Notes under the pieces: model-generated | What the model was told of the DNA's origin: nothing | The model's database searches: none | Seen by the model: the letters and a program-made list of their open reading frames with translations, nothing else | Origin: Anabaena sp. UHCC 0187 | GTDB lineage: Bacteria > Cyanobacteriota > Cyanobacteriia > Cyanobacteriales > Nostocaceae | Assembly (NCBI RefSeq): GCF_009712035.1 | Contig: NZ_VILB01000013.1 | Coordinates: 29,563-85,747 of the forward strand | Direction: 5' to 3' | Length of the DNA stretch: 56,185 nt | Made by a program: the position numbers and the translations under genes | Part shown: positions 1 to 56,185 of the stretch, piece after piece | How the letters are laid out: every line of letters begins with the position of its first letter | How positions within the stretch are numbered: the first letter of the stretch is position 1

Positions 1-2
1 GT

Positions 3-1073
3 TCTGTAACTGTAGGTATTACCGATAACTATAATAATATTCCTCTAGTCAAAAATTCTAACAATGATATTTTTACTATTCACAGTAATAGTAAAAAAGC
101 AAAACTGCAAATTAATCTTACAGGAAGTAGTTCTAATCTGGTAAATGAACTCGGAGTTTTTATCGTTGATGATACTGAAGGTAGAATTGATGGAATAGCT
201 CCTGGTGCAGCAGGTTATGCTCAAGCTGCTCTTGATAGAGCTAGGGTAATTTTTTCTACTATTGTTAATAATCCGAATGGATTTAATGCAAATAATTTAG
301 CACGAATATTGGAATTTAGTGCTGGTGATAATTTAAGATTTTATTTAGTGAAAAATAGTACCCTTGATGCCGTAAAAAATAGAACTACTTCAACTACAAA
401 TGTACTATTTTCTGAATCATCAAACCAAAAAATTACGGATTTAGGTACTGATGGTTTTTCCCTAGCTTGGAAAGATGGATCTGGTAAAAGTGTCAATGAT
501 TTCAGAGATTTAGTGGTACAGATTCAGTCCACAAATCAACCATTGCCTTTGGGGACAAATTTACAAGGAAAGCCACAAGGCGAAGTTATTGATTTACGAG
601 GAATTACAAGTCAGGTAAAAGCTGATTTTGTGATTAACAGAGAAGCTGGTTACAACAATTTTGTAGGATTCTATCAAGTAATTGATGAAAATGGTGGGAT
701 TGATACGAATGGTGATGGTAATGCAGATATTCTGCCTGGACAGGCTGGTTATATTCAAGCCGCAGTTCGTGGACGTATTGCTGGTATTGACTTAACAGTT
801 AATAACCAAGGTACTGCAAGTTACACAGGAACTTTTCAACCTGGTGCTATTTTTACACCATTTATTATTATTAATAGTAGACCAGAAGCCATTCTTGATA
901 GTAATCCAAATAATGATCCGGCAGTTTATTTTCCATATTTAGCAGCTAATGCCGATAAAGTTGATCATATTAGGTTGTTAGGAAATAATGTTTTTGGCTT
1001 TGAGGATTTACCAAATGGTGGTGATCAAGATTTTAACGATATAACTGTACAAGTTAAATTAAAGGAAGTTTGA
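3..1073 (+). CDS. DUF4114 domain protein, 5' end cut off by the window
   Basis: The reading frame is open from the first complete codon (position 3) to the TGA at 1071-1073, so the gene starts upstream of the window. The C-terminus has the DUF4114 hallmark: a run reading GFEDLPNGGDQDFND followed by a beta strand. Two similar modules are visible. One is around DGIAPGAAGYAQAALDR and the other around DILPGQAGYIQAAVRGR, each preceded by a V-x-D-(D/E) acidic stretch, so the domain looks internally duplicated. Such domains usually sit at the C-terminal end of large, secreted, calcium-binding cyanobacterial proteins. The acidic Asp/Asn-rich loops here fit that, but calcium binding and secretion are inferred. 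An in-frame TTG at 309 is not a credible start because the homology continues upstream of it. Confidence 0.85.
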   Translation, partial: SVTVGITDNYNNIPLVKNSNNDIFTIHSNSKKAKLQINLTGSSSNLVNELGVFIVDDTEGRIDGIAPGAAGYAQAALDRARVIFSTIVNNPNGFNANNLARILEFSAGDNLRFYLVKNSTLDAVKNRTTSTTNVLFSESSNQKITDLGTDGFSLAWKDGSGKSVNDFRDLVVQIQSTNQPLPLGTNLQGKPQGEVIDLRGITSQVKADFVINREAGYNNFVGFYQVIDENGGIDTNGDGNADILPGQAGYIQAAVRGRIAGIDLTVNNQGTASYTGTFQPGAIFTPFIIINSRPEAILDSNPNNDPAVYFPYLAANADKVDHIRLLGNNVFGFEDLPNGGDQDFNDITVQVKLKEV

Positions 1074-1124
1074 TGAAACTAACCACAAAATTGCTATCTC
1101 AATGGAGAAATAGGGAAGAGAGAA

Positions 1125-1601
1125 ATGTATTTTTACCAACATTTTGTAATTCGCAATTGGCAAGAAAAAGATCGCACTTTAGCAGCTAGAGTCATTAGTT
1201 CTGTATTATCAGAATACGGTTTACCTTGGCAACCAGAAGAAGCTGATAAAGATGTATTAAATATTGAAGAATATTATTTAGCAACTGGTGGAGAATTTTG
1301 GGTAATTGAATACCAAAATCAGATTGTCGGGACTGCGGCATATTACCCCATAAATCGTGGCGAAAAAGCTGTAGAAATTAGAAAAATGTATCTTTTACCA
1401 AAAGTGCGGGGTTTAGGATTAGGAAAATATTTATTACAACAACTAGAAATAGCAATTGCTTTGCGGGGATTTGAGAAAATTTGGATTGAAACTGCGAGTA
1501 TTTTGGTTGAAGCTGTTAAACTTTATGAAAGTAATGGTTATCTACCAACCACAGGTGTAGAAACTACCAGATGCGATCGCGTTTATGTAAAATATCTATG
1601 A
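1125..1601 (+). CDS. GNAT family N-acetyltransferase
   Basis: Predicted 158-residue single-domain GNAT enzyme, transferring an acyl group from acyl-CoA to an unknown amine. The core motif A is clear: a strand ending IRKMYLLP followed by the pyrophosphate-binding loop RGLGLGK (about residues 96-102) and a helix. Motif B follows with IETAS and the usual LYESNGY near the C-terminus. The ATG at 1125 is preceded by the purine-rich stretch GGGAAGAGAGAA, a plausible ribosome site. The stop codon overlaps the start of comF in an ATGA arrangement, so the two are probably translationally coupled. A HIP1 octamer falls within the last codons. The substrate cannot be read from the sequence. Confidence 0.85.
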   Translation: MYFYQHFVIRNWQEKDRTLAARVISSVLSEYGLPWQPEEADKDVLNIEEYYLATGGEFWVIEYQNQIVGTAAYYPINRGEKAVEIRKMYLLPKVRGLGLGKYLLQQLEIAIALRGFEKIWIETASILVEAVKLYESNGYLPTTGVETTRCDRVYVKYL

Positions 1602-2263
1602 TGAAGATATTCCAAAACTTTCTTAGTCTTTTTCTTAAATCCTCTTGTCCCCTGTGTCAACGTCCTACAGATAAGGAACTTTGTCCATATTGCATTAGGC
1701 AAATTCAAAGTTGTCACAAACAAAATCCCGCTTATTTATGGAAACAACCATTACCAATATTTGTGTGGGGAAGTTATGGTGGTGCAGTCAAAAGAGCGAT
1801 CGCTGCATTAAAATATGAAAATCAGCCACAAATTGGTTATGTTTTCGGACAATGGTTAGGGGAATCATGGTTATTACATTCACCTCAACCACAGCAACAG
1901 GTTTTAGTTGTTCCTATCCCTATGCACCCGAAAAAACAAAAACAACGGGGTTTTAATCAAGCCGCATTAATAGCGGAGGGTTTTTGTAATGTTACAGGAT
2001 ATAAATTAAAAGTCAATGGTTTAGAACGCATTAAGGAAACTGAAGCCCTATTTAATTTATCCCCAGCCGAAAGACGAGAAACCCTCGCAGATGCTTTTAT
2101 CCTTGGTAAAGATTTGCGTCGTCTTCCCAACATACCAATATTATTAGTGGATGATATTTATACTACTGGTGCTACTGTCAAAGCTGCTGTCAAGACCTTT
2201 GAACAACATCAAATTAAAGTCTTGGGTGTAGCTGCTGTTGCCACGACAAATAAACAAAAATAA
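1598..2263 (+). CDS. comF: ComF family protein (phosphoribosyltransferase fold)
   Basis: ComF-like protein of 221 residues. The N-terminus has a zinc-ribbon-like pair CPLC and CPYC (roughly residues 18-35). The C-terminal half has the type I phosphoribosyltransferase signature VDDIYTTGATV preceded by ILL. In competent bacteria ComF is a cytoplasmic factor needed for uptake or handling of transforming DNA, and many cyanobacteria are transformable. The frame extends upstream to an ATG at 1571 inside the acetyltransferase gene. I prefer the tandem ATG ATG at 1598/1601, which overlaps the upstream stop and puts the start just before the zinc ribbon. The link to DNA uptake here rests on family knowledge only. 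Confidence 0.85.
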   Translation: MMKIFQNFLSLFLKSSCPLCQRPTDKELCPYCIRQIQSCHKQNPAYLWKQPLPIFVWGSYGGAVKRAIAALKYENQPQIGYVFGQWLGESWLLHSPQPQQQVLVVPIPMHPKKQKQRGFNQAALIAEGFCNVTGYKLKVNGLERIKETEALFNLSPAERRETLADAFILGKDLRRLPNIPILLVDDIYTTGATVKAAVKTFEQHQIKVLGVAAVATTNKQK

Positions 2264-2313
2264 AGCTATATTAAATTAGTTACCCTGTACTTGTGGGAAC
2301 ACTATTTAAATTT

Positions 2314-2769
2314 ATGAAAAAGATTTTTACAGCGGGTTTCAGACAAATTTTAATTATTCCTATCACATTGCTAACCATAGGAATTGGGATAAAAACAGCC
2401 CTAGCACAAAATAAGTTATATAGCCCCATTCCTTTAACTAATTTTACAGAAATTTCTGATACTTTATCAAACAAAGATATTCCCACAGGACAGGGAGGAT
2501 TTGCTCGTGATTATGCAGTTAAGTTAAATAAGGGTGATAATTTAGCCGTTGAGTTGTCATCAGAAAACTTTGATAGCATTATTACGCTATTAGCCCCTAA
2601 TGGCTCAACAGTCCTAGAAAATGATGATGCTCCTGATGGTACAAGTAATTCTCTGTTATTTACCCGCATCACAGAAGCAGGAACTTACATTGTCCGCGTT
2701 CGCTCTTTTGGAGAAACTGGGGTAGGTAATTTTAAACTCAAAGTGACAAAGCTGCAACCAGTTAAATAG
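2314..2769 (+). CDS. Exported protein with a PPC (pre-peptidase C-terminal) domain
   Basis: A 151-residue protein starting MKKIF, with a hydrophobic segment and the cleavage-like end TALAQ, that is, a Sec signal peptide of about 31 residues. The mature part is a single PPC-type beta-sandwich: YAVKLNKGDNLAVEL, then FDSIITLLAPNGS, DDAPDG and GTYIVRVRS. PPC domains normally follow secreted proteases. Here the domain is alone, so it is probably a small periplasmic or extracellular accessory protein of unknown partner. The frame is also open from a GTG at 2293, but the ATG at 2314 gives a well-formed signal peptide and is preferred. It may be co-transcribed with comF, about 50 nt upstream. Confidence 0.8.
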   Translation: MKKIFTAGFRQILIIPITLLTIGIGIKTALAQNKLYSPIPLTNFTEISDTLSNKDIPTGQGGFARDYAVKLNKGDNLAVELSSENFDSIITLLAPNGSTVLENDDAPDGTSNSLLFTRITEAGTYIVRVRSFGETGVGNFKLKVTKLQPVK

Positions 2770-2784
2770 TTAAATAAGGGGGAG

Positions 2785-2848
2785 TCAGGAGTCAGGATAT
2801 CAAACCCCAACTAGCACTTTTCTTACACCCCTACACCCCTACACCCTT
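2785..2848. repeat. Short tandem repeats (GAGTCAG and ACACCCCT units)
   Basis: Two small clusters lie between the convergent PPC and helicase genes: GGAGTCAGGAGTCAG, then a run of CTACACCC units ending at 2848. They are of the short tandemly repeated repetitive (STRR) kind common in filamentous cyanobacteria. Confidence 0.7.
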
Positions 2849-2858
2849 AACTAACAGA

Positions 2859-4205
2859 TTACCTACGTTTACCAGTACGACGTGGAGTAGGAGAACTAGA
2901 ACCAGGCTTTTTCTCACCTGCTGCTGTGCGTGACGAGGGCTGTCTAGGCGACTTTTGGGAAGCAGATTTAGGAGCAGAACGACGAGTCCGTTGATTCCCA
3001 CCACCACCACCAGAAGGAGCTTTGCGCCCATTGGGGATTGGTTCAGCCTTAATTTCTGGGTTGACTCCAAAACCAGCCACCACTTCTTTAGGTAAACGCT
3101 GCTCAATTAGTTTCTCAATATCCGCTAACAAATGGTGTTCATCAACACACACAAGGGATATGGCTTGACCTTCCGCACCAGCGCGTCCAGTCCGACCAAT
3201 GCGATGCACATAATCCTCTGGGACATTGGGTAAATCGTAGTTAATAACGTGGGGTAGTTCGCTGATATCAAGACCCCGCGCGGCAATGTCAGTTGCTACC
3301 AATACCTGTAAAGTCCCATCTTTGAACTTAGCCAAAGCGTGAGTTCGCGCTCCCTGACTCTTATTACCGTGAATAGCTAGGGCTTGAATGCGGTCTTCAC
3401 CCAATTGCTTCACCAATCTGTCAGCCCCATGCTTGGTGCGGCTAAACACTAATACTTGATACCATTTATTTTCCTGAATCAGATGAGAAAGTAATTGGCG
3501 TTTCCGTTCCCGGTCTACATGATAAACTTTTTGTGATATCGTGGCCGCAGTTACGTTTCGGCGGGCGACTTCAATCATTGTTGGGTTATGTAGTAACCCA
3601 GCCGCGAGGGTTTTGACTTTATCTGAGAACGTGGCAAAAAATAGTAAATTCTGCCGCTGTTTGGGCAAAAGCGAGAGGACACGGCGAATATCATTAATAA
3701 AACCCATGTCTAGCATTCGATCTGCTTCATCCAGTACCAACACTTCCACACGGGACAGGTTAACAGTCCCCTGTTGGACATGATCTAGCAGTCGTCCGGG
3801 GGTAGCCACCAAAATATCTACACGGGTTCTCAATTTTTGTTTTTGGGGACCAATACTAACTCCCCCAAACATCACCATCGAATTCAGATTTAAGTATTTA
3901 CCGTAATCACGGACACTTTCTTGCACCTGTGCAGCGAGTTCACGGGTAGGTGTCAGAATTAACGCCCGAATTGGGGGAAATCCAGTAGTATGACTGGGAA
4001 CGTTCTTATTAGCAGATAACCGATGTAAAAGTGGCAAAGTGAAGCTGGCGGTTTTACCAGTACCAGTTTGCGCTCCAGCTATAATATCACCTCCAGCCAA
4101 TACCACAGGAATAGCCTGTTTCTGGATTGGTGTGGGTTTATCATATCCTCGCTCAGTGACAGCACGGACAATTTCAGGGGACAAGCCGAGATTAGAAAAA
4201 GACAT
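2859..4205 (-). CDS. crhC: DEAD-box RNA helicase, CrhC/RhlE type, with FAT instead of SAT
   Basis: ATP-dependent RNA helicase of 448 residues. Motifs in order: Q motif (GYDKPTPIQ, ~20-28), I AQTGTGKT (45-52), Ia PTREL (86-90), Ib TPGR (135-138), II DEAD (159-162), III FAT (190-192), then ARGLD and [10 protein letters not shown] in the second domain. The tail after about residue 385 is disordered and basic, rich in Gly, Ser, Arg and Lys, like RNA-binding RGG-type tails. The start is the ATG at 4205, which has GGAG 7 nt upstream; the frame runs a little further up to 4238. Motif III normally reads SAT. From memory, the cold-shock helicase CrhC of Anabaena has FAT here, which is why I use that symbol. 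Cold induction is an inference. The gene stands alone. Confidence 0.85.
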
Positions 4206-4415
4206 AGAACTCCAAAAATAACATCGGCCTGTCGCCAATCACGGCTTCAGTCTTAGGCGGACGAATGGTTTAAAATCTTAAATGGGCAGTAAGCACCAAG
4301 ACTAGGAGCAAATCCCACAGTTCCCCATCATAGCAGAGTTATCGTTAAATCGGAAACTATGTGCATCTGAAATTAATTTACAGAAGGAATTAAATATACT
4401 CTTTCTAAAACCTTT

Positions 4416-4443
4416 GTAGAGACGTTCCATGGAACGTCTCTAC
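4416..4443. repeat. Perfect 28-bp palindrome
   Basis: The arm GTAGAGACGTTCCA is followed immediately by its exact reverse complement, then by TTTTTT on the plus strand. It lies between two minus-strand genes, so the T-run is on the wrong strand to terminate either. It looks like a copy of the dispersed GTAGAGACGTT-type palindromes known in Nostoc/Anabaena genomes. Confidence 0.8.
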
Positions 4444-4483
4444 TTTTTTACCAGATGTGTCATTCCCAATAATTAGAGAATCA

Positions 4484-5386
4484 CTATTGTTGGCTGGCTT
4501 TTTCCCTTAACCAAACTTCTAAATCACCAACTTCTGAAAAGTCTAATAACACATCTCCTAATGACTCCAATTCATCAGTAGATAATTCTTGAATTTGCTC
4601 TATTAAAGATAATTCAAGTTCCCCAAATCGGCGCTTTAATAACCGGAGAATTATCTGTTTTTCTCCTAGTTGTTCTCCCTCTTGTCTAGCTTTTTCTCTG
4701 TCTTCTTGATAAAGCGGTGCTAATCTCATCACTAACTCCCTATCATCTGTTTCTATTTGTTGATTAATGTTCAAGTTTTTCTGGAGGTTGTACAGCAATT
4801 CTAGCGTTACTTTCCGAAATGGATGATTTGCCGGTAGTGCTGCTAATTCATCAATTGCCTGTTTTTGAACTGTGCCACGTCCCAATACTCTCAACCACAA
4901 TGTTTCTTGAGTACATGGTAACTGATGCAAGGCCACGATGACTGTCCGTAAATACTCAGGTAAAAAATGTACTCCTGCAACCCAGTCTGGTTTTTGAGTT
5001 GCACCAAATCCTGAGAGGATAGTGGACGATGCAGTAGGAGTGAGAATCCATAATTGCGGGACTTCTATATTTTGAATAGAAGTTTTATTGCGGTTTGCTT
5101 CTCGTTGTAATGCACTCCGCACTTCCAGTAATTTTAACAGACAATCACAGATTTCTTCTTTAGCTGCTGGATTGCGAAAAGGTTCAAAGATTGCAGGTTT
5201 AGTTGCCATCTTCCCCAATAACCCTAATATTTCTAAACTAGCATTTTGTGGAGAAAAAGGCGAAAATAATACATCTATTTCTCGAACTTCTGCTGCAACG
5301 CGACTAGGTGCTTGAATTTCTCCATAGGGTTTGAGTAACTCTTCTAAATAGTCTTTGGAAAATTGGTCATGAATAAATCGCGTCAT
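4484..5386 (-). CDS. DUF4351 domain protein (Rpn/PD-(D/E)XK-like family)
   Basis: A 300-residue protein of a family expanded in cyanobacteria. The N-terminal part contains REIDVLFSP, similar to the Rpn/PDDEXK nuclease-like core of transposase-related proteins. The C-terminal ~60 residues form the DUF4351 module: helices reading ILRLLKRRFGEL, IEQIQELSTDELESLGDVLL and DFSEVGDLEVWL. A charged stretch (EDREKARQEGEQLGEKQ) joins the two parts. Related Rpn proteins promote recombination or act in phage defence, but I cannot identify complete nuclease active-site residues here, so activity is open. The gene is monocistronic, with its start at 5386 followed by MTRFIHDQFSKDYLEELLKP. Confidence 0.75.
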   Translation of the reverse strand: MTRFIHDQFSKDYLEELLKPYGEIQAPSRVAAEVREIDVLFSPFSPQNASLEILGLLGKMATKPAIFEPFRNPAAKEEICDCLLKLLEVRSALQREANRNKTSIQNIEVPQLWILTPTASSTILSGFGATQKPDWVAGVHFLPEYLRTVIVALHQLPCTQETLWLRVLGRGTVQKQAIDELAALPANHPFRKVTLELLYNLQKNLNINQQIETDDRELVMRLAPLYQEDREKARQEGEQLGEKQIILRLLKRRFGELELSLIEQIQELSTDELESLGDVLLDFSEVGDLEVWLREKASQQ

Positions 5387-5538
5387 TGAAAATCATGTAA
5401 GACAATGTGCTAATTACTCGGATTTTATCTGTTTTTTAGTATCTTTAGAAAAATGTTTGCAGAAAATAACTTTAGAAACAAGTCTTAATAATAAATATAG
5501 TGAGAGAATTAAAGATTAATCCAGCGACTTTGTAAACT

Positions 5539-6273
5539 ATGGCTGAACTACCTAAAACCCTAGAAGATGCGATCGCTCAATCAACTGAAGCGGTAAAATC
5601 AGCTTTAGCTGATGGTATGACTCGTATTCAAGTTGAGTTATTATTTCCAGAACTCAAATTCATGACAGTTGCGGAACAGTTTCTTCCCCTGTTCACTGAA
5701 TATGAATCCCGTCTCAAAGTCTTCTTTGCTGATGCTGGTGCGGCTGCTTTAGCCCGTCGTGATTGGACAGACGCACAATTCAAAATTTCCGATATTGGTA
5801 CAGGTAGGGCTGCATCTTTAGAAGCGAAAATTCAGCCAGAAGATGAAATTTTCCTATTTATTGCTCCCACATCCGTAGAAGTTCCACAATTAGAAAAACT
5901 GTGTGAACTGATCGGGGAACGCCCCGTAATCATGTTAACACCCCGGCTAGAAGATTCTAGTGTCGTTGGTATTGGTTACACAGCCAGAGAAACCCGTCGT
6001 CGCTTCATTAGTACCATCGAATCTTGTTACTATATCCGTCCCGTAGATGATGAATCTGCCCTTTTCCGCTGCTACCCTGGAGTTTGGGAAGTATGGCTAG
6101 AAACAGAGGATGAATATCAAAAAGTTGCCGAACTCCCTAAAAAACCCTCTGGTGATGAATTAGACGCGATTCTGATGGGGGGACAAAGGGAAAATACTAC
6201 GGACGCTACACCTGCGAGAAAACCCAGTGTGTTTAAGAGTTTGCAACGATTTATCAAGGCTTTGAGCAGTTAG
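5539..6273 (+). CDS. DUF1995 family protein
   Basis: A 244-residue protein of the DUF1995 family, found in cyanobacteria and plastids. It opens MAELPKTLEDAIAQS and contains the typical RIQVELLFPELKFM and the phrases EIFLFIAPTSVE and IMLTPRLED, which are common to the family. Plant members include the LPA3 photosystem II assembly factor, so a role in thylakoid biogenesis is possible but not shown here. No membrane segment is obvious. The C-terminal ~40 residues (after GDELDAILMGG) are variable and basic. A HIP1 octamer lies in the first codons. dnaN follows on the same strand about 140 nt downstream after a repeat cluster. Confidence 0.8.
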   Translation: MAELPKTLEDAIAQSTEAVKSALADGMTRIQVELLFPELKFMTVAEQFLPLFTEYESRLKVFFADAGAAALARRDWTDAQFKISDIGTGRAASLEAKIQPEDEIFLFIAPTSVEVPQLEKLCELIGERPVIMLTPRLEDSSVVGIGYTARETRRRFISTIESCYYIRPVDDESALFRCYPGVWEVWLETEDEYQKVAELPKKPSGDELDAILMGGQRENTTDATPARKPSVFKSLQRFIKALSS

Positions 6274-6367
6274 GATCACAAAGTAGGGGCAAACCCCCTG
6301 TGGTTGCCCCAAATATGGGGGTAGGCATGGGGGCGCTACTTTTATATAATTTATTTTGCTTGCCTAT

Positions 6368-6396
6368 TTACCAATTACAATTACCAATTACCAATT
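6368..6396. repeat. STRR cluster TTACCAA directly before dnaN
   Basis: Units TTACCAATTACAA and TTACCAATTACCAATT end about 20 nt before the dnaN start codon. This is the same heptamer family as at 46891-46957 and 54880-54909. Confidence 0.75.
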
Positions 6397-6417
6397 CCCC
6401 CATTATTGATTTTAAAG

Positions 6418-7569
6418 ATGAAATTAATCTGTTCTCAAAGTGATCTTAGTAGCAATCTTTCCCTCGTTAGTCGTGCAGTCCCGTCCAGACCGACTCACCC
6501 TGTCCTTGCTAACATCTTATTACAAGCAGATGCCGAAACTAATCAAGTGAGTTTAACAGCTTTTGATCTGAGTTTAGGTATCCGTACCAGTTTTAGTGCC
6601 GAGGTATTAGAAAGTGGCGTGATCGCTCTCCCTGCCAAACTGCTTGTAGATATCACTTCTCGCTTACCAGAAGGGGAAATCACCCTTGATGACCAATCAG
6701 GAGATCCCAGTGGAGAAGGTATACTTGTTACCCTCAAACCCAAAAGCGGACGTTATCAAGTACGAGCCATGGGTGCAGAAGAATTTCCCGAATTACCAGT
6801 AATTGAAAACGCCGAAGCAATTACCCTCACCACTGCGGCACTAATTGAAGGGTTGAAAGGTTCTTTGTTTGCTACAAGTTCCGATGAAACCAAGCAAGTT
6901 CTCACAGGTGTACATTTAACTCTAAAACAAGACACTTTAGAATTTGCAGCCACGGACGGACACCGTTTAGCAGTGCTGGAAACCACTAATGAGCGTCCTG
7001 TGGAGGGGAGCGAACAGGTAGAGGTGACAGTACCGGCAAGAGCATTACGAGAACTACAACGGATGTTAGGACATAATTCTACATCAGAAGAAACTGTAGC
7101 AGTATATCTTGATCAAGGGCAAGTAGTATTTGCTTGGCAAAATCAACGGTTGACAAGCCGCACTTTAGAAGGACAATATCCCGCTTATCGGCAATTAATT
7201 CCTCGGCAATTTGAACGCCAAGTTACATTAGAAAGAAAGCAATTTATCAGCACTTTAGAACGAATTGCTGTGTTAGCAGATCAGAAAAATAATATTGTCA
7301 AAGTTAGCATTGATAATGCCAATCAAGAAATTACTTTATCTTGTGAAGCGCAAGATGTCGGTAGTGGGACAGAATCAATGCCAGCGCAAATATCTGGGGA
7401 AGATATAGACATCGCTTTTAATGTCAAATATCTCATGGAAGGTTTAAAAGAATTACCATCTTCCGAAATTCAAATGCACTTAAATCAAAGTTTAACTCCA
7501 GTAATTTTTACTCCTTTGGGTGGTTTGAAAATGACCTATTTGGCTATGCCTGTACAGCTTAGAAATTAG
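6418..7569 (+). CDS. dnaN: DNA polymerase III beta subunit (sliding clamp)
   Basis: A 383-residue sliding clamp that encircles DNA and tethers polymerase III. It begins MKLICSQSDLSSNLSLVSRAV, a standard DnaN start, and shows RPTHPVLANILL, LPAKLLVDI, ATDGHRLAVLE and, at the extreme C-terminus, the clamp ending YLAMPVQLRN, where (M)P(V/M)(R/Q)L is the partner-binding edge. Length is normal. The frame is open from a TTG at 6406, but the ATG at 6418 matches the family start. An STRR cluster lies immediately upstream, and a strong intrinsic terminator follows at 7588-7611. No dnaA or recF is adjacent, as is usual in cyanobacteria. Confidence 0.97.
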   Translation: MKLICSQSDLSSNLSLVSRAVPSRPTHPVLANILLQADAETNQVSLTAFDLSLGIRTSFSAEVLESGVIALPAKLLVDITSRLPEGEITLDDQSGDPSGEGILVTLKPKSGRYQVRAMGAEEFPELPVIENAEAITLTTAALIEGLKGSLFATSSDETKQVLTGVHLTLKQDTLEFAATDGHRLAVLETTNERPVEGSEQVEVTVPARALRELQRMLGHNSTSEETVAVYLDQGQVVFAWQNQRLTSRTLEGQYPAYRQLIPRQFERQVTLERKQFISTLERIAVLADQKNNIVKVSIDNANQEITLSCEAQDVGSGTESMPAQISGEDIDIAFNVKYLMEGLKELPSSEIQMHLNQSLTPVIFTPLGGLKMTYLAMPVQLRN

Positions 7570-7587
7570 TTTTTGATTTGTTATATT

Positions 7588-7611
7588 GTGCGTTCCTTAA
7601 CGCACTTTTTT
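7588..7611 (+). terminator. Rho-independent terminator of dnaN
   Basis: Stem GTGCGTT / AACGCAC with a 4-nt CCTT loop, followed by six T residues, begins 19 nt after the dnaN stop codon. Confidence 0.9.
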
Positions 7612-7627
7612 ATATCTTATTGTTCAA

Positions 7628-8647
7628 TTAGCGTCTATATTCATCTCCACAATCACCAATTAACTGATATAAATCTCTTGACTGTTGAGAAACTGCATCT
7701 ATTTTCCCTATATCCTCAGCATCTAAATTGAAACCAAACACCCTAGCATTATCTTCTAAATGTTCAGCAATTCCTAATCTTGCTCCCACAATTACCCCTC
7801 CTACTGCTGGCTGATTTAAAATGTAATTTACAGCCACATTAGCAATACTAACTTGATGTTTATCAGCAATTTGTTTTAGAGTATCTAGTAACTCTTGAAA
7901 TAATTGCCAATTACCCCAGTTAGCAATCATTTGTTTGTATTTTCTCAAGCTAGTGGTGTTGATTTCTGAGCTTTTTGGTTCTGGTTTACCTAAATATTTT
8001 TCTGACAACAAACCACCGCAAACACTACCATAGGTAAATAGTTTGATGTCATTGTCTTGACAGAATTTAACCATATTTACTTGTGGTCTTCTGTCAACCA
8101 GGGAAAACTGGACTTGATTAGAAACAATCTTGATTCCTGCTTCTGTAATAATTTGCAAATGTTCCGTATCAAAATTAGTTAAAGCTAAATGTTTGATTTT
8201 CCCTTCAGTTTGCAATTCTGCCATATATTTGAGAGCATCTAAATAATTAGAATCTCGATAATCCCACCAATGGAACTGCATTAAATCCAATGATTTAACA
8301 TCCATTCTTCTCAAAGAAATATCAATATTGTCCTCGACAAGTTTTTTTGTCATCTTCCCCGCACGCGGAACCCATTTTGTAAAAGCTTGAATATTATTTG
8401 CAGCTTCTTCTCCACGAGTTGCAATTAATTGACGACGAAATTCACCAATAAAATCTTCTGCGGGTCCATAATGATCTGCTAAATCCCATGTTGTAAAACC
8501 TGCATCTACATATTGAAACATGGACTCAATAGCAGTTGTGGGGTTAATGCGTCCATGTCCTCCCGAAACTTGCCACATTCCATTTAAAATTCGGCAAATT
8601 TTCAAATCTGGGGTAAATTGTAAATAGCTTGATTGAGGTAACATCAT
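7628..8647 (-). CDS. Aldo/keto reductase
   Basis: A 339-residue NAD(P)H-dependent oxidoreductase of the aldo/keto reductase fold. The catalytic Asp-Tyr pair is in WDLADHYGPAED. The family His is probably in LDLMQFHWWDY, and the C-terminal cofactor pocket reads GGVIVGAR. The substrate is unknown. The frame continues upstream to 8704, overlapping the cytochrome gene, but the tandem ATG at 8647/8644 fits the family better; its ribosome site is weak, suggesting translational coupling. It is the last gene of a three-gene operon with a cytochrome c6-like protein and a small protein, so the enzyme may act in a redox pathway using that carrier. This is inference. Confidence 0.85.
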   Translation of the reverse strand: MMLPQSSYLQFTPDLKICRILNGMWQVSGGHGRINPTTAIESMFQYVDAGFTTWDLADHYGPAEDFIGEFRRQLIATRGEEAANNIQAFTKWVPRAGKMTKKLVEDNIDISLRRMDVKSLDLMQFHWWDYRDSNYLDALKYMAELQTEGKIKHLALTNFDTEHLQIITEAGIKIVSNQVQFSLVDRRPQVNMVKFCQDNDIKLFTYGSVCGGLLSEKYLGKPEPKSSEINTTSLRKYKQMIANWGNWQLFQELLDTLKQIADKHQVSIANVAVNYILNQPAVGGVIVGARLGIAEHLEDNARVFGFNLDAEDIGKIDAVSQQSRDLYQLIGDCGDEYRR

Positions 8648-8660
8648 ATTTTTTATCTTG

Positions 8661-8996
8661 TTATTTCCAGTCTTTTTCTGCTTGTTCCAAAACATAAGCC
8701 GCAACTTTTTGAATTTCCTCTGTTGTCAATCTTTCTTTATAGGCTGACATATTATTTTTACCATTAGTAACAATGGCTGTAATCGCTTCTAAAGAATCCA
8801 TTCCATATTTTTTGAGGGCATTCTTTTTGAGGTTTTTACCACGTCTAATAATGTTTCCTCCATTAATATGACAACCAGCACAATGGAAACTAAAAATTTC
8901 TGTACCATTTGCTGTATCTAAAGCATTAGCAGGTAAGGTAAAATTGATAGTCCACAAGCAAAATGTGCATAATATCAATATTATTACTTTTTTCAT
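8661..8996 (-). CDS. Cytochrome c6-like monohaem cytochrome c
   Basis: A 111-residue exported cytochrome, the usual length of a cytochrome c6 precursor. The signal peptide runs MKKVIILILCTFCLW to about PANA. Haem is attached at CAGCH (about residues 39-43), the axial Met is in GKNNMSAY, and the C-terminus EEIQKVAAYVLEQAEKDW is the classic class I cytochrome c / PetJ ending. It carries electrons in the lumen or periplasm. The long Lys-rich insert (RRGKNLKKNALKKYG) makes the protein basic compared with many c6 proteins. It could be one of the c6B/c6C side-group paralogues rather than the main plastocyanin substitute. It overlaps the upstream small gene by 4 nt (ATGA). Confidence 0.85.
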   Translation of the reverse strand: MKKVIILILCTFCLWTINFTLPANALDTANGTEIFSFHCAGCHINGGNIIRRGKNLKKNALKKYGMDSLEAITAIVTNGKNNMSAYKERLTTEEIQKVAAYVLEQAEKDWK

Positions 8997-9217
8997 AAAG
9001 CTTCAAAATCAGAGATGAAGCCGACAAATTTTGTACATTCTTCTTGAAAAGCTTCTGCTTCGCTGACATCTTCAATTTTATAGGACATAATGCGTTTTCC
9101 ATCTGGCATTTTTTTAGAACCAATCAATTCAGCTTGGTAATTTTCTGCCATTTTCTTAAATTCAACAGCATATACTTTCCAAGCTTCACCATCACAAGTG
9201 ATATTTACCTGCCACAT
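8993..9217 (-). CDS. Small conserved-looking protein of unknown function
   Basis: A 74-residue protein I do not recognise. It starts MWQVNITCDGEAWKVYA and alternates hydrophobic and charged residues, suggesting a small alpha/beta fold with a C-terminal helix (EAEAFQEECTKFVGFISDF). It has two Cys (about positions 8 and 61), no signal peptide and no membrane segment. Its stop overlaps the start of the cytochrome gene by 4 nt, so it heads a translationally coupled operon with the cytochrome and the aldo/keto reductase. The coupling is good evidence that it is a real gene. Confidence 0.7.
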   Translation of the reverse strand: MWQVNITCDGEAWKVYAVEFKKMAENYQAELIGSKKMPDGKRIMSYKIEDVSEAEAFQEECTKFVGFISDFEAL

Positions 9218-9421
9218 AATTAAAATCTAGTTATTGACCAATATTGATTATTTCATAAATTGGCAACATTTAACTAAAAAAATCAAAGATTCAGGGATAT
9301 TGTGATTAATGTACTTTAAACTACCTGGAGATAGATATGATTTTATATCTTTAGAGGGTGTTAATAGCAAAAATATTTCGCCATACTGAATGTAAGTGTT
9401 GTATCGAGATTTGTATTCAAT

Positions 9422-10204
9422 ATGACCATGAATAAAAACGTTAAAGAACAAATTCAATTAGATTTACGCCAAGCTCAAGAAACAGGACAATTAAAATCTG
9501 AACGGATTCGGGAAATTGTCAAATCTGCTGTTTCTCAAGTAGGTTCTGAGTTTCAAGAAGGTTCTCATGAACTGCGTAATTTAGTTAATGATGCTGTTTC
9601 TACTGTTGTTGATAATTTACAAGAAAAAGGTAGTGAGTTCAAAGAAGGAGTGGTAGCTTCAATCGAAGGAGCTATGGAAGCTATAAATCTGAAAAAACAC
9701 TCAGCTATTGTTAAAACCCAAGGAGAAATAAAGCAATTACAAGCTCAATTAGATCGGGAGGAAGAAGAACTACAAGCAGAAATTGAAGGAATGTTAACCA
9801 AGATAGTAGAAACCAGTCAAGATAAATCAGCAGATACAAAAATTGCTATTGATTCAGCAATTGATTCTATCAAAGATAGTGAAGAAATCGGATTATTAAA
9901 GAAACGCTATGCACAATTACAAGCACAATCAGCAATTGTCAAAGCAAATTTATCTGCACGTTATAGTGGAAGTGATCAAGAGGTACAGGATTATTTAAAT
10001 GAAGCAAAACAATGGTGTGATAAATCCCATCCGAAAGCTGAATCTATCACTGTACAGGTAAAAGAAAGTTACTCACTTCTAGAACAAAAAATGTCAGATG
10101 CAGGTGCAGTTATAGCTAAAAAAGAACGTCAATTAAAACAAACTTTACGCGAGTTACTTTTAGCAACCGCTGATTTATTCAAAGATAAAGATATTCGGGC
10201 TTAA
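9422..10204 (+). CDS. Coiled-coil, apolipoprotein-like helical protein
   Basis: A 260-residue, highly charged, almost entirely helical protein. Residues ~85-125 have heptad spacing and a Glu-rich stretch (LDREEEELQAEIEG). Flanking segments have the amphipathic repeat pattern of apolipoprotein-like or late-embryogenesis/stress proteins (for example KSAVSQVGSEFQEGSHEL and NDAVSTVVDNLQEKGSEF, an internal repeat). There is a single Cys near residue 199 and no signal peptide or membrane helix. I do not know the family; a stress or membrane-surface role is only suggested by composition. ATG codons at 9422 and 9428 are both possible starts. A hairpin follows at 10235. Confidence 0.7.
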   Translation: MTMNKNVKEQIQLDLRQAQETGQLKSERIREIVKSAVSQVGSEFQEGSHELRNLVNDAVSTVVDNLQEKGSEFKEGVVASIEGAMEAINLKKHSAIVKTQGEIKQLQAQLDREEEELQAEIEGMLTKIVETSQDKSADTKIAIDSAIDSIKDSEEIGLLKKRYAQLQAQSAIVKANLSARYSGSDQEVQDYLNEAKQWCDKSHPKAESITVQVKESYSLLEQKMSDAGAVIAKKERQLKQTLRELLLATADLFKDKDIRA

Positions 10205-10234
10205 AGACTAACTATCCTATTTGATTTGAAAGTT

Positions 10235-10267
10235 AGCTCCTCGACTTCTCTAAGCAGTCGGGGAGCT
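10235..10267. terminator. Inverted repeat between convergent genes
   Basis: Arms AGCTCCTCGACT and AGTCGGGGAGCT (one G-U pair as RNA) flank a 9-nt loop, between two convergent genes. There is no strong T-run, so it may be a dispersed repeat serving as a bidirectional terminator. The hairpin at 51397-51429 is a diverged relative. Confidence 0.65.
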
Positions 10268-10282
10268 TGTTAATGGCTATGC

Positions 10283-10474
10283 TTAATAAGTACCTTCCTC
10301 TCTATTAATATTTTCTTCATGCTTGACAATTACCCAAACTGCATGAATGCTACCAGGAAGCCAACCAAGCAGAGTCAGCAAAATATTAATTAACAAAGTT
10401 GGCCCAAATCCAACTGTGAGAAAAACCCCTAAAGGGGGTAAAAATACACCGAGCAGTATCCGTAATAAGTTCAT
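10283..10474 (-). CDS. YqaE/Pmp3 family small membrane protein
   Basis: A 63-residue protein of the Pmp3/YqaE (UPF0057) family. It has two membrane helices with the family phrases LLGVFLPPLGVFL and LLTLLGWLPGSIHA, and a short charged C-terminus. In yeast and plants, relatives affect membrane potential and salt tolerance; in bacteria the role is poorly known. It lies just upstream, in the transcription direction, of nothing on the same strand. The preceding minus-strand gene is the holin-like protein 31 nt away, so both may be on one transcript. Confidence 0.9.
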   Translation of the reverse strand: MNLLRILLGVFLPPLGVFLTVGFGPTLLINILLTLLGWLPGSIHAVWVIVKHEENINREEGTY

Positions 10475-10505
10475 GGATATTTCCTAGTTTTTAAATTGGG
10501 TTTAC

Positions 10506-10874
10506 CTATTGACTATCTTGTAATTCAAATCCTTTTTCTGCGAAGTATTTACTAAGAAAGGTATTAGCTAAAGACAGAACTACAGGACCGATAATAAAAG
10601 CGATAAATCCTTGAACTTGAAACCCTGGAACTAAAACTGATGCTAACCAAAAGCAAATTCCGTTGACAATTAGGGAAAATCCCCCCAAGGAGAGATATGT
10701 CAAAGGTAAAGATAAGATATTGATAGTTGGTTTAATTCCACTATTAATTAAACCAATCACAACAGCAGCAATTAACGCTGCGGGAAAATTAGCAATATTT
10801 ACACCAGGAACAACTAAATCAACAATCAGCAAACTTAAAGCTGTAGCGAGTGCGATGAAAAAGTATGACAACAT
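10506..10874 (-). CDS. Phage-holin-4 superfamily membrane protein
   Basis: A 122-residue integral membrane protein with four hydrophobic segments (about residues 3-22, 28-48, 60-85 and 88-110). Typical family phrases are present: IADL-like LIVDLVVPGV, then IGLINSGIKPTINILSLPLT and SLGGFSLIVNGICFWLAS. This is the Phage_holin_4_2 (PF04020) group. Despite the name it is widespread in bacterial chromosomes and is not evidence of a prophage; no phage genes are nearby. Function is unknown. Confidence 0.88.
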   Translation of the reverse strand: MLSYFFIALATALSLLIVDLVVPGVNIANFPAALIAAVVIGLINSGIKPTINILSLPLTYLSLGGFSLIVNGICFWLASVLVPGFQVQGFIAFIIGPVVLSLANTFLSKYFAEKGFELQDSQ

Positions 10875-11004
10875 TTTTTACCTCAGTAGCAGCAATACCA
10901 GTGCTAACTACTATTTTTCACCAGGGATTAATTTTTCACATCTTTTCTTGGGTAGAATTCTTATCTATCTGAGGTTAGAGTTAATTTTTCTCACGCAGAG
11001 AGGA

Positions 11005-13164
11005 TTATTGTTTAATTCCTTTCATGGATAAACTTATGCGTTTGAGTTTTTCGTTGATTTCTAAAACTTGTACTTTGACAACTTGTCCAACTTTGACGAT
11101 TTTTTTGGGATCATCTACAAATTTATCAGCAAGTTGGGAAATATGCACTAAACCATCTTGATGGACTCCAATATCAACGAAAGCACCGAAGTTAGCAACA
11201 TTGCTAATGATTCCTTCTAATTGCATTCCTACGGTTAAATCCCTAATTTCTTTGATTCCTTCTTTAAAGGTAGCATATTTAAATTCCGCACGAGGATCTC
11301 TTCCCGGTTTTTCTAATTCGCTGAGAATATCGCGCAGAGTTGGTTCTCCAATCGTATCAGTAACGTATTTTTTGATGTTGGCTTTTTTGAGGTTTTCTGC
11401 AACTTGTGTAACTTGATTTAAGGATACTCCTAAATCAGCCGCGATAGATTTTACCAGAGAGTAACTTTCTGGATGAACTGCGGTATTATCTAAGGGATTT
11501 TCACCACCACGAATTCTTAAAAACCCGGCGGCTTGTTCAAAGGCTTTTGGTCCTAATTTCGCTACTTTCAAAAGTTGACGACGATTTTTAAAGGCTCCAT
11601 TTTGGTTACGATAGGCAATAATATTATTGGCTATGGTTGGGGTAATTCCCGAAACAAATGTCAGCAGTTCTTTAGAAGCAGTATTTAAATCCACACCCAC
11701 ATAGTTAACGCAACTTTCGACGGTTTCATCTAATTTCTTTTTCAGTAATTTTTGATCAACATCATGTTGATATTGTCCCACACCAATTGATTTAGGATCT
11801 ATTTTCACTAATTCGGCTAAAGGATCTTGTAATCTTCTCCCAATACTAATTGCACCCCGCACGGTAATATCTAAATCAGGAAATTCTTCTCTAGCTACGT
11901 CGCTGGCAGAATATATAGATGCACCAGATTCATTTACCATAACTTTAACTGGTTTATGGGCTATATTTGGTAATACTTCCGCGACAAATTCTTCTGTTTC
12001 CCGTGAAGCTGTGCCATTACCAATAGCGATTAATTGGATTTGGTATTTTTCAAGGAGTTTTTTAATAGTTTGGGCGGCTTTTTGGCGTTGTTCTGCTGCT
12101 TGGTGGGGAAAGACAGCTTGATATTCTAAAAATTGCCCAGTTTCATCTAAAATAGCCACTTTACACCCGGTTCTAAAACCTGGATCTATAGCCATTGTCG
12201 GTTTCATTCCTGCGGGTGCGGATAACAGCAATTCTCGCAAATTGGTTTCAAAGGTTTTGATTGATTCTATGTCAGCAAAGGTTTTTTTCTCGTTTGTTAC
12301 TTCGCTAAGTAATGAGGTTTTCATCAAGCGGTTAAAACTATCTTTTAACATTCCTTGATAAAAATCTCGAATATTGCGAACTTTAGTTTTTATTTCTTGA
12401 GATTCTAAATAACCCAGAACAAAATCTTCGTCAAAAGCAACTTCAAAACTGAGGATTTTTTCATCTTCTCCTCGACATAAAGCCAACAGATTATGAGGGG
12501 CGATATTTTTGACTTTAATCTGATAATTTCGGTACATTTCAAATTTGGTTGTTCCTTCAGGATGTTCGTCTTTAATCCGAGACACAAACACCCCATTTTC
12601 TAACAGGTATTCGCGGATATATGCGCGTGATTCTGCTTTTTCTGCTACTTCTTCAGCTAAAATATCAGACGCACCTTTTAAAGCTTCATCTGCGCTTTTT
12701 ACTCCCAAGGTTTCCGAAATATACTTTGCTGATTCTGCCTCTAAAGATGCAGAAATACCATTTTTGACATTTAGGGATTTAATAAAAGTTGCGAGTGCTT
12801 CTAGCCCTTTTTCTCTGGCAATGGTAGCACGGGTGCGGCGTTTGGGGCGATAGGGTAAATATAAATCCTCAAGTTCGGTTTTTTGTAAACAGGATGCTAT
12901 TTTGGTTTGTAGTTCTGGGGTGAGTTTACCTTGTTCAGAAATCCCATTGACAATTACTTTCTTTCTGTCTTCTAACTGCGTTAAGTAATTATGCCTATCT
13001 TGTAAATCCCGTAGTTGCACTTCATCCATTTCATCTGTTCTTTCTTTACGGTAACGCGCAATAAAGGGAATTGTCGCTCCTTCTGCTAAAAGTTCCAGTG
13101 CGTTTTGAATCTGCTGGGGTTTAAGTTGTAGTTCACTTGCAAGAAGTTGGGAAATGTTCAACAT
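11005..13164 (-). CDS. tex: Tex, S1-domain RNA-binding transcription accessory protein
   Basis: A 719-residue Tex protein. In order: N-terminal helical region (GATIPFIARYRKERTDEMDE is diagnostic), a YqgF/RNase H-like domain (AIDPGFRTGCKVAILD; IAIGNGTASRETE), a helix-hairpin-helix region (NTASKELLTFVSGI; IIAYRNQNGAFKNR) and a C-terminal S1 domain (VGMQLEGIISNVANFGAFVDIG ending LSMKGIKQ). It binds nucleic acid and RNA polymerase and affects transcription in several bacteria. The length is slightly short of the usual ~770, mostly because the C-terminus ends just after S1. It stands alone, with a short 3' region. Confidence 0.97.
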   Translation of the reverse strand: MLNISQLLASELQLKPQQIQNALELLAEGATIPFIARYRKERTDEMDEVQLRDLQDRHNYLTQLEDRKKVIVNGISEQGKLTPELQTKIASCLQKTELEDLYLPYRPKRRTRATIAREKGLEALATFIKSLNVKNGISASLEAESAKYISETLGVKSADEALKGASDILAEEVAEKAESRAYIREYLLENGVFVSRIKDEHPEGTTKFEMYRNYQIKVKNIAPHNLLALCRGEDEKILSFEVAFDEDFVLGYLESQEIKTKVRNIRDFYQGMLKDSFNRLMKTSLLSEVTNEKKTFADIESIKTFETNLRELLLSAPAGMKPTMAIDPGFRTGCKVAILDETGQFLEYQAVFPHQAAEQRQKAAQTIKKLLEKYQIQLIAIGNGTASRETEEFVAEVLPNIAHKPVKVMVNESGASIYSASDVAREEFPDLDITVRGAISIGRRLQDPLAELVKIDPKSIGVGQYQHDVDQKLLKKKLDETVESCVNYVGVDLNTASKELLTFVSGITPTIANNIIAYRNQNGAFKNRRQLLKVAKLGPKAFEQAAGFLRIRGGENPLDNTAVHPESYSLVKSIAADLGVSLNQVTQVAENLKKANIKKYVTDTIGEPTLRDILSELEKPGRDPRAEFKYATFKEGIKEIRDLTVGMQLEGIISNVANFGAFVDIGVHQDGLVHISQLADKFVDDPKKIVKVGQVVKVQVLEINEKLKRISLSMKGIKQ

Positions 13165-13383
13165 TGGATATTTAAATTGAAAGTGTTAAATTGATTCCAG
13201 CACGAATAGATAGTGTTAACTTAATTTAGCAAATAATGGCATCATTTGAAAATAGCTATTTTATGGCTTTGCAATAAATTTCTTGCCATTTTGCCTTACT
13301 TAAGTATATGATCAATAACGTTCCAGAAAATAGTTTAAACCTACTGGTATTAACAGTAGCTCGTAATTTAGAGATTAGTAAAA

Positions 13384-13596
13384 ATGCCTTTATTTTTCTT
13401 GATGACATTAGTTACAGGTGTAATCACTGGCTATCTCTTCAAAAGAAATGATGATGAAATCACCAATATTGCAGGTGTTTTAACCGCCGTCATTTTTATT
13501 GTGAGTTTAGTATTAGCACCCTGGCAAATTCAGTTTGGTATGTTGATGTTTGTGGTCATTGTCAGTAACAAACTGCTGAATAAAAATTGGTTTTAA
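13384..13596 (+). CDS. Small two-helix membrane protein, unknown function
   Basis: A 70-residue hydrophobic protein I do not recognise. It has membrane-compatible segments at about residues 3-18 (FFLMTLVTGVITGYLF) and 28-62, separated by the charged loop KRNDDEITN. No motif is visible. The coding end overlaps a clean hairpin terminator, which supports it being a real, separately transcribed gene. Confidence 0.6.
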   Translation: MPLFFLMTLVTGVITGYLFKRNDDEITNIAGVLTAVIFIVSLVLAPWQIQFGMLMFVVIVSNKLLNKNWF

Positions 13597-13606
13597 GCCA
13601 ATTTTT
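13582..13606 (+). terminator. Hairpin terminator overlapping the gene's 3' end
   Basis: Perfect 9-bp stem AAAAATTGG / CCAATTTTT with a 7-nt loop; the descending arm provides the T-run. It begins within the last codons of the small membrane protein gene. Confidence 0.7.
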
Positions 13607-13925
13607 GCAATTTAGAAACGAAATACAATCAAGTCGGCGATTATCCACCCTCTATCAAAGTTAATAATTGAGGGGAAATGAGGGTGTTGATACTTGGATA
13701 AAATATAGAATAGTCTCAAAGATAAAAAAGGATCTCACCTCCTTACTATGTTTTACAGATTTTAAACCTTTTTGGTACAACTAAGGTTTATCAAGCTTCC
13801 GCTTATTGCGCCTTTTTACTACCCTAACATCAAAAATAACTATATCAACTAGCAAGACTGACGCAGAATAAAGAAAATCTGGTTTATATTACAAGTATTA
13901 ACTAAATAAAATATATGTAGTTTTG
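13607..13925. other. Gene-free region upstream of the AAA-PIN pair
   Basis: About 320 nt, A+T-rich. No open frame, tRNA or long repeat was found. An 8-nt AAGGTTTA/TAAACCTT pair around 13764 and 13792 could form a hairpin. No convincing -35/-10 pair was seen, although AT-rich sequence before 13920 could hold a promoter. Confidence 0.5.
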
Positions 13926-15188
13926 ATGATGCTGAAAAAACTCATTCTCGAAAATTGGAAAAGTTTCCGTTATGCTGAACTTCCACTTGATCCTTTAACT
14001 GTGCTTATTGGCACTAATGCAAGTGGTAAGTCTAATGTGGTTGAAGCTTTGGAATTTTTGCAAAGAATAGCGAACGGTGAAAATATTGAAGCAGCTTTAG
14101 CAGGAGATAAAACACTTTCTTCTATTCGTGGTGGTGTTGAATTAGCTGCAAGAAAAGGTGAAAATGATTTTAGTTTAAAGGTATTAGTTTCAGGTGAGGA
14201 TGATGACAAAGATTATTTATATGTTATAAAAACACAAACACTACCTGAGTGTAAATTCGTAAAAGAATATATTGAGAGTTATATATATACCCAAGATACT
14301 ACTTCTAATAAATTAACAAGATTTACTGTAAAACAAATACACTCTAATGCTAAAAGTGGCATAAAAAAAATAGGTCATAATTTTAATTATAGTGATATTA
14401 TCATTAATAATATTTATCATGAAATTGGTGAAAACGGTGGTCTAATTATAGGTAAAGAGCTTGAAGATAACTTCTTACCTGCAAAAAAGAAAGCGCAAGA
14501 ATTTATTATTTCTAATTTAGAAAATCTTTTCATACTCAATCCCATTCCTTCTAAAATGCGCGATTTTTCACGACTTTCTGAAGATATAGAAAGTGATGGT
14601 TCAAATATCGGAGGTGTATTAGCAGCATTACCAGATGAACAAAAAATAGAAGTTGAATCAAATCTATCTTACTATATCAAAGATTTACCAGAAGGTGATA
14701 TTAAAAAAGTATGGGCAGAAAAAGTAGGAAGATTGGGTACAGATGCAATGCTTTACTGTCAAGAAGAATGGAAACCAGGAGAAATCATAGAAATTGATGC
14801 GAGAAGTATGTCAGATGGAACATTACGCTTTCTAGCTATTCTCACAGCATTATTAACCCGTCCTGAAGGTAGTCAAATTGTCATAGAAGAAATAGATAAT
14901 GGTTTACATCCTTCCCGTGCAGCATTATTGGTGAAAATATTAAAAGAAATTGGCAGTAAACGTAATATTGATATTTTACTTACTACCCATAACCCAGCTT
15001 TACTAGATGCTTTTGGTTCGGAAATAGTCCCCTTTGTAGTTGTCGCACATCGAGATTCAGAAACAGGAGAAAGTAAACTTACCCTTTTAGAAGATATTGA
15101 CAACTTCCCCAAATTGTTTGCATCCTATTCCTTGGGACAAATGACAACAAAAGGCGCAATTGAACGCAGCCTTTCTCATGGGGAGTAA
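13926..15188 (+). CDS. AAA ATPase of the ABC/OLD-like type (AAA_21/AAA_15)
   Basis: A 420-residue SMC/ABC-like ATPase. Walker A is GTNASGKS (residues 29-36), the signature-like loop is ARSMSDGTLRFLA (~292-304), Walker B is IVIEEIDNGLHP (318-329) and the switch His is in TTHNP (H355). The middle contains LSEDIESDGSNIGGVLAAL, typical of the COG1106/AAA_21 group. These ATPases usually act with a nuclease or other effector encoded next door, in phage defence or abortive infection. The next gene, 8 nt downstream, encodes a PIN domain. Start: ATG ATG at 13926/13929 (a TTG at 13923 is in frame); no clear ribosome site is visible. Confidence 0.85.
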   Translation: MMLKKLILENWKSFRYAELPLDPLTVLIGTNASGKSNVVEALEFLQRIANGENIEAALAGDKTLSSIRGGVELAARKGENDFSLKVLVSGEDDDKDYLYVIKTQTLPECKFVKEYIESYIYTQDTTSNKLTRFTVKQIHSNAKSGIKKIGHNFNYSDIIINNIYHEIGENGGLIIGKELEDNFLPAKKKAQEFIISNLENLFILNPIPSKMRDFSRLSEDIESDGSNIGGVLAALPDEQKIEVESNLSYYIKDLPEGDIKKVWAEKVGRLGTDAMLYCQEEWKPGEIIEIDARSMSDGTLRFLAILTALLTRPEGSQIVIEEIDNGLHPSRAALLVKILKEIGSKRNIDILLTTHNPALLDAFGSEIVPFVVVAHRDSETGESKLTLLEDIDNFPKLFASYSLGQMTTKGAIERSLSHGE

Positions 15189-15196
15189 TTGAAAAT

Positions 15197-15721
15197 ATGA
15201 GAAAAGTTTTATTAATAGATACATCTTTATTGTGCGTTTGGTTAAAAGTTCCAGGTAAAGAAACTGCTGGTAATAATAAATGGGATTTTGAACTTGTTAA
15301 CGAGAAAATCCTCACAGAAATTGAAAAAGGAACAACCTTGGTACTTCCATTAGCCACAGTTATAGAAACAGGAAATCATATTGCCCAAGCTAAAACTACA
15401 AATTCAGATAGTAAAAGAATAACATCAGAAAAATTTGCCCAAATCATGATTTATGCTGCTGATGAAACAAGTCCTTGGGCTGCTTTTCGTGAACAAATTG
15501 TACTATGGGAAGCAGAAGGATTGAAAAATTTAGCCGAAAAATTTCCTAATCAAGTTGTAGAAAAAACTTCTATGGGAGATGCGAGTATTGTAGTTCTGGG
15601 TTGGTATTACTATCATGAAAAAGGGTTTCATGTAGAATTTCTGACAGACGATAATGGTTTAAAATCTCAAGAACCACCACAGCCTCAGCCACCAACACGC
15701 CGCAGTAGTCGTGGAAAATAA
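15197..15721 (+). CDS. PIN-domain protein, likely RNase partner of the AAA ATPase
   Basis: A 174-residue protein with the full set of PIN-like acidic residues: D8 in LLIDTSLL, E57 in LATVIETGNH, D128 in SMGDASIVVLG and D151/D152 in FLTDDNGL. PIN domains are metal-dependent, usually RNA-cleaving nucleases. The C-terminal ~20 residues are a Pro/Gln then Arg/Ser tail (PPQPQPPTRRSSRGK), probably flexible. The gene starts 8 nt after the ATPase stop, with no terminator between, so the two form one operon. I infer an ATPase-gated nuclease. No antitoxin-like small gene precedes it, which argues against a classical VapBC pair. Confidence 0.8.
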   Translation: MRKVLLIDTSLLCVWLKVPGKETAGNNKWDFELVNEKILTEIEKGTTLVLPLATVIETGNHIAQAKTTNSDSKRITSEKFAQIMIYAADETSPWAAFREQIVLWEAEGLKNLAEKFPNQVVEKTSMGDASIVVLGWYYYHEKGFHVEFLTDDNGLKSQEPPQPQPPTRRSSRGK

Positions 15722-15866
15722 TGAGAGTATTAACTAAATTCATCCACAAATGGCGGAAAACCCTACAGCCTAACTGCCAACAACGGCTTTCATAGATTTG
15801 TTAGACTGAATACACCAGGATTTTTTCAGTCACATCTGTAGATAACGCCAGCAGACGAGGCACTTC

Positions 15867-17339
15867 ATGCTTACAAATACCCTAATTCTCTCAAATCAAC
15901 TTCCCAGTTTACAATATTCATCCACCACAGAACGCTTCGATGACACTTGGGAAGCACCACTGGCGACCCTTTTGGGACTAGGACGCGCTGCCGGTGCTGA
16001 TTTTGTGGAATACTTCTTAGAACGTCGCAACTACATCAGTTGTTTAGCCGAAGAAGACACCATCACCAGCATTTCCCCCAGTTTAGCTACCGGTGCGGGA
16101 GTGCGAGTATTTCGCGGCAAAGCTGACTGCTACGTTAGCACCAATAACCTCACATTTGCCGGTTTAAAAGCCGCCTTAGAAAAAGCACTTTCCATCTTAG
16201 GATTACAACTACCCGGACCGAGTGCCTTCATTCCTGAAATCAACCTAGAACTACTCAGAGACTACGCCAGCAAACGCGGTAAAGACGGTTGGCTACCCCT
16301 ATGTAGTTCTATCAGCGAAATGGGAGAAGTCCTCCTTGATGGTACAGCCCAACTCAACAAAAAAGCTACCCACGTCCAATCCCGCCGCGCTTCCTACTTC
16401 CGCGATTGGCAAGAAGTCTTAGTTGCAGGTAGTGACGGCACATTTGCCCGTGATATCCGCCTCACCCAGTCCGTTGGCTTTAATCTGCTTTGTGCTGACG
16501 GTGCTAACCGCTCTTCCATTGGCGAACGGGCAGGTAACACCAGTGACGCGAACTTCCTCAGAACCTGGGATTATCAACAAGCCTCTGAACACATCGCCGA
16601 ATCTGCTGGTAAAATGCTTTACGCAGATTACGTAGAATCAGGAACTTACCCGATTATCATGGCCAATCACTTTGGCGGCGTAATTTTCCATGAAGCCTGC
16701 GGACACCTTTTAGAAACCACCCAAATTGAACGCAAAACCACACCATTTGCCGATAAAAAAGGTGAAAAAATTGCCCATGAAAGTTTAACAGCTTGGGACG
16801 AAGGAAGGGCTGACAATGCCTTTGGCACAATTGATATGGATGATGAAGGAATGCCCGCCCAAAGAACATTATTAATTGAAAAAGGCATCCTCAAAAACTT
16901 CCTCGCTGATAGAACCGGTTCAGTGCGGACAGGACACCCCAGAACAGGCAGTGGCCGCCGTCAAAACTACACCTATGCCGCCGCTAGTCGGATGCGAAAT
17001 ACATATATTGATTGTGGAGAACACACAACAGAAGACCTATTTGCCTCCGTTGATAAAGGCATTTACTGTAAGAAAATGGGTGGCGGAAGTGTCGGCGCAA
17101 CAGGACAATTTAACTTTAGCGTTGATGAAGCTTACTTAATAGAAAATGGCAAAATTACCAAACCATTAAAAGGTGCTACCCTCATCGGTGAAGCTAAGGA
17201 AATCATGAATAAAATTTCCCTATGTTCTCAAGATTTAGAACTAGCTCCCGGCTTTTGTGGTTCTGTTAGTGGCAGCATTTACACTACAGTTGGACAACCA
17301 CATATCAAAGTTGATTCCATCACCGTTGGCGGAAGATAA
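15867..17339 (+). CDS. tldD: TldD family metalloprotease, catalytic subunit
   Basis: A 490-residue TldD, the zinc-bearing half of the TldD/TldE protease. The HExxxH site is HEACGH (about residues 275-280) within [15 protein letters not shown]. The downstream cysteine and glycine-rich motifs typical of the family are present ([34 protein letters not shown]). In other bacteria TldD/E removes leader peptides from ribosomally made peptides and degrades unfolded peptides. The ATG at 15867 is preceded by GAGG 7-10 nt upstream. The partner tldE follows in the same direction. Confidence 0.95.
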
Positions 17340-17410
17340 AAACAACAGATAAAAATCATGAACCGAAAACAGATAAACCATACATATTATCTAAATCTAT
17401 CTGTTTTCTT

Positions 17411-17464
17411 CCTTTGCGCCTACTCTTCGAGATCACGAAGCGTGATTGCGCCTTTGCGTGAGAC
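17411..17464. repeat. Dispersed repeat with hairpin between tldD and tldE
   Basis: Contains CCTTTGCGCC twice (the second as GCGCCTTTGCGTGAGAC) with an inserted ATCACG-AAG-CGTGAT hairpin. Sequence of the type CTTTGCGCCTTTGCGTGAG recurs (26350-26380, and inverted at 18860-18900), so this is a dispersed cyanobacterial repeat. Confidence 0.6.
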
Positions 17465-17484
17465 TTTCATCTTAAAATTCAATC

Positions 17485-18825
17485 ATGTCTAACATTCAAG
17501 AAATCGCCACCTCCGCTCAAGAAAATGCCGCCAAACTTGGCATTAAAAAATTCGACATTTACGGCTCAACTGTAGATGATACCAGCGTTCAAGTTGATCA
17601 AGGTGAACCCAAACAAGTTAAAGCTTCCAATCGTTCTGGGGTAACAGTTCGGGTTTGGAATGAAGAAAATACAATGGGTGTTACTAGCACCACAGATGTA
17701 GATCCTAAAGGATTAGAATTAGCCCTGAAAACAGCTTACGAAGCCAGCTTTTTTGGGGTGAAAGAAAATGTTCCTGATTTTAGTCCAGAAGCAACTATTC
17801 CTATTCCTAATACACATCAGAAAAAAGCTCTGCAAGCACCTGTTTCTGAACTAATAGAAAAGCTATTAGTAGCAGAAAAAGAATTAATGGCAAAACATCC
17901 TGCCATTACAAGTGTGCCTTATAATGGTTTAGCACAAAGAGATATTGACAGATTTTATCTCAATAGTGATGGTGCTGTGAGAACTGAATCTCATTCTTTA
18001 GCTTCTATCTATTTGTACAGCAAAACTGAAGAGGAAAATAAAAAACCCCGCAGTGCTGGTGCTTATCGAGTTAAGGAAAGTGTAGCTGAGTTAGATATTG
18101 CAGGTTGTATTCAAGAAACTGCTGATAAAACTATCAGTCATTTGCATTATGAAAAAATCAAAACTGGTAAGTATCAAGTAGTTTTCTCTCCTGAAGCTTT
18201 TTTAAGTTTATTGGGTGCTTTTTCTAATTTATTTAATGCCCAAAGTATCCTTGATAATCAAAGTTTATCGAAAACTGATGATATCGGTAAAGAACTGGCT
18301 TCACCTTTACTTTCAGTTTATGATGATGCTTTACATCCTGCTAATATTGGAGCAGAAAGTTTTGATGGTGAAGGTACTCCCACCCGGCAAATTAAGTTAA
18401 TAGAAAAAGGCATTTTAACTAGCTTTTTGCATAGTGCGGGAACTGCAAAACGGTTAAATGCTCAACCTACAGGTAATGCTAGTATTGGCGCAAAAGTAAG
18501 CGTCAGTCCTAATTTTTATCACGTTTTTGCAGCAGGAACACCGGAACAAGAGTTGAGTTTGGAAACTGCGGAAAATGTGATTTTAATTGATGATTTACAA
18601 GCTCTTCATGCGGGTGTTAAGGCTTTACAAGGTTCTTTTTCTTTGCCTTTTGATGGTTGGTTAGTTAATAAGGGTGAGAAAACCAGTATTGAGTCAGCCA
18701 CCGTAGCTGGTGATTTCTTAGAAGTTTTGAAATCAATTGTTTTTGTGGAGAAAGAGGTAGAGTTAACACCAGGGGGAGTTGCACCTAGAGTTTGGGTAAG
18801 CGAACTTTCGATTACTGGAGATTAA
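17485..18825 (+). CDS. tldE: TldE/PmbA family protein, non-catalytic partner of TldD
   Basis: A 446-residue TldE/PmbA homologue. It has the same overall fold as TldD (opening SAQENAAKLGIKKFDIYGS; later NIGAESFDGEGTPTRQIKLIEKGIL; C-terminal VELTPGGVAPRVWV) but lacks the HExxxH zinc site, as expected for the structural half of the TldD/E heterodimer. The gap to tldD is about 145 nt and contains a repeat rather than an obvious promoter. The two are probably co-expressed. Confidence 0.93.
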   Translation: MSNIQEIATSAQENAAKLGIKKFDIYGSTVDDTSVQVDQGEPKQVKASNRSGVTVRVWNEENTMGVTSTTDVDPKGLELALKTAYEASFFGVKENVPDFSPEATIPIPNTHQKKALQAPVSELIEKLLVAEKELMAKHPAITSVPYNGLAQRDIDRFYLNSDGAVRTESHSLASIYLYSKTEEENKKPRSAGAYRVKESVAELDIAGCIQETADKTISHLHYEKIKTGKYQVVFSPEAFLSLLGAFSNLFNAQSILDNQSLSKTDDIGKELASPLLSVYDDALHPANIGAESFDGEGTPTRQIKLIEKGILTSFLHSAGTAKRLNAQPTGNASIGAKVSVSPNFYHVFAAGTPEQELSLETAENVILIDDLQALHAGVKALQGSFSLPFDGWLVNKGEKTSIESATVAGDFLEVLKSIVFVEKEVELTPGGVAPRVWVSELSITGD

Positions 18826-18907
18826 TATCTTTTTTTCACTCTGTGCGTTTGTGGTTTAAGGTTAATTTATCGAACCGCAGAGGCACAGAGGACACAGAGG
18901 AATGAGG

Positions 18908-19840
18908 TTAATGAGGAATTTTTTCACTGTGAATACGTTCAAATAACCAAGCTAGGGCTGCTCCTGCGGTTTCTGCTAAGATACTAATGAGACGATAAAA
19001 AGCGATCGCACTAATCACTAAAGCTGCTGGGAAATGATATTGTAATAGTAATATGGCTGTGGTTTCAAATACTCCTAAACCACCAGGCGCACCAGGAACG
19101 ATTAACCCCAATACCCACGCACAACTAAAAGCCCCTACTAGTAAGGGAATTTGCGCCCAAGTTAAAGAATTTAACGCCAACATAGTTAAGATAAATCCAG
19201 TAGCCCGCAACCCTAAAAATACTAATTCTCCTAATAAGGGTTTTACTGGATATTGTTGAATTATAAAACTATCAATTAATTGGTTTTCTTGATCAGATTT
19301 TTTATTTTTCCATTTATTTAATAGTTGAATAGCTGGGTTTAAAAATCGAGGATGAAGTATAGCTAAAACAATTATTAAGGCTAAACATTGCAGAATAATT
19401 AAATTAAATTTCAGATTATTAACAACAAGTTGACTACCAAATAAAACAATAATAATTAAAGCTGCTGCTAACATTAACAATGGTTCTAATAAAACGCTTA
19501 AGGTAGCAATATCAGTAGGAATATTAGCATTTTTAGCTGCCATAATGCGCCCGTAATAATGCCAGATATTGCCAGGTAAATATTTAGCAATATTCGTTTT
19601 TAAATAAACTTGAATAAATTCAATAGAAGATACAGATTGATTTAATTCCTTTAATACCCAAGTCCAAATCCAACCCGCCCAAATATGGGCAAATAGGGTT
19701 ACAGTCGTAGCAGTTGCTAATATTAACCATCCATTTTCATTAATCCGAATCGCACTAACTCCTAACCAATTATCTTTTAATGCTTTCAACAAAAAAAACA
19801 GCGTTCCACCTAAAATCAACCACCGGAGAAATTTCTTCAT
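18908..19840 (-). CDS. YbhN/UPF0104 family integral membrane protein
   Basis: A 310-residue membrane protein of the lysylphosphatidylglycerol-synthase transmembrane-domain/UPF0104 family, with about eight hydrophobic segments. Family-typical phrases are YLKTNIAKYLPGNIWHYYGR and the re-entrant-like VPGAPGGLGVFETTAILLL. Such proteins act as lipid flippases or unidentified transporters; the catalytic synthase domain is absent. The frame opens at 19909, but the extra N-terminus (with GWASCPPL) comes from a repeat. The ATG at 19840 gives MKKFLRWLILGGTLFFLL, a normal start. A cruciform repeat lies just upstream. Confidence 0.85.
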   Translation of the reverse strand: MKKFLRWLILGGTLFFLLKALKDNWLGVSAIRINENGWLILATATTVTLFAHIWAGWIWTWVLKELNQSVSSIEFIQVYLKTNIAKYLPGNIWHYYGRIMAAKNANIPTDIATLSVLLEPLLMLAAALIIIVLFGSQLVVNNLKFNLIILQCLALIIVLAILHPRFLNPAIQLLNKWKNKKSDQENQLIDSFIIQQYPVKPLLGELVFLGLRATGFILTMLALNSLTWAQIPLLVGAFSCAWVLGLIVPGAPGGLGVFETTAILLLQYHFPAALVISAIAFYRLISILAETAGAALAWLFERIHSEKIPH

Positions 19841-19887
19841 TTTTGATTTGTAACCATTAAAATATTCGGAATTCTCTATTTTTAAAG

Positions 19888-19951
19888 GCGGGCAGGATGC
19901 CCACCCCACAAAATTAATATATTTATTGTGAGGTGGGCTTCTAGCCCGCCC
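19888..19951. repeat. Long imperfect inverted repeat (GCGGGC...GCCCGC)
   Basis: GGCGGGCAGGATGCCCACC on the left pairs imperfectly with GGTGGGCTTCTAGCCCGCC on the right across a ~25-nt AT-rich loop. It is a dispersed cyanobacterial palindrome between larC and the YbhN-like gene (both minus strand) and may terminate larC transcripts. Confidence 0.7.
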
Positions 19952-19967
19952 ATTTTGTTCTACCTGA

Positions 19968-21239
19968 TTAATTTTGAGATTGTAAATACCAACTTTCTAA
20001 AGCCAAACGGTGAATTTCTCGCCAAGGAATATTATTTTGCTTTGCTAATGCTGCACAATCTTCATATTCTGGCTGCACATTAGTAATTACCTTTTCTGGA
20101 GCTTTTCCTGTCCATGCCACTTTTACCGCTATTGTTCCATAAATAGTTTCCACTTTGTGAATTTCCCTTTGTAAAAATGCCCGTTGTTGAGTAGTACGAC
20201 GAATCCCTAAAGTGCTAGTTTCTCGAAATAACAAAGCTTCACAACTAGCTAATTTCTCAGGATGACAAATCACAGTTAATAAAATTCCAGTCCGTGACTT
20301 TTTCATCCCTATGGGTTGGGTAAAAACATCCACCGCACCAGCAGCAAATAAAGCCTCAAATACATAACCGAATACTTGGGGATTTAAGTCATCTATTTGA
20401 GTTTCTAGGACAGTAATGGTTTCTAAACTTGGGGAATATTCCCCTAAATCAGAGTTATCAGTCTGTAAAGATTCATTTTCACCGTACCAGAGCCGTAGTA
20501 TATTAGGAATGGGTAAATCTAGAGAACCTGCCCCTAATCCTACCTGTTTGATAGTGATTGGTGGTGGAGAACCAAAGTCTTGTACTAAAGTAGTAGCGAT
20601 CGCTGCCCCTGTTGGTGTTACCAATTCTCTGTCAATACCATTGCTATAAACTGGACAACCCCGCATTTCCCACAACTTCAACACCGCTGGTACTGGTACT
20701 GCCATTCGTCCGTGGGCAGCATGAACAGTTCCACCTCCTGTGGGGAAAGCAGAACAGTATAGCAAGGGCAACCCCTCCCGATTGCTGTCAATACCCAACC
20801 AATCCAACCCTAAACAAGTACCCACAATATCCACAATCGCATCCACAGCCCCCACTTCATGAAAATGAACTTTTTCCGGTGCGATGCCATGAACAGCCCC
20901 CTCTGCTACTGCCAACCGTCGGAAAACAGCTAAACTCCAAGCTTCCGCCTGCTTTGGCAAATTCCCCTTGACAATCATCTCCTCTATTTCTGGCAAATGA
21001 CGGGTGTGGTGGTGATGATGATCATGATGATGATCATGAACCAAATCCACATGAACTTTAGTCCCTTGCTGACTTTGACGGTGAACCAATTCCACCCGCA
21101 ATCGGTATTCCTGCTCAATTCCCAAGCCATTGAGTTTTGCCACCAAATACTCTACAGGCACACCCAGACTAACTAACGCCCCCAAGCACATATCACCAGA
21201 AATCCCTGTTGGGCATTGAAGATAAGCGATTTTATTCAT
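19968..21239 (-). CDS. larC: LarC, nickel-pincer cofactor biosynthesis protein
   Basis: A 423-residue LarC (DUF111) protein, the nickel-inserting cyclometallase that finishes the nickel-pincer nucleotide cofactor. The start MNKIAYLQCPTGISGDM is diagnostic, followed by a His-rich stretch (HDHHHDHHHHH, residues ~69-79) suited to metal storage. Then come EKVHFHEVGAVDAIVDI, FPTGGGTVHAAHG, ELVTPTGAAI and, in the C-terminal domain, LETQIDDLNPQ. The gene is uninterrupted, unlike lactobacilli where a frameshift joins two frames. No larB, larE or lactate racemase gene is in this window. It is divergent from the Sua5-like gene across an STRR-filled gap. Confidence 0.93.
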   Translation of the reverse strand: MNKIAYLQCPTGISGDMCLGALVSLGVPVEYLVAKLNGLGIEQEYRLRVELVHRQSQQGTKVHVDLVHDHHHDHHHHHTRHLPEIEEMIVKGNLPKQAEAWSLAVFRRLAVAEGAVHGIAPEKVHFHEVGAVDAIVDIVGTCLGLDWLGIDSNREGLPLLYCSAFPTGGGTVHAAHGRMAVPVPAVLKLWEMRGCPVYSNGIDRELVTPTGAAIATTLVQDFGSPPPITIKQVGLGAGSLDLPIPNILRLWYGENESLQTDNSDLGEYSPSLETITVLETQIDDLNPQVFGYVFEALFAAGAVDVFTQPIGMKKSRTGILLTVICHPEKLASCEALLFRETSTLGIRRTTQQRAFLQREIHKVETIYGTIAVKVAWTGKAPEKVITNVQPEYEDCAALAKQNNIPWREIHRLALESWYLQSQN

Positions 21240-21253
21240 AAATTTATTTGTTA

Positions 21254-21341
21254 ATTGTCAGTTGTCAGTTGTCACCAATCCCCAGTCCCCAATCCCCAGT
21301 CCCCAGTCCCCAATCCCCAGTCCCCAGTCCCCAATCCCCAA
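21254..21341. repeat. STRR cluster (TTGTCAG then CCCCAGT/CCCCAAT)
   Basis: About three TTGTCAG units followed by eleven or so CCCCAGT or CCCCAAT heptamers fill almost the entire divergent gap between larC and the Sua5-like gene. Confidence 0.9.
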
Positions 21342-21349
21342 TAATCATT

Positions 21350-22009
21350 ATGGCCAAAATTTTCACCATTCATCCTGATAATCCTCAAAGCCGCCGAATA
21401 GAGGAAATAAAGTTAGCGCTATTAGGTGGCGCTATCATGCTCTACCCTACAGATACAGTTTACGCAATTGGTTGTGATTTGAATTCCAAGTCGGCGGTGG
21501 AAAGAGTGCGGCAAATTAAGCAGTTAGCAAATGATAAACCTCTGACATTTTTATGTCCCTCACTTTCCAATGTGGCGACTTATGCCTCCGTAAGTGATAC
21601 AGCCTACCGGATTATGAAGCGATTAATACCAGGACCCTACACATTTTTGCTTCCTGCTACCAAACTAGTACCGCGACTGGTGCAAAGTCCCAAACGCAAA
21701 ACCACAGGAATTCGAGTGCCAAATCATAACGTTTGCTTGGCATTAATGGCAGCGTTAGGAAACCCGATTATTTCTACTTCGGCTCATGTCAGAGCTAATG
21801 ACGAAGACCAAGAAATAGTTGAGGACGGACAACAACCAACTTTGTCACGGGTAGATTTATATGATCATTTGGATAAATTGGTAGATATCATTATTGACAC
21901 TGCTGAAGAACCTACATATCAAGTGTCTACCATTTTAGATTTGACCGATGAAGAACCAGTTATTATTCGGAGGGGTTTAGGTTGGGAAGCCGTAGCTACT
22001 TGGGTTTAA
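21350..22009 (+). CDS. Sua5/YciO/YrdC family (threonylcarbamoyladenylate synthase-like)
   Basis: A 219-residue protein of the YrdC fold, which makes threonylcarbamoyl-AMP for the t6A modification of tRNAs reading ANN codons. Seen: GGAIMLYPTDTVYAIGCDL, RVRQIKQLANDKPLTFLCP, LIPGPYTFLLPA, RKTTGIRVPNHNV and NPIISTSAHV. The frame is open through the upstream repeat cluster, which would add a PSPQSPV-repeat N-terminus; the ATG at 21350 (MAKIFTIHPDNPQSRRI) is the real start. It resembles the shorter YciO/YrdC-type members without the Sua5 extension. A YciO-like paralogue role is possible. Confidence 0.88.
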   Translation: MAKIFTIHPDNPQSRRIEEIKLALLGGAIMLYPTDTVYAIGCDLNSKSAVERVRQIKQLANDKPLTFLCPSLSNVATYASVSDTAYRIMKRLIPGPYTFLLPATKLVPRLVQSPKRKTTGIRVPNHNVCLALMAALGNPIISTSAHVRANDEDQEIVEDGQQPTLSRVDLYDHLDKLVDIIIDTAEEPTYQVSTILDLTDEEPVIIRRGLGWEAVATWV

Positions 22010-22415
22010 AAATAAAGCTTTACAAGTGCAATCCTTTGTTTTGGACTCGATTGCGCTAATTATGATTACCTTACGTCAATTTTGAAATTGTCATACTCAA
22101 AAGCTCTATCATCCCCAGTCATCAAATTATGGCTACGCCACGCAGGCTAGGAGCTAACCTTGACATGACTAGGCTTTTGGCATTTTGCCTTCAAAATGAA
22201 TATCTATATGCCATCTTTGATTTAGTTGCTAAAAAAAAAGCGACACAAGTAACAAGCCCTTAACTTTAGAAATTTCCTACAGTATTTACATATCAGCGGT
22301 CTAAGTGCTGAGTCTTGAGGGCTAAATACCCAAAAGACATCTCACTAATGTGACTGGACTTAAATACTGTATATGCGTTTGAGTTAAGGTGCAATACCAA
22401 TTTCACAGAAAAGTC
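22010..22415. other. Gene-free leader region of the hetZ-family gene
   Basis: About 400 nt with no convincing gene. It holds a GGCTACGCCACGC-type repeat near 22131-22145 and an A-run (A9) near 22231. At 22317-22331 is a GAGGG-x7-ACCC-like partial dyad, which I note only as a weak resemblance to HetR-type sites. A long untranslated leader would fit a developmental gene, but no promoter hexamers stand out. Confidence 0.5.
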
Positions 22416-23636
22416 ATGAAAGCTAACATCGCCAATCTGCCTAATTCTACATCTGCTTTTGATAACTATATTTCTCTTGAAGAATTGTCTGTTCCCACTA
22501 GCGATACATTGGTGCAACTTTTATCCCACGAGATGCAATCTCAAGTCAAAGCTGCTACTGGAGGTGTGCAAGATGTCGTTGGACGCATAGCCAAAGAAGT
22601 AGAACGGATATGTGATAAAAGCTCTCGCATCCAAAATTCAGGAGAAATTCAGTCCTGGCAAATTACTTTAGGAAGACATCGTTTACAAAAGTGCCTACGT
22701 TACTATCAACTTGGTTCTAAACAAGGACGTGTGGAATTACATAGCAGTTTGGGCGCAATTGTTTATCGCCACGTTACTGTTGCTGGCTCAGATTTAGGAT
22801 TTGAGGCTCGTTACAATCTCATTGAAGATTTTTTACAAGCTTTTTATATCGAAGCTATTAAAGCTTTTCGTCGGGAAACCGAATTACCTGAAGATTACAC
22901 CCCTCGGACTCAGTTACAAGTCGCTGAGTATATGGCATTTACAGAACAGTATGCCAAACGCCGGATTAATTTACCTGGTGGTGCTAATCAGCAATTAATT
23001 GTTTTACGCGCTCAAGGTTTTGCCCGTCGTCAACCCCAAGAAACTACTGTAGATATTGAAATGGCGGTGGATTCTGCGAAAACGGAAGAAGCAGAGTCTT
23101 ATCAACGCAATGTGGCAGTGCAGCAAATTCGCTCACAAATGATTGCTAAACCTGGTTTTGATCCTTCTGAAGAGTCAGAACGCAATCGGGTGATTACCGA
23201 ATTGATGAAATATCTGGAGTCTCAAGGACAATCTGATTGTATGAATTACTTGACTCTCAAACTCCAGGATCTTTCTGCACCGGAAATTGACCAAATCCTC
23301 GGTTTAACCAGTCGTCAACGCGATTATTTACAACAAAGATTTAAATATCACGTTGAGAAGTTTGCCAAACAGCACCAATGGCAATTAGTTCATCAATGGT
23401 TGGGCGCTGGTTTAGAACATAAGTTAGGTTTATCTTCCCAGCAATGGGATATTTTTTGGAATCAACTCACACCACAGCAGCAGCAAATTTTTGAATTGAA
23501 AACTGCTTGTCAAAGTGATGTACTTATTTCTAAAGCTGTTCAATGTACTCCTAAACAACTCCAAAAGCGCTGGACGCAAATGTTAGAATTAGCATGGTCT
23601 ATTCGTAACGGTCATGCTGAATCTAAGAGCAATTAA
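22416..23636 (+). CDS. hetZ: HetZ family heterocyst differentiation regulator
   Basis: A 406-residue protein I assign to the HetZ family. HetZ in Anabaena is about 400 residues, binds DNA and works with HetR and PatU to commit cells to heterocyst development. Typical stretches are SLEELSVPTSDTLVQLL, QVKAATGGVQDVVGRIAKEV, RLQKCLRYYQLGSKQGRVEL and LGFEARYNLIEDFLQAFY. Towards the C-terminus, EIDQILGLTSRQRDYLQQRF and VQCTPKQLQKRWTQM resemble helix-turn-helix segments. The ATG at 22416 is preferred over the frame opening at 22389. No patU gene is adjacent. The family call rests on remembered similarity, so a HetZ-related paralogue cannot be excluded. Confidence 0.72.
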   Translation: MKANIANLPNSTSAFDNYISLEELSVPTSDTLVQLLSHEMQSQVKAATGGVQDVVGRIAKEVERICDKSSRIQNSGEIQSWQITLGRHRLQKCLRYYQLGSKQGRVELHSSLGAIVYRHVTVAGSDLGFEARYNLIEDFLQAFYIEAIKAFRRETELPEDYTPRTQLQVAEYMAFTEQYAKRRINLPGGANQQLIVLRAQGFARRQPQETTVDIEMAVDSAKTEEAESYQRNVAVQQIRSQMIAKPGFDPSEESERNRVITELMKYLESQGQSDCMNYLTLKLQDLSAPEIDQILGLTSRQRDYLQQRFKYHVEKFAKQHQWQLVHQWLGAGLEHKLGLSSQQWDIFWNQLTPQQQQIFELKTACQSDVLISKAVQCTPKQLQKRWTQMLELAWSIRNGHAESKSN

Positions 23637-23837
23637 GGTCAATTCAGCTTTGTTGGGTTGACGTAAGGAAACCCAACATTTTCATGGAAATGTTAAGTAG
23701 GGCTTGCTGAAAAATTGTCGTTATAGCAAGGCAAGAGTCAAGAAGTTTTCAGTGATTTTACGTTTCTTTACACAGGTTGGTTTTATTGTGTTGACCTACT
23801 TGGATTTTACAATATTGGGTTTAACAGGTTTTACAAT

Positions 23838-23875
23838 GTTGGGTTTCACTTCGTTCTACCCAACCTACAATTTTT
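23838..23875. terminator. Inverted repeat with T-run between hetZ-family gene and methylase
   Basis: GTTGGGT / ACCCAAC stem with a TTCACTTCGTTCT loop, then TTTTT at 23871. The GTTGGGTTTCACTTCGTTC core is a common dispersed cyanobacterial repeat; here it sits between convergent genes and can end plus-strand transcripts. Confidence 0.6.
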
Positions 23876-24701
23876 AATAAGAAGTTACTAATACTTCAGT
23901 AATCTTCCCTCGCTTTTGAGCATGAGAATTAATTGACCTTGCTGCCAATACGGTGTGAATATTAAAATCACTATAAAGGTCACGAATAAATGGGCAATCG
24001 GAATTAGATAACATAACTTTCACGCCTTTATCAGCTAATTCACTAAAAATATCCCTGAGTTTTATCTGTTGATTCTCGTCAAAACAAAAATTACTATAAG
24101 CTGTAAAATTGCTAGTTTGATTTAGAGGATAATAGGGGGGATCAAAATAAACAAAGTCATGACTACCAGTTGCATAATTTAGCACTTCCTCAAAATTGCC
24201 CTGTTTAATTTCTACTTTTTTTAGAGATTCAGATGCTAATTTCAAAACTTCTTCTTGACAAATACCAGGATTTTTATATTTGCCCACAGGGACATTAAAT
24301 TTTCCCTGAGAATTAACCCGATAAAGTCCATTAAAACAAGTTTTATTCAGATAAATAAACCGAGCCGCTTTTTCTAAATTTGTGCCACTATGATAATTTC
24401 TCACATCATAGTAATACTCTAAATTATGTCTTTGCTTATGTGCTTGCAGCAAAGTCATTAATTCTTCAAGATTATCTCTAACGCACCGATAAGTAAGAAT
24501 TAAATCTGCATTAATATCAGTTAAAACTGCATTGGATGGTTGCAAATAGAAAAAAATTGCCCCACCACCTAAAAATGGTTCATAGTAGGTATGATAGTCT
24601 TGAGGAAAATAGTCTTTATATTGCGAAATTAATCTAGTTTTACCCCCAGCCCACTTTAAAAATGGCCGTGGGTAAGTTTGTTTAGGGATTTGACTTACCA
24701 T
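23874..24701 (-). CDS. DNA adenine N6-methyltransferase, Dam/DpnM type, orphan
   Basis: A 275-residue D12-class adenine methylase. AdoMet binding: FLKWAGGK (about 14-21) and YEPFLGGGAIFFYL (~40-53). The catalytic motif DPPYYPL is at ~192-198. Dam-type methylases recognise GATC; Anabaena has an orphan GATC methylase, DmtA, and one for CGATCG, DmtC. HIP1 sites contain both targets, which makes either specificity biologically interesting. No restriction endonuclease gene is adjacent, so this looks like a solitary regulatory or maintenance methylase. The specificity itself is inferred. Confidence 0.9.
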   Translation of the reverse strand: MVSQIPKQTYPRPFLKWAGGKTRLISQYKDYFPQDYHTYYEPFLGGGAIFFYLQPSNAVLTDINADLILTYRCVRDNLEELMTLLQAHKQRHNLEYYYDVRNYHSGTNLEKAARFIYLNKTCFNGLYRVNSQGKFNVPVGKYKNPGICQEEVLKLASESLKKVEIKQGNFEEVLNYATGSHDFVYFDPPYYPLNQTSNFTAYSNFCFDENQQIKLRDIFSELADKGVKVMLSNSDCPFIRDLYSDFNIHTVLAARSINSHAQKRGKITEVLVTSY

Positions 24702-24742
24702 CTACTTACGATTAAACTAAAAACGAACTAATCAATAAAGTC

Positions 24743-24748
24743 TATAAT
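24743..24748 (+). promoter_or_regulatory. Consensus -10 box before DUF751
   Basis: A perfect TATAAT lies 19 nt before the DUF751 start codon. No matching -35 hexamer at normal spacing was found, so the assignment is tentative. Confidence 0.4.
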
Positions 24749-24766
24749 AAGGCAGTCTAAATTCAA

Positions 24767-24973
24767 ATGTTTGATGGATTTTGGGATAACGTCTTTCGCT
24801 ACCCTCGGTACTTGATTAGTATCGTCTTGGGTATTTTTCTAAACACCCTTGAGCCGCTGTTTCCACTATTAAAACGTCCTGTGACGCTGATTGCTATTTT
24901 AGGCTTGTTTACTGGTGGTCTTTTTTTCGTAACGCTTACCGTGCGGGCTATGCTGGGATTGAATCCAATGTAA
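24767..24973 (+). CDS. ycf33: DUF751 / Ycf33 family small membrane protein
   Basis: A 68-residue protein with two hydrophobic segments (about residues 14-30 and 40-60) around the loop EPLFPLLKRPV. It opens MFDGFWDNVFRYPRYLISIVL, matching the Ycf33/DUF751 family of cyanobacteria and some algal plastids. Function is unknown; a thylakoid or envelope location is likely. It lies upstream of rbfA on the same strand, a frequent cyanobacterial arrangement as I recall it. Confidence 0.8.
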   Translation: MFDGFWDNVFRYPRYLISIVLGIFLNTLEPLFPLLKRPVTLIAILGLFTGGLFFVTLTVRAMLGLNPM

Positions 24974-25099
24974 ACTAAAAGCCAGGAAAGGGTTGAGTTT
25001 ATTGGGCTGTTGCTGTTGATTTTATCACCTCAAGCACTGTCCACTTTCATTTGCATTTAGAATCATGTTATTAAACCTCTGTGAGAAGGCGGAATTTAT

Positions 25100-25498
25100 A
25101 TGGCTACAAATCGCCGCGTTTCCCGCGTTGCTGAATTAATTAAACGGGAAGTTAGCCAAATGCTACTCAACGGTATTAAAGATGACCGTGTGGGTACGGG
25201 AATGGTCAGTGTTACCGATGTGGATGTTTCTGGGGATCTACAACACGCCACCATCTTTGTCAGTATTTATGGAACCCAAGAAGCTAAGACCGAAACAATG
25301 GCTGGTTTAAAGTCCGCTACAGGTTACGTCCGCAGTGAATTGGGAGCTAGAGTCAGATTACGACGCACTCCAGAAGTGATCTTTGTTGAAGATACTTCTA
25401 TAGAACGAGGTACTAAAGTGCTGAGTTTGTTGAGTCAACTGGAGGAAAAACGCATATTGTCAAGTATGGATGAGGTAGCAGAAGAAATTGCTGAATGA
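25100..25498 (+). CDS. rbfA: Ribosome-binding factor A
   Basis: A 132-residue RbfA, a KH-fold protein that binds the 30S subunit and helps mature the 16S rRNA 5' end; it is important in the cold. It shows [59 protein letters not shown] and the Ala-x-Gly region near the middle. Length and start (ATG at 25100) are standard. A cold-shock-type helicase elsewhere in the window (2859-4205) is an interesting functional parallel but is not linked. Confidence 0.96.
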
Positions 25499-25826
25499 TT
25501 GATGTAAATTTTCCCAAAATATCAATAAATCTGGAACTTGCTGCTTGTTAAAGCAATCTAGATGGGGATAATGGGCAATGCCTTTATTCCCTATTTTTAG
25601 AAAATTATGGGTGTTGCCAATCCTGTACCCTAGGATAGATGTCAAAACCCATAAACTCACATATACTAATACAGTTAACGTCACAGCAAATCTAGTATGT
25701 TCTTAATAGTTTTTATACAGATTACTTTACAAGATATTGAAAATGGAAATATCTAAGTTTCTTAGTAAAATTATCTGCCTGTATATTAGGGATATGAATT
25801 TCAAATAGCATGAATGTCATGCTTTC

Positions 25827-25855
25827 TTGACAAACTTAACATTTCTTTAGATAAT
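25827..25855 (+). promoter_or_regulatory. Near-consensus sigma-70 promoter for DUF4327
   Basis: TTGACA at 25827-25832 and GATAAT at 25850-25855 with a 17-nt spacer, that is, a perfect -35 and a 5/6 -10. Transcription would start near 25862 and give a leader of about 135 nt. Confidence 0.7.
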
Positions 25856-25861
25856 TTAGAG

Positions 25862-25995
25862 GTGTATAGCGTCAAAATGATAATAGTTCCGTATAGCAAA
25901 CTACAAAACCCTGGACACAGGTTTAATTATTGCCATCTTTGTTCCTAGTCAATAATGGGAACGCTATCTAAATGTAATTTTGTGAGAAAAAAACC
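25862..25995 (+). promoter_or_regulatory. Long, possibly structured 5' leader of DUF4327
   Basis: The ~500-nt gap after rbfA has no gene. Its last ~135 nt would be leader RNA. TATAGCGT near 25867 can pair with ACGCTAT near 25967, and GTTCC near 25947 with GGAAC near 25963 inside it, so a folded leader is possible. The rest of the gap (25499-25826) showed nothing recognisable. Confidence 0.45.
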
Positions 25996-26238
25996 ATGAG
26001 CGTGAATACGGTGCCTTCTATCAATTACAACTACTACTCTCTGAATGTTATTCAGGACGAAGCTCGCCGACTGGTGGAAAAGGGAATGGTTGGTCGTCAG
26101 CAACCAATATATACTCTTTGCCAGTTTATTCCAGCTAGAGAGTGGGTTTGTGTGGAATGTGAATTAGAAAAATGCGATTTTTTACTCCGTGACCGTATTG
26201 GTGATTTAATCGGTCGGGAAGAATGGGATAACGACTAA
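25996..26238 (+). CDS. DUF4327 family protein
   Basis: An 80-residue cyanobacterial protein of the DUF4327 family. Characteristic stretches: NVIQDEARRLVEKGMVGRQQ, PIYTLCQFIPAREWVCVECE and LLRDRIGDLIGREEW. Three Cys are present, two as CVEC in VCVECELEKC, which could bind metal or form a disulfide. There is no membrane segment. Function is unknown. It is expressed from its own strong-looking promoter after a long leader. Confidence 0.85.
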   Translation: MSVNTVPSINYNYYSLNVIQDEARRLVEKGMVGRQQPIYTLCQFIPAREWVCVECELEKCDFLLRDRIGDLIGREEWDND

Positions 26239-26396
26239 TAATTTTGTTTTTTTAATAAACTACTGTTATTTTTTATTGTACTTGTTTGTAGTTTCTAACT
26301 ATAGACAGGTATATTTTTTTCTAGTTTACTGAATTTTATTTCGCGCAGAGGCGCTAAGGAGCAAAGGCGCAAAGAGGAAGAGAAGGAATTATTATT

Positions 26397-26418
26397 AGTC
26401 GGTTTTAACCGACTTTTA
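26397..26418. terminator. Hairpin between convergent DUF4327 and histidine kinase genes
   Basis: AGTCGGTT / AACCGACT stem with a 2-nt loop followed by TTTT on the plus strand, about 160 nt after the DUF4327 stop and 16 nt before the kinase stop. Confidence 0.65.
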
Positions 26419-26433
26419 CTATTAGACAGGAAT

Positions 26434-28962
26434 TTATTCGTTGGATATCTGCTGTATGGGTATTTCAATTAAAAACTCACAACCTTTACCAAATTCGGAA
26501 ATACATTTAATCTGTCCACCGTGTTTTTCGACAATAATTTGATAACTCACAGATAATCCTAAACCGCTACCTTGTCCAATTTCTTTGGTAGTAAAAAAAG
26601 GTTCAAAAATGCGATCACGGACATTTTCTGGAATCCCACAACCATTATCAGCAATACAAATTTGCAGATGATTTGTATCTATAACTTTTGTGCGAATCCA
26701 AATTTTTGGACTGGCTATTAATGATTCTTTTAAAGCATCAAGAGCATTAGTCAGAATATTCATAAATACCTGATTCATTTGAGCAGCATAACAAACTACT
26801 GGAGGTAATTCACCATATTCTTTAATGACTTCAATTTTCAGGGTATGGTCCTGTGGTTGAAAACGATGTTGTAAAATTGAAAGAGTGCTATCAATCCCTT
26901 CATGTAAATCAACAGGCTTCATTTCTGCTTCGTCAAGCCGCGAGAAAGTCCTTAATGAAATCACTAATTGACGAATTCTATCGGCTCCACACATCATAGA
27001 ACTGAGCATTTTTGGCAAGTCATCATTAATGAAATCTAAATCTATTTCTGCTGATTGATATTGAATTTCTTCCGGTGCTTGGGGATAGTTATTTTGGTAA
27101 AGACGCACTAAATTTAATAAATCTTTGATATGATCGGTAACATAGGGAATGTTCCCGTAAATAAAACTAATTGGGTTATTAATTTCGTGTGCTAACCCCG
27201 CGATTAACTGACCTAAACCCGCCATTTTTTCACTTTGAATTAACTGGCTTTGAGTAATCTGCAATTCTTTCAAAGTTTGAGCAATTTCTTCTTTTTGGAT
27301 CTGCATCTGTTTTAAAGATTCAGCTTGCTGTAATGCTACACCCAATTGCACTCCAACTTGGGCTAATAAATTGATTTCTTCCTCTTGCCAATAACGAGGT
27401 TGGGAGTTTTGATAAGCTACTAATAATCCCCAAAGTTTTTCCCCTTGGGAAATGGGAACAAAAACTTCATTTCTGGCATATTTTCCCGCTTTTATTTCTT
27501 GTAAAAGCACTCGTTCAGTTATAGGTTGAGGTTTAGCAACTGATGTCCAACCATCTAAAATAGAATCAGCGACAAATTCACCACTCCAATCCGGATAAAA
27601 CCGATAAATTGCGACTCGTTCTACTTCTAATAGTCTACAAACTTCTTGAGTAGTGGTTTTAAATATAATGTCAATATCTAAAGATTGCCTAATTTTATCA
27701 ACAGTATTCACTAATGCTCTTTGTCTTTCGGCTGCTTTGCTAATTTCTGCGGCTTGTGTTCGCAATTTTTGTAAGTATTCTGCTTGCTGCAAAGCCACTC
27801 CCAATTGACCACCAATTTGGGTAAGTAAATAAACTTCATCTTCTTGCCAATAACGGGGAGTAGTATTTTGATAAGCTGCTAATAATCCCCAAAGTTTTTG
27901 ATTATAAAGAATAGCGACTATGACATAAGCTTTTGCTTGATAGCTTTCTAAAACTTTGATGTAACAGTCGGTAAATCCACAATTATAAATATCATCACAA
28001 ACACGGTATACTTCACCTTTGGCAAAGCGACCACCAGATGTATCTTGGAGGTAGGTATCAGTTGGTGGTTCAACTAAATCTTTTAATTTACATTCACTGA
28101 TGTTATCACCTAATTCTGGTCGTTGTAACTGTTCTTGCATCAGGTTTACCCACCCTTCAGCTACAGATTCAAATACAAATTCACCACTCCAATCAGGATT
28201 AAAACGATAAATTGATACTCGATCAACATTTAGTAATTGTCTGAGTTCGTCGGTAGTAGTCCGAAAAATACTTTCTAAGTCTAAAGATTGACGAATCTTT
28301 TCAACGGTTTTGGCAATAGTTTTCTGACATTCTGCTGATTTTTCTCTAGCTTTGGCTTGGGCCAGTTGGGCTGATTGTAATTTAACTTGTTCTATATAAT
28401 CAGCTTGTTGTAAAGCAACTCCCAAATGTTCAGCAATTAATTGCACAAATTCAATTTCTGCTTCTTCCCATTGCCGGGGTTCACTACATTGATGAATACA
28501 CAATAATCCCCATAAATCTTTGCCTTTCATTAAGGGGACGGCTATATTAGCACGCACTTGGAATTTCTCTAAAATTCTCACCTGGCAATCATTACTACTA
28601 TCTTGATAAATATCAGATATTACTTGAATTTTTCCTTCTTGATAAAGTTGGGCAAAATCTTCTGTAAAACAATGATCATGTAGTTTAGTTGATAATGCTG
28701 AAACCCATTTTTTGTCTACATCTTCATAGATAAATTCACCTTCCCAACCCAATTTAGGATCAAAACGAAATACCCCCACTCTATCAGTGTTCAATAACTG
28801 ACGAACTTCAGTTACTGTGATTGTAAAAATGATATCTATATCTAGAGATTCTCGAATCCGAGAAATTACTCTAGACAAGGCTTTTTGTCTTTCACCTTGA
28901 TTTAGAGAAAATGACATATTTTTTTGATATATTTGGTGGGAAGTTGGTTTTTGGATTTCCAT
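26434..28962 (-). CDS. Triple-GAF sensor histidine kinase, possible cyanobacteriochrome
   Basis: An 842-residue soluble kinase: GAF1 (~35-190), GAF2 (~215-395), GAF3 (~415-560), a short coiled coil, HisKA with LAHEINNP (the phospho-His) and HATPase with [23 protein letters not shown]. The GAFs are of the cyanobacteriochrome-like type ([20 protein letters not shown]). GAF1 has Cys126 at the canonical bilin-attachment position, followed by Gln instead of the usual His, and also D96-x-C98-F99, the DXCF second-Cys motif. GAF2 has Cys333 followed by Tyr. GAF3 has lost the region. There is no receiver domain and no response regulator next door. GGGGA precedes the ATG at 28962. Confidence 0.88.
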
Positions 28963-29038
28963 GTTAAAAGTATTCCCCGTTCCCAGTCGGATTTTTAATA
29001 TTTTTGGACTTATATATAATGTAGCAATAAATATAGAT

Positions 29039-29073
29039 TATGTAGGGATAACAACTATTTGTATCCCTACATA
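29039..29073. repeat. 12-bp inverted repeat downstream of the petN pair
   Basis: TATGTAGGGATA and TATCCCTACATA flank an 11-nt loop. It lies between the 53-codon gene and the kinase gene (both minus strand). No T-run follows on the minus strand, so it is either a weak terminator or a dispersed repeat. Confidence 0.65.
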
Positions 29074-29119
29074 AACACTTTTTAACGCAAAATACAGCTA
29101 TACATAAGCTGTAAGAGTA

Positions 29120-29281
29120 TCATTTTCGCTTGCTAGTGCTACGTCGGGCTTCGCGGGTTTCGTCTTCGAGACGACGGCGATCGCGCCAATCTGCTAATGT
29201 GAGATAAACAACACCACCAGTGACTCCTACTAGCAGCACTACACCAAATAAGGCCAAAATACCCAAAAATGGACTTTCCAC
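29120..29281 (-). CDS. Small single-helix membrane protein downstream of petN
   Basis: A 53-codon frame starting at GTG (29281), with AGGA 5 nt upstream, only 7 nt after petN. The product has one membrane helix (FLGILALFGVVLLVGVTGGV, ~residues 5-24) and a strongly charged cytoplasmic tail (ADWRDRRRLEDETREARRS). The protein-like composition, ribosome site and tight spacing to petN support a real gene. I do not know the family; it could be a thylakoid small subunit or assembly factor. A HIP1 octamer lies in the coding region. Confidence 0.7.
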   Translation of the reverse strand: MESPFLGILALFGVVLLVGVTGGVVYLTLADWRDRRRLEDETREARRSTSKRK

Positions 29282-29288
29282 AATTCCT

Positions 29289-29375
29289 CTATAGTCCGTT
29301 GCGTCCCCAAACTACCATAGAAATAGACCAAGTAAACACAACTAACAGCGATACCCAACCCAGTGTCAAAATCAT
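29289..29375 (-). CDS. petN: Cytochrome b6f complex subunit VIII (PetN)
   Basis: A 28-codon gene beginning ATG ATT TTG ACA. The product opens [16 protein letters not shown] and ends MVVWGRNGL, a near-exact match to PetN, the single-helix subunit of the cytochrome b6f complex in thylakoid membranes. The length (28-29) is normal. It shares a transcript with the 53-codon gene that follows 7 nt later. It is divergent from the membrane protein gene at 29477. Confidence 0.95.
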
Positions 29376-29476
29376 AGTTCTACTTTTCAAATAATTACAA
29401 AACGGCTCTAATATTCATCATACTGGGAAAACGCAGTGGATTCATTAACTATATTGGTAGGAGAGTTAGAAAAATT

Positions 29477-29917
29477 ATGGAATTAATGGCAGAACGGTTA
29501 GAATCCCTCAAAGCGGGAGTAATTGGCAGCGTATCTTTGGGTTTGGCTTTCCTTAGCACTAGCTTTATTAATGTTTTATGGCTGGATAAGTATTTTCCCT
29601 TGGTTAGTTATGATAAAATTGATATAGTAAATTTACAGATGTTATTAAATGGTGTGATAGCCGGTTTTTCTGGGTTTCTCTTTGGTGTCACCTACCGCTA
29701 TATTATCCGCGTAGATAAAAATCCTCATCTCAAAACTGGTGGAGTTTGGGCTTTTGGTTTGGTGCGGGGTTTAACTCAAATAGAAGTTGGTTGGGAGATA
29801 AATAATCCAGTTTTGCCTTTTTTAATCTTAGCAGGAGAAAGTATATTGTGGTTTGCTCTTGCTGCTTTTGCTTTAGATATTGCGATTTTACGAAAATGGC
29901 TTAAACCTTTTTCATGA
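29477..29917 (+). CDS. Conserved-looking membrane protein, unknown function
   Basis: A 146-residue integral membrane protein with about three to four hydrophobic segments (roughly 15-35, 55-75, 110-140). GGAG lies 9-15 nt before the ATG at 29477. Notable stretches are LWLDKYFPLVSYD and FGVTYRYIIRVDKNPHLKTG, with a Gly-rich VIAGFSGFLFG segment. I recognise no family name. It is divergent from petN, sharing a ~100-nt gap. Confidence 0.7.
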   Translation: MELMAERLESLKAGVIGSVSLGLAFLSTSFINVLWLDKYFPLVSYDKIDIVNLQMLLNGVIAGFSGFLFGVTYRYIIRVDKNPHLKTGGVWAFGLVRGLTQIEVGWEINNPVLPFLILAGESILWFALAAFALDIAILRKWLKPFS

Positions 29918-30011
29918 ATTGTCAGAATCAGGATATCCAGGATGAAAAGATGTACAGGATGAAAATTGTCAGAATCAGGATATCCAGGATGAAAGGATGT
30001 ACAGGATGAAA
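29918..30011. repeat. 47-bp tandem duplication
   Basis: Two head-to-tail copies (29918-29964 and 29965-30011) of a unit containing TCAGAATCAGGATATCCAGG and ATGTACAGGATGAAA; one base differs. GATGTACAGGATG also resembles GATATCCAGGATG, so the unit is itself repetitive. Confidence 0.9.
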
Positions 30012-30043
30012 GTAAGTATTTTATTACCTATTACCAATTATCT

Positions 30044-30595
30044 ATGAATCACTACTTTTTGATAATTGATCTCGAAGCTACTTGTTGTCATCAAAAGAGT
30101 ATTCCCCGTCATCAAATGGAAATTATTGAAATTGGTGCGGTAATGCTAAATCGGCAAACTTGGGAAATTGATTCTGAGTTTCAACAATTTATTAAACCTG
30201 TGCGAAATCCCCAACTTACAACTTTCTGTACAGAATTGACTAGCATTTCTCAACAACAAGTTGACGCAGCACAGAGTTTTCCAGAAGTGATGTCAAAATT
30301 AACTGATTGGATGAATTTATTTCCTAATCATATATTTTGTTCTTGGGGTAATTACGATAAATCGCAATTTTTACAAGATTGCAAATTTCATCATGTTCCT
30401 TATCCTTTTGGTGCAGAACATAGAAATATCAAAACGGAATTTTCAGAATATTTAGGTGTATCTCATAAATTTGGTATGGCACAAGCCTTGCAACATTTAG
30501 GCATGGAATTACAAGGTACACATCATCGGGGAATTGATGATGCGCGGAATATTGCCGCTATTTATCGTTATATGCAAACTACTAAAAAAAGTTAA
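30044..30595 (+). CDS. 3'-5' exonuclease, DEDDh family (ERI-1/KapD-like)
   Basis: A 183-residue exonuclease of the DnaQ/RNase T superfamily. Exo I: IIDLEATC (D9, E11). Exo II: FCSWGNYDKSQF. Exo III: HHRGIDDARN with the catalytic His and Asp. The spacing and the EATC motif match the ERI-1/KapD RNA-directed subgroup more than proofreading subunits. The substrate is probably short RNA or single-stranded ends, inferred from the family. It converges with the cyclase gene, with only 4 nt between the stops. Confidence 0.9.
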   Translation: MNHYFLIIDLEATCCHQKSIPRHQMEIIEIGAVMLNRQTWEIDSEFQQFIKPVRNPQLTTFCTELTSISQQQVDAAQSFPEVMSKLTDWMNLFPNHIFCSWGNYDKSQFLQDCKFHHVPYPFGAEHRNIKTEFSEYLGVSHKFGMAQALQHLGMELQGTHHRGIDDARNIAAIYRYMQTTKKS

Positions 30596-30599
30596 TTGC

Positions 30600-31847
30600 T
30601 TAGGAAATAATTAATGGTACAAGTTGCCAAGCTGTCAACATTTCTGCTTTCCCTTTAAGAGCGATCGCAACGCGTGGTTTAACCGTTAATTTGCAGTCTA
30701 ATCTTCTATAAACAGCATCAGAAATAGTAATCTCCCCGGCTGGGGTTGCGCCTTCTAAGCGTTTAGCCGTATTCACTACATCCCCAATCACAGTATAAGT
30801 GCGGGCTTCCTCTCCACCAAATAACCCCTCGACTACTGTGCCACAGTGAACTGCACAACCAGCCCCAATGCCGTAAGGTGAGAGAATTTCCACAGCGGCT
30901 TTTTGCATGACTTGGGCGGCTGTAACTGCCTGTTCTGGAGTGGCATAAATGGCCATGATTTCATCAGCAGTTAGAGTAATGCGTAAAGGTTGAGAATGGG
31001 CAGCAGCGGGTTCTACGTGCTGATAATAACTGTTAAGAACACTAGCCACAATCTTGGGTTCAGTCTGTTCACACCAAGAGGTAAACCCACGAATATCCAT
31101 AAACAAAATCGCGCGATTGCACTGTTGAAATTCCAAACCTTCTGGGTTGTTAACTGCGGTATTTACAGCATGACTTCCCATGCCCCATTCTGCCAAATTT
31201 CGCAATAATCCAGCGGTTTCTTGGAGTTGTCGTTGCTGAATAATAATTTGCAATCGCTGAAAACCAAGTAATAAACCAACTAAGAATAAACTAGCAACTA
31301 AGTATTTATGGGTAGCTGCCGATGAAAACTTTTGTAGAAGTGGTAAATTATCCTGCTGATTGGGATTTATACCAATGCTCACAACTAGATAAAACCCCAG
31401 TAGCATGAGCATCCGCACTACGCTTTCTAAGGGAATTGTCCAACGTTCTAGAGTTGGTTTCCAGTGATAGCGAATACTTTGCAGTGCAGCTATGGCCAGA
31501 GAAAATGCCCAAAAAACAAAATGACTGGGGTTTTGTAGAAACTCAGCCCCATCTACTGGTAAATCAATTAAAGTGTAAATACTCACACCAATCAGATTAC
31601 CAAAAAACCGAGATGCGCCGGGTTTCGATAAATAAAATGTTTGTATCACCATTGCCCCAATCAGTAAATATTCGGTTGGATCAGTAATATATGTTTGCCA
31701 ACCGTAAAGTGCAACATCAGAAAGATTTTTCAGGATCAAAAAGTGTCCACTGTTACTTAAAAATTCACTGATAAAGGTATTTAAGCGAGTTCCCACCAAT
31801 TTAGACTCGATAGTGCTATTGAATTTGTGTTTTAATAGCTTTGACAT
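30600..31847 (-). CDS. Membrane class III adenylate/guanylate cyclase, odd specificity residue
   Basis: A 415-residue protein. The N-terminal ~200 residues hold five to six membrane helices; the catalytic domain follows from ~240. Metal-binding Asp251 is in FMDIRGFT and Asp295 in TADEIMAIY. The transition-state residues N359 and R363 are in VVNTAKRLEG. The purine-specifying Lys that normally lies four residues before the second Asp (KxxGD) is Thr291. The second specificity position is Thr352 (YTVIGD), as in class IIIb. It makes a cyclic nucleotide, presumably cAMP, but the missing Lys makes substrate and activity uncertain. Confidence 0.85.
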   Translation of the reverse strand: MSKLLKHKFNSTIESKLVGTRLNTFISEFLSNSGHFLILKNLSDVALYGWQTYITDPTEYLLIGAMVIQTFYLSKPGASRFFGNLIGVSIYTLIDLPVDGAEFLQNPSHFVFWAFSLAIAALQSIRYHWKPTLERWTIPLESVVRMLMLLGFYLVVSIGINPNQQDNLPLLQKFSSAATHKYLVASLFLVGLLLGFQRLQIIIQQRQLQETAGLLRNLAEWGMGSHAVNTAVNNPEGLEFQQCNRAILFMDIRGFTSWCEQTEPKIVASVLNSYYQHVEPAAAHSQPLRITLTADEIMAIYATPEQAVTAAQVMQKAAVEILSPYGIGAGCAVHCGTVVEGLFGGEEARTYTVIGDVVNTAKRLEGATPAGEITISDAVYRRLDCKLTVKPRVAIALKGKAEMLTAWQLVPLIIS

Positions 31848-31880
31848 TTATCTACTCTGTTGGGAGATTGGGTAAATTCA

Positions 31881-32309
31881 TTAAGACTTAGAAACAGCAT
31901 TAATAGTTTTTTCTAATGATTGTAATGCTGTGATTAATTTGTCTTTTTGGGGTTTAGCAGCTTTGAGTTCTCCTGATATCTCATCCATACTTTTTTCTAC
32001 AGCGTCATAATTATCACGAGATTTAGCTTTTATGCCGTCTTCTACTTCTTTCCAAACATCTTCAAACTTGTCAAATTCTTTTTTTGCTTGGACAAAATTA
32101 CCAGATGTAACTGCGGTTTTAGTTTTGGAGACTACAGCTAGTAAACCATCATTACCTGCTGTGGATGTTGTGGCTGGATTTGCTGCTACATTAGCATTAG
32201 AAGTTGCCGCTGGGGTGGTTTCAATGGTAGCTTGTTCACCATTGGAGCAGCCTACCAAAGTCAGCAAGCTGATACCTGCAATCATCAAAATTGGCTGAAA
32301 ACGCTTCAT
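31881..32309 (-). CDS. Small helical lipoprotein
   Basis: A 142-residue lipoprotein: MKRFQPILMIAGISLLTLVGC, with lipobox LVGC at Cys21. An Ala/Thr-rich linker follows, then a helical, charged domain (KKEFDKFEDVWKEVEDGIKAK; VEKSMDEISGELKAAKPQ). It would be anchored on the periplasmic face. I do not know the family; the helical domain resembles DUF4363-like or imelysin-like bundles only loosely. It is divergent from the two-component genes at 32426 and could be a target of that system. Confidence 0.75.
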   Translation of the reverse strand: MKRFQPILMIAGISLLTLVGCSNGEQATIETTPAATSNANVAANPATTSTAGNDGLLAVVSKTKTAVTSGNFVQAKKEFDKFEDVWKEVEDGIKAKSRDNYDAVEKSMDEISGELKAAKPQKDKLITALQSLEKTINAVSKS

Positions 32310-32425
32310 TGTAAACTCCTTGATTAATTAAATTGAGAATATGTGATTTGCGTCTTGACTATTCTCTACAATAAAACAGCAAAGGTAAAGAACTCGTAAA
32401 GATTTATATTATAAGTTACAGCGTT

Positions 32426-33103
32426 ATGAAATTTTTATTAGTAGAAGATGATGAACGAATAGCTTCATCTCTTGCAGAAGCCTTGACTGACAATAATTAC
32501 GCCGTTGATATAGCTAGTGACGGGGAGTCAGGATGGGAATTTATCACCGCATTCAGCTATGATTTAATCCTTCTTGATGTCATGTTACCAAAGTTAAGCG
32601 GGATAGAATTGTGCCAAAGACTTAGGCGACGGGGTTATTCAGTGCCAGTATTGATGTTAACAGCCAAAGATACCAGTACGGATAAAGTAGCAGGCTTAGA
32701 TGCTGGTGCTGATGATTACGTGATTAAGCCTTTTGATTTAAAAGAACTACTCGCCCGCATTCGGGCTTTGCTACGCCGGGGAAATACTGCATTATCAACC
32801 TTTTTGGAGTGGGGTGGACTCCAACTTGATCCCGCAAATTGTACTGTTACTTACAAAGATAAATTGTTGTCTATGACACCGAAAGAATACCAATTGTTAG
32901 AACTATTCCTTCGTAATCATGGTCACGTTCTGAGTCGGCACCAAATTCTTGATCACCTGTGGTCATCTATTGACACACCTGGACAAGATACAGTTAAGGT
33001 ACATATTCGGGGAATCCGGCAAAAACTCAAAGCCGCAGGAGCAAAACATGATTTTATCGAAACTGTTTATGGGCTTGGGTATCGGCTTAACCAAAACGAA
33101 TAG
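32426..33103 (+). CDS. OmpR/PhoB-family response regulator
   Basis: A 225-residue regulator. The receiver domain has acidic residues E8/D9 and phospho-acceptor D51 in LILLDVMLPKLSG, with conserved T (MLTAK) and K (VIKPFD). The winged-helix DNA-binding domain ends IETVYGLGYRLN. The kinase gene overlaps its 3' end, so the two are a co-translated pair. It belongs to the RppA/NrsR/ManR-like set of cyanobacterial regulators, many of which answer to metals or redox. The signal here is unknown, but the downstream cluster carries metal- and redox-type genes. Confidence 0.93.
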   Translation: MKFLLVEDDERIASSLAEALTDNNYAVDIASDGESGWEFITAFSYDLILLDVMLPKLSGIELCQRLRRRGYSVPVLMLTAKDTSTDKVAGLDAGADDYVIKPFDLKELLARIRALLRRGNTALSTFLEWGGLQLDPANCTVTYKDKLLSMTPKEYQLLELFLRNHGHVLSRHQILDHLWSSIDTPGQDTVKVHIRGIRQKLKAAGAKHDFIETVYGLGYRLNQNE

Positions 33104-34478
33104 AAACAAAAACAGATTTATTCTACCTTGGTGGTGGGGAAATATTTTAGCTAATCCCCAATTTCGGGCTACCAGTTCGCGGTTACTGTTATCTTATTTG
33201 CTGGCGATGATGGTGGTAATGGGATTGTCATCAATGACAGTGTACCATTTTTTTGCCCATAGTCTCTATCAACAATTGGACAGTCAGTTATTAATCTTAG
33301 CAGATGCGGCGGCTCATAATTTATCGGCTATTCAGGCAGATAGAATGGCTGTACATCACAAAATGCCGCGAATTTTGGATCATGATGGAGATTTGGATAT
33401 TCCTTGGCAAGATCTGCGGTTATATCGTCAAAGTGTGGAATGGTTTGATTCCCAAAAGCAATTATTAGGAAAAGCCGGCAAGCAATTTCCACAAACACCA
33501 TTTGTGACGAGTTTCCATTCATGGCAAAAAAATGGCCTCCGCACATTAACTATTCCAGTTTATTCTGCTGGGAAAAATCGCCAACTTTTTGGTTATGTGC
33601 GGGTGAGTGCATCAACTGTAGAAGTAGAAAAAGAACTCAACAGACTATTGATGGGTTTAGGATTTGGTGCTGTTTTGGGGATGATTTTGATTGGTGGTAC
33701 AGGTTGGTGGTTAACAAGTAAAGCATTACAACCTATTGAGCAGAGTTTTCAGCAATTACAACAATTTACAGCAGATGCGTCCCATGAATTACGTAGTCCC
33801 CTGACAGCAATTAAAACAACAGTGGAAGTTATCCAAAATCACCCAGAACGCATTCACCCCCTGGATATTAAAAAAATCACAGTTATCGAAAGTGCAACGC
33901 GACAGATGACGCACTTAGTAGAGGATTTACTGTTGTTAGCAAGAAGTGATGCTGCCTCTGTAAGTTTGCCAAAAACTGCTATTCCCATGCCGATAGATGA
34001 AATTTTATTTGATTTAATTGATAGTTTACAGTCGCAAGCGCAAGAAAAAGAAATTACTTTAGAGGCTGATTTGATTGACGAGGTGTGGGTAAAGGGTGAT
34101 GCAAATCAGTTACAACGACTTTTTGGGAATTTGCTAGAAAATGCCCTGCAATATACGTCTAATGGCGGTTTCGTAAAGGTAAAAATCCTTAAATCGGATG
34201 ATTTTGTAATCATAGAAGTGACGGATACTGGTATTGGTATCCCGTCTGAAAATTTATCTTTGGTATTTAACCGCTTTTGGCGGGCTGAAAAAGCCCGTTC
34301 TCGTCGTCAAGGTGGTTCAGGTTTAGGTTTGGCTATTGTGCAAGCTATTACTTATGGTCATGGTGGTGAAATTTCTGTAACGAGTCAAATCGGTGTGGGT
34401 AGTTGTTTTCGAGTGAAGTTACCAGTAATTTTTAATTTCCCGAAGGGGGTTGACTTTATACCTAAGTATAGGGTTTAG
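33048..34478 (+). CDS. Membrane sensor histidine kinase, partner of the OmpR-type regulator
   Basis: A 476-residue kinase. Helix 1 is at ~45-65 (LLLSYLLAMMVVMGL), followed by a periplasmic domain, then helix 2 (GLGFGAVLGMILIGGTGWWL). HisKA has DASHELRSPLTAI with the phospho-His, and HATPase shows NLLENALQYT, DTGIGIP and GGSGLGLAIV. Start: the ATG at 33048 has GGAG 6 nt upstream and overlaps the regulator gene by 56 nt; an ATG at 33069 is the alternative, and the frame itself opens at 32949. The last ten codons also contain a MerR-type promoter (34450-34481), a notable double use of sequence. Confidence 0.88.
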   Translation: MILSKLFMGLGIGLTKTNRNKNRFILPWWWGNILANPQFRATSSRLLLSYLLAMMVVMGLSSMTVYHFFAHSLYQQLDSQLLILADAAAHNLSAIQADRMAVHHKMPRILDHDGDLDIPWQDLRLYRQSVEWFDSQKQLLGKAGKQFPQTPFVTSFHSWQKNGLRTLTIPVYSAGKNRQLFGYVRVSASTVEVEKELNRLLMGLGFGAVLGMILIGGTGWWLTSKALQPIEQSFQQLQQFTADASHELRSPLTAIKTTVEVIQNHPERIHPLDIKKITVIESATRQMTHLVEDLLLLARSDAASVSLPKTAIPMPIDEILFDLIDSLQSQAQEKEITLEADLIDEVWVKGDANQLQRLFGNLLENALQYTSNGGFVKVKILKSDDFVIIEVTDTGIGIPSENLSLVFNRFWRAEKARSRRQGGSGLGLAIVQAITYGHGGEISVTSQIGVGSCFRVKLPVIFNFPKGVDFIPKYRV

Positions 34479-34481
34479 AAT
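34450..34481 (+). promoter_or_regulatory. MerR-type long-spacer promoter before DUF442, inside the kinase gene
   Basis: TTGACT (-35, 34450-34455) and TAGAAT (-10, 34476-34481) are 20 nt apart, with a partial dyad TTTATAC / GTATAGGG in the spacer. The layout is the same as the merR promoter at 34995-35026. The kinase stop codon TAG overlaps the -10. Confidence 0.65.
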
Positions 34482-34512
34482 TAGCTCACTTAATTCTGAA
34501 TAATAGCCACTT

Positions 34513-34983
34513 ATGGAAAACATCAAATATATCAATAAAGACCTGGCGGTTTTGCTAGGACAGCCTTCTATGGCAGATTTGGAACAAGCGGCTAAATCTG
34601 GATTTAAGTCTGTGCTTAATTTAAGATCACCGAATGAAGAAGACTTTGTGAGTGATGAACAGCAATCTGCGGCAGTCGCAGGACTCAACTATGTGAATAT
34701 GCCCCTGCGTCCTGATCTCCTCAGTGATGAACTCATTGATCAGATACTAACCGAAATTGATCAATTACCTAAACCCATTCTCAGTCACTGTAAAACTGGC
34801 TTACGTGCCGTTACCACTGGGTTAATGTATATTGCAACTCGTGAAGGTATGAGTGCGGAAGCAGCCTTTGCTAAAGGTGAAGAATTGGGGTTTAGCTATG
34901 ATGATAAGCCGCGAATGCAGCAGTTTTTACCAAACTACATTACCAGTCGTTCAAAATCATCTGTGCAGCATAACAAAATTTAA
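34513..34983 (+). CDS. DUF442 / beta-lactamase-hydrolase-like phosphatase-fold protein
   Basis: A 156-residue protein of the DUF442 (BLH) family, a tyrosine-phosphatase-like fold. The active-site loop is SHCKTGLRA with Cys93 and Arg98, the CX4R spacing usual in this family. In other bacteria such domains are found with persulfide dioxygenases and sulfurtransferases and respond to sulfide stress, so a persulfide or phosphatase role is possible; neither is shown here. It is the first gene after the two-component pair and has its own MerR-type promoter. Confidence 0.8.
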   Translation: MENIKYINKDLAVLLGQPSMADLEQAAKSGFKSVLNLRSPNEEDFVSDEQQSAAVAGLNYVNMPLRPDLLSDELIDQILTEIDQLPKPILSHCKTGLRAVTTGLMYIATREGMSAEAAFAKGEELGFSYDDKPRMQQFLPNYITSRSKSSVQHNKI

Positions 34984-34994
34984 CGATTCAACCC

Positions 34995-35026
34995 TTGACC
35001 TTATACCACAGTATAAGGTTTAGGAT
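34995..35026 (+). promoter_or_regulatory. MerR-type promoter/operator of the merR gene
   Basis: TTGACC (34995-35000) and TAGGAT (35021-35026) have a 20-nt spacer. A perfect dyad ACCTTATAC / GTATAAGGT with a 4-nt centre spans 34998-35019. This stretched, dyad-filled spacer is the hallmark of MerR-family autoregulated promoters. Confidence 0.8.
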
Positions 35027-35055
35027 AAACTTACTTGAATCGAGAGGGTAATGAA

Positions 35056-35457
35056 ATGCTGCAAGTTGGTGAAATCTGCCGCAAGTTGGGGTTAAATCCC
35101 CAAACCCTTTATTTCTATGAGCGAATTGAGTTAATTCCTCCACCAAAGCGCACAGAATCTGGTTATCGTCTGTTCAGCGAAAAAGATGTAGAACGCCTAG
35201 CTTTTATTAGTCGGGCTAAAGCATTAGGTTTGAGTTTGGACGAAATCAAAGATATTTTGAAACTGAAGGAAGGGCAATCTCTGACTTGCCAAGCAATGCA
35301 CGAACGATTACTAAAAAAATTGCGGGAGATTGAAGACAATATTCGACAACTTCAGGGATTGCGGGATGAATTGCTGCCTTTAGTTGAGCGTTGTTTTCAA
35401 AAGTTGGAACATTCCGATTCAAGTCATGAATGTATCGTTTTAGAAAAGGTTGAATAA
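35056..35457 (+). CDS. MerR-family metal- or thiol-responsive regulator
   Basis: A 133-residue MerR regulator. The winged helix is LQVGEICRKLGLNPQTLYFY then GYRLFSEKDVERL. A long dimerisation helix follows. Cys78 (SLTCQ), Cys113 (ERCF) and Cys126 (HEC) sit close to the metal-ligand positions of Tn501 MerR (82, 117, 126) and of ZntR, so a thiophilic or divalent metal ligand is likely. The ATG at 35056 has GAGGG 8-12 nt upstream; the frame opens slightly earlier at 35035. It sits behind its own dyad promoter and 2 nt before the mini-thioredoxin. Confidence 0.9.
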   Translation: MLQVGEICRKLGLNPQTLYFYERIELIPPPKRTESGYRLFSEKDVERLAFISRAKALGLSLDEIKDILKLKEGQSLTCQAMHERLLKKLREIEDNIRQLQGLRDELLPLVERCFQKLEHSDSSHECIVLEKVE

Positions 35458-35459
35458 AT

Positions 35460-35690
35460 ATGTTGAAATTTGAAATTCTCGGTACAGGTTGCAAAAAATG
35501 TCATCAGCTAGAAGCCAATGTTCAAGAAGCGATCGCCACCCTGGGACTAGATGCTGAAGTCATACATATTACTGATACAATTGAAATTGCCAAAAGAAGC
35601 ATTATGACTACTCCAGCTTTAGCTATTAATGGCAAAGTAGTCAGTAAAGGTCAGGTTTTAGCCGCAGATCAAATCCAGAAACTTTTGTAG
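35460..35690 (+). CDS. Small thioredoxin/glutaredoxin-fold CxxC protein
   Basis: A 76-residue redox protein of the thioredoxin_3 / TM0996 type (redox-active disulfide protein 2). The active site is GTGCKKCHQ (Cys11, Cys14); the cis-Pro is in MTTPALAINGK and the ending is GQVLAADQIQKLL. It begins 2 nt after the merR stop, so it is in the same operon. In many genomes this protein accompanies an ArsP/YraQ-type permease, as it does here (35949). It probably reduces or delivers the permease substrate; this is an inference. Confidence 0.9.
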   Translation: MLKFEILGTGCKKCHQLEANVQEAIATLGLDAEVIHITDTIEIAKRSIMTTPALAINGKVVSKGQVLAADQIQKLL

Positions 35691-35737
35691 TTAGGACTTA
35701 CGCAAGTATCACATTCAATAGACATCTGGTCAAAAAG

Positions 35738-35771
35738 ATTGTAGGGGCAATTCATGAATTGTCCCTACAAT
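35738..35771. repeat. 34-bp near-perfect palindrome
   Basis: ATTGTAGGGGCAATTCA is followed by its reverse complement with one mismatch. It is a dispersed cyanobacterial palindrome lying between the mini-thioredoxin and permease genes; it could act as a terminator or mRNA boundary. Confidence 0.8.
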
Positions 35772-35948
35772 AGTTCCAGGTTACGCACATTTAATTACCG
35801 GATAAGTCTAATATTTCCTATAGCCTGTCTCCGACTTGAAAATTAAGGCATAACATAATTAATACTCTTAATTAGCAACACCTGAAAAAGTCTCTACCAA
35901 GATTCTGCAAGACGCATATTCATATCTTTTTGCTACGAGGATTGTCCG

Positions 35949-36956
35949 ATGTTTGATCTATTCTATCCTTTTGACTGGTTGGCAACCCAAATTGTCACTC
36001 GACTGTTGGGGCTATCGCTAGAATCTAATTTGGGAGCAAGTTTGCATTTCTTCTTTTACGATGTTCCCAAGGTATTGACGTTATTGCTAACTATTAGTTT
36101 TGCAGTAGGTACGCTGCAAAGCTTTCTCCAACCGGAACGAGTTAGCGTTTGGTTAGGTGGTAAGCGTACCTTGCTTGGTAATATTATGGCAGCGGCAGTA
36201 GGAATTATTACCCCCTTTTGCTCTTGTTCTGCTGTACCTTTGTTTATTGGATTTTTGGAAGCAGGTATACCTTTAGGAGTGACTTTTTCTTACCTAATGT
36301 CAGCCCCAATGGTGAATGAAGTGGCTGTTGTCTTGTTGTGGGGCTTATTTGGGCTAAAAGTGACGTTGCTGTATATTGGCTTTGGTGTGGGATTAGCGAT
36401 CGCCGCAGGTTACACTATAGGTTTGCTAAAACTAGAAAAATGGGTAGAACCTTTTGTTTGGGAACTCCAAAAAGCCAGAGGTGAGCAACCAAACAATCAA
36501 GAGGAAGAGGATTTTCAGATCACTAAATTAACATGGCGCGATAGATTCCAGCAAGGACAGTTTCAATCTACCGAGATTTTTAAATCAGTTTGGATATATG
36601 TAGTAGTTGGGATAGGTGTGGGGGCAGGTATTCATGGCTACGTTCCCACAGAATTAATCACCCGTTGGGCTGGCTCTGAAAATCCTTTTGCAGTTCCTAT
36701 TGCAGTCATGCTTGGCGTTCCTCTCTATGCCAATATTGCCGGAGTTTTACCGATTACTGAAGCCCTAGTCAACAAAGGAATGCCCATAGGAACAGTGCTA
36801 TCTTTTACAATGGCAGTTACGGCTCTCTCATTTCCTGAGATGGTTATTCTCAAAAAGGTTCTGAAACCCCAACTGCTGTTAGTATTCATTGGGCTAATGA
36901 CTTTGGGTATCATCAGCTTGGGTTATCTGTTCAATTCCATACTTAAAGTAAGTTAA
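35949..36956 (+). CDS. Permease of the ArsP/YraQ (DUF318) family
   Basis: A 335-residue membrane protein with eight or so helices in two repeats separated by a charged loop (LQKARGEQPNNQEEEDFQ). The signature TPFCSCSAVPLFIGF (Cys91, Cys93) is diagnostic of this family, and the second repeat has LGVPLYANIAGVLPI. ArsP members export trivalent organoarsenicals; others have no known substrate. Together with a three-Cys MerR and a CxxC thioredoxin it fits thiophilic metalloid handling, which I infer. It stands about 260 nt downstream of the mini-thioredoxin, with a palindrome between. Confidence 0.85.
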   Translation: MFDLFYPFDWLATQIVTRLLGLSLESNLGASLHFFFYDVPKVLTLLLTISFAVGTLQSFLQPERVSVWLGGKRTLLGNIMAAAVGIITPFCSCSAVPLFIGFLEAGIPLGVTFSYLMSAPMVNEVAVVLLWGLFGLKVTLLYIGFGVGLAIAAGYTIGLLKLEKWVEPFVWELQKARGEQPNNQEEEDFQITKLTWRDRFQQGQFQSTEIFKSVWIYVVVGIGVGAGIHGYVPTELITRWAGSENPFAVPIAVMLGVPLYANIAGVLPITEALVNKGMPIGTVLSFTMAVTALSFPEMVILKKVLKPQLLLVFIGLMTLGIISLGYLFNSILKVS

Positions 36957-37208
36957 TTTACTTTCCATTTACAGATATTCTTCCCTAAAATGGCTTAAAT
37001 CTGTCCACAGGTTTGGCAACAGTTGAGAAATACAGAAATCTACAATTATTACTTTGCTATATGTATCTAGAGGAAGTTGAAAATGGAATTGATGATGTTT
37101 GACAATCAATAGCGGGTATCTTTACTAGTTCTTTACTTTGTTTATTTTATTCTGTGAGTTGTGTAGAGATAAATCGCTCTGCTTTTGAATTTACAGGAGA
37201 TTTTCGTC

Positions 37209-37889
37209 ATGGGTTTGATTAAGAAATTACAATTTTTCAATCTTAAGACTGTTGTTGCCTCTGGCGCAACTGCCCTAAGTATTTTAGTTTTAAATGGTTG
37301 TAGTCAACCAACTCCATTTGCAATTGTTGAACCATCTGATTCTGTTGCTCAAGCCGCTACCCCATCTGAGTCTACCACTCTAAAAAATCTGATCTCTGCT
37401 TATAACGGCGAATCTAACGCCCATGTTATGTATTTGGCTTTTGCAAAAAAAGCTGATACGGAAGGTTATAAGGAAGTTGGTAGTTTATTCCGCGCTGCTG
37501 CAAGAGCAGAAGCAATTCACCGCGACAATCATGCTAAGGTGATTCGGGGCATGGGTGGCACACCTAAAAATAATATTGCCACACCTGTAGTTAAATCTAC
37601 TATTGAAAATCTGACACAGGCTATTAAAGGTGAGTCTTACGAACGCGATACTATGTATCCTGGCTTTATCAAAGAGGCCAAACAGGTTGGAAATAAAGCG
37701 GCTGTACAAACTTTTAATTATGCTTTAGAAGCGGAAACTGGACACGCTCAACTTTACACCACAGCTAAGAATAATCTCGCTACTTGGAAACAAGCAAATC
37801 GTCCTTTCTATGTTTGCCCTATATCTGGTTATACAACACTTGATGCTAAGAGCAAAAATTGTTCCAAGCCTTTTGAAAAGGTAAACTAG
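37209..37889 (+). CDS. Lipoprotein rubrerythrin with degenerate rubredoxin tail
   Basis: A 226-residue protein. The signal with lipobox LNGC (Cys31) predicts a membrane-anchored, extracytoplasmic protein. The erythrin diiron domain (~55-190) shows E68 in NGESNAH, E101 and H104 in RAEAIHRDNH, E142/E145 in KGESYERD and E174-E176-H179 in LEAETGHAQ. The C-terminal rubredoxin-like part keeps only Cys203 (YVCPISG) and Cys218 (KNCSKP), so the normal four-Cys iron site is absent. Rubrerythrins reduce peroxide in the cytoplasm; an exported form is unusual. AGGAGA precedes the ATG. The Rieske gene follows after 2 nt. Confidence 0.88.
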   Translation: MGLIKKLQFFNLKTVVASGATALSILVLNGCSQPTPFAIVEPSDSVAQAATPSESTTLKNLISAYNGESNAHVMYLAFAKKADTEGYKEVGSLFRAAARAEAIHRDNHAKVIRGMGGTPKNNIATPVVKSTIENLTQAIKGESYERDTMYPGFIKEAKQVGNKAAVQTFNYALEAETGHAQLYTTAKNNLATWKQANRPFYVCPISGYTTLDAKSKNCSKPFEKVN

Positions 37890-37891
37890 GT

Positions 37892-38335
37892 ATGAATAGA
37901 CGTGAATTTTTCGGCTGGGTAGGTTTGGGCGCTATCGCTAGTTCGTTACCTGTAGCCCTTGCTGCCTGTTCTCCTCAAACTACAACGTCTGTAGCTAATA
38001 CTTCATCGCGTTCTGATGGTTTTAAGACAGTGGGTACTGTCGCAGAGTTAGACCAAAAAGGTCAGATTTTGAATCAAGATTCTGGTGATAGTCCGGTAAT
38101 TATCATCCGTAATCCCACTGATAAAAATAGTCTAATTGCTGTTAATTCTAATTGTAGTCATGCAGGTTGTGCGGTGAATTGGGAACAAGACCAAAAATCT
38201 TTTGTCTGTCCCTGTCACGAGTCGAAATTTGCAGTAGATGGCAAGGTACTGGGAGGCCCAGCAACAGAACCACTACAAGTTTACACAGCCAAGCTGGAAG
38301 ACGGCAATGTCTTAGTAAAAACAAAAGTTCTGTAG
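37892..38335 (+). CDS. Rieske 2Fe-2S protein with Tat/lipoprotein-like signal
   Basis: A 147-residue Rieske protein. The N-terminus MNRREFFGWVGLG is twin-arginine-like and is followed by LAAC (Cys26), a possible lipobox. The cluster ligands are Cys88/His90 (CSHAGC) and Cys106/His109 (CPCHESKF); Cys93 and Cys108 can form the stabilising disulfide of b6f-type Rieske proteins. It is not PetC: it lacks the long single membrane helix and is not next to petA. It lies between an exported rubrerythrin and a P-type ATPase, so it may pass electrons to the rubrerythrin diiron site (inference). Confidence 0.9.
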   Translation: MNRREFFGWVGLGAIASSLPVALAACSPQTTTSVANTSSRSDGFKTVGTVAELDQKGQILNQDSGDSPVIIIRNPTDKNSLIAVNSNCSHAGCAVNWEQDQKSFVCPCHESKFAVDGKVLGGPATEPLQVYTAKLEDGNVLVKTKVL

Positions 38336-38343
38336 CTGTGATT

Positions 38344-40935
38344 ATGACTCATAAAATTGAACTCGAATCTATTACAGGGTTATCTGCATCATCAGCAAGC
38401 AATCGCCTCAAACAAGAAGGATATAATGAGTTACCATCTACCGAACAGCGGCATATTTGGGGAATTGCCTTAGAAATCTTTAAAGAGCCAATTTTCCTCC
38501 TGTTATTAGGCTGTGGTGTCATTTACTTATTTTTGGGTGATACGCAGGAAGCTTTGATTTTACTAGGCTTCATCCTTTTCATTGTCTGCATTAACTTATA
38601 CCAAGAACAAAAAACAGAAAAGTCACTAGAAGCATTACGGGATCTCTCTAGTCCTCGTGCATTAGTTATTCGTGGTAGGGAACGTCAACGGATTGCGGGA
38701 CGGGAAGTAGTTAGAGAAGATGTGATTGTTTTGTCAGAGGGTGATAGAGTTCCTGCGGATGCTGTGGTGATGTGGTCTACTCATTTGAGTGTTGATGAAT
38801 CGCTGTTAACAGGGGAATCTTTACCTGTTCGCAAGCAGGATACCACCGATTTAGAAAATACCATCAGAACCGCCACACAGCACCGTCCAGGTGGTGAAGA
38901 TTTACCTTTTGTCTATTCGGGAACGTTGGTAGTTCAAGGTCAGGGAATTGCCCAAGTCTATGGAACAGGTATGCAGACAGAAATGGGCAAAATTGGTAAA
39001 GCCTTGCAAACTGTGGAACAGGAAGATACGGTTCTGCAACGGGAAACCCGAAAAATTGTCAGTAAATTGACTTTTGTAGCGATCGCTATTTGCGTGGCTG
39101 TCATCGTTATTTACGGTGCAACTAGGGGCGATTGGCTACAAGGAATTTTAGCAGGTTTGGCACTGGCAATGGCAATTTTGCCGAATGAAATTCCTGTGGT
39201 ATTGGCAATTTTCCTGGCTTTGGGGGCTTGGCGATTTTCCCAGGCTAGGGTTTTAACTCGGCGTGTTCCCGTAGTAGAAACACTGGGTTCAGCAACCGTT
39301 CTTTGTGTAGATAAAACTGGAACTCTGACTTTTAACCGGATGTCAGTGCAGCAATTATTTGTATATGAAGCCACAACTTTAACACCGCAATTTTACGATG
39401 TTGCCCTGCATGAACGGGAAGCACTCCCGGAAACCTTCCATGAATTAATCGAATTTGGGATTTTAGCCAGTCGCAAAGACCCTTTCGACCCCATGGAAAA
39501 AGCCCTGAAACAAGTGGGTGATGACTATTTAGCCAGAACAGAACATTTACATCAAGATTGGGAAATCCTGCGGGAATATCCCCTCACAGGTCAATTATTA
39601 GCCATGTCCTGTGTGTGGCAATCCCCAGAAGAAAAATTAGTAGTTGCTACTAAAGGAGCGCCGGAAGCGATCGCTGATCTTTGTCATTTTAACACCCAAC
39701 AAAGGCAAGATTTAGAACAACAGATTAATAAAATGGCTGCTGCTGGTTTGCGTGTTTTGGGTGTAGCCAAAGTCATTGGCCAACATCAAAAAAACAAAAC
39801 CCTCAAATCTCTTCCTGAAGTACAACATGACTTTGAATTTGCCTTTTTAGGACTGCTAGGTATGGCTGACCCCGTGCGTCCAACGGTCGCCCCAGCCATT
39901 GCCGAATGTTACACTGCTGGTATTCGGGTGGTGATGATTACAGGTGATTATCCAGCCACTGCCCAAAATATTGCCCGTCAAATCGGACTAACACCTGCTA
40001 CAGAAGTAATTACCGGGGCAGAACTGGCCAAAATGTCAGAAGGGGAGTTACTATCTCGAATTCAAACCGTGAATATTTTTGCGCGGGTTGTTCCAGAACA
40101 AAAATTACTAATTGTGAATGCCCTCAAACGGCGCGGTGAAATCGTGGCTATGACTGGAGATGGGGTCAATGATGCCCCGGCTTTGAAAGCTGCTGATATT
40201 GGTATTGCGATGGGTGAACGGGGTACAGATGTCGCCCGTGAAGCTGCGGATTTAGTGTTGCTAGATGATGATTTTTCTGCCATTGTCCAATCTATTAGGC
40301 TAGGACGGCGAGTATTTGACAACCTGAAAAAAGGGATGGCTTATACTTTGGCAGTTCACATTCCGATTGCGGGAATGTCCTTGATTCCGGTAATATTTCA
40401 TTGGCCGCTGGTATTATTGCCTATCCACATTGCTTTTTTGCATTTAATTATTGACCCGGCTTGTACTGTAGTATTTGAGGCCGAACCAGAAGAAAGCAAT
40501 ATCATGAACCGTCCACCTCGCAATCCTAGAGAGTCGTTATTCAACCGTCGAACTTTGAGATTGGCACTTCTGCAAGGAATGAGTGTTTTAGTGGTGCTGG
40601 TGGTTGTATTTGCTGTGGCTTTTTATTTTGGACATGGAGAATTTGATGCCCGCGCTTTGGCTTTTACCACCCTAATTGTCTCGAATTTAAGTATGATTTT
40701 GAGTAATCGTTCTTGGTCGCGGACTATTCCCGAAATGTTACGTACTCCTAATGCGGCACTTTGGTGGGTATTAGGTGGTGGTGTGGTGTTTATGGGTTTG
40801 GTGCTGTATGTTCCTGTGTTACGTCATTTATTCCGTTTCTCTTTTCTTCATTTTGATGATTTACTAGTTAGTCTCACTTCTGGGGTTTTTAGTATTTTGT
40901 GGTTTGAAGGTTTGAAGGTTTGGCGACGTAGATAA
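38344..40935 (+). CDS. Cation-transporting P-type ATPase with atypical ion-site motifs
   Basis: An 863-residue P-type ATPase. It has an N-terminal cation-ATPase domain, TGES (156-159), the phosphorylated Asp323 in DKTGTLTF, KGAPEA and TGDGVNDAP. Overall it resembles the P2 (Ca/Na/H) group and lacks heavy-metal domains. In helix M4 the ion motif reads ILPNEIPVV rather than PEGLP, and M6 reads LHLIIDPACTVVFEAEP rather than NLVTDGLPA, so the ion cannot be assigned by analogy. The ATG at 38344 is 8 nt after the Rieske stop; the frame extends upstream inside the Rieske gene to 38167, which is not the start. It is part of the rubrerythrin-Rieske-ATPase operon. Confidence 0.9.
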   Translation: MTHKIELESITGLSASSASNRLKQEGYNELPSTEQRHIWGIALEIFKEPIFLLLLGCGVIYLFLGDTQEALILLGFILFIVCINLYQEQKTEKSLEALRDLSSPRALVIRGRERQRIAGREVVREDVIVLSEGDRVPADAVVMWSTHLSVDESLLTGESLPVRKQDTTDLENTIRTATQHRPGGEDLPFVYSGTLVVQGQGIAQVYGTGMQTEMGKIGKALQTVEQEDTVLQRETRKIVSKLTFVAIAICVAVIVIYGATRGDWLQGILAGLALAMAILPNEIPVVLAIFLALGAWRFSQARVLTRRVPVVETLGSATVLCVDKTGTLTFNRMSVQQLFVYEATTLTPQFYDVALHEREALPETFHELIEFGILASRKDPFDPMEKALKQVGDDYLARTEHLHQDWEILREYPLTGQLLAMSCVWQSPEEKLVVATKGAPEAIADLCHFNTQQRQDLEQQINKMAAAGLRVLGVAKVIGQHQKNKTLKSLPEVQHDFEFAFLGLLGMADPVRPTVAPAIAECYTAGIRVVMITGDYPATAQNIARQIGLTPATEVITGAELAKMSEGELLSRIQTVNIFARVVPEQKLLIVNALKRRGEIVAMTGDGVNDAPALKAADIGIAMGERGTDVAREAADLVLLDDDFSAIVQSIRLGRRVFDNLKKGMAYTLAVHIPIAGMSLIPVIFHWPLVLLPIHIAFLHLIIDPACTVVFEAEPEESNIMNRPPRNPRESLFNRRTLRLALLQGMSVLVVLVVVFAVAFYFGHGEFDARALAFTTLIVSNLSMILSNRSWSRTIPEMLRTPNAALWWVLGGGVVFMGLVLYVPVLRHLFRFSFLHFDDLLVSLTSGVFSILWFEGLKVWRRR

Positions 40936-40989
40936 ATAAGATGTTTCGCGCAAAGGTAAGACTTTTAATGATTATTTTGGAGGATTATT

Positions 40990-41274
40990 ATGAAAAGGGC
41001 ATTTCGCAAGTATCATCGGACTATTGGTATTATTGTTTGTTTACCACTTTTATTAACTGTGTTGACGGGAATGTTAGCTACTGTTGTTAAGGAATGGCCG
41101 ATTAATATTGGACTTTCTTCTCGATTAATGTTGGAAATTCATACTGGGGAAATTTTTCATTTACAGGCAATTTATCCAATTTTGAATGGTTTCGGATTAA
41201 TCGGTTTGTTGGTGACGGGTATGAGTATGTCGGGTTTGTTTAATCAGAAAAAAAGACCTAATGTCAATAATTAA
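40990..41274 (+). CDS. Small PepSY-associated membrane-helix protein
   Basis: A 94-residue protein with two membrane helices (about 12-33 and 63-83). The start FRKYHRTIGIIVCLPLLLTV and LTGML resemble the PepSY-associated TM helix found in iron-uptake reductases and peptidase inhibitors. Only a stub of the PepSY family is present. A strong GGAGG lies just before the ATG. It is 54 nt after the ATPase stop, with no terminator, so it is probably the last gene of that operon. Confidence 0.75.
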   Translation: MKRAFRKYHRTIGIIVCLPLLLTVLTGMLATVVKEWPINIGLSSRLMLEIHTGEIFHLQAIYPILNGFGLIGLLVTGMSMSGLFNQKKRPNVNN

Positions 41275-41291
41275 AATCCGGTTTTGATGAT

Positions 41292-42710
41292 TTATTTGCG
41301 AATAGATAAGCTACTGGATGATTCTGTTCGCATTTTTCTAGTTTCTTCCAAAATTTTATCTATATCCTCTTGGGATAAACGTTGAATGTAGTTAATTTTA
41401 ACTTCTTCTAAAAAGTCATTCAGCAAATTTTGAATTTCTGCCAGAACTTGTTTTTGCTGAATTTCTGAAGTGAATGAAGTTGTGAATTTTTCTATTAGCT
41501 GAGTGGAAAGTTTTGCCGCAACAGGATCTTTGATACTACTGGCTAAAGCCGCATATATGTTATTAGTAATTTGTGTGGCTAGTTGTTGACTAATTTGTGT
41601 TTGCGCTTTACCTAATCCTGGTACCATGCGGATATTACCATAACCTGGTAATTGTTGACAGGCAATTTCGATGCTATGGCACAAAATTGCATTTACTTCT
41701 GGTTGGATTTTTGGTAATACTTGATTAACCAGTGTTTTAATTAAAAGTCCAGCAATTGCTTCTACTTCATTGATATTATTAATATCTATGTAAGAACGCA
41801 CATTTTCTGATTCTAATAGCCAACGTGTTATCTCACCTCGTTGAATTGAACCTTGAACTTGATTAATTACTTGGACTACGACAATTTCTGTAATTTCTTC
41901 AGCAAAATTGGCAAGAATACCTTGATGAATTTGCCGTCTAATTATATAAAAATCAATTAATTTTGCTTGATCTAGTCGCACTGTAACTGGTATGACTCTT
42001 AACCATCGCCAAATTGGTATTAGTAAGAATATATCATACCAACGCCATAAAATTGCTTCTAACCAACTTAAATGGCGATATCTCCGTTTGATTAAGAATG
42101 TACGTCCTACTAATTCTGTGGCAAATAGCACTACAAAAGGTAAATCAATTATCCAAAAGTCATCTAAAAATTCACCATTTTCATCAATTTTACGATAATA
42201 GTTTCTGGCAATTCCTGGACGAATTTTTTGGTTGAAAAAATCTATTTCTTGATTCCAACTATTTTTAGATAAATACTCCTGACTCCAAAAAGTATTAAAT
42301 GCAACTTTTGCCGATTCTTTACCAACGTGTTCTCGCATCCGGTTTTTGATTTTTTCCAATGTTCCACTTTTCCCCGCACCCGCAAAAGGATTAGTTTCAA
42401 TCATCTCTTTGCTGAGAAGACGAATATCTGCTAACTTATTTTTGACTTGAGGTGATTTTAATCCTGTTTGAGTTACCTGTTCTTCTAATTCAGCTACTGC
42501 TTCTAGATATTTTTTTGTGTCACGATGAGGTTCAATACCTTTAATTGGATCGTACAATCGAGTAATTTCATTAACTCTACGGAAGTAAAAATCCCGCCAA
42601 GATACGTAACTTAAATCAAATACAACTAACAGTAGATTGACAGTGGCGGTAATTGCCATTATTCTCTCAAACCACAGGTTTTTTTGCTGGGAAGTTTTAA
42701 ATTTACTCAT
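41292..42710 (-). CDS. Large conserved-looking membrane protein, unknown function
   Basis: A 472-residue protein I cannot name. It has an N-terminal membrane helix (~16-36), then a soluble helical region rich in Lys and Glu. A second membrane section lies around 190-240 (DFWIIDLPFVVLFATELVGR; AILWRWYDIFLLIPIWRWLR). The rest is a long helical domain with several IxxxLxxQIxxxI patterns (for example QLATQITNNIYAALASS) and a charged C-terminus. The central section recalls ion-channel voltage-sensor-like helices followed by Arg, but this is weak. It converges with the PepSY-like gene (17 nt apart). Confidence 0.7.
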   Translation of the reverse strand: MSKFKTSQQKNLWFERIMAITATVNLLLVVFDLSYVSWRDFYFRRVNEITRLYDPIKGIEPHRDTKKYLEAVAELEEQVTQTGLKSPQVKNKLADIRLLSKEMIETNPFAGAGKSGTLEKIKNRMREHVGKESAKVAFNTFWSQEYLSKNSWNQEIDFFNQKIRPGIARNYYRKIDENGEFLDDFWIIDLPFVVLFATELVGRTFLIKRRYRHLSWLEAILWRWYDIFLLIPIWRWLRVIPVTVRLDQAKLIDFYIIRRQIHQGILANFAEEITEIVVVQVINQVQGSIQRGEITRWLLESENVRSYIDINNINEVEAIAGLLIKTLVNQVLPKIQPEVNAILCHSIEIACQQLPGYGNIRMVPGLGKAQTQISQQLATQITNNIYAALASSIKDPVAAKLSTQLIEKFTTSFTSEIQQKQVLAEIQNLLNDFLEEVKINYIQRLSQEDIDKILEETRKMRTESSSSLSIRK

Positions 42711-42969
42711 GATTCCTGGTATATGTTAGTTATGACTGCTGTTATTGGGAATGTTAGCAACATAGGTTCTTAACAAAGCATCATTACGGATTTTTCAAAA
42801 TTGAGACTATTAATAGATGTCAAAGAGTAATTTTTCTGATCTGGTTAATAATCAATCAGAGTCAAATTAATCAAAATTTATTAATCATTGTTAAAACAGT
42901 GGTTAAAGAAACTTAAAATTCAGTGGTGACACTTTGATCTTATTGATTTACTGCTAAGGAGTTTTTATC

Positions 42970-43758
42970 ATGTGGTGTGATTTAGGAAAATATAGCACAA
43001 CAATTGTTCTAACCTGTCTCGTAACAGCTAGTGTTGTGGCTTCAGATATAGCTTTTGCAGCCCGTCAGCGCAACTATAAGCCTGATGAATTCCGATCTGT
43101 ATTACATGGGTTGGGTTATAACGTTAAAGTTACAAAAGATCCTCTCACTGATGAGGAAACAAAAAAAGCCATCACTGAATTTCAAACAGGCTACAAGCTA
43201 AAGATAGACGGGAAAGTTGGACCACAAACCCAAGATCAGGCGGCGACGATTGTCCAAATTTTGCAAGCTAATTTAAATACTGTACTTAAGCCAAATCCTT
43301 TACTTCCCCGTGATCAATTTTACAGTTCGCGGCTAGAAGAGTTAGTCAAGGAGTATCAGAAAAAGCATGAACTTCCAGAAACTGGTATTGCTGATTTACG
43401 ACTTCGCCAAAAACTAAATGAAGAAGTTAAGAACATTATTGGTAAGCCAGTAACTAAGCCAACTCCTACAGCCACACCTACAGCTAAACCTACGGCTACA
43501 CCAACAGCCAAACCCACAGCTAAACCAACGGCTACACCTACAGCTACACCAACGGCTACACCTACAGCTAAACCTACAGCCAAACCCACAGCTAAACCCA
43601 CAGCTAAACCAACGGCTAAACCTACAGCTAAACCAACGGCTACACCTACAGCTAAACCTACAGCTAAACCAACGGCTAAACCAACGGCTAAACCTACAGC
43701 TACACCAACAGCCACACCCACAGCTAAACCAACGGCTACACCTACAGCCACACCCTAA
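42970..43758 (+). CDS. Exported peptidoglycan-binding protein with a PTAK/PTAT repeat tail
   Basis: A 262-residue protein. The signal peptide ends IAFAARQ (~35). Two peptidoglycan-binding-like units follow: one around [20 protein letters not shown] to [16 protein letters not shown] and a second around [18 protein letters not shown]. From ~165 to the end the protein is a run of about 24 four-residue units (PTAK or PTAT), a flexible, positively charged wall-spanning or surface tail, probably variable in length between strains. AAGGAG precedes the ATG. The opposite strand is also open across the repeat, but only because of its base composition. Confidence 0.88.
43462..43755 (+). repeat. 12-bp tandem coding repeat (about 24 units)
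   Basis: Units of CC(T/A/C)AC(A/G)GC(T/C)A(A/C)A encode Pro-Thr-Ala-Lys/Thr. Third positions vary, so the array has diverged under coding constraint rather than arisen very recently. Confidence 0.95.
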
Positions 43759-43830
43759 AAGTAAAGTCAAGAATTAACAAGTAGAAATGACAGGCTATTC
43801 GGCCTGTCCTATATTTATGTCAATTTTTAT

Positions 43831-45159
43831 TTATTTCAATTTTAAAGCTTCCGTTGCTGACATTCCCTCGCCTTGAGTACCGAAATACCACAAAGCTGCA
43901 CTAGCTTCAGCGCGAGTTACAGGTTTTTTCGGTTGGAATAAGGTTGTATAGCCAAAAACTCGGCGAATATTTGATTGTTCAGCATTTTGAAAATCAGCTA
44001 AAACTGCCCTTAATGCTTTCGGTTCAATGCTACCTGCATCTTGAAAACCCCAAGTTTGTTTAACGGCTTCTAAATTGGCTGCGGGTAAGGCTTGACGGGT
44101 ATCTAAAGGAACTTTCCATAAAATTAATTGTTCTCGCGTTAAGGGTGCATCAGGACGAAATAACACGGCTGTGGCATCTCCAGACAAAGCACTGGGAATT
44201 AAACCTGCTTCGGCTAATCCTTGAATAACGGGAAAATCAGGATCTTTGGCTAAGATATCCCTAAAAGCTGGTTGAGTGCTGGAGGATGCTAACCGAATTT
44301 GTTTAGCAGGATTGTTAGCATACATGGCATTATTAGCCGTAACTAACCAGCGGGCATATTCCCGACGGGTGATAATTTTATCAGGGAGAAATTCCTTTGT
44401 TTTCGGTTCGATGGATAATACACCTAATGCTGCTAAATCTTGAATATGAGATCTCCATTCTGGAGGTGCTTTCTGAATATCAGTGAATTCCTGTGCTGTT
44501 AAAGTCTCAGGTTGGCTGGTTAGCTGCGGAGTTGGCTGGGTGACTACGTTAGTATTATCAGTTTTAGGCAATACTGGACCAATAAACTGGGAATCGTTGG
44601 ATGGGGTAACTGGGTTAGTAGCCGTAGCTTGAGAATTGGACGAATATTCAATTAATATTTTAGTAGCTGTTTGGGGTTGATTGGGTTCAGCTTTAGTAAC
44701 GGTTTGTGGTTTAATTGTGATGTTGATGAGTAAATCATTGCGTCGGGCGGAAAAAGTTCCCTCTACATCATCTTGAGGCTGTTGGACAATCTGCCAGTTT
44801 TTAGCCTGAAATTGCTGACGATAAAAGCTGCTAATTAAATTACTAGGATCAGCACTTTGCCACCGAATAGATATTTTATTTTCAGAATTAGCTGGTATAA
44901 CTTCCTCTAGCTTGGCATTGGGATAAATGGGAATATCTGCGGGAAAATCAGCCGGTAATTTAATTGTTGATGTGTTGGGGTTTGGTGTTATTTGCTGACT
45001 CTGAGGTTTGCCAAAGGGAACAGGATTATTTTGCAACTGAGGATCAGCCGCTAATGATTGTTCTAGATTTTTAGCAGATTGACTGTTGGTACAGGCTGTT
45101 AAGGAAGATAGTACAACAGCAAAACTTAGGAAGACAGCAGGGCAGTTACGGGAAAACAC
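43831..45159 (-). CDS. SLH-domain lipoprotein
   Basis: A 442-residue lipoprotein: the signal ends SSLTAC (Cys23). Residues ~70-170 form a beta-rich domain (FPADIPIYPNAKLEEVIP; QIVQQPQDDVEGTFSAR). Three S-layer-homology-type units fill ~225-435 (TDIQKAPPEWRSHIQDLAALG; FRDILAKDPDFPVIQGLAEAG; FQPKKPVTRAEASAALWYFG). SLH domains bind cell-wall polymers, so it probably links membrane and peptidoglycan. It converges with the peptidoglycan-binding gene, and the two may serve the same envelope function. Confidence 0.88.
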   Translation of the reverse strand: MFSRNCPAVFLSFAVVLSSLTACTNSQSAKNLEQSLAADPQLQNNPVPFGKPQSQQITPNPNTSTIKLPADFPADIPIYPNAKLEEVIPANSENKISIRWQSADPSNLISSFYRQQFQAKNWQIVQQPQDDVEGTFSARRNDLLINITIKPQTVTKAEPNQPQTATKILIEYSSNSQATATNPVTPSNDSQFIGPVLPKTDNTNVVTQPTPQLTSQPETLTAQEFTDIQKAPPEWRSHIQDLAALGVLSIEPKTKEFLPDKIITRREYARWLVTANNAMYANNPAKQIRLASSSTQPAFRDILAKDPDFPVIQGLAEAGLIPSALSGDATAVLFRPDAPLTREQLILWKVPLDTRQALPAANLEAVKQTWGFQDAGSIEPKALRAVLADFQNAEQSNIRRVFGYTTLFQPKKPVTRAEASAALWYFGTQGEGMSATEALKLK

Positions 45160-45551
45160 AAAGAAATCACAAATTGATTTTCACTTCCTACACTAGCATT
45201 TTTGGTGGTTGGCTAAATCTTCAATTTTCAAAGGCAATTCTCAACCCCTGCTATTCATCCCCACCCTATGAGTACATTGAGGGTGGAGACTTTGACGATG
45301 TGTAACGCTGGATTGAGATTGTTTGGGGGCTGTAATTCCTGAATTAAAAGCCTAGTAGGCGTATAAGTAAGGGCAAATGGCAGCAAAATTCCGAAAAAAT
45401 TCGTCTTATATCCAAAACCTAGATCGAATTACAGTAGGAAAAATCTAAAATAGATATTAAATTGGAAAAATAACGGCCATTAAGCAACGTCAGTCCATTT
45501 TACTTTCTGTAAAGCGTCCCCAGGTTGTTACCAGTGCTGAAACAAGATGTC
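45160..45551. other. Gene-free divergent region between the SLH gene and sasA
   Basis: About 390 nt. No open frame, tRNA or repeat longer than a few units was found. The GAGGGTGG/CCACCCT pair near 45261 and 45288 could form a hairpin. Promoters for both genes must lie here but I cannot place them. Confidence 0.5.
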
Positions 45552-46739
45552 ATGCAAGTTTCCCAGGATCAGCCTATTTATGCTGAGGCTCCACTCCAAC
45601 TATTGCTGTTTGTTGATGGACGGACTCAATCCCGTCAACAAGTACAGCGAATTCGCGCTTATTTGAAAGAATTAGAGGATGGGTATAGTTTTGAACTACA
45701 AATTATTGATGTTGGGGAACAACCCTACTTAGCGGAACATTTTAAATTAGTAGCCACCCCTGCCCTAGTTAAAATTCATCCAGAACCCCAACAGACTATT
45801 GCTGGTACTAATATCATTCCGCAATTGAAAACCTGGTGGCCGCGTTGGCAAACCGCCGTTGACACCTTTTTGAAATTAGAGGAAGATTCACAAGAATGTC
45901 TGGATGAAAAAAGTCAGGGAATCTTGCCTAAATCTACCATTCATTCCGTTGCAACTTCGGCTGAGACGATTCAACTCTCGGATGAAATTTTTCGTCTGAA
46001 GCAGGAAAAGGAAAAACTGCAAGAACAGCTACAGTTTAAAGACCGAGTAATTGGGATTTTGGCCCATGATCTCCGTAATCCTCTTACGGCTGCGTCTATT
46101 GCTATTGAAACTCTTCAATCTAATTACAATCCAGATACAGGGGGATTTCAACGCCTCAAACCAGGGTTGGCTATACATTTATTAAAACAAGCCCGTAAAC
46201 AAACAAAGATAATTGATAGAATGATTGCTGATTTGTTGCAAGTCGGGCGCAGTGAGGATACAGAATTACCAATTATACCACAAAAGTTACAATTAGGAGA
46301 ACTGTGTTTTCAGATATTAGAGGAATTGAGCGATCGCTACATTGCCAAATCCCAAACAGTGGAAATAGATATTCCCCAAGATTTACCCTGTGTATATGCA
46401 GATCCTGAACGAATTCGGCAAGTGCTAGTTAATCTTTTAGATAACGCCATCAAATATACACCTGCTGGCGGCATAATTACTGTAGGGGGATTACATCGCA
46501 CTACACAAAAAGTTGAATTTACTGTTGGTGATACAGGTCTGGGGATTCCTGAAGAAAACCGCGATCACATTTTTGAGAATCTTTTCCGTCTCCAACGGGA
46601 TCAAGGTACGGATGGATATGGAATTGGTCTTTGTTTATGTCAACGCATTATCCGCGCCCATTACGGTCAAATTTGGGTAGATTCATCTCCCCAGGGTGGT
46701 GCATTGTTTCATTTTACAATGCCAGTATATCCATCGTAG
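45552..46739 (+). CDS. sasA: Circadian clock histidine kinase SasA
   Basis: A 395-residue kinase with an N-terminal KaiB-like/thioredoxin fold ([48 protein letters not shown]), which binds KaiC. A helical linker follows, then HisKA with LAHDLRNPL (phospho-His) and HATPase with [19 protein letters not shown] and GYGIGLCLC. SasA passes clock phase to RpaA. The frame opens at a TTG (45525) and has a GTG at 45534; the ATG at 45552 ([16 protein letters not shown]) fits the family start best. A G+C-rich hairpin follows the stop directly. Confidence 0.93.
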
Positions 46740-46758
46740 GGGCGGGGTCTCCCCGCCC
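46740..46758 (+). terminator. G+C-rich hairpin after sasA
   Basis: GGGCGGGG-TCT-CCCCGCCC starts one base after the sasA stop. The stem is very stable but has no T-run; it is a copy of a common GGGGCGGGGTCTCCCCGCCC repeat. Confidence 0.65.
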
Positions 46759-46760
46759 AA

Positions 46761-46957
46761 TTGTCAATTGTCAGTTGTCAGTGGTCAGTTGTCAGTGGTC
46801 AGTTGTCAGTTGTCAGTTGTCAGTTGTCAGTGGTCAGTTGTCAGTTGTCAGTGGTCAGTTGTCAGTTGTCAGTTGTCAGTGGTAAAACTATTACCAATCA
46901 CCAATTACCAATCACCAATCACCAACCACCAATTACCAATCACCAATTACCAATTAC
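46761..46957. repeat. Two adjacent STRR arrays
   Basis: 46761-46882 is an array of TTGTCAG and TGGTCAG heptamers (about 17 units). 46891-46957 is an array of ACCAATT/ACCAATC/ACCAACC units (about nine). All three plus-strand frames stay open through the first array, which creates spurious open frames. Confidence 0.95.
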
Positions 46958-46962
46958 TAAAA

Positions 46963-47223
46963 ATGCCAAATCAATTAATGTATCAACAGGACGATTTTGT
47001 TGTTTTGGAAACCAATCAACCAGAACAATTTCTCACAGTGACGGAGTTATTAACAAAGTTGGAAAAAACTTTATCACAAATGCCTCAAGAGGATTTACCA
47101 CTAGATGTACAAAAGTTAAAGTCTGTAACCGAACAAGCCCAATATTTGCTAGATACAAGTTGTAATTTAGATGTGGGGCCAGGAGAATATTTACAGTGGT
47201 ATGCGGTACGTTTGGAAAAATAA
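46963..47223 (+). CDS. crr7: Chlororespiratory reduction protein 7 (CRR7)
   Basis: An 86-residue protein. The start MPNQLMYQQDDFVVLETNQP, then FLTVTELLTKLE, a middle LPLDVQKLKSVTEQAQYLLD and the end GPGEYLQWYAVRLEK match the CRR7/DUF3571 family, which in plants is needed to assemble the NDH-1 subcomplex and in cyanobacteria is a small NDH-1-related protein. The real start is the ATG at 46963, six bases after the repeat array; longer frames through the array are artefacts. The repeat leaves no room for a classical ribosome site. Confidence 0.8.
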   Translation: MPNQLMYQQDDFVVLETNQPEQFLTVTELLTKLEKTLSQMPQEDLPLDVQKLKSVTEQAQYLLDTSCNLDVGPGEYLQWYAVRLEK

Positions 47224-47225
47224 AC

Positions 47226-47681
47226 TTATTTGTTTAAAGAATCGGGAATAACTACAAGATCCAGCCAATAATTGAGAAAGCCTTGAATAGTTGCTACCAA
47301 TCTTTTAATATCTATTGGTTTCAAAATATAACTAGCAACAGAATATTGATAACAGGCTTCAATATCTTTGGGGTTAGAAGAAGTAGTAAAGACAATTACA
47401 GGAATTGTTTTTAAATGTTCATCCTGTTTGATTTCCTTTAATACTTCTCTGCCATCTGTTCCTGGTAAATTTAAATCAAGTAAAATGAATGCGGGTAGGG
47501 GGAAAGCATGGGAATCCTGATAAACACCATTGCGATATAGATAATCTAGTGCATCATCACCATCTGTGCAACGAAAAATAGGGTTGAGAATAGCTTGTTG
47601 TTTGACAACTCTATAAAAAGCTTCAAAGTCTTCATCGCTATCTTCAATTACTAAAAAAGGTTTCGTATAATTGCCAATCAT
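47226..47681 (-). CDS. Rcp-type single-domain response regulator
   Basis: A 151-residue receiver-only regulator. Acidic residues are in VIEDSDED, the phospho-acceptor Asp is in [13 protein letters not shown], followed by T in VFTTSS and K in YILKPID. The insertion before the phospho-site ([18 protein letters not shown]) is characteristic of the Rcp1 group, which pairs with cyanobacterial phytochromes. A Cph1-type phytochrome is the next gene upstream on the same strand (about 380 nt), so this is very probably its partner. Confidence 0.9.
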
Positions 47682-47825
47682 TTTTTATTATTTTGATTTA
47701 GATTCTAGTTTATGGCTTATTTCTAACAAGTAATGAGAATATAGGAATCATAAATAATTTCCGTTGGCGTAGCCTGCGCTTGTGCTTAAAATATTAAGTA
47801 GTGTAGGCATTGCCCACCCTACGTA

Positions 47826-47926
47826 TATAGCGGTTATTGATTGGGTGAAATACAAGAACCCCACCCCCTCCCCGCAAGCGAGGAGGGGGCTTATGACTGT
47901 ATCTCATTCAAGTGCATACCGCTATA
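47826..47926. mobile_element. 101-bp MITE-like long inverted repeat
   Basis: The ends are TATAGCGGT and ACCGCTATA, flanked by GTA on both sides, a possible 3-bp target duplication. Inside, GGGTGAAATACA pairs with TGTATCTCATTC, and at the centre CCCCCTCCCCGC-AAGC-GAGGAGGGGG forms a tight hairpin, so the whole element folds on itself. It encodes nothing. The rest of the 47682-48057 gap holds a GTAGCCTGCG-type and a GTAGGCATTGCCCACCC-type repeat, but no gene. Confidence 0.65.
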
Positions 47927-48057
47927 GTATGGCTACACCACGCAAGCTATCAAAAATCAAATAGGAGTCCTAGGTTAACTTATTACTGATAATGTTGATC
48001 ATACAGCCTTTGTTGCTCGCAATAGTTAAAACAACTTTAATTATTCCCTATTTCCTG

Positions 48058-50298
48058 CTATAGTTCGTCTCCCTGCAATATAAAGTAGAAGGTACTACCT
48101 TCACCATAAGTTGATTCTACCCAAATTTTACCACCATGTTTTTGCACAATTTTTTGAACGATGGTTAATCCTGCACCTGTACCACCACCATATTTGTTAG
48201 GACCATGTAGTCGTTTAAAGATGCGGAAAATGGTATCAAAATGTTTATTTTTAATCCCAATACCGTTATCTTTGATGTAAAATTGTAACGGGTTACTATC
48301 TTTAATATAGCCAATTTCAATCCATTTTTTATCTTTATCATTGTATTTAATGGCATTGGCTATGAGATTATTAAAAACTTCACTCATCTGAATGCGATCA
48401 CAAGATATTTTTGGCAAAGATTTGGGAATACGAATTTCTATTTTCTCCTGTTCAATGCGGGGGCTTAACAAATCTATACTGTTATGTAAAATTTTATTCA
48501 AATCTGTTTGCTGCATAGATAAATCTATTCTCCCTAAGCGGGCAAAATGCAGAAGTGAATCAATTAGATCTTCCATGCGTTGAGTCAATCGAATTAATGT
48601 TCTTAATTTTGACTGACCATCTTCATTGAGAGTTTCACCATAATCTTCAATCAAGAAATTGGAGTAATTATGAATTCCTCGCAATGGTTCTTTTAAATCA
48701 TGGGAAGCAATATAAGCAAAGGAATCTAATTCATTATTACTGCGTTCTAAATCCCGATTTAATAGTTCCAATTCATCTACTTTTCGCAGAATTACACCAA
48801 TAATTGAATTTCTCAATTCTAAAGCTGCACTAATTTCACAGGATTTCCAAGGCAATGATTTTAACTGAACTATTTCTTTCCATAGTTCAAAAGATTTACG
48901 GGGTAATAGTTGTATATCTTCCTGTTCTATTATTTCTAATGATTGATAAGGATTTCCTCCCCAATCTACAGTTTGTAATACTTCTGGACGAAACCACAAA
49001 ATATAGTTTTTCTGACTTCTAGAAATAGAAACTACTAGCAAACCACTAGCTAAATCCTGAAATTTTTCGGCATCAGGATAAAAATGATAGAGATTATTAG
49101 TGTAAAATATTGCTTCTTGTAGGTTTTCACTGATCCATTGTACTAACTTTTGAATATCCTTTTGCTTAGGTGTGTTACCCAAGGGAATATATTCTCCATC
49201 AAAACATATTACTGCGCCTTGGGCATTGACTAAGTTGAGTATATTAATTTCGTTGTTAATTAAACCGCCAATAAAGTTTTTATCTATTGACATATATTCA
49301 ACTAATTTTGCTTGAATAGATGCCAAATATATTTTATATTGACTATCTTCGTTATCTTCTTTATTAGCTAATTCTAAAGATGCCATCTGTCCTAAAATTT
49401 CGCACGCACTACGAATTTCATAGGGGAGATATTTTTGTGATTGATGATGACAAGCGATTAATCCCCAAAGTTTTTGATCTTTAATTAAGGAGATGGTTAA
49501 AGAAGCACCTACACCCATATTATGTAAATATTGAATATGGCAAGGTGCAGCACTTCTGAGCATGGAGTTAGTTAAATCTGTGGGCTGATTTATGAGAGGA
49601 TTATTGTAGGGAATAATTTCTATAAGTTCAGCACTCGTATCTGGTATTAATCTGGTATAATTGGAGGTAAATAATTCTCTAGCTACGCGAGGAATATCTG
49701 ATTCAGGATAATGTAGTCCTAAATAAGATTCTAAACTTTCTAATTTCTCTTCAGCAATTACAGAACCATGTCCGTCATCATCAAATTTATATAACATTAC
49801 CCGATCAAATCCGGTAATTTTTCTCACTTCTTTGGCTAAGATTTGACAAAGATCAGGCAAATTATTAGCACCTTTTAACTGAGAAACAGCTAGTTTTATT
49901 AACGGATAAAATTTAAAGAAACCTTGATTTTTATCTAAAACAGTGGGTTCTAATTCCAGAATTAAGATGTTATCACTACGATGAATAACGCCATCAAAAT
50001 TAATATTTTTATCTCCTACTTTAATAGGAAATTCAATGGGATTACTTGATTGTAAATCTTGTTGAGATAAGTAATCTCTAAATATATTAATTTGCTCATT
50101 ATCTATCAATATACTTAAAGGCTGATTCAGTAAATCTTCTGGTGCAAACCCTAAAAAATGTAATGTATTATTACTAACTTGCAGAATAGTTAATTCTGGT
50201 TCTGCGATGGCTAAAAAGACTCCATGGGGTTGAGTAAAACCAATAAATTTTATTGGTTCTGCTTCATATTCAGAAATAGGTAAAAGGTGATTATTCAT
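48058..50298 (-). CDS. cph1: Cyanobacterial phytochrome, Cph1 type (histidine kinase)
   Basis: A 746-residue photoreceptor kinase: PAS (~10-120; FIGFTQPHGVFLA), GAF (~140-320) with YPESDIPRVAREL and the bilin Cys253 in RSAAPCHIQYLHNMGVGA, PHY (~330-500) with the tongue motif PRKSF, then HisKA (ASHDLKEPLRGI) and HATPase (NLIANAIKY; DNGIGI; GGTGAGLTIV). The biliverdin Cys near the N-terminus of bacteriophytochromes is absent, so phycocyanobilin is the expected chromophore and a red/far-red switch is expected. Partner regulator at 47226; a CDF transporter gene ends 8 nt upstream, so the two are likely in one transcript. Confidence 0.94.
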   Translation of the reverse strand: MNNHLLPISEYEAEPIKFIGFTQPHGVFLAIAEPELTILQVSNNTLHFLGFAPEDLLNQPLSILIDNEQINIFRDYLSQQDLQSSNPIEFPIKVGDKNINFDGVIHRSDNILILELEPTVLDKNQGFFKFYPLIKLAVSQLKGANNLPDLCQILAKEVRKITGFDRVMLYKFDDDGHGSVIAEEKLESLESYLGLHYPESDIPRVARELFTSNYTRLIPDTSAELIEIIPYNNPLINQPTDLTNSMLRSAAPCHIQYLHNMGVGASLTISLIKDQKLWGLIACHHQSQKYLPYEIRSACEILGQMASLELANKEDNEDSQYKIYLASIQAKLVEYMSIDKNFIGGLINNEINILNLVNAQGAVICFDGEYIPLGNTPKQKDIQKLVQWISENLQEAIFYTNNLYHFYPDAEKFQDLASGLLVVSISRSQKNYILWFRPEVLQTVDWGGNPYQSLEIIEQEDIQLLPRKSFELWKEIVQLKSLPWKSCEISAALELRNSIIGVILRKVDELELLNRDLERSNNELDSFAYIASHDLKEPLRGIHNYSNFLIEDYGETLNEDGQSKLRTLIRLTQRMEDLIDSLLHFARLGRIDLSMQQTDLNKILHNSIDLLSPRIEQEKIEIRIPKSLPKISCDRIQMSEVFNNLIANAIKYNDKDKKWIEIGYIKDSNPLQFYIKDNGIGIKNKHFDTIFRIFKRLHGPNKYGGGTGAGLTIVQKIVQKHGGKIWVESTYGEGSTFYFILQGDEL

Positions 50299-50306
50299 TT
50301 TTTAAT

Positions 50307-51209
50307 TTATGTTTGTTCGGATTCAAAGGTTATGCGCTCAGACTGATATGCAGGTGGTTCAACATGAATTACAATCCTGACGGGATGAAAACGTTGTTCT
50401 AATTGTTTTTCGACTTCTTCTGTAATATTGTGAGCAGTTTCTACATCTGGTGCATCTACGATTAAGTGCATTTCTATAAACACTTGACGACCGATGACAC
50501 CACGGGAAGCGATATCATGACAGTTAAGGACACCGGGTACGGAAACCGCAATTGTATGAATAGTTTCGGGGGCGATCGCCATTTGATCCACAAGCCAGGG
50601 TAAATTTTCGGTTAAAACTGACCAACCACTCCAGAATACCAGTAAAGCCACTGGGAAAGCTAGTGCCACATCTAACCATTGATAACCCAGCCACACACCA
50701 ATTAAACCACCAATAACGGAGATTGTCACCCAGACATCACTCATGGTATGGGTAGCATCAGCGATTAAAATGGAACTACCTACTCTTTTTCCCACATTCC
50801 GTTCATAAAAGGCGACAAAAATATTTACTCCCAACACAATTAGTAATAACCACAATTCTGGAGGTGATACTCTCACTGGTTCACCACCTTTGAGAATCCT
50901 TTCTACTGCACCTTGGACAATTTCAAAACAGGCTATTCCCAAAAATGCCGCGATACCTAAAGCGCCGACTGCTTCAAATTTATTATGTCCATAAGGATGC
51001 TCTCGATCTGGCAATGGTGAAGAAAACTTAATAGCCACTAATCCTAAGACGTTATTAGCACTATCTGTGACACTATGTAAGGCATCAGCCAGCAAACTTA
51101 AAGAACCTGTCCAGTAACCTACAAGGGCTTTTAAACCCATCACGAATATGTTAAGGAGCAGGGTAATAATTAAAACTTTTCTTACTTCCGTGCGGTTATC
51201 GTAAGTCAT
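50307..51209 (-). CDS. Cation diffusion facilitator (CDF) transporter
   Basis: A 300-residue divalent metal/proton antiporter with six membrane helices. The metal site is HxxxD in helix 2 (LADALHSVTDS) and again in helix 5 (DATHTMSDVW), a pattern usual in Zn/Co-type members. The C-terminal cytoplasmic domain (VPGVLNCHDIASRGVIGRQV; HPVRIVIHVEPP) has the ferredoxin-like fold. It exports metal from the cytoplasm or into an internal compartment. It lies 8 nt before the phytochrome start on the same strand. Confidence 0.92.
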   Translation of the reverse strand: MTYDNRTEVRKVLIITLLLNIFVMGLKALVGYWTGSLSLLADALHSVTDSANNVLGLVAIKFSSPLPDREHPYGHNKFEAVGALGIAAFLGIACFEIVQGAVERILKGGEPVRVSPPELWLLLIVLGVNIFVAFYERNVGKRVGSSILIADATHTMSDVWVTISVIGGLIGVWLGYQWLDVALAFPVALLVFWSGWSVLTENLPWLVDQMAIAPETIHTIAVSVPGVLNCHDIASRGVIGRQVFIEMHLIVDAPDVETAHNITEEVEKQLEQRFHPVRIVIHVEPPAYQSERITFESEQT

Positions 51210-51323
51210 ATATTAATCTTTTGTTAATCTTGTGTGATTTGTGGAAAAAAAAGACTAGAGAATTTATTTTCTTTAACTCTTACTGTACAACAATAGGTAT
51301 TTATTTCTCAGAATAACTATATA

Positions 51324-51365
51324 GGAAATATGTCAAAATTTGCTGGAAATATGTCAAAATTTGCT
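51324..51365. repeat. 21-bp perfect tandem duplication
   Basis: GGAAATATGTCAAAATTTGC plus T occurs twice head to tail (51324-51344 and 51345-51365), upstream of the CDF gene. Confidence 0.9.
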
Positions 51366-51396
51366 AATTAAGAATTTATCTCTTTATTGAAGAAAA

Positions 51397-51429
51397 AGAT
51401 CCCCAAGTTCTTTGAGAAGTCGAGGATCT
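51397..51429. repeat. Inverted repeat of the AGTCG(A/G)GG family
   Basis: AGATCCCC and a right arm GAGGATCT (one mismatch) enclose AAGTTCTTTGAGAAGTC. It resembles the hairpin at 10235-10267 and belongs to a dispersed palindrome family in Nostocales. Confidence 0.65.
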
Positions 51430-51502
51430 GGATATTAGAAATATTCTAGAGAACATCTTCCGGTAATATAGATAATTACGAATAATTGTTAATAAGTAGC
51501 TT

Positions 51503-51850
51503 ATGTCTTCTGTACCTCTCACACTGAATTTAGTAGAAGGTTCTGTTTCTGTCAGTTTTTCACCCCAAGCAGCACAAGAATTAAAAGCAGCAATAGATGA
51601 ATTAATGAAAAGTCTCAAAGTGGTTGCTAGTAAAACTCCAGGTACTGGTAAAGTCAGTCCCCAACCCTCTTTAGAGTATCGTTACACTGGGGATGTATTT
51701 ATAGAAATATTCTGTAATCCTAATATTTGGCCTACTCCCTTTGCGGCTAAAGTTTTGTTAACAATTCGCAATATGGGGATTCGGTTGACGACAGAAGCGG
51801 AACTTACTCGCATTATTGAGGATCTTAATCAGTATTTAGAGCAGTTTTAA
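51503..51850 (+). CDS. Small conserved-looking soluble protein, unknown function
   Basis: A 115-residue protein with no recognised domain. It begins with strands (VPLTLNLVEGSVSVSFS), then a helix (QAAQELKAAIDELMKSL), strands (LEYRYTGDVFIEIFCNP) and a C-terminal helix (AELTRIIEDLNQYLEQF). No signal or membrane segment is present. A tandem 91-bp hairpin repeat starts at its stop codon. Confidence 0.7.
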   Translation: MSSVPLTLNLVEGSVSVSFSPQAAQELKAAIDELMKSLKVVASKTPGTGKVSPQPSLEYRYTGDVFIEIFCNPNIWPTPFAAKVLLTIRNMGIRLTTEAELTRIIEDLNQYLEQF

Positions 51851-52030
51851 ATTATCGTCTAAACTATGATTTTTGTGATTTTGATGATTTTTATAATGAA
51901 TCCCTCATTTTCATCAAAATCATCCTAGAAATCACAGTTAAATTATCGTCTAAACTATGATTTTTGTGATTTTGATGATTTTTATGATGAATCCTTCATC
52001 TTCATCAAAATAATCCTACAAATCATAGTT
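51849..52030. repeat. Two tandem 91-bp hairpin-forming units
   Basis: Units at 51849-51939 and 51940-52030 both start AAATTATCGTCTAAACTATG and are about 90% identical. Each is an imperfect long palindrome: GTGATTTTGATGATTTTTAT pairs with a later ATGA-rich arm (TTTTCATCAAAAT). They follow directly after the 115-residue gene. Confidence 0.85.
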
Positions 52031-52129
52031 CAGACGTTTTTTCGTTTCCATACTCTATATGGGAATGAATTCTAGAAGCCTCTACCTATGGCTTACGTCA
52101 CGTTGCGCTATCAATAACAGTAGAGACAG

Positions 52130-52160
52130 AGCCTCTGAATAGCATTTCCAGTCAGAGGCT
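52130..52160. repeat. 9-bp stem-loop of the AGCCTCTGA family
   Basis: AGCCTCTGA and TCAGAGGCT with a 13-nt loop (ATAGCATTTCCAG), then GGGAACGAG. This is a common dispersed cyanobacterial repeat. The surrounding 52031-52200 has no gene. Confidence 0.7.
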
Positions 52161-52224
52161 GGGAACGAGATTAAACTTGTCACGAAATTTGGGTGGAGGT
52201 ATTGTTGTTATCCTCTATTTTGCT

Positions 52225-52257
52225 TTGACTTGTGTTATTCCATGTTCTATGTATACT
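52225..52257 (+). promoter_or_regulatory. Possible promoter of the small-protein/ABC cluster
   Basis: TTGACT at 52225 and TATACT at 52252 (5/6 -10) with a long 21-nt spacer; a poorer TATGTA gives 17 nt. It is about 50 nt before the first gene of the cluster. Tentative. Confidence 0.35.
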
Positions 52258-52306
52258 ATGTAATAGGATTTGAGACATTGACAGACAGAACCAAACGAAA
52301 CTAAGT

Positions 52307-52552
52307 ATGGATTTTGGCAATATGAGTAACTCAGTATATAAAGTATTTGAAGAAATCGAGTTTAAAGCGAAACTACTGGCTCAATACTGGAATAATTTTC
52401 ACACGGAAATATCCCAGCACCTACCAGAGAGTTATCAGCCAGAAATTCAAGAACTATCCAACAACGATGAAGTGGATGATTTATTAGCATTTACAGAACA
52501 GTTGGTAGCTTATTTTCTAATTACTTTAACTATGGATTTTTTCAATGATTGA
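52307..52552 (+). CDS. Small acidic helical protein, first gene of the cluster
   Basis: An 81-residue protein, unrecognised. It is mainly helical and acidic (FEEIEFKAKLLAQYWNNFH; NNDEVDDLLAFTEQL), ending with the hydrophobic FLITLTMDFF. The ATG at 52307 or 52322 may be the start; neither has a strong ribosome site. Its last 8 nt overlap the next gene (ATGATTGA), so the two are translationally coupled. It could be a cytoplasmic partner, immunity or chaperone-like protein for the membrane proteins that follow, but this is a guess from context. Confidence 0.65.
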   Translation: MDFGNMSNSVYKVFEEIEFKAKLLAQYWNNFHTEISQHLPESYQPEIQELSNNDEVDDLLAFTEQLVAYFLITLTMDFFND

Positions 52553-52955
52553 ATCATTTAAACCCAAACTACAATCTTCATTATCTAATGTATTATTGGT
52601 ATTTTTTATATGCTGGACAATATTTATGGGAGTGACAACATGGAAGATTCAGCATTCATGTCAGCCAATGATTAGACAATTAGATATATCTAAGTCTAAT
52701 CAATGTATTCCAGATCCTATACCCAGCCCTAGACCAACGCCTACACCCAGTCCTATACCCAGTCCTATACCAACGCCTACACCCAGTCCCAGTCCTACAC
52801 CAAACCCTATACCGGATGTTGTAGGAGTAGCTGTTGGTGGAGCAGCAATGACTGGTTTAGCAATAGTACAAGCTCCCGTTTTAGCTGTGGTAGCAGCAGG
52901 TATAGGAATTTGGTTTCTAGTCAGAACTACTATTAAATTAATAAATGGTAGTTGA
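52545..52955 (+). CDS. Membrane-anchored small protein with Pro-rich linker and hydrophobic Gly/Ala tail
   Basis: A 136-residue protein in four parts: a membrane helix (~15-31, NVLLVFFICWTIFMGV); a short extracytoplasmic part with Cys39 and Cys54; a proline linker (~57-88) of PTPSPIPSP type; and a hydrophobic C-terminus from ~91, with GVAVGGAAMTGLAIVQAP and VAAGIGIWFLV. The C-terminal part aligns with that of the next gene (shared pattern A-x-T-x5-(I/V)-x-AP-x6-G-x-x-IW), so they are paralogues. The composition resembles hydrophobic bacteriocins. No known family. Overlapping start with the previous gene. Confidence 0.75.
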   Translation: MIESFKPKLQSSLSNVLLVFFICWTIFMGVTTWKIQHSCQPMIRQLDISKSNQCIPDPIPSPRPTPTPSPIPSPIPTPTPSPSPTPNPIPDVVGVAVGGAAMTGLAIVQAPVLAVVAAGIGIWFLVRTTIKLINGS

Positions 52956-52998
52956 AGCGATTTTCTAATTTAGATTTTGCCAATAGGAGTTGAATAAA

Positions 52999-53328
52999 AT
53001 GGAATCACCACAAGATCAAGAAACATCAATAATTAATTCTACTGTTGTCAAAATTGTTGTTGTTGGAGTATTAGTTATAATTTTAATAGCAGTATTTTTT
53101 ATTGCAACTAAAGGTAATGATATTTCTTTTTGCTTATTTAGTCCCAATTGTAATAAGCCAGTAGTAATAAATCCTCCGCCAGATCCAGTTGGTTTTGATG
53201 ATTTACTGGCAGCAGGAGCAGGTGTAACAACAGCAGCAGTATTAACAGCAATTATTGATGCTCCTATAACTGTTGCCGTAGGAGTTGGAATTGCTATTTG
53301 GTGGATTGTCAACGCTTTACTTCATTAA
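52999..53328 (+). CDS. Second paralogous membrane-anchored small protein
   Basis: A 109-residue protein: N-terminal cytoplasmic ~15 residues, a membrane helix (~17-36, VVKIVVVGVLVIILIAVFFI), two Cys (45 and 51, SFCLFSPNC), a short proline stretch (NPPPDP) and a hydrophobic C-terminus (LLAAGAGVTTAAVLTAI, then DAPITVAVGVGIAIWWIV). It shares layout and tail motif with the preceding protein but with a much shorter linker. The start is the ATG at 52999, which has AGGAG 9 nt upstream; an in-frame TTG at 52990 abuts the ribosome site. The ABC transporter follows after 32 nt. Confidence 0.75.
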   Translation: MESPQDQETSIINSTVVKIVVVGVLVIILIAVFFIATKGNDISFCLFSPNCNKPVVINPPPDPVGFDDLLAAGAGVTTAAVLTAIIDAPITVAVGVGIAIWWIVNALLH

Positions 53329-53360
53329 ATATTTAGAAAAAATTCATTCATTATTAGGTT

Positions 53361-54806
53361 ATGAAAATCATAGAACTGAATAATATTTCCAAGTCATTTG
53401 GACGAGGCTCAGACGCGAAATCAGTATTAAATGGAATTAGTCTCACAATTAGCCAGGGAGAGTTTGTAGTTTTACGCGGAGTGAATGGTTCTGGTAAAAC
53501 TACTTTACTCAATATTATTTTGGGTCTTCTGAAGCCTGATAGTGGAGAAGCAAAGCTTTTGGGAAGATCACCACAAGAAGCTGAGTCGAAAGCTAGTATT
53601 GGTGTAGTTCTGCAAAAAGTAAATGTTCCTAAACATCTCAAGGTTAAAGAATTAGTTAACCTGTTCCGCAGTTATTATCCAAATTCACTTTCTGTTGAAG
53701 AAATCCTGAATAAAGTTAATTTAGAAGGTAAACATGATGCCTGGGGTTATAAATTATCTGGAGGAGAAGAACAACGACTTTATTTTGCTCTTGCTTTAGC
53801 TGGTAATCCCAAACTATTAATTTTGGATGAACCAACCAGAAATTTAGATGAAGAAGGTTGTACGGATTTCTGGCATCAGGTCAAAAGCTGCGTTCAGGAG
53901 GGTATCACTATTCTTATGGTTACTAATAACCAATCTGATTGGCAAGAGCTTAATCATCTTGCTACTCGCTCTATCACTCTCAAAGATGGACAAATTAGTG
54001 AAGATAAGGATATTAACAAAAGGGAAGAATTAGCAAAATCATCAGAAATTAATGACAATAAAATTGATTGTTTACCCGGTAAAATCAATACTTTTAAGTC
54101 AATGCTGCTCAAACAGATTTGGGCTGAATCTCTACAGTTTGTGCGTAATCCTGGCTACTTGCTAGGTATTATATTATTTTCTTGCTTGATTGTATTTTTC
54201 CCACCTGATCAAACTTTAGGTAAATTAGGATTAATATTTTTTGCAGGAATTAATTTATTAACTTTTGCTATTGAGAGATTAGGAAAAATAATAGCATCTG
54301 AAAGAATCGAAGGTTGGCTAAAGCTGCTGAGAATTACTCCTCTTCCTCCTGTAATATATTTAAGTGCCAAAATTATTATGGCTCTGAGCATTTTAACAGT
54401 TAATCTGACTATTGTTCTTTCATTGGGCGCTTGGAAAATAGGAGTTGAGCAAAGTGTAGGACAATGGTTAATTATGTTTTTCAGTTTAATAATGGGAATA
54501 ATTCCCTTTGCTATCTTTGGTTTAGCTCTTGGCTATTTGGTTAAACCAAAAAGTATTGATTCTATAGCGGCTCTATCTATTCCTATAGCTTTATTTAGCT
54601 GCGGTCTACCTCTACCTGTCCCTAAATTTGTACAAGATTTAATTTCATTTTCCCCTTTTTATCACTATGGCCAATTAGCAATGTGGTCAGCCGCGTTAGA
54701 TTACGACCAGCATCTTTGGTTACATCTACTATGGTTATTATGGGTTGGATCTATATTTAGTTTGGTAGCACTTTGGGCATATAGACGTGACCAAGTGCTT
54801 CAGTAA
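53361..54806 (+). CDS. ABC exporter: fused ATPase and ABC-2-like permease
   Basis: A 481-residue protein combining an ATP-binding domain (1-~215) and a permease with six helices (~255-475). Walker A GVNGSGKT (40-47), signature LSGGE (132-136), Walker B LLILDEP (152-158). The switch His is replaced: the H-loop reads VTNN (Asn189). Between the domains is a charged linker. Such fusions usually export drugs or peptides; the neighbouring small hydrophobic proteins are likely substrates or partners. AGG lies just before the ATG. It ends the four-gene set; an STRR-bearing gap follows. Confidence 0.88.
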   Translation: MKIIELNNISKSFGRGSDAKSVLNGISLTISQGEFVVLRGVNGSGKTTLLNIILGLLKPDSGEAKLLGRSPQEAESKASIGVVLQKVNVPKHLKVKELVNLFRSYYPNSLSVEEILNKVNLEGKHDAWGYKLSGGEEQRLYFALALAGNPKLLILDEPTRNLDEEGCTDFWHQVKSCVQEGITILMVTNNQSDWQELNHLATRSITLKDGQISEDKDINKREELAKSSEINDNKIDCLPGKINTFKSMLLKQIWAESLQFVRNPGYLLGIILFSCLIVFFPPDQTLGKLGLIFFAGINLLTFAIERLGKIIASERIEGWLKLLRITPLPPVIYLSAKIIMALSILTVNLTIVLSLGAWKIGVEQSVGQWLIMFFSLIMGIIPFAIFGLALGYLVKPKSIDSIAALSIPIALFSCGLPLPVPKFVQDLISFSPFYHYGQLAMWSAALDYDQHLWLHLLWLLWVGSIFSLVALWAYRRDQVLQ

Positions 54807-54854
54807 GATTGAGGAGGTCAACTAGTATTTGGAAAAGTTTTAAATTAATTTACA

Positions 54855-54909
54855 GCCAACAGTTAAGTTAACAGTTAACAATCAACAATTACCAATCACC
54901 AACTACCAA
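54855..54909. repeat. STRR array (AACAGTTA, then ACCAATC)
   Basis: Runs of AACAGTTAAGTTAACAGTTAAC followed by AATTACCAATCACCAACTACC separate the ABC exporter gene from the FIST gene. Confidence 0.8.
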
Positions 54910-54960
54910 ACTTAGTTAAAATAATCAACTAACCTCAAAACAGAAATAAGCCGAAAACTC

Positions 54961-56175
54961 ATGGCAGATCAAATGCAGTGGACAAATGCCCTATCAACCC
55001 GTCCTTCCTTAGAAGCGGCTATTACAGATGTCGTAGAACAAGCAATGGCATCTTTAACAGCACCAGCGGATTTAGGGCTGGTATTCATTTCTTCTGCCTT
55101 TATGAGTGAGTATTCCCGACTTTTGCCTTTATTGGCGGAAAAACTTTCTGTACCTGTATTAATTGGTTGTAGTGCTGGGGGTGTAATTGGCAGAAAACAG
55201 GCAGGAGAAACCGAAGAAATAGAAGCAGAACCCGCCCTGAGTCTGACTTTAGCCCATCTTCCCGGTGTCGAAATCCGACCTTTTCATATTGTCGCGGAAG
55301 AATTGCCAGATTCCGATAGTTCCCCCACAGCTTGGGTTGATTTGCTAGGTGTGCCACCTTCCGTAGTCCCCCAATTTATTCTCTTGTCTAGTCCCTTTGC
55401 TTCAGGAACGAATGATTTGTTGCAGGGTTTAGATTTTGCCTATCCAGGTTCTGTAGTAGTAGGAGGACAAGCCAGCAGCGGCTTTATGAATGGTCGCGTG
55501 GGTTTATTTTGTAATGATAAATTGTATCGGGAAGGTACGGTAGGCATAGCTTTAAGTGGCAATATCGTCTTAGATACTATTGTTGCCCAAGGATGTCGTC
55601 CCATTGGTGAACCGTTACAAGTCACTAAAGCGGAACGGAATATTATTGTTGAGTTAGATGAAAAAGTCCCGTTGGTAGTATTGCGAAACTTAATTAGTAG
55701 TTTAAGTGAAGAAGATCGAACATTAGCACAACATTCTTTATTTGTAGGTTTAGCAATGGACGAATTTCGGCTAAATCTAAATTCAGGGGATTTTTTAATT
55801 CGCAATATTTTAGGAGTAGATCCTAATGCTGGGGCGATCGCAATTGGCGATCGCATTCGTGCCGGTCAAAGGTTACAATTTCATCTGAGGGATGCCGAAG
55901 CATCAGCCGAAGATTTAGAAATTTTACTCCAAGAATATCAAAGTGAAAATGCCAGCGAACCCTCTCCCGTAGGCGCTTTAATGTTCACCTGTTTAGGACG
56001 AGGAACAGGACTTTATGGCAAACCTAATTTTGATTCTCAACTCTTTAGCCGTTACGTCCACGACATCCCAATGGGTGGCTTTTTCTGTGGTGGTGAAATC
56101 GGTCCAGTTAGCGGCAGAACTTTCTTACATGGTTATACTTCTGTATTTGCCATTTGTCGTTCTCTTGGGGAATAG
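54961..56175 (+). CDS. FIST-domain sensory protein
   Basis: A 404-residue protein with FIST_N (~20-210; DLGLVFISSAF, LIGCSAGGVIG, SSPFASGTNDLLQG, VVVGGQASSG) and FIST_C (~220-385; RPIGEPLQVT, CLGRGTGLYG, GGFFCGGEIGPV, FLHGYTSVFAI). FIST domains sense small ligands, perhaps amino acids, and usually feed signalling proteins. Here there is no output domain, so a separate partner would be needed. The gene is complete; its stop is near the right edge. Confidence 0.9.
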   Translation: MADQMQWTNALSTRPSLEAAITDVVEQAMASLTAPADLGLVFISSAFMSEYSRLLPLLAEKLSVPVLIGCSAGGVIGRKQAGETEEIEAEPALSLTLAHLPGVEIRPFHIVAEELPDSDSSPTAWVDLLGVPPSVVPQFILLSSPFASGTNDLLQGLDFAYPGSVVVGGQASSGFMNGRVGLFCNDKLYREGTVGIALSGNIVLDTIVAQGCRPIGEPLQVTKAERNIIVELDEKVPLVVLRNLISSLSEEDRTLAQHSLFVGLAMDEFRLNLNSGDFLIRNILGVDPNAGAIAIGDRIRAGQRLQFHLRDAEASAEDLEILLQEYQSENASEPSPVGALMFTCLGRGTGLYGKPNFDSQLFSRYVHDIPMGGFFCGGEIGPVSGRTFLHGYTSVFAICRSLGE

Positions 56176-56185
56176 GAGTAGGGGC

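Follow-up and report, generated by a model that had tools for sequence, protein, structure and literature searches.

A module of three genes, encoding a variable protein (A), a constant small protein (B) and an ABC ATPase-permease fusion, is patchily distributed in some cyanobacteria and is mobile. The libraries searched contain no description of it, the literature searched by title and start of abstract gave no description of such a three-gene module, and its job is unproven. We give roughly even chances to an ABC-driven envelope complex with B as constant and A as variable subunit, probably used in biological conflict. With this module, two orphan membrane-protein families gain a fixed ABC partner and a testable topology, and the evolutionary pattern is distinctive: a constant core, an exchangeable outer part, mobility and, at part of the loci, the company of defense genes. 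If the conflict role is true, the module would be an ABC-based membrane device absent from the defense library searched (PADLOC).

Features of the window

The window is the whole stretch of DNA that was analyzed, 56,185 nucleotides from Anabaena sp. UHCC 0187. Positions are those of the window, and the basis of each assignment is given in parentheses.

52040..54888, no strand: 2849-base stretch of the window; G240 has 466 bases without window match instead (same-genus comparison)
52307..52552, + strand: ORF1 (81 aa, acidic), outside the module; starts with the 5' remnant of a gene for a GTPase (homology 52318-52458)
52545..52955, + strand: gene A, variable protein, 136 aa (profile of A N-termini)
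52650..52670, + strand: A motif QHSCQPM, just after TM1 (alignment)
52659-52661 and 52704-52706, + strand: A Cys pair, C39 and C54 (Cys count)
52707..52820, + strand: A linker, Pro-rich, with a 12-bp tandem repeat (sequence)
52824..52943, + strand: A C-terminal hydrophobic domain, Gly/Ala-rich, putative hairpin (homology with B; profile match 3e-14)
52999..53328, + strand: gene B, constant small protein, 109 aa (ATG 52999; alternative start TTG 52990)
53131..53151, + strand: B motif C-L-F-S-P-N-C, with Cys pair C45/C51, after TM1 (alignment)
53194..53322, + strand: predicted helical hairpin at the C-terminus of B, with helices at 66-86 and 90-108 (low-confidence AlphaFold2 model of mean pLDDT 69)
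53361..54806, + strand: ABC ATPase (N-terminal) fused to an ABC-2 type permease with 6 hydrophobic segments; Asn instead of His in the H-loop (Pfam, motifs)

Linkage and distribution

The module was found in 36 of 388 genomes of the order, patchily, and 12 other genomes of the same genus were without it. B and the ABC protein occurred in the same 35 of these 388 genomes, with two exceptions: G323, where the ABC gene is cut by the contig end, and G073, which has a weak B match with two stops. At 41 of 42 loci B adjoins the ABC gene, the 42nd being cut by a contig end, and an ABC gene matched at E≤1e-50 lacked B only in G323, where the gene runs off the contig. L065 (from the B count) and the G157 locus, where B is known from the genome survey only, were left out before counting, and stretches L119 to L122 lay outside the analysis. 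A was located upstream of B at 35 of 42 loci with a profile of 21 A N-termini, and a divergent A was found at 2 further loci; the A and B profiles were built from the same loci, so that recovery there is partly by construction. An earlier note on this DNA had proposed that two paralogous hydrophobic proteins are tied to an ABC exporter, which is borne out by the constant linkage of B to the ABC gene and by the tail paralogy described below.

Distances between ABC proteins correlated with those of B (r 0.86, as also expected for merely linked genes) and, less closely, with those of the A N-terminus (0.65; 36 loci). In G240, a congener, the corresponding site is present with no module in it. Plasmid copies were present in Nostoc N6 and Aulosira laxa.

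The small proteins A and B

Translation of B most likely begins at the ATG rather than at the upstream TTG, as we infer from the starts of other B proteins. Both window proteins have the plan that was read from them earlier: an N-terminal hydrophobic helix, two cysteines after it, a linker (Pro-rich in A and short in B) and C-terminal domains that are related to one another. A close Cys pair is present in 33 of 41 B proteins and none in 4; in the remaining 4 (L036, L037, L038 and L042) the partner is found at the extreme C-terminal end. The C-terminus would then face the same side as the loop after TM1, as a hairpin requires. In the B proteins of L056 and L070 a third Cys lies within the hairpin, and this counts against the proposed complex. 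The number of cysteines after TM1 is even in all 37 A frames (none in 5, two in 17, four in 6 and six in 9; L040 and L069 by hand recount), and the first and second co-occur. Alignments comprised 30 B proteins (A1) and 21 A proteins (A2), and in the latter Q36, S38 and P41 are invariant. The paired cysteines point to disulfides, which would lie outside the cytoplasm.

The C-terminal hydrophobic domains of A and B are paralogous by sequence comparison. Alignment of the two tail families with hhalign (26 of 37 A proteins and 41 B proteins; the other 11 A proteins had no usable tail and were omitted) gave 96%, E 4.4e-9 and a score of 41.1, versus a mean of 8.4 and a maximum of 15.8 in 60 column shuffles. 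The window A and B proteins alone were matched by BLASTP at E 5e-5 over 26 residues. The pattern AP-x6-G-x-x-IW, noted earlier for this pair, is looser family-wide, the turn often being VP, IP, NP or similar and B often lacking the W. AlphaFold models were of low confidence (mean pLDDT 69 for B and 68 for A). Although the model of A has a single C-terminal helix (110-133) and no hairpin, which speaks against the hairpin reading, we assign a putative hairpin to this domain by homology with B.

Within the libraries searched, neither small protein was placed in a known family with another function, the outcome that would have spoken against the earlier reading. For B, only weak, unshared or sub-cut-off library matches were obtained (best E 0.002), with no PDB match at E≤1. 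Those to DUF6050 and DUF6785 (0.0033), LiaI-LiaF-like TM1 (3 of 30 members, best 0.0051), AA_permease_C (5 of 30, best 0.0095) and PHROG 16346 (2 of 30, best 0.0023) were judged to be chance matches of hydrophobic helices. A had no PDB match at E≤0.1, and weak Pfam and NCBIfam matches of window A (PARP, SslE, internalin and TonB) were discarded because they rest on the Pro-rich repeat. TonB-like and Ig-array envelope spacers resemble A in that Pro-rich or Big_2 stretches come after an N-terminal TM; the NCBIfam TonB model matches window A over the Pro-rich stretch only (E 0.0023) and, unlike these spacers, A has a second hydrophobic domain at its end.

The ABC protein

The ATPase domain matched PF00005 at 109 bits. 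For the permease, the PF01061 cut-off was passed marginally (28.0 bits versus 26.9) and that of PF12698 was not reached (28.7 versus 31.6). By these two domains the protein is classed as an ABC-2 type ABC exporter, with transport predicted. It shares with such exporters the combination of ABC_tran and ABC2_membrane, six hydrophobic segments and intact Walker motifs, but differs in its linkage to two small paralogous proteins and in the H-loop, where Asn replaces His in 21 of 41 ABC proteins, including that of the window. Walker A and the DEPT of Walker B are present in 41 of 41 (L042 by its first open frame only), and the signature occurs in variant forms. No peptidase domain was seen in the window protein with Pfam. 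The 25 NCBIfam matches listed (from a total of 202) and the matches of the permease by itself were all below cut-offs; the DrrB efflux family TIGR00025 matched the permease at E 7e-6 to 5e-3, far below its cut-off. PADLOC matches of the ABC protein (best mad3, 1e-23) were set aside, as they rest on the ATPase part.

Exchange and loss of A segments

Linkers of A range from Pro-rich stretches to four Big_2 domains, with repeats in other relatives. Between some close relatives the A N-terminus and linker have been exchanged in place: L061 and L071 are 96% identical in the ABC protein and 98% in B, versus 31% in the N-terminal part of A, with sharp limits in the DNA. Because some pairs have had the linker swapped as a whole, a membrane-anchored, displayed A would fit better than a processed peptide. 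An A frame with a detected C-terminal domain is present at 27 of 42 loci; elsewhere A lacks a detected C-terminal domain (6 loci: L036 and L048-L052), is broken (L044 and L057) or was not found (L037, L038 and L042), so A is not always needed.

Variation, truncation, breakage and loss of A alongside a retained B (41 of 42 loci) and ABC protein would also suit a polymorphic toxin, in which the C-terminal domain of A enters target membranes while B, as paralogue of the A tail, serves together with the ABC protein in the export of A and the protection of the producer; the exchange of A segments, the conflict-gene neighbors and the plasmid copies agree with this as well. We nevertheless regard it as quite doubtful: those A genes that were found retain the N-terminal TM and the QxS motif (by construction of the search), no processing site was seen in A, and the scanned A proteins match no toxin family.

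The earlier note had also likened the tails to bacteriocins. A bacteriocin pair of two-peptide or circular type that has its own exporter, which would explain small Gly/Ala-rich hydrophobic helices beside an ABC gene, is highly improbable. Unlike loci of this kind, A and B have a TM anchor and Cys pairs, and A has long exchangeable linkers with Ig-like domains. Neither Pfam nor NCBIfam gave a bacteriocin match for the scanned proteins and, at the E values given above, no PDB entry was matched, so that membership of this class is not supported. The same note had seen no bacteriocin genes, and this agrees with the neighbor clusters of at least 3 of the 42 loci (several of them short-flanked), which include no cyclase or other modification gene, no SpoIIM/DUF95 gene and no peptidase.

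Neighboring genes

Conflict genes adjoin the module at part of the loci. NB-ARC NTPase genes are neighbors at 8 loci in 4 of 25 genera, versus 0.39 loci expected in a post hoc calculation that ignores descent common to genera (41 loci of 37 genomes, without plasmids; G323 and G157 included, their flanks cut or unfetched). This association was noticed after the fact, and the genera may have it by descent. Besides A, B and the ABC gene, NB-ARC is the sole neighbor cluster found in more than two genera. DISARM genes lie on both sides of the module in G147. Since 26 of 37 carrier genomes have DrmMI-like matches, contacts of these with the module can be chance. Neighbors were also tallied by Pfam family (25 of 91 families listed). 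Among window genes from 48 kb on, the scans made gave no known conflict gene; five g41 genomes have the module in one and the same housekeeping context, and ordinary neighbors at many loci were counted against a conflict role.

NB-ARC/STAND and DISARM systems (PMC7159879) are related to the module in that they adjoin it at some loci. They differ in that no PADLOC model was matched by the A and B proteins that were scanned (window A, window B, B of L040, B of L060 and A of L050), except for A of L040, whose linker alone matched PD-T4-6 at 1.6e-5.

A rival reading is an ordinary exporter, in which the ABC protein with accessory A and B moves a lipid, glycan or small molecule, and defense neighbors merely reflect genomic islands. 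The ABC-2 permease domain with its weak DrrB likeness, the intact Walker motifs, the housekeeping neighbors and the possibly chance DrmMI contacts all agree with it. It is harder to reconcile with the in-place swap of the outer part of A, unexpected for a plain transport subunit, and with the neighbors, among which no biosynthetic gene recurs and NB-ARC is the recurrent cluster; we consider this explanation credible but somewhat unlikely.

Proposed complex

In the envelope complex that we favor, A, B and the ABC protein would form one assembly in the cytoplasmic membrane. An envelope complex was one option of the earlier note; we judge it right as a possibility, the physical complex itself being what we infer. 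The motor would be an ABC half-transporter (ATPase and six-TM permease), presumably acting as a dimer, with B as its obligatory small subunit. B would have its N-terminus inside, one TM helix, an outside loop closed by a disulfide and then a tight, membrane-packed helical hairpin, which probably packs against the permease. A would have the same plan, its outside loop being a displayed segment that can be exchanged and is roughly 20 to 400 residues long. This outer segment would touch some component at the envelope, with the ABC/B core acting on the membrane or in export. The module moves horizontally and would probably serve in biological conflict, either phage defense or competition.

A more specific proposal, tentative and in our estimate unlikely, is a mobile polymorphic envelope device for defense or recognition. 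The outer segment of A would be swapped like a recognition domain, and the paired A/B membrane hairpins, energized or gated by the ABC protein, would perturb or seal the membrane upon recognition of a phage or competitor, with STAND NTPases and DISARM as partners in some genomes.

ORF1

The earlier note had described four same-strand genes as a unit. The four open reading frames exist as stated; a four-gene operon was ruled out, and ORF1, which shares 8 bases with the start of A, lies outside the three-gene module because its start is an N-terminal GTPase remnant and because neither ORF1 nor the corresponding GTPase was found at the 41 other module loci (several with short flanks). The tail of ORF1 was considered as a GTPase C-terminus and did not match the C-termini of three such proteins. 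Positions 52318-52458 are 87% identical in DNA over 141 bp to G191, from another genus of the same family, at the 5' end of an 805-codon frame for a GTPase that we take to be dynamin-like. ORF1 matches were obtained in 22 other genomes among 195.

Gene layout and linkage

The window is part of contig C4 in a genome of 5.1 Mb. In it the module sits between a 115-aa gene and a dispersed repeat upstream and a FIST-domain gene downstream. Features at the right end of the window are as follows.

52307–52552, + strand: ORF1, a small acidic frame
52318–52458, + strand: 5′ remnant of a GTPase gene (87% DNA identity to genome G191 over 141 bp)
52545–52955, + strand: A
52999–53328, + strand: B (ATG start)
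53361–54806, + strand: ABC ATPase–permease fusion

At the upstream junction (51845–52041) stand two copies (∼91 bp) of the dispersed repeat, which has inverted arms. Genome-wide, 21 matches were listed, two of which are the site itself on either strand.

In all, 42 loci were examined (the window, 38 fetched loci of the order, genome G520 and two plasmids). The C-terminal domain of B adjoins the ABC gene at 41 of these; the 42nd (L065) is cut. A B profile run over the 388 genomes of the order matched in 36, 35 of which also carry the ABC protein. Two genomes break the pattern: in G323 a contig end cuts the ABC gene, and G073 has a 2e-4 B match containing two stop codons. Because the profile was derived from these same loci, what counts is that it stays silent in the remaining genomes.

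The N-terminal part of A was detected at 35/42 loci, and a divergent A at two more (L066 and L068). By state, 27 loci have a frame with a detected C-terminal domain (in L118 picked up solely by the B profile, at 6e-4), and six have none detected (L036, L048, L049, L050, L051 and L052), L050 nevertheless having a hydrophobic tail of its own. A is broken at two (L044, split over frames, and L057, interrupted by a transposase-like gene), divergent at two, at a contig edge in one (L067), and not found at three (L037, L038 and L042); the remaining locus (L065) is itself cut. The constant core is B plus ABC, with A as the variable, usually present part. In L057, from a genome of carrier genus g41, the transposase-like gene separates the N-terminal part of A from its C-terminal domain. 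In L042 (7265–8707), where B is present and A was not found, a stop splits the ABC gene between ATPase and permease.

ORF1 was rejected as a module gene. The earlier note had counted four genes; ORF1 drops out because its start is a GTPase 5′ remnant and neither it nor the G191 GTPase protein was found at the 41 other module loci. A search of 195 genomes of the order with the first ∼51 residues of ORF1 gave matches in 22 genomes other than its own, and 14 of the 24 matches elsewhere lie within frames of 758–858 codons; in loci L104–L108 the stretch begins a protein with a P-loop. Longer relatives of the remnant reside in other genera, and the family is presumably dynamin-like. The rest of ORF1 did not match the three GTPase-relative C-termini compared.

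Anatomy of the proteins

In A, the TM helix leads into a Q-x-S motif, in most cases continued by C-x-P-[MIL]. Then come a second Cys, a segment that varies, and a tail rich in Gly and Ala, which has a Pro at mid-position and often W-F near its end. B has a TM helix, C-x4-6-C, a short loop and a tail similar to that of A. The proposed relatedness of the pair held: hhalign aligned the tails with 96% probability (E 4.4e-9, score 41.1), well above 60 column shuffles (mean 8.4, maximum 15.8), the reversed control (11.3) and five permease segments (≤10.6). In the genome-wide search the B profile also matched the A tail in five genomes (G000, G183, G249, G200 and G361). The AlphaFold model of B (mean pLDDT 69) has helices at 12–38, 66–86 and 90–108, a pattern that fits a hairpin. 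That of A (mean pLDDT 68) has helix 7–36 and a single C-terminal helix (110–133), so a hairpin in A is argued from homology with B alone.

After the N-terminal membrane helix (TM1), Cys number was even in 37/37 A frames: 0 in 5, 2 in 17, 4 in 6 and 6 in 9 (L040 and L069 counted by hand because of a mis-set anchor; the broken frames L044 and L057 counted as they stand). The Q-x-x-C Cys is present in 30, always with a second Cys 6–18 residues further on; of the seven frames without it, six are Cys-free there and L036 has two. The close pair occurs in 33 of the 41 B proteins; four have no Cys after TM1, and four (L036, L037, L038 and L042) pair a post-TM1 Cys with a C-terminal one, which supports a hairpin with both ends on the same side. 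B of L056 and L070 has a third Cys within the tail. This is the pattern that disulfides outside the cytoplasm would leave, although related sequences are not independent.

All 41 ABC proteins retain Walker A and DEPT; the H-loop residue is Asn in 21 (the group of the window), His in 18 and another in two. The permease half has six hydrophobic segments. The simplest model would be a membrane complex in which A and B dock through their tails. A bacteriocin reading had also been proposed; those of its hallmarks that could be tested are missing.

Exchange of part of A in some pairs

Estimated A linkers range from 22 to 353 residues in frames with a detected C-terminal domain (402 in L050). That of the window has a Pro-rich stretch; Big_2 domains number four in L050 and L056, two in L039 and one in L061. 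In g41, L061 and L071 share 96% identity in ABC, 98% in B and 80% in the A tail, against 31% in the N-terminal part of A, with linkers of 98 against 350 residues; DNA identity ends just inside the A start and returns in the linker. The same break pattern was found in L058/L059, L061/L059 and L063/L059. L058 and L061 differ in the linker only, and L058 and L063 align end to end. Chromosomal surroundings are common to five g41 genomes. A has been replaced in place in some pairs, and in the proposed complex it may show an exchangeable outer segment.

Distribution and mobility

At E≤1e-50, the ABC protein was detected in 36 of the order's 388 genomes, spread over 24 of 149 genera; the same search found it in none of the 12 other genomes of the window's genus. 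A phylum sample (E≤1e-45) gave 8/386, seven seen before and one (G520) outside the order. Named relatives are from Hyella patelloides, an Oscillatoriales isolate, Nostoc and Aulosira, on the strength of which the window is regarded as cyanobacterial. Plasmid copies occur in Nostoc sp. N6 (pNPM4) and Aulosira laxa NIES-50. In the congener G240 the sequences that flank the module in the window are both there (93% and 97% identity), separated by 466 bases versus 2849 in the window, so the module was gained in the window's lineage or lost in G240. Gain is likelier, because 0/12 congeners carry it. The 466 bases (L114:1729–2194) have no match anywhere in the window and contain a short frame resembling a broken Uma2-type gene.

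Neighboring genes

Among 535 neighboring ORFs compared all-against-all, one cluster beyond A, B and ABC reaches more than two genera: ∼460-aa NTPases (8 loci, 4 genera), transcribed away from the module. All four scanned have an NB-ARC domain; the L037 protein also has a sigma-70 region 4 match below cut-off. From genome-wide PF00931 counts, NB-ARC within 3 kb would be expected at 0.39 of 41 loci; by genus, 4/25 were observed versus 0.25 expected (P 1.3e-4, post hoc). Best matches of the G200 NTPase are the module-adjoining copies in G037, G060 and G193 (among 34–55 relatives each) and other copies in G190, G239, G302 and G320. According to PMC7159879, bacterial STAND NTPases have been investigated chiefly as regulators of transcription; a divergently transcribed regulator would be in keeping with this.

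Genome G147 has DrmD/DrmMI on one side of the module and DrmA/DrmB on the other (a DISARM locus; ABC–DrmA gap 33 bases). The module of G249 is preceded by a helicase of DpdE/DrmD-like type and by a DrmMI/type IIG-like gene; DrmD-like and type IIG-like genes diverge from the module on the Aulosira plasmid, as does a NACHT gene on pNPM4. DrmMI-like matches occur in 26/37 carrier genomes, which makes chance or shared islands another possible source of such contacts. The final 8 kb of the window showed no conflict gene of this kind. For part of the loci only, a conflict role is likelier than a housekeeping one because of mobility, allelic exchange and conflict-gene company.

In L040 (1350–15024) the module and an adjoining XisH gene lie inside a DISARM locus. 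In two genera of one family (L045:5632–9827 and L046:2543–6709), genes for ∼735-aa, ∼325-aa P-loop (GVGKTT) and ∼320-aa proteins follow ABC, the first after a gap of <30 bases, and the first two gene pairs look alike between the loci.
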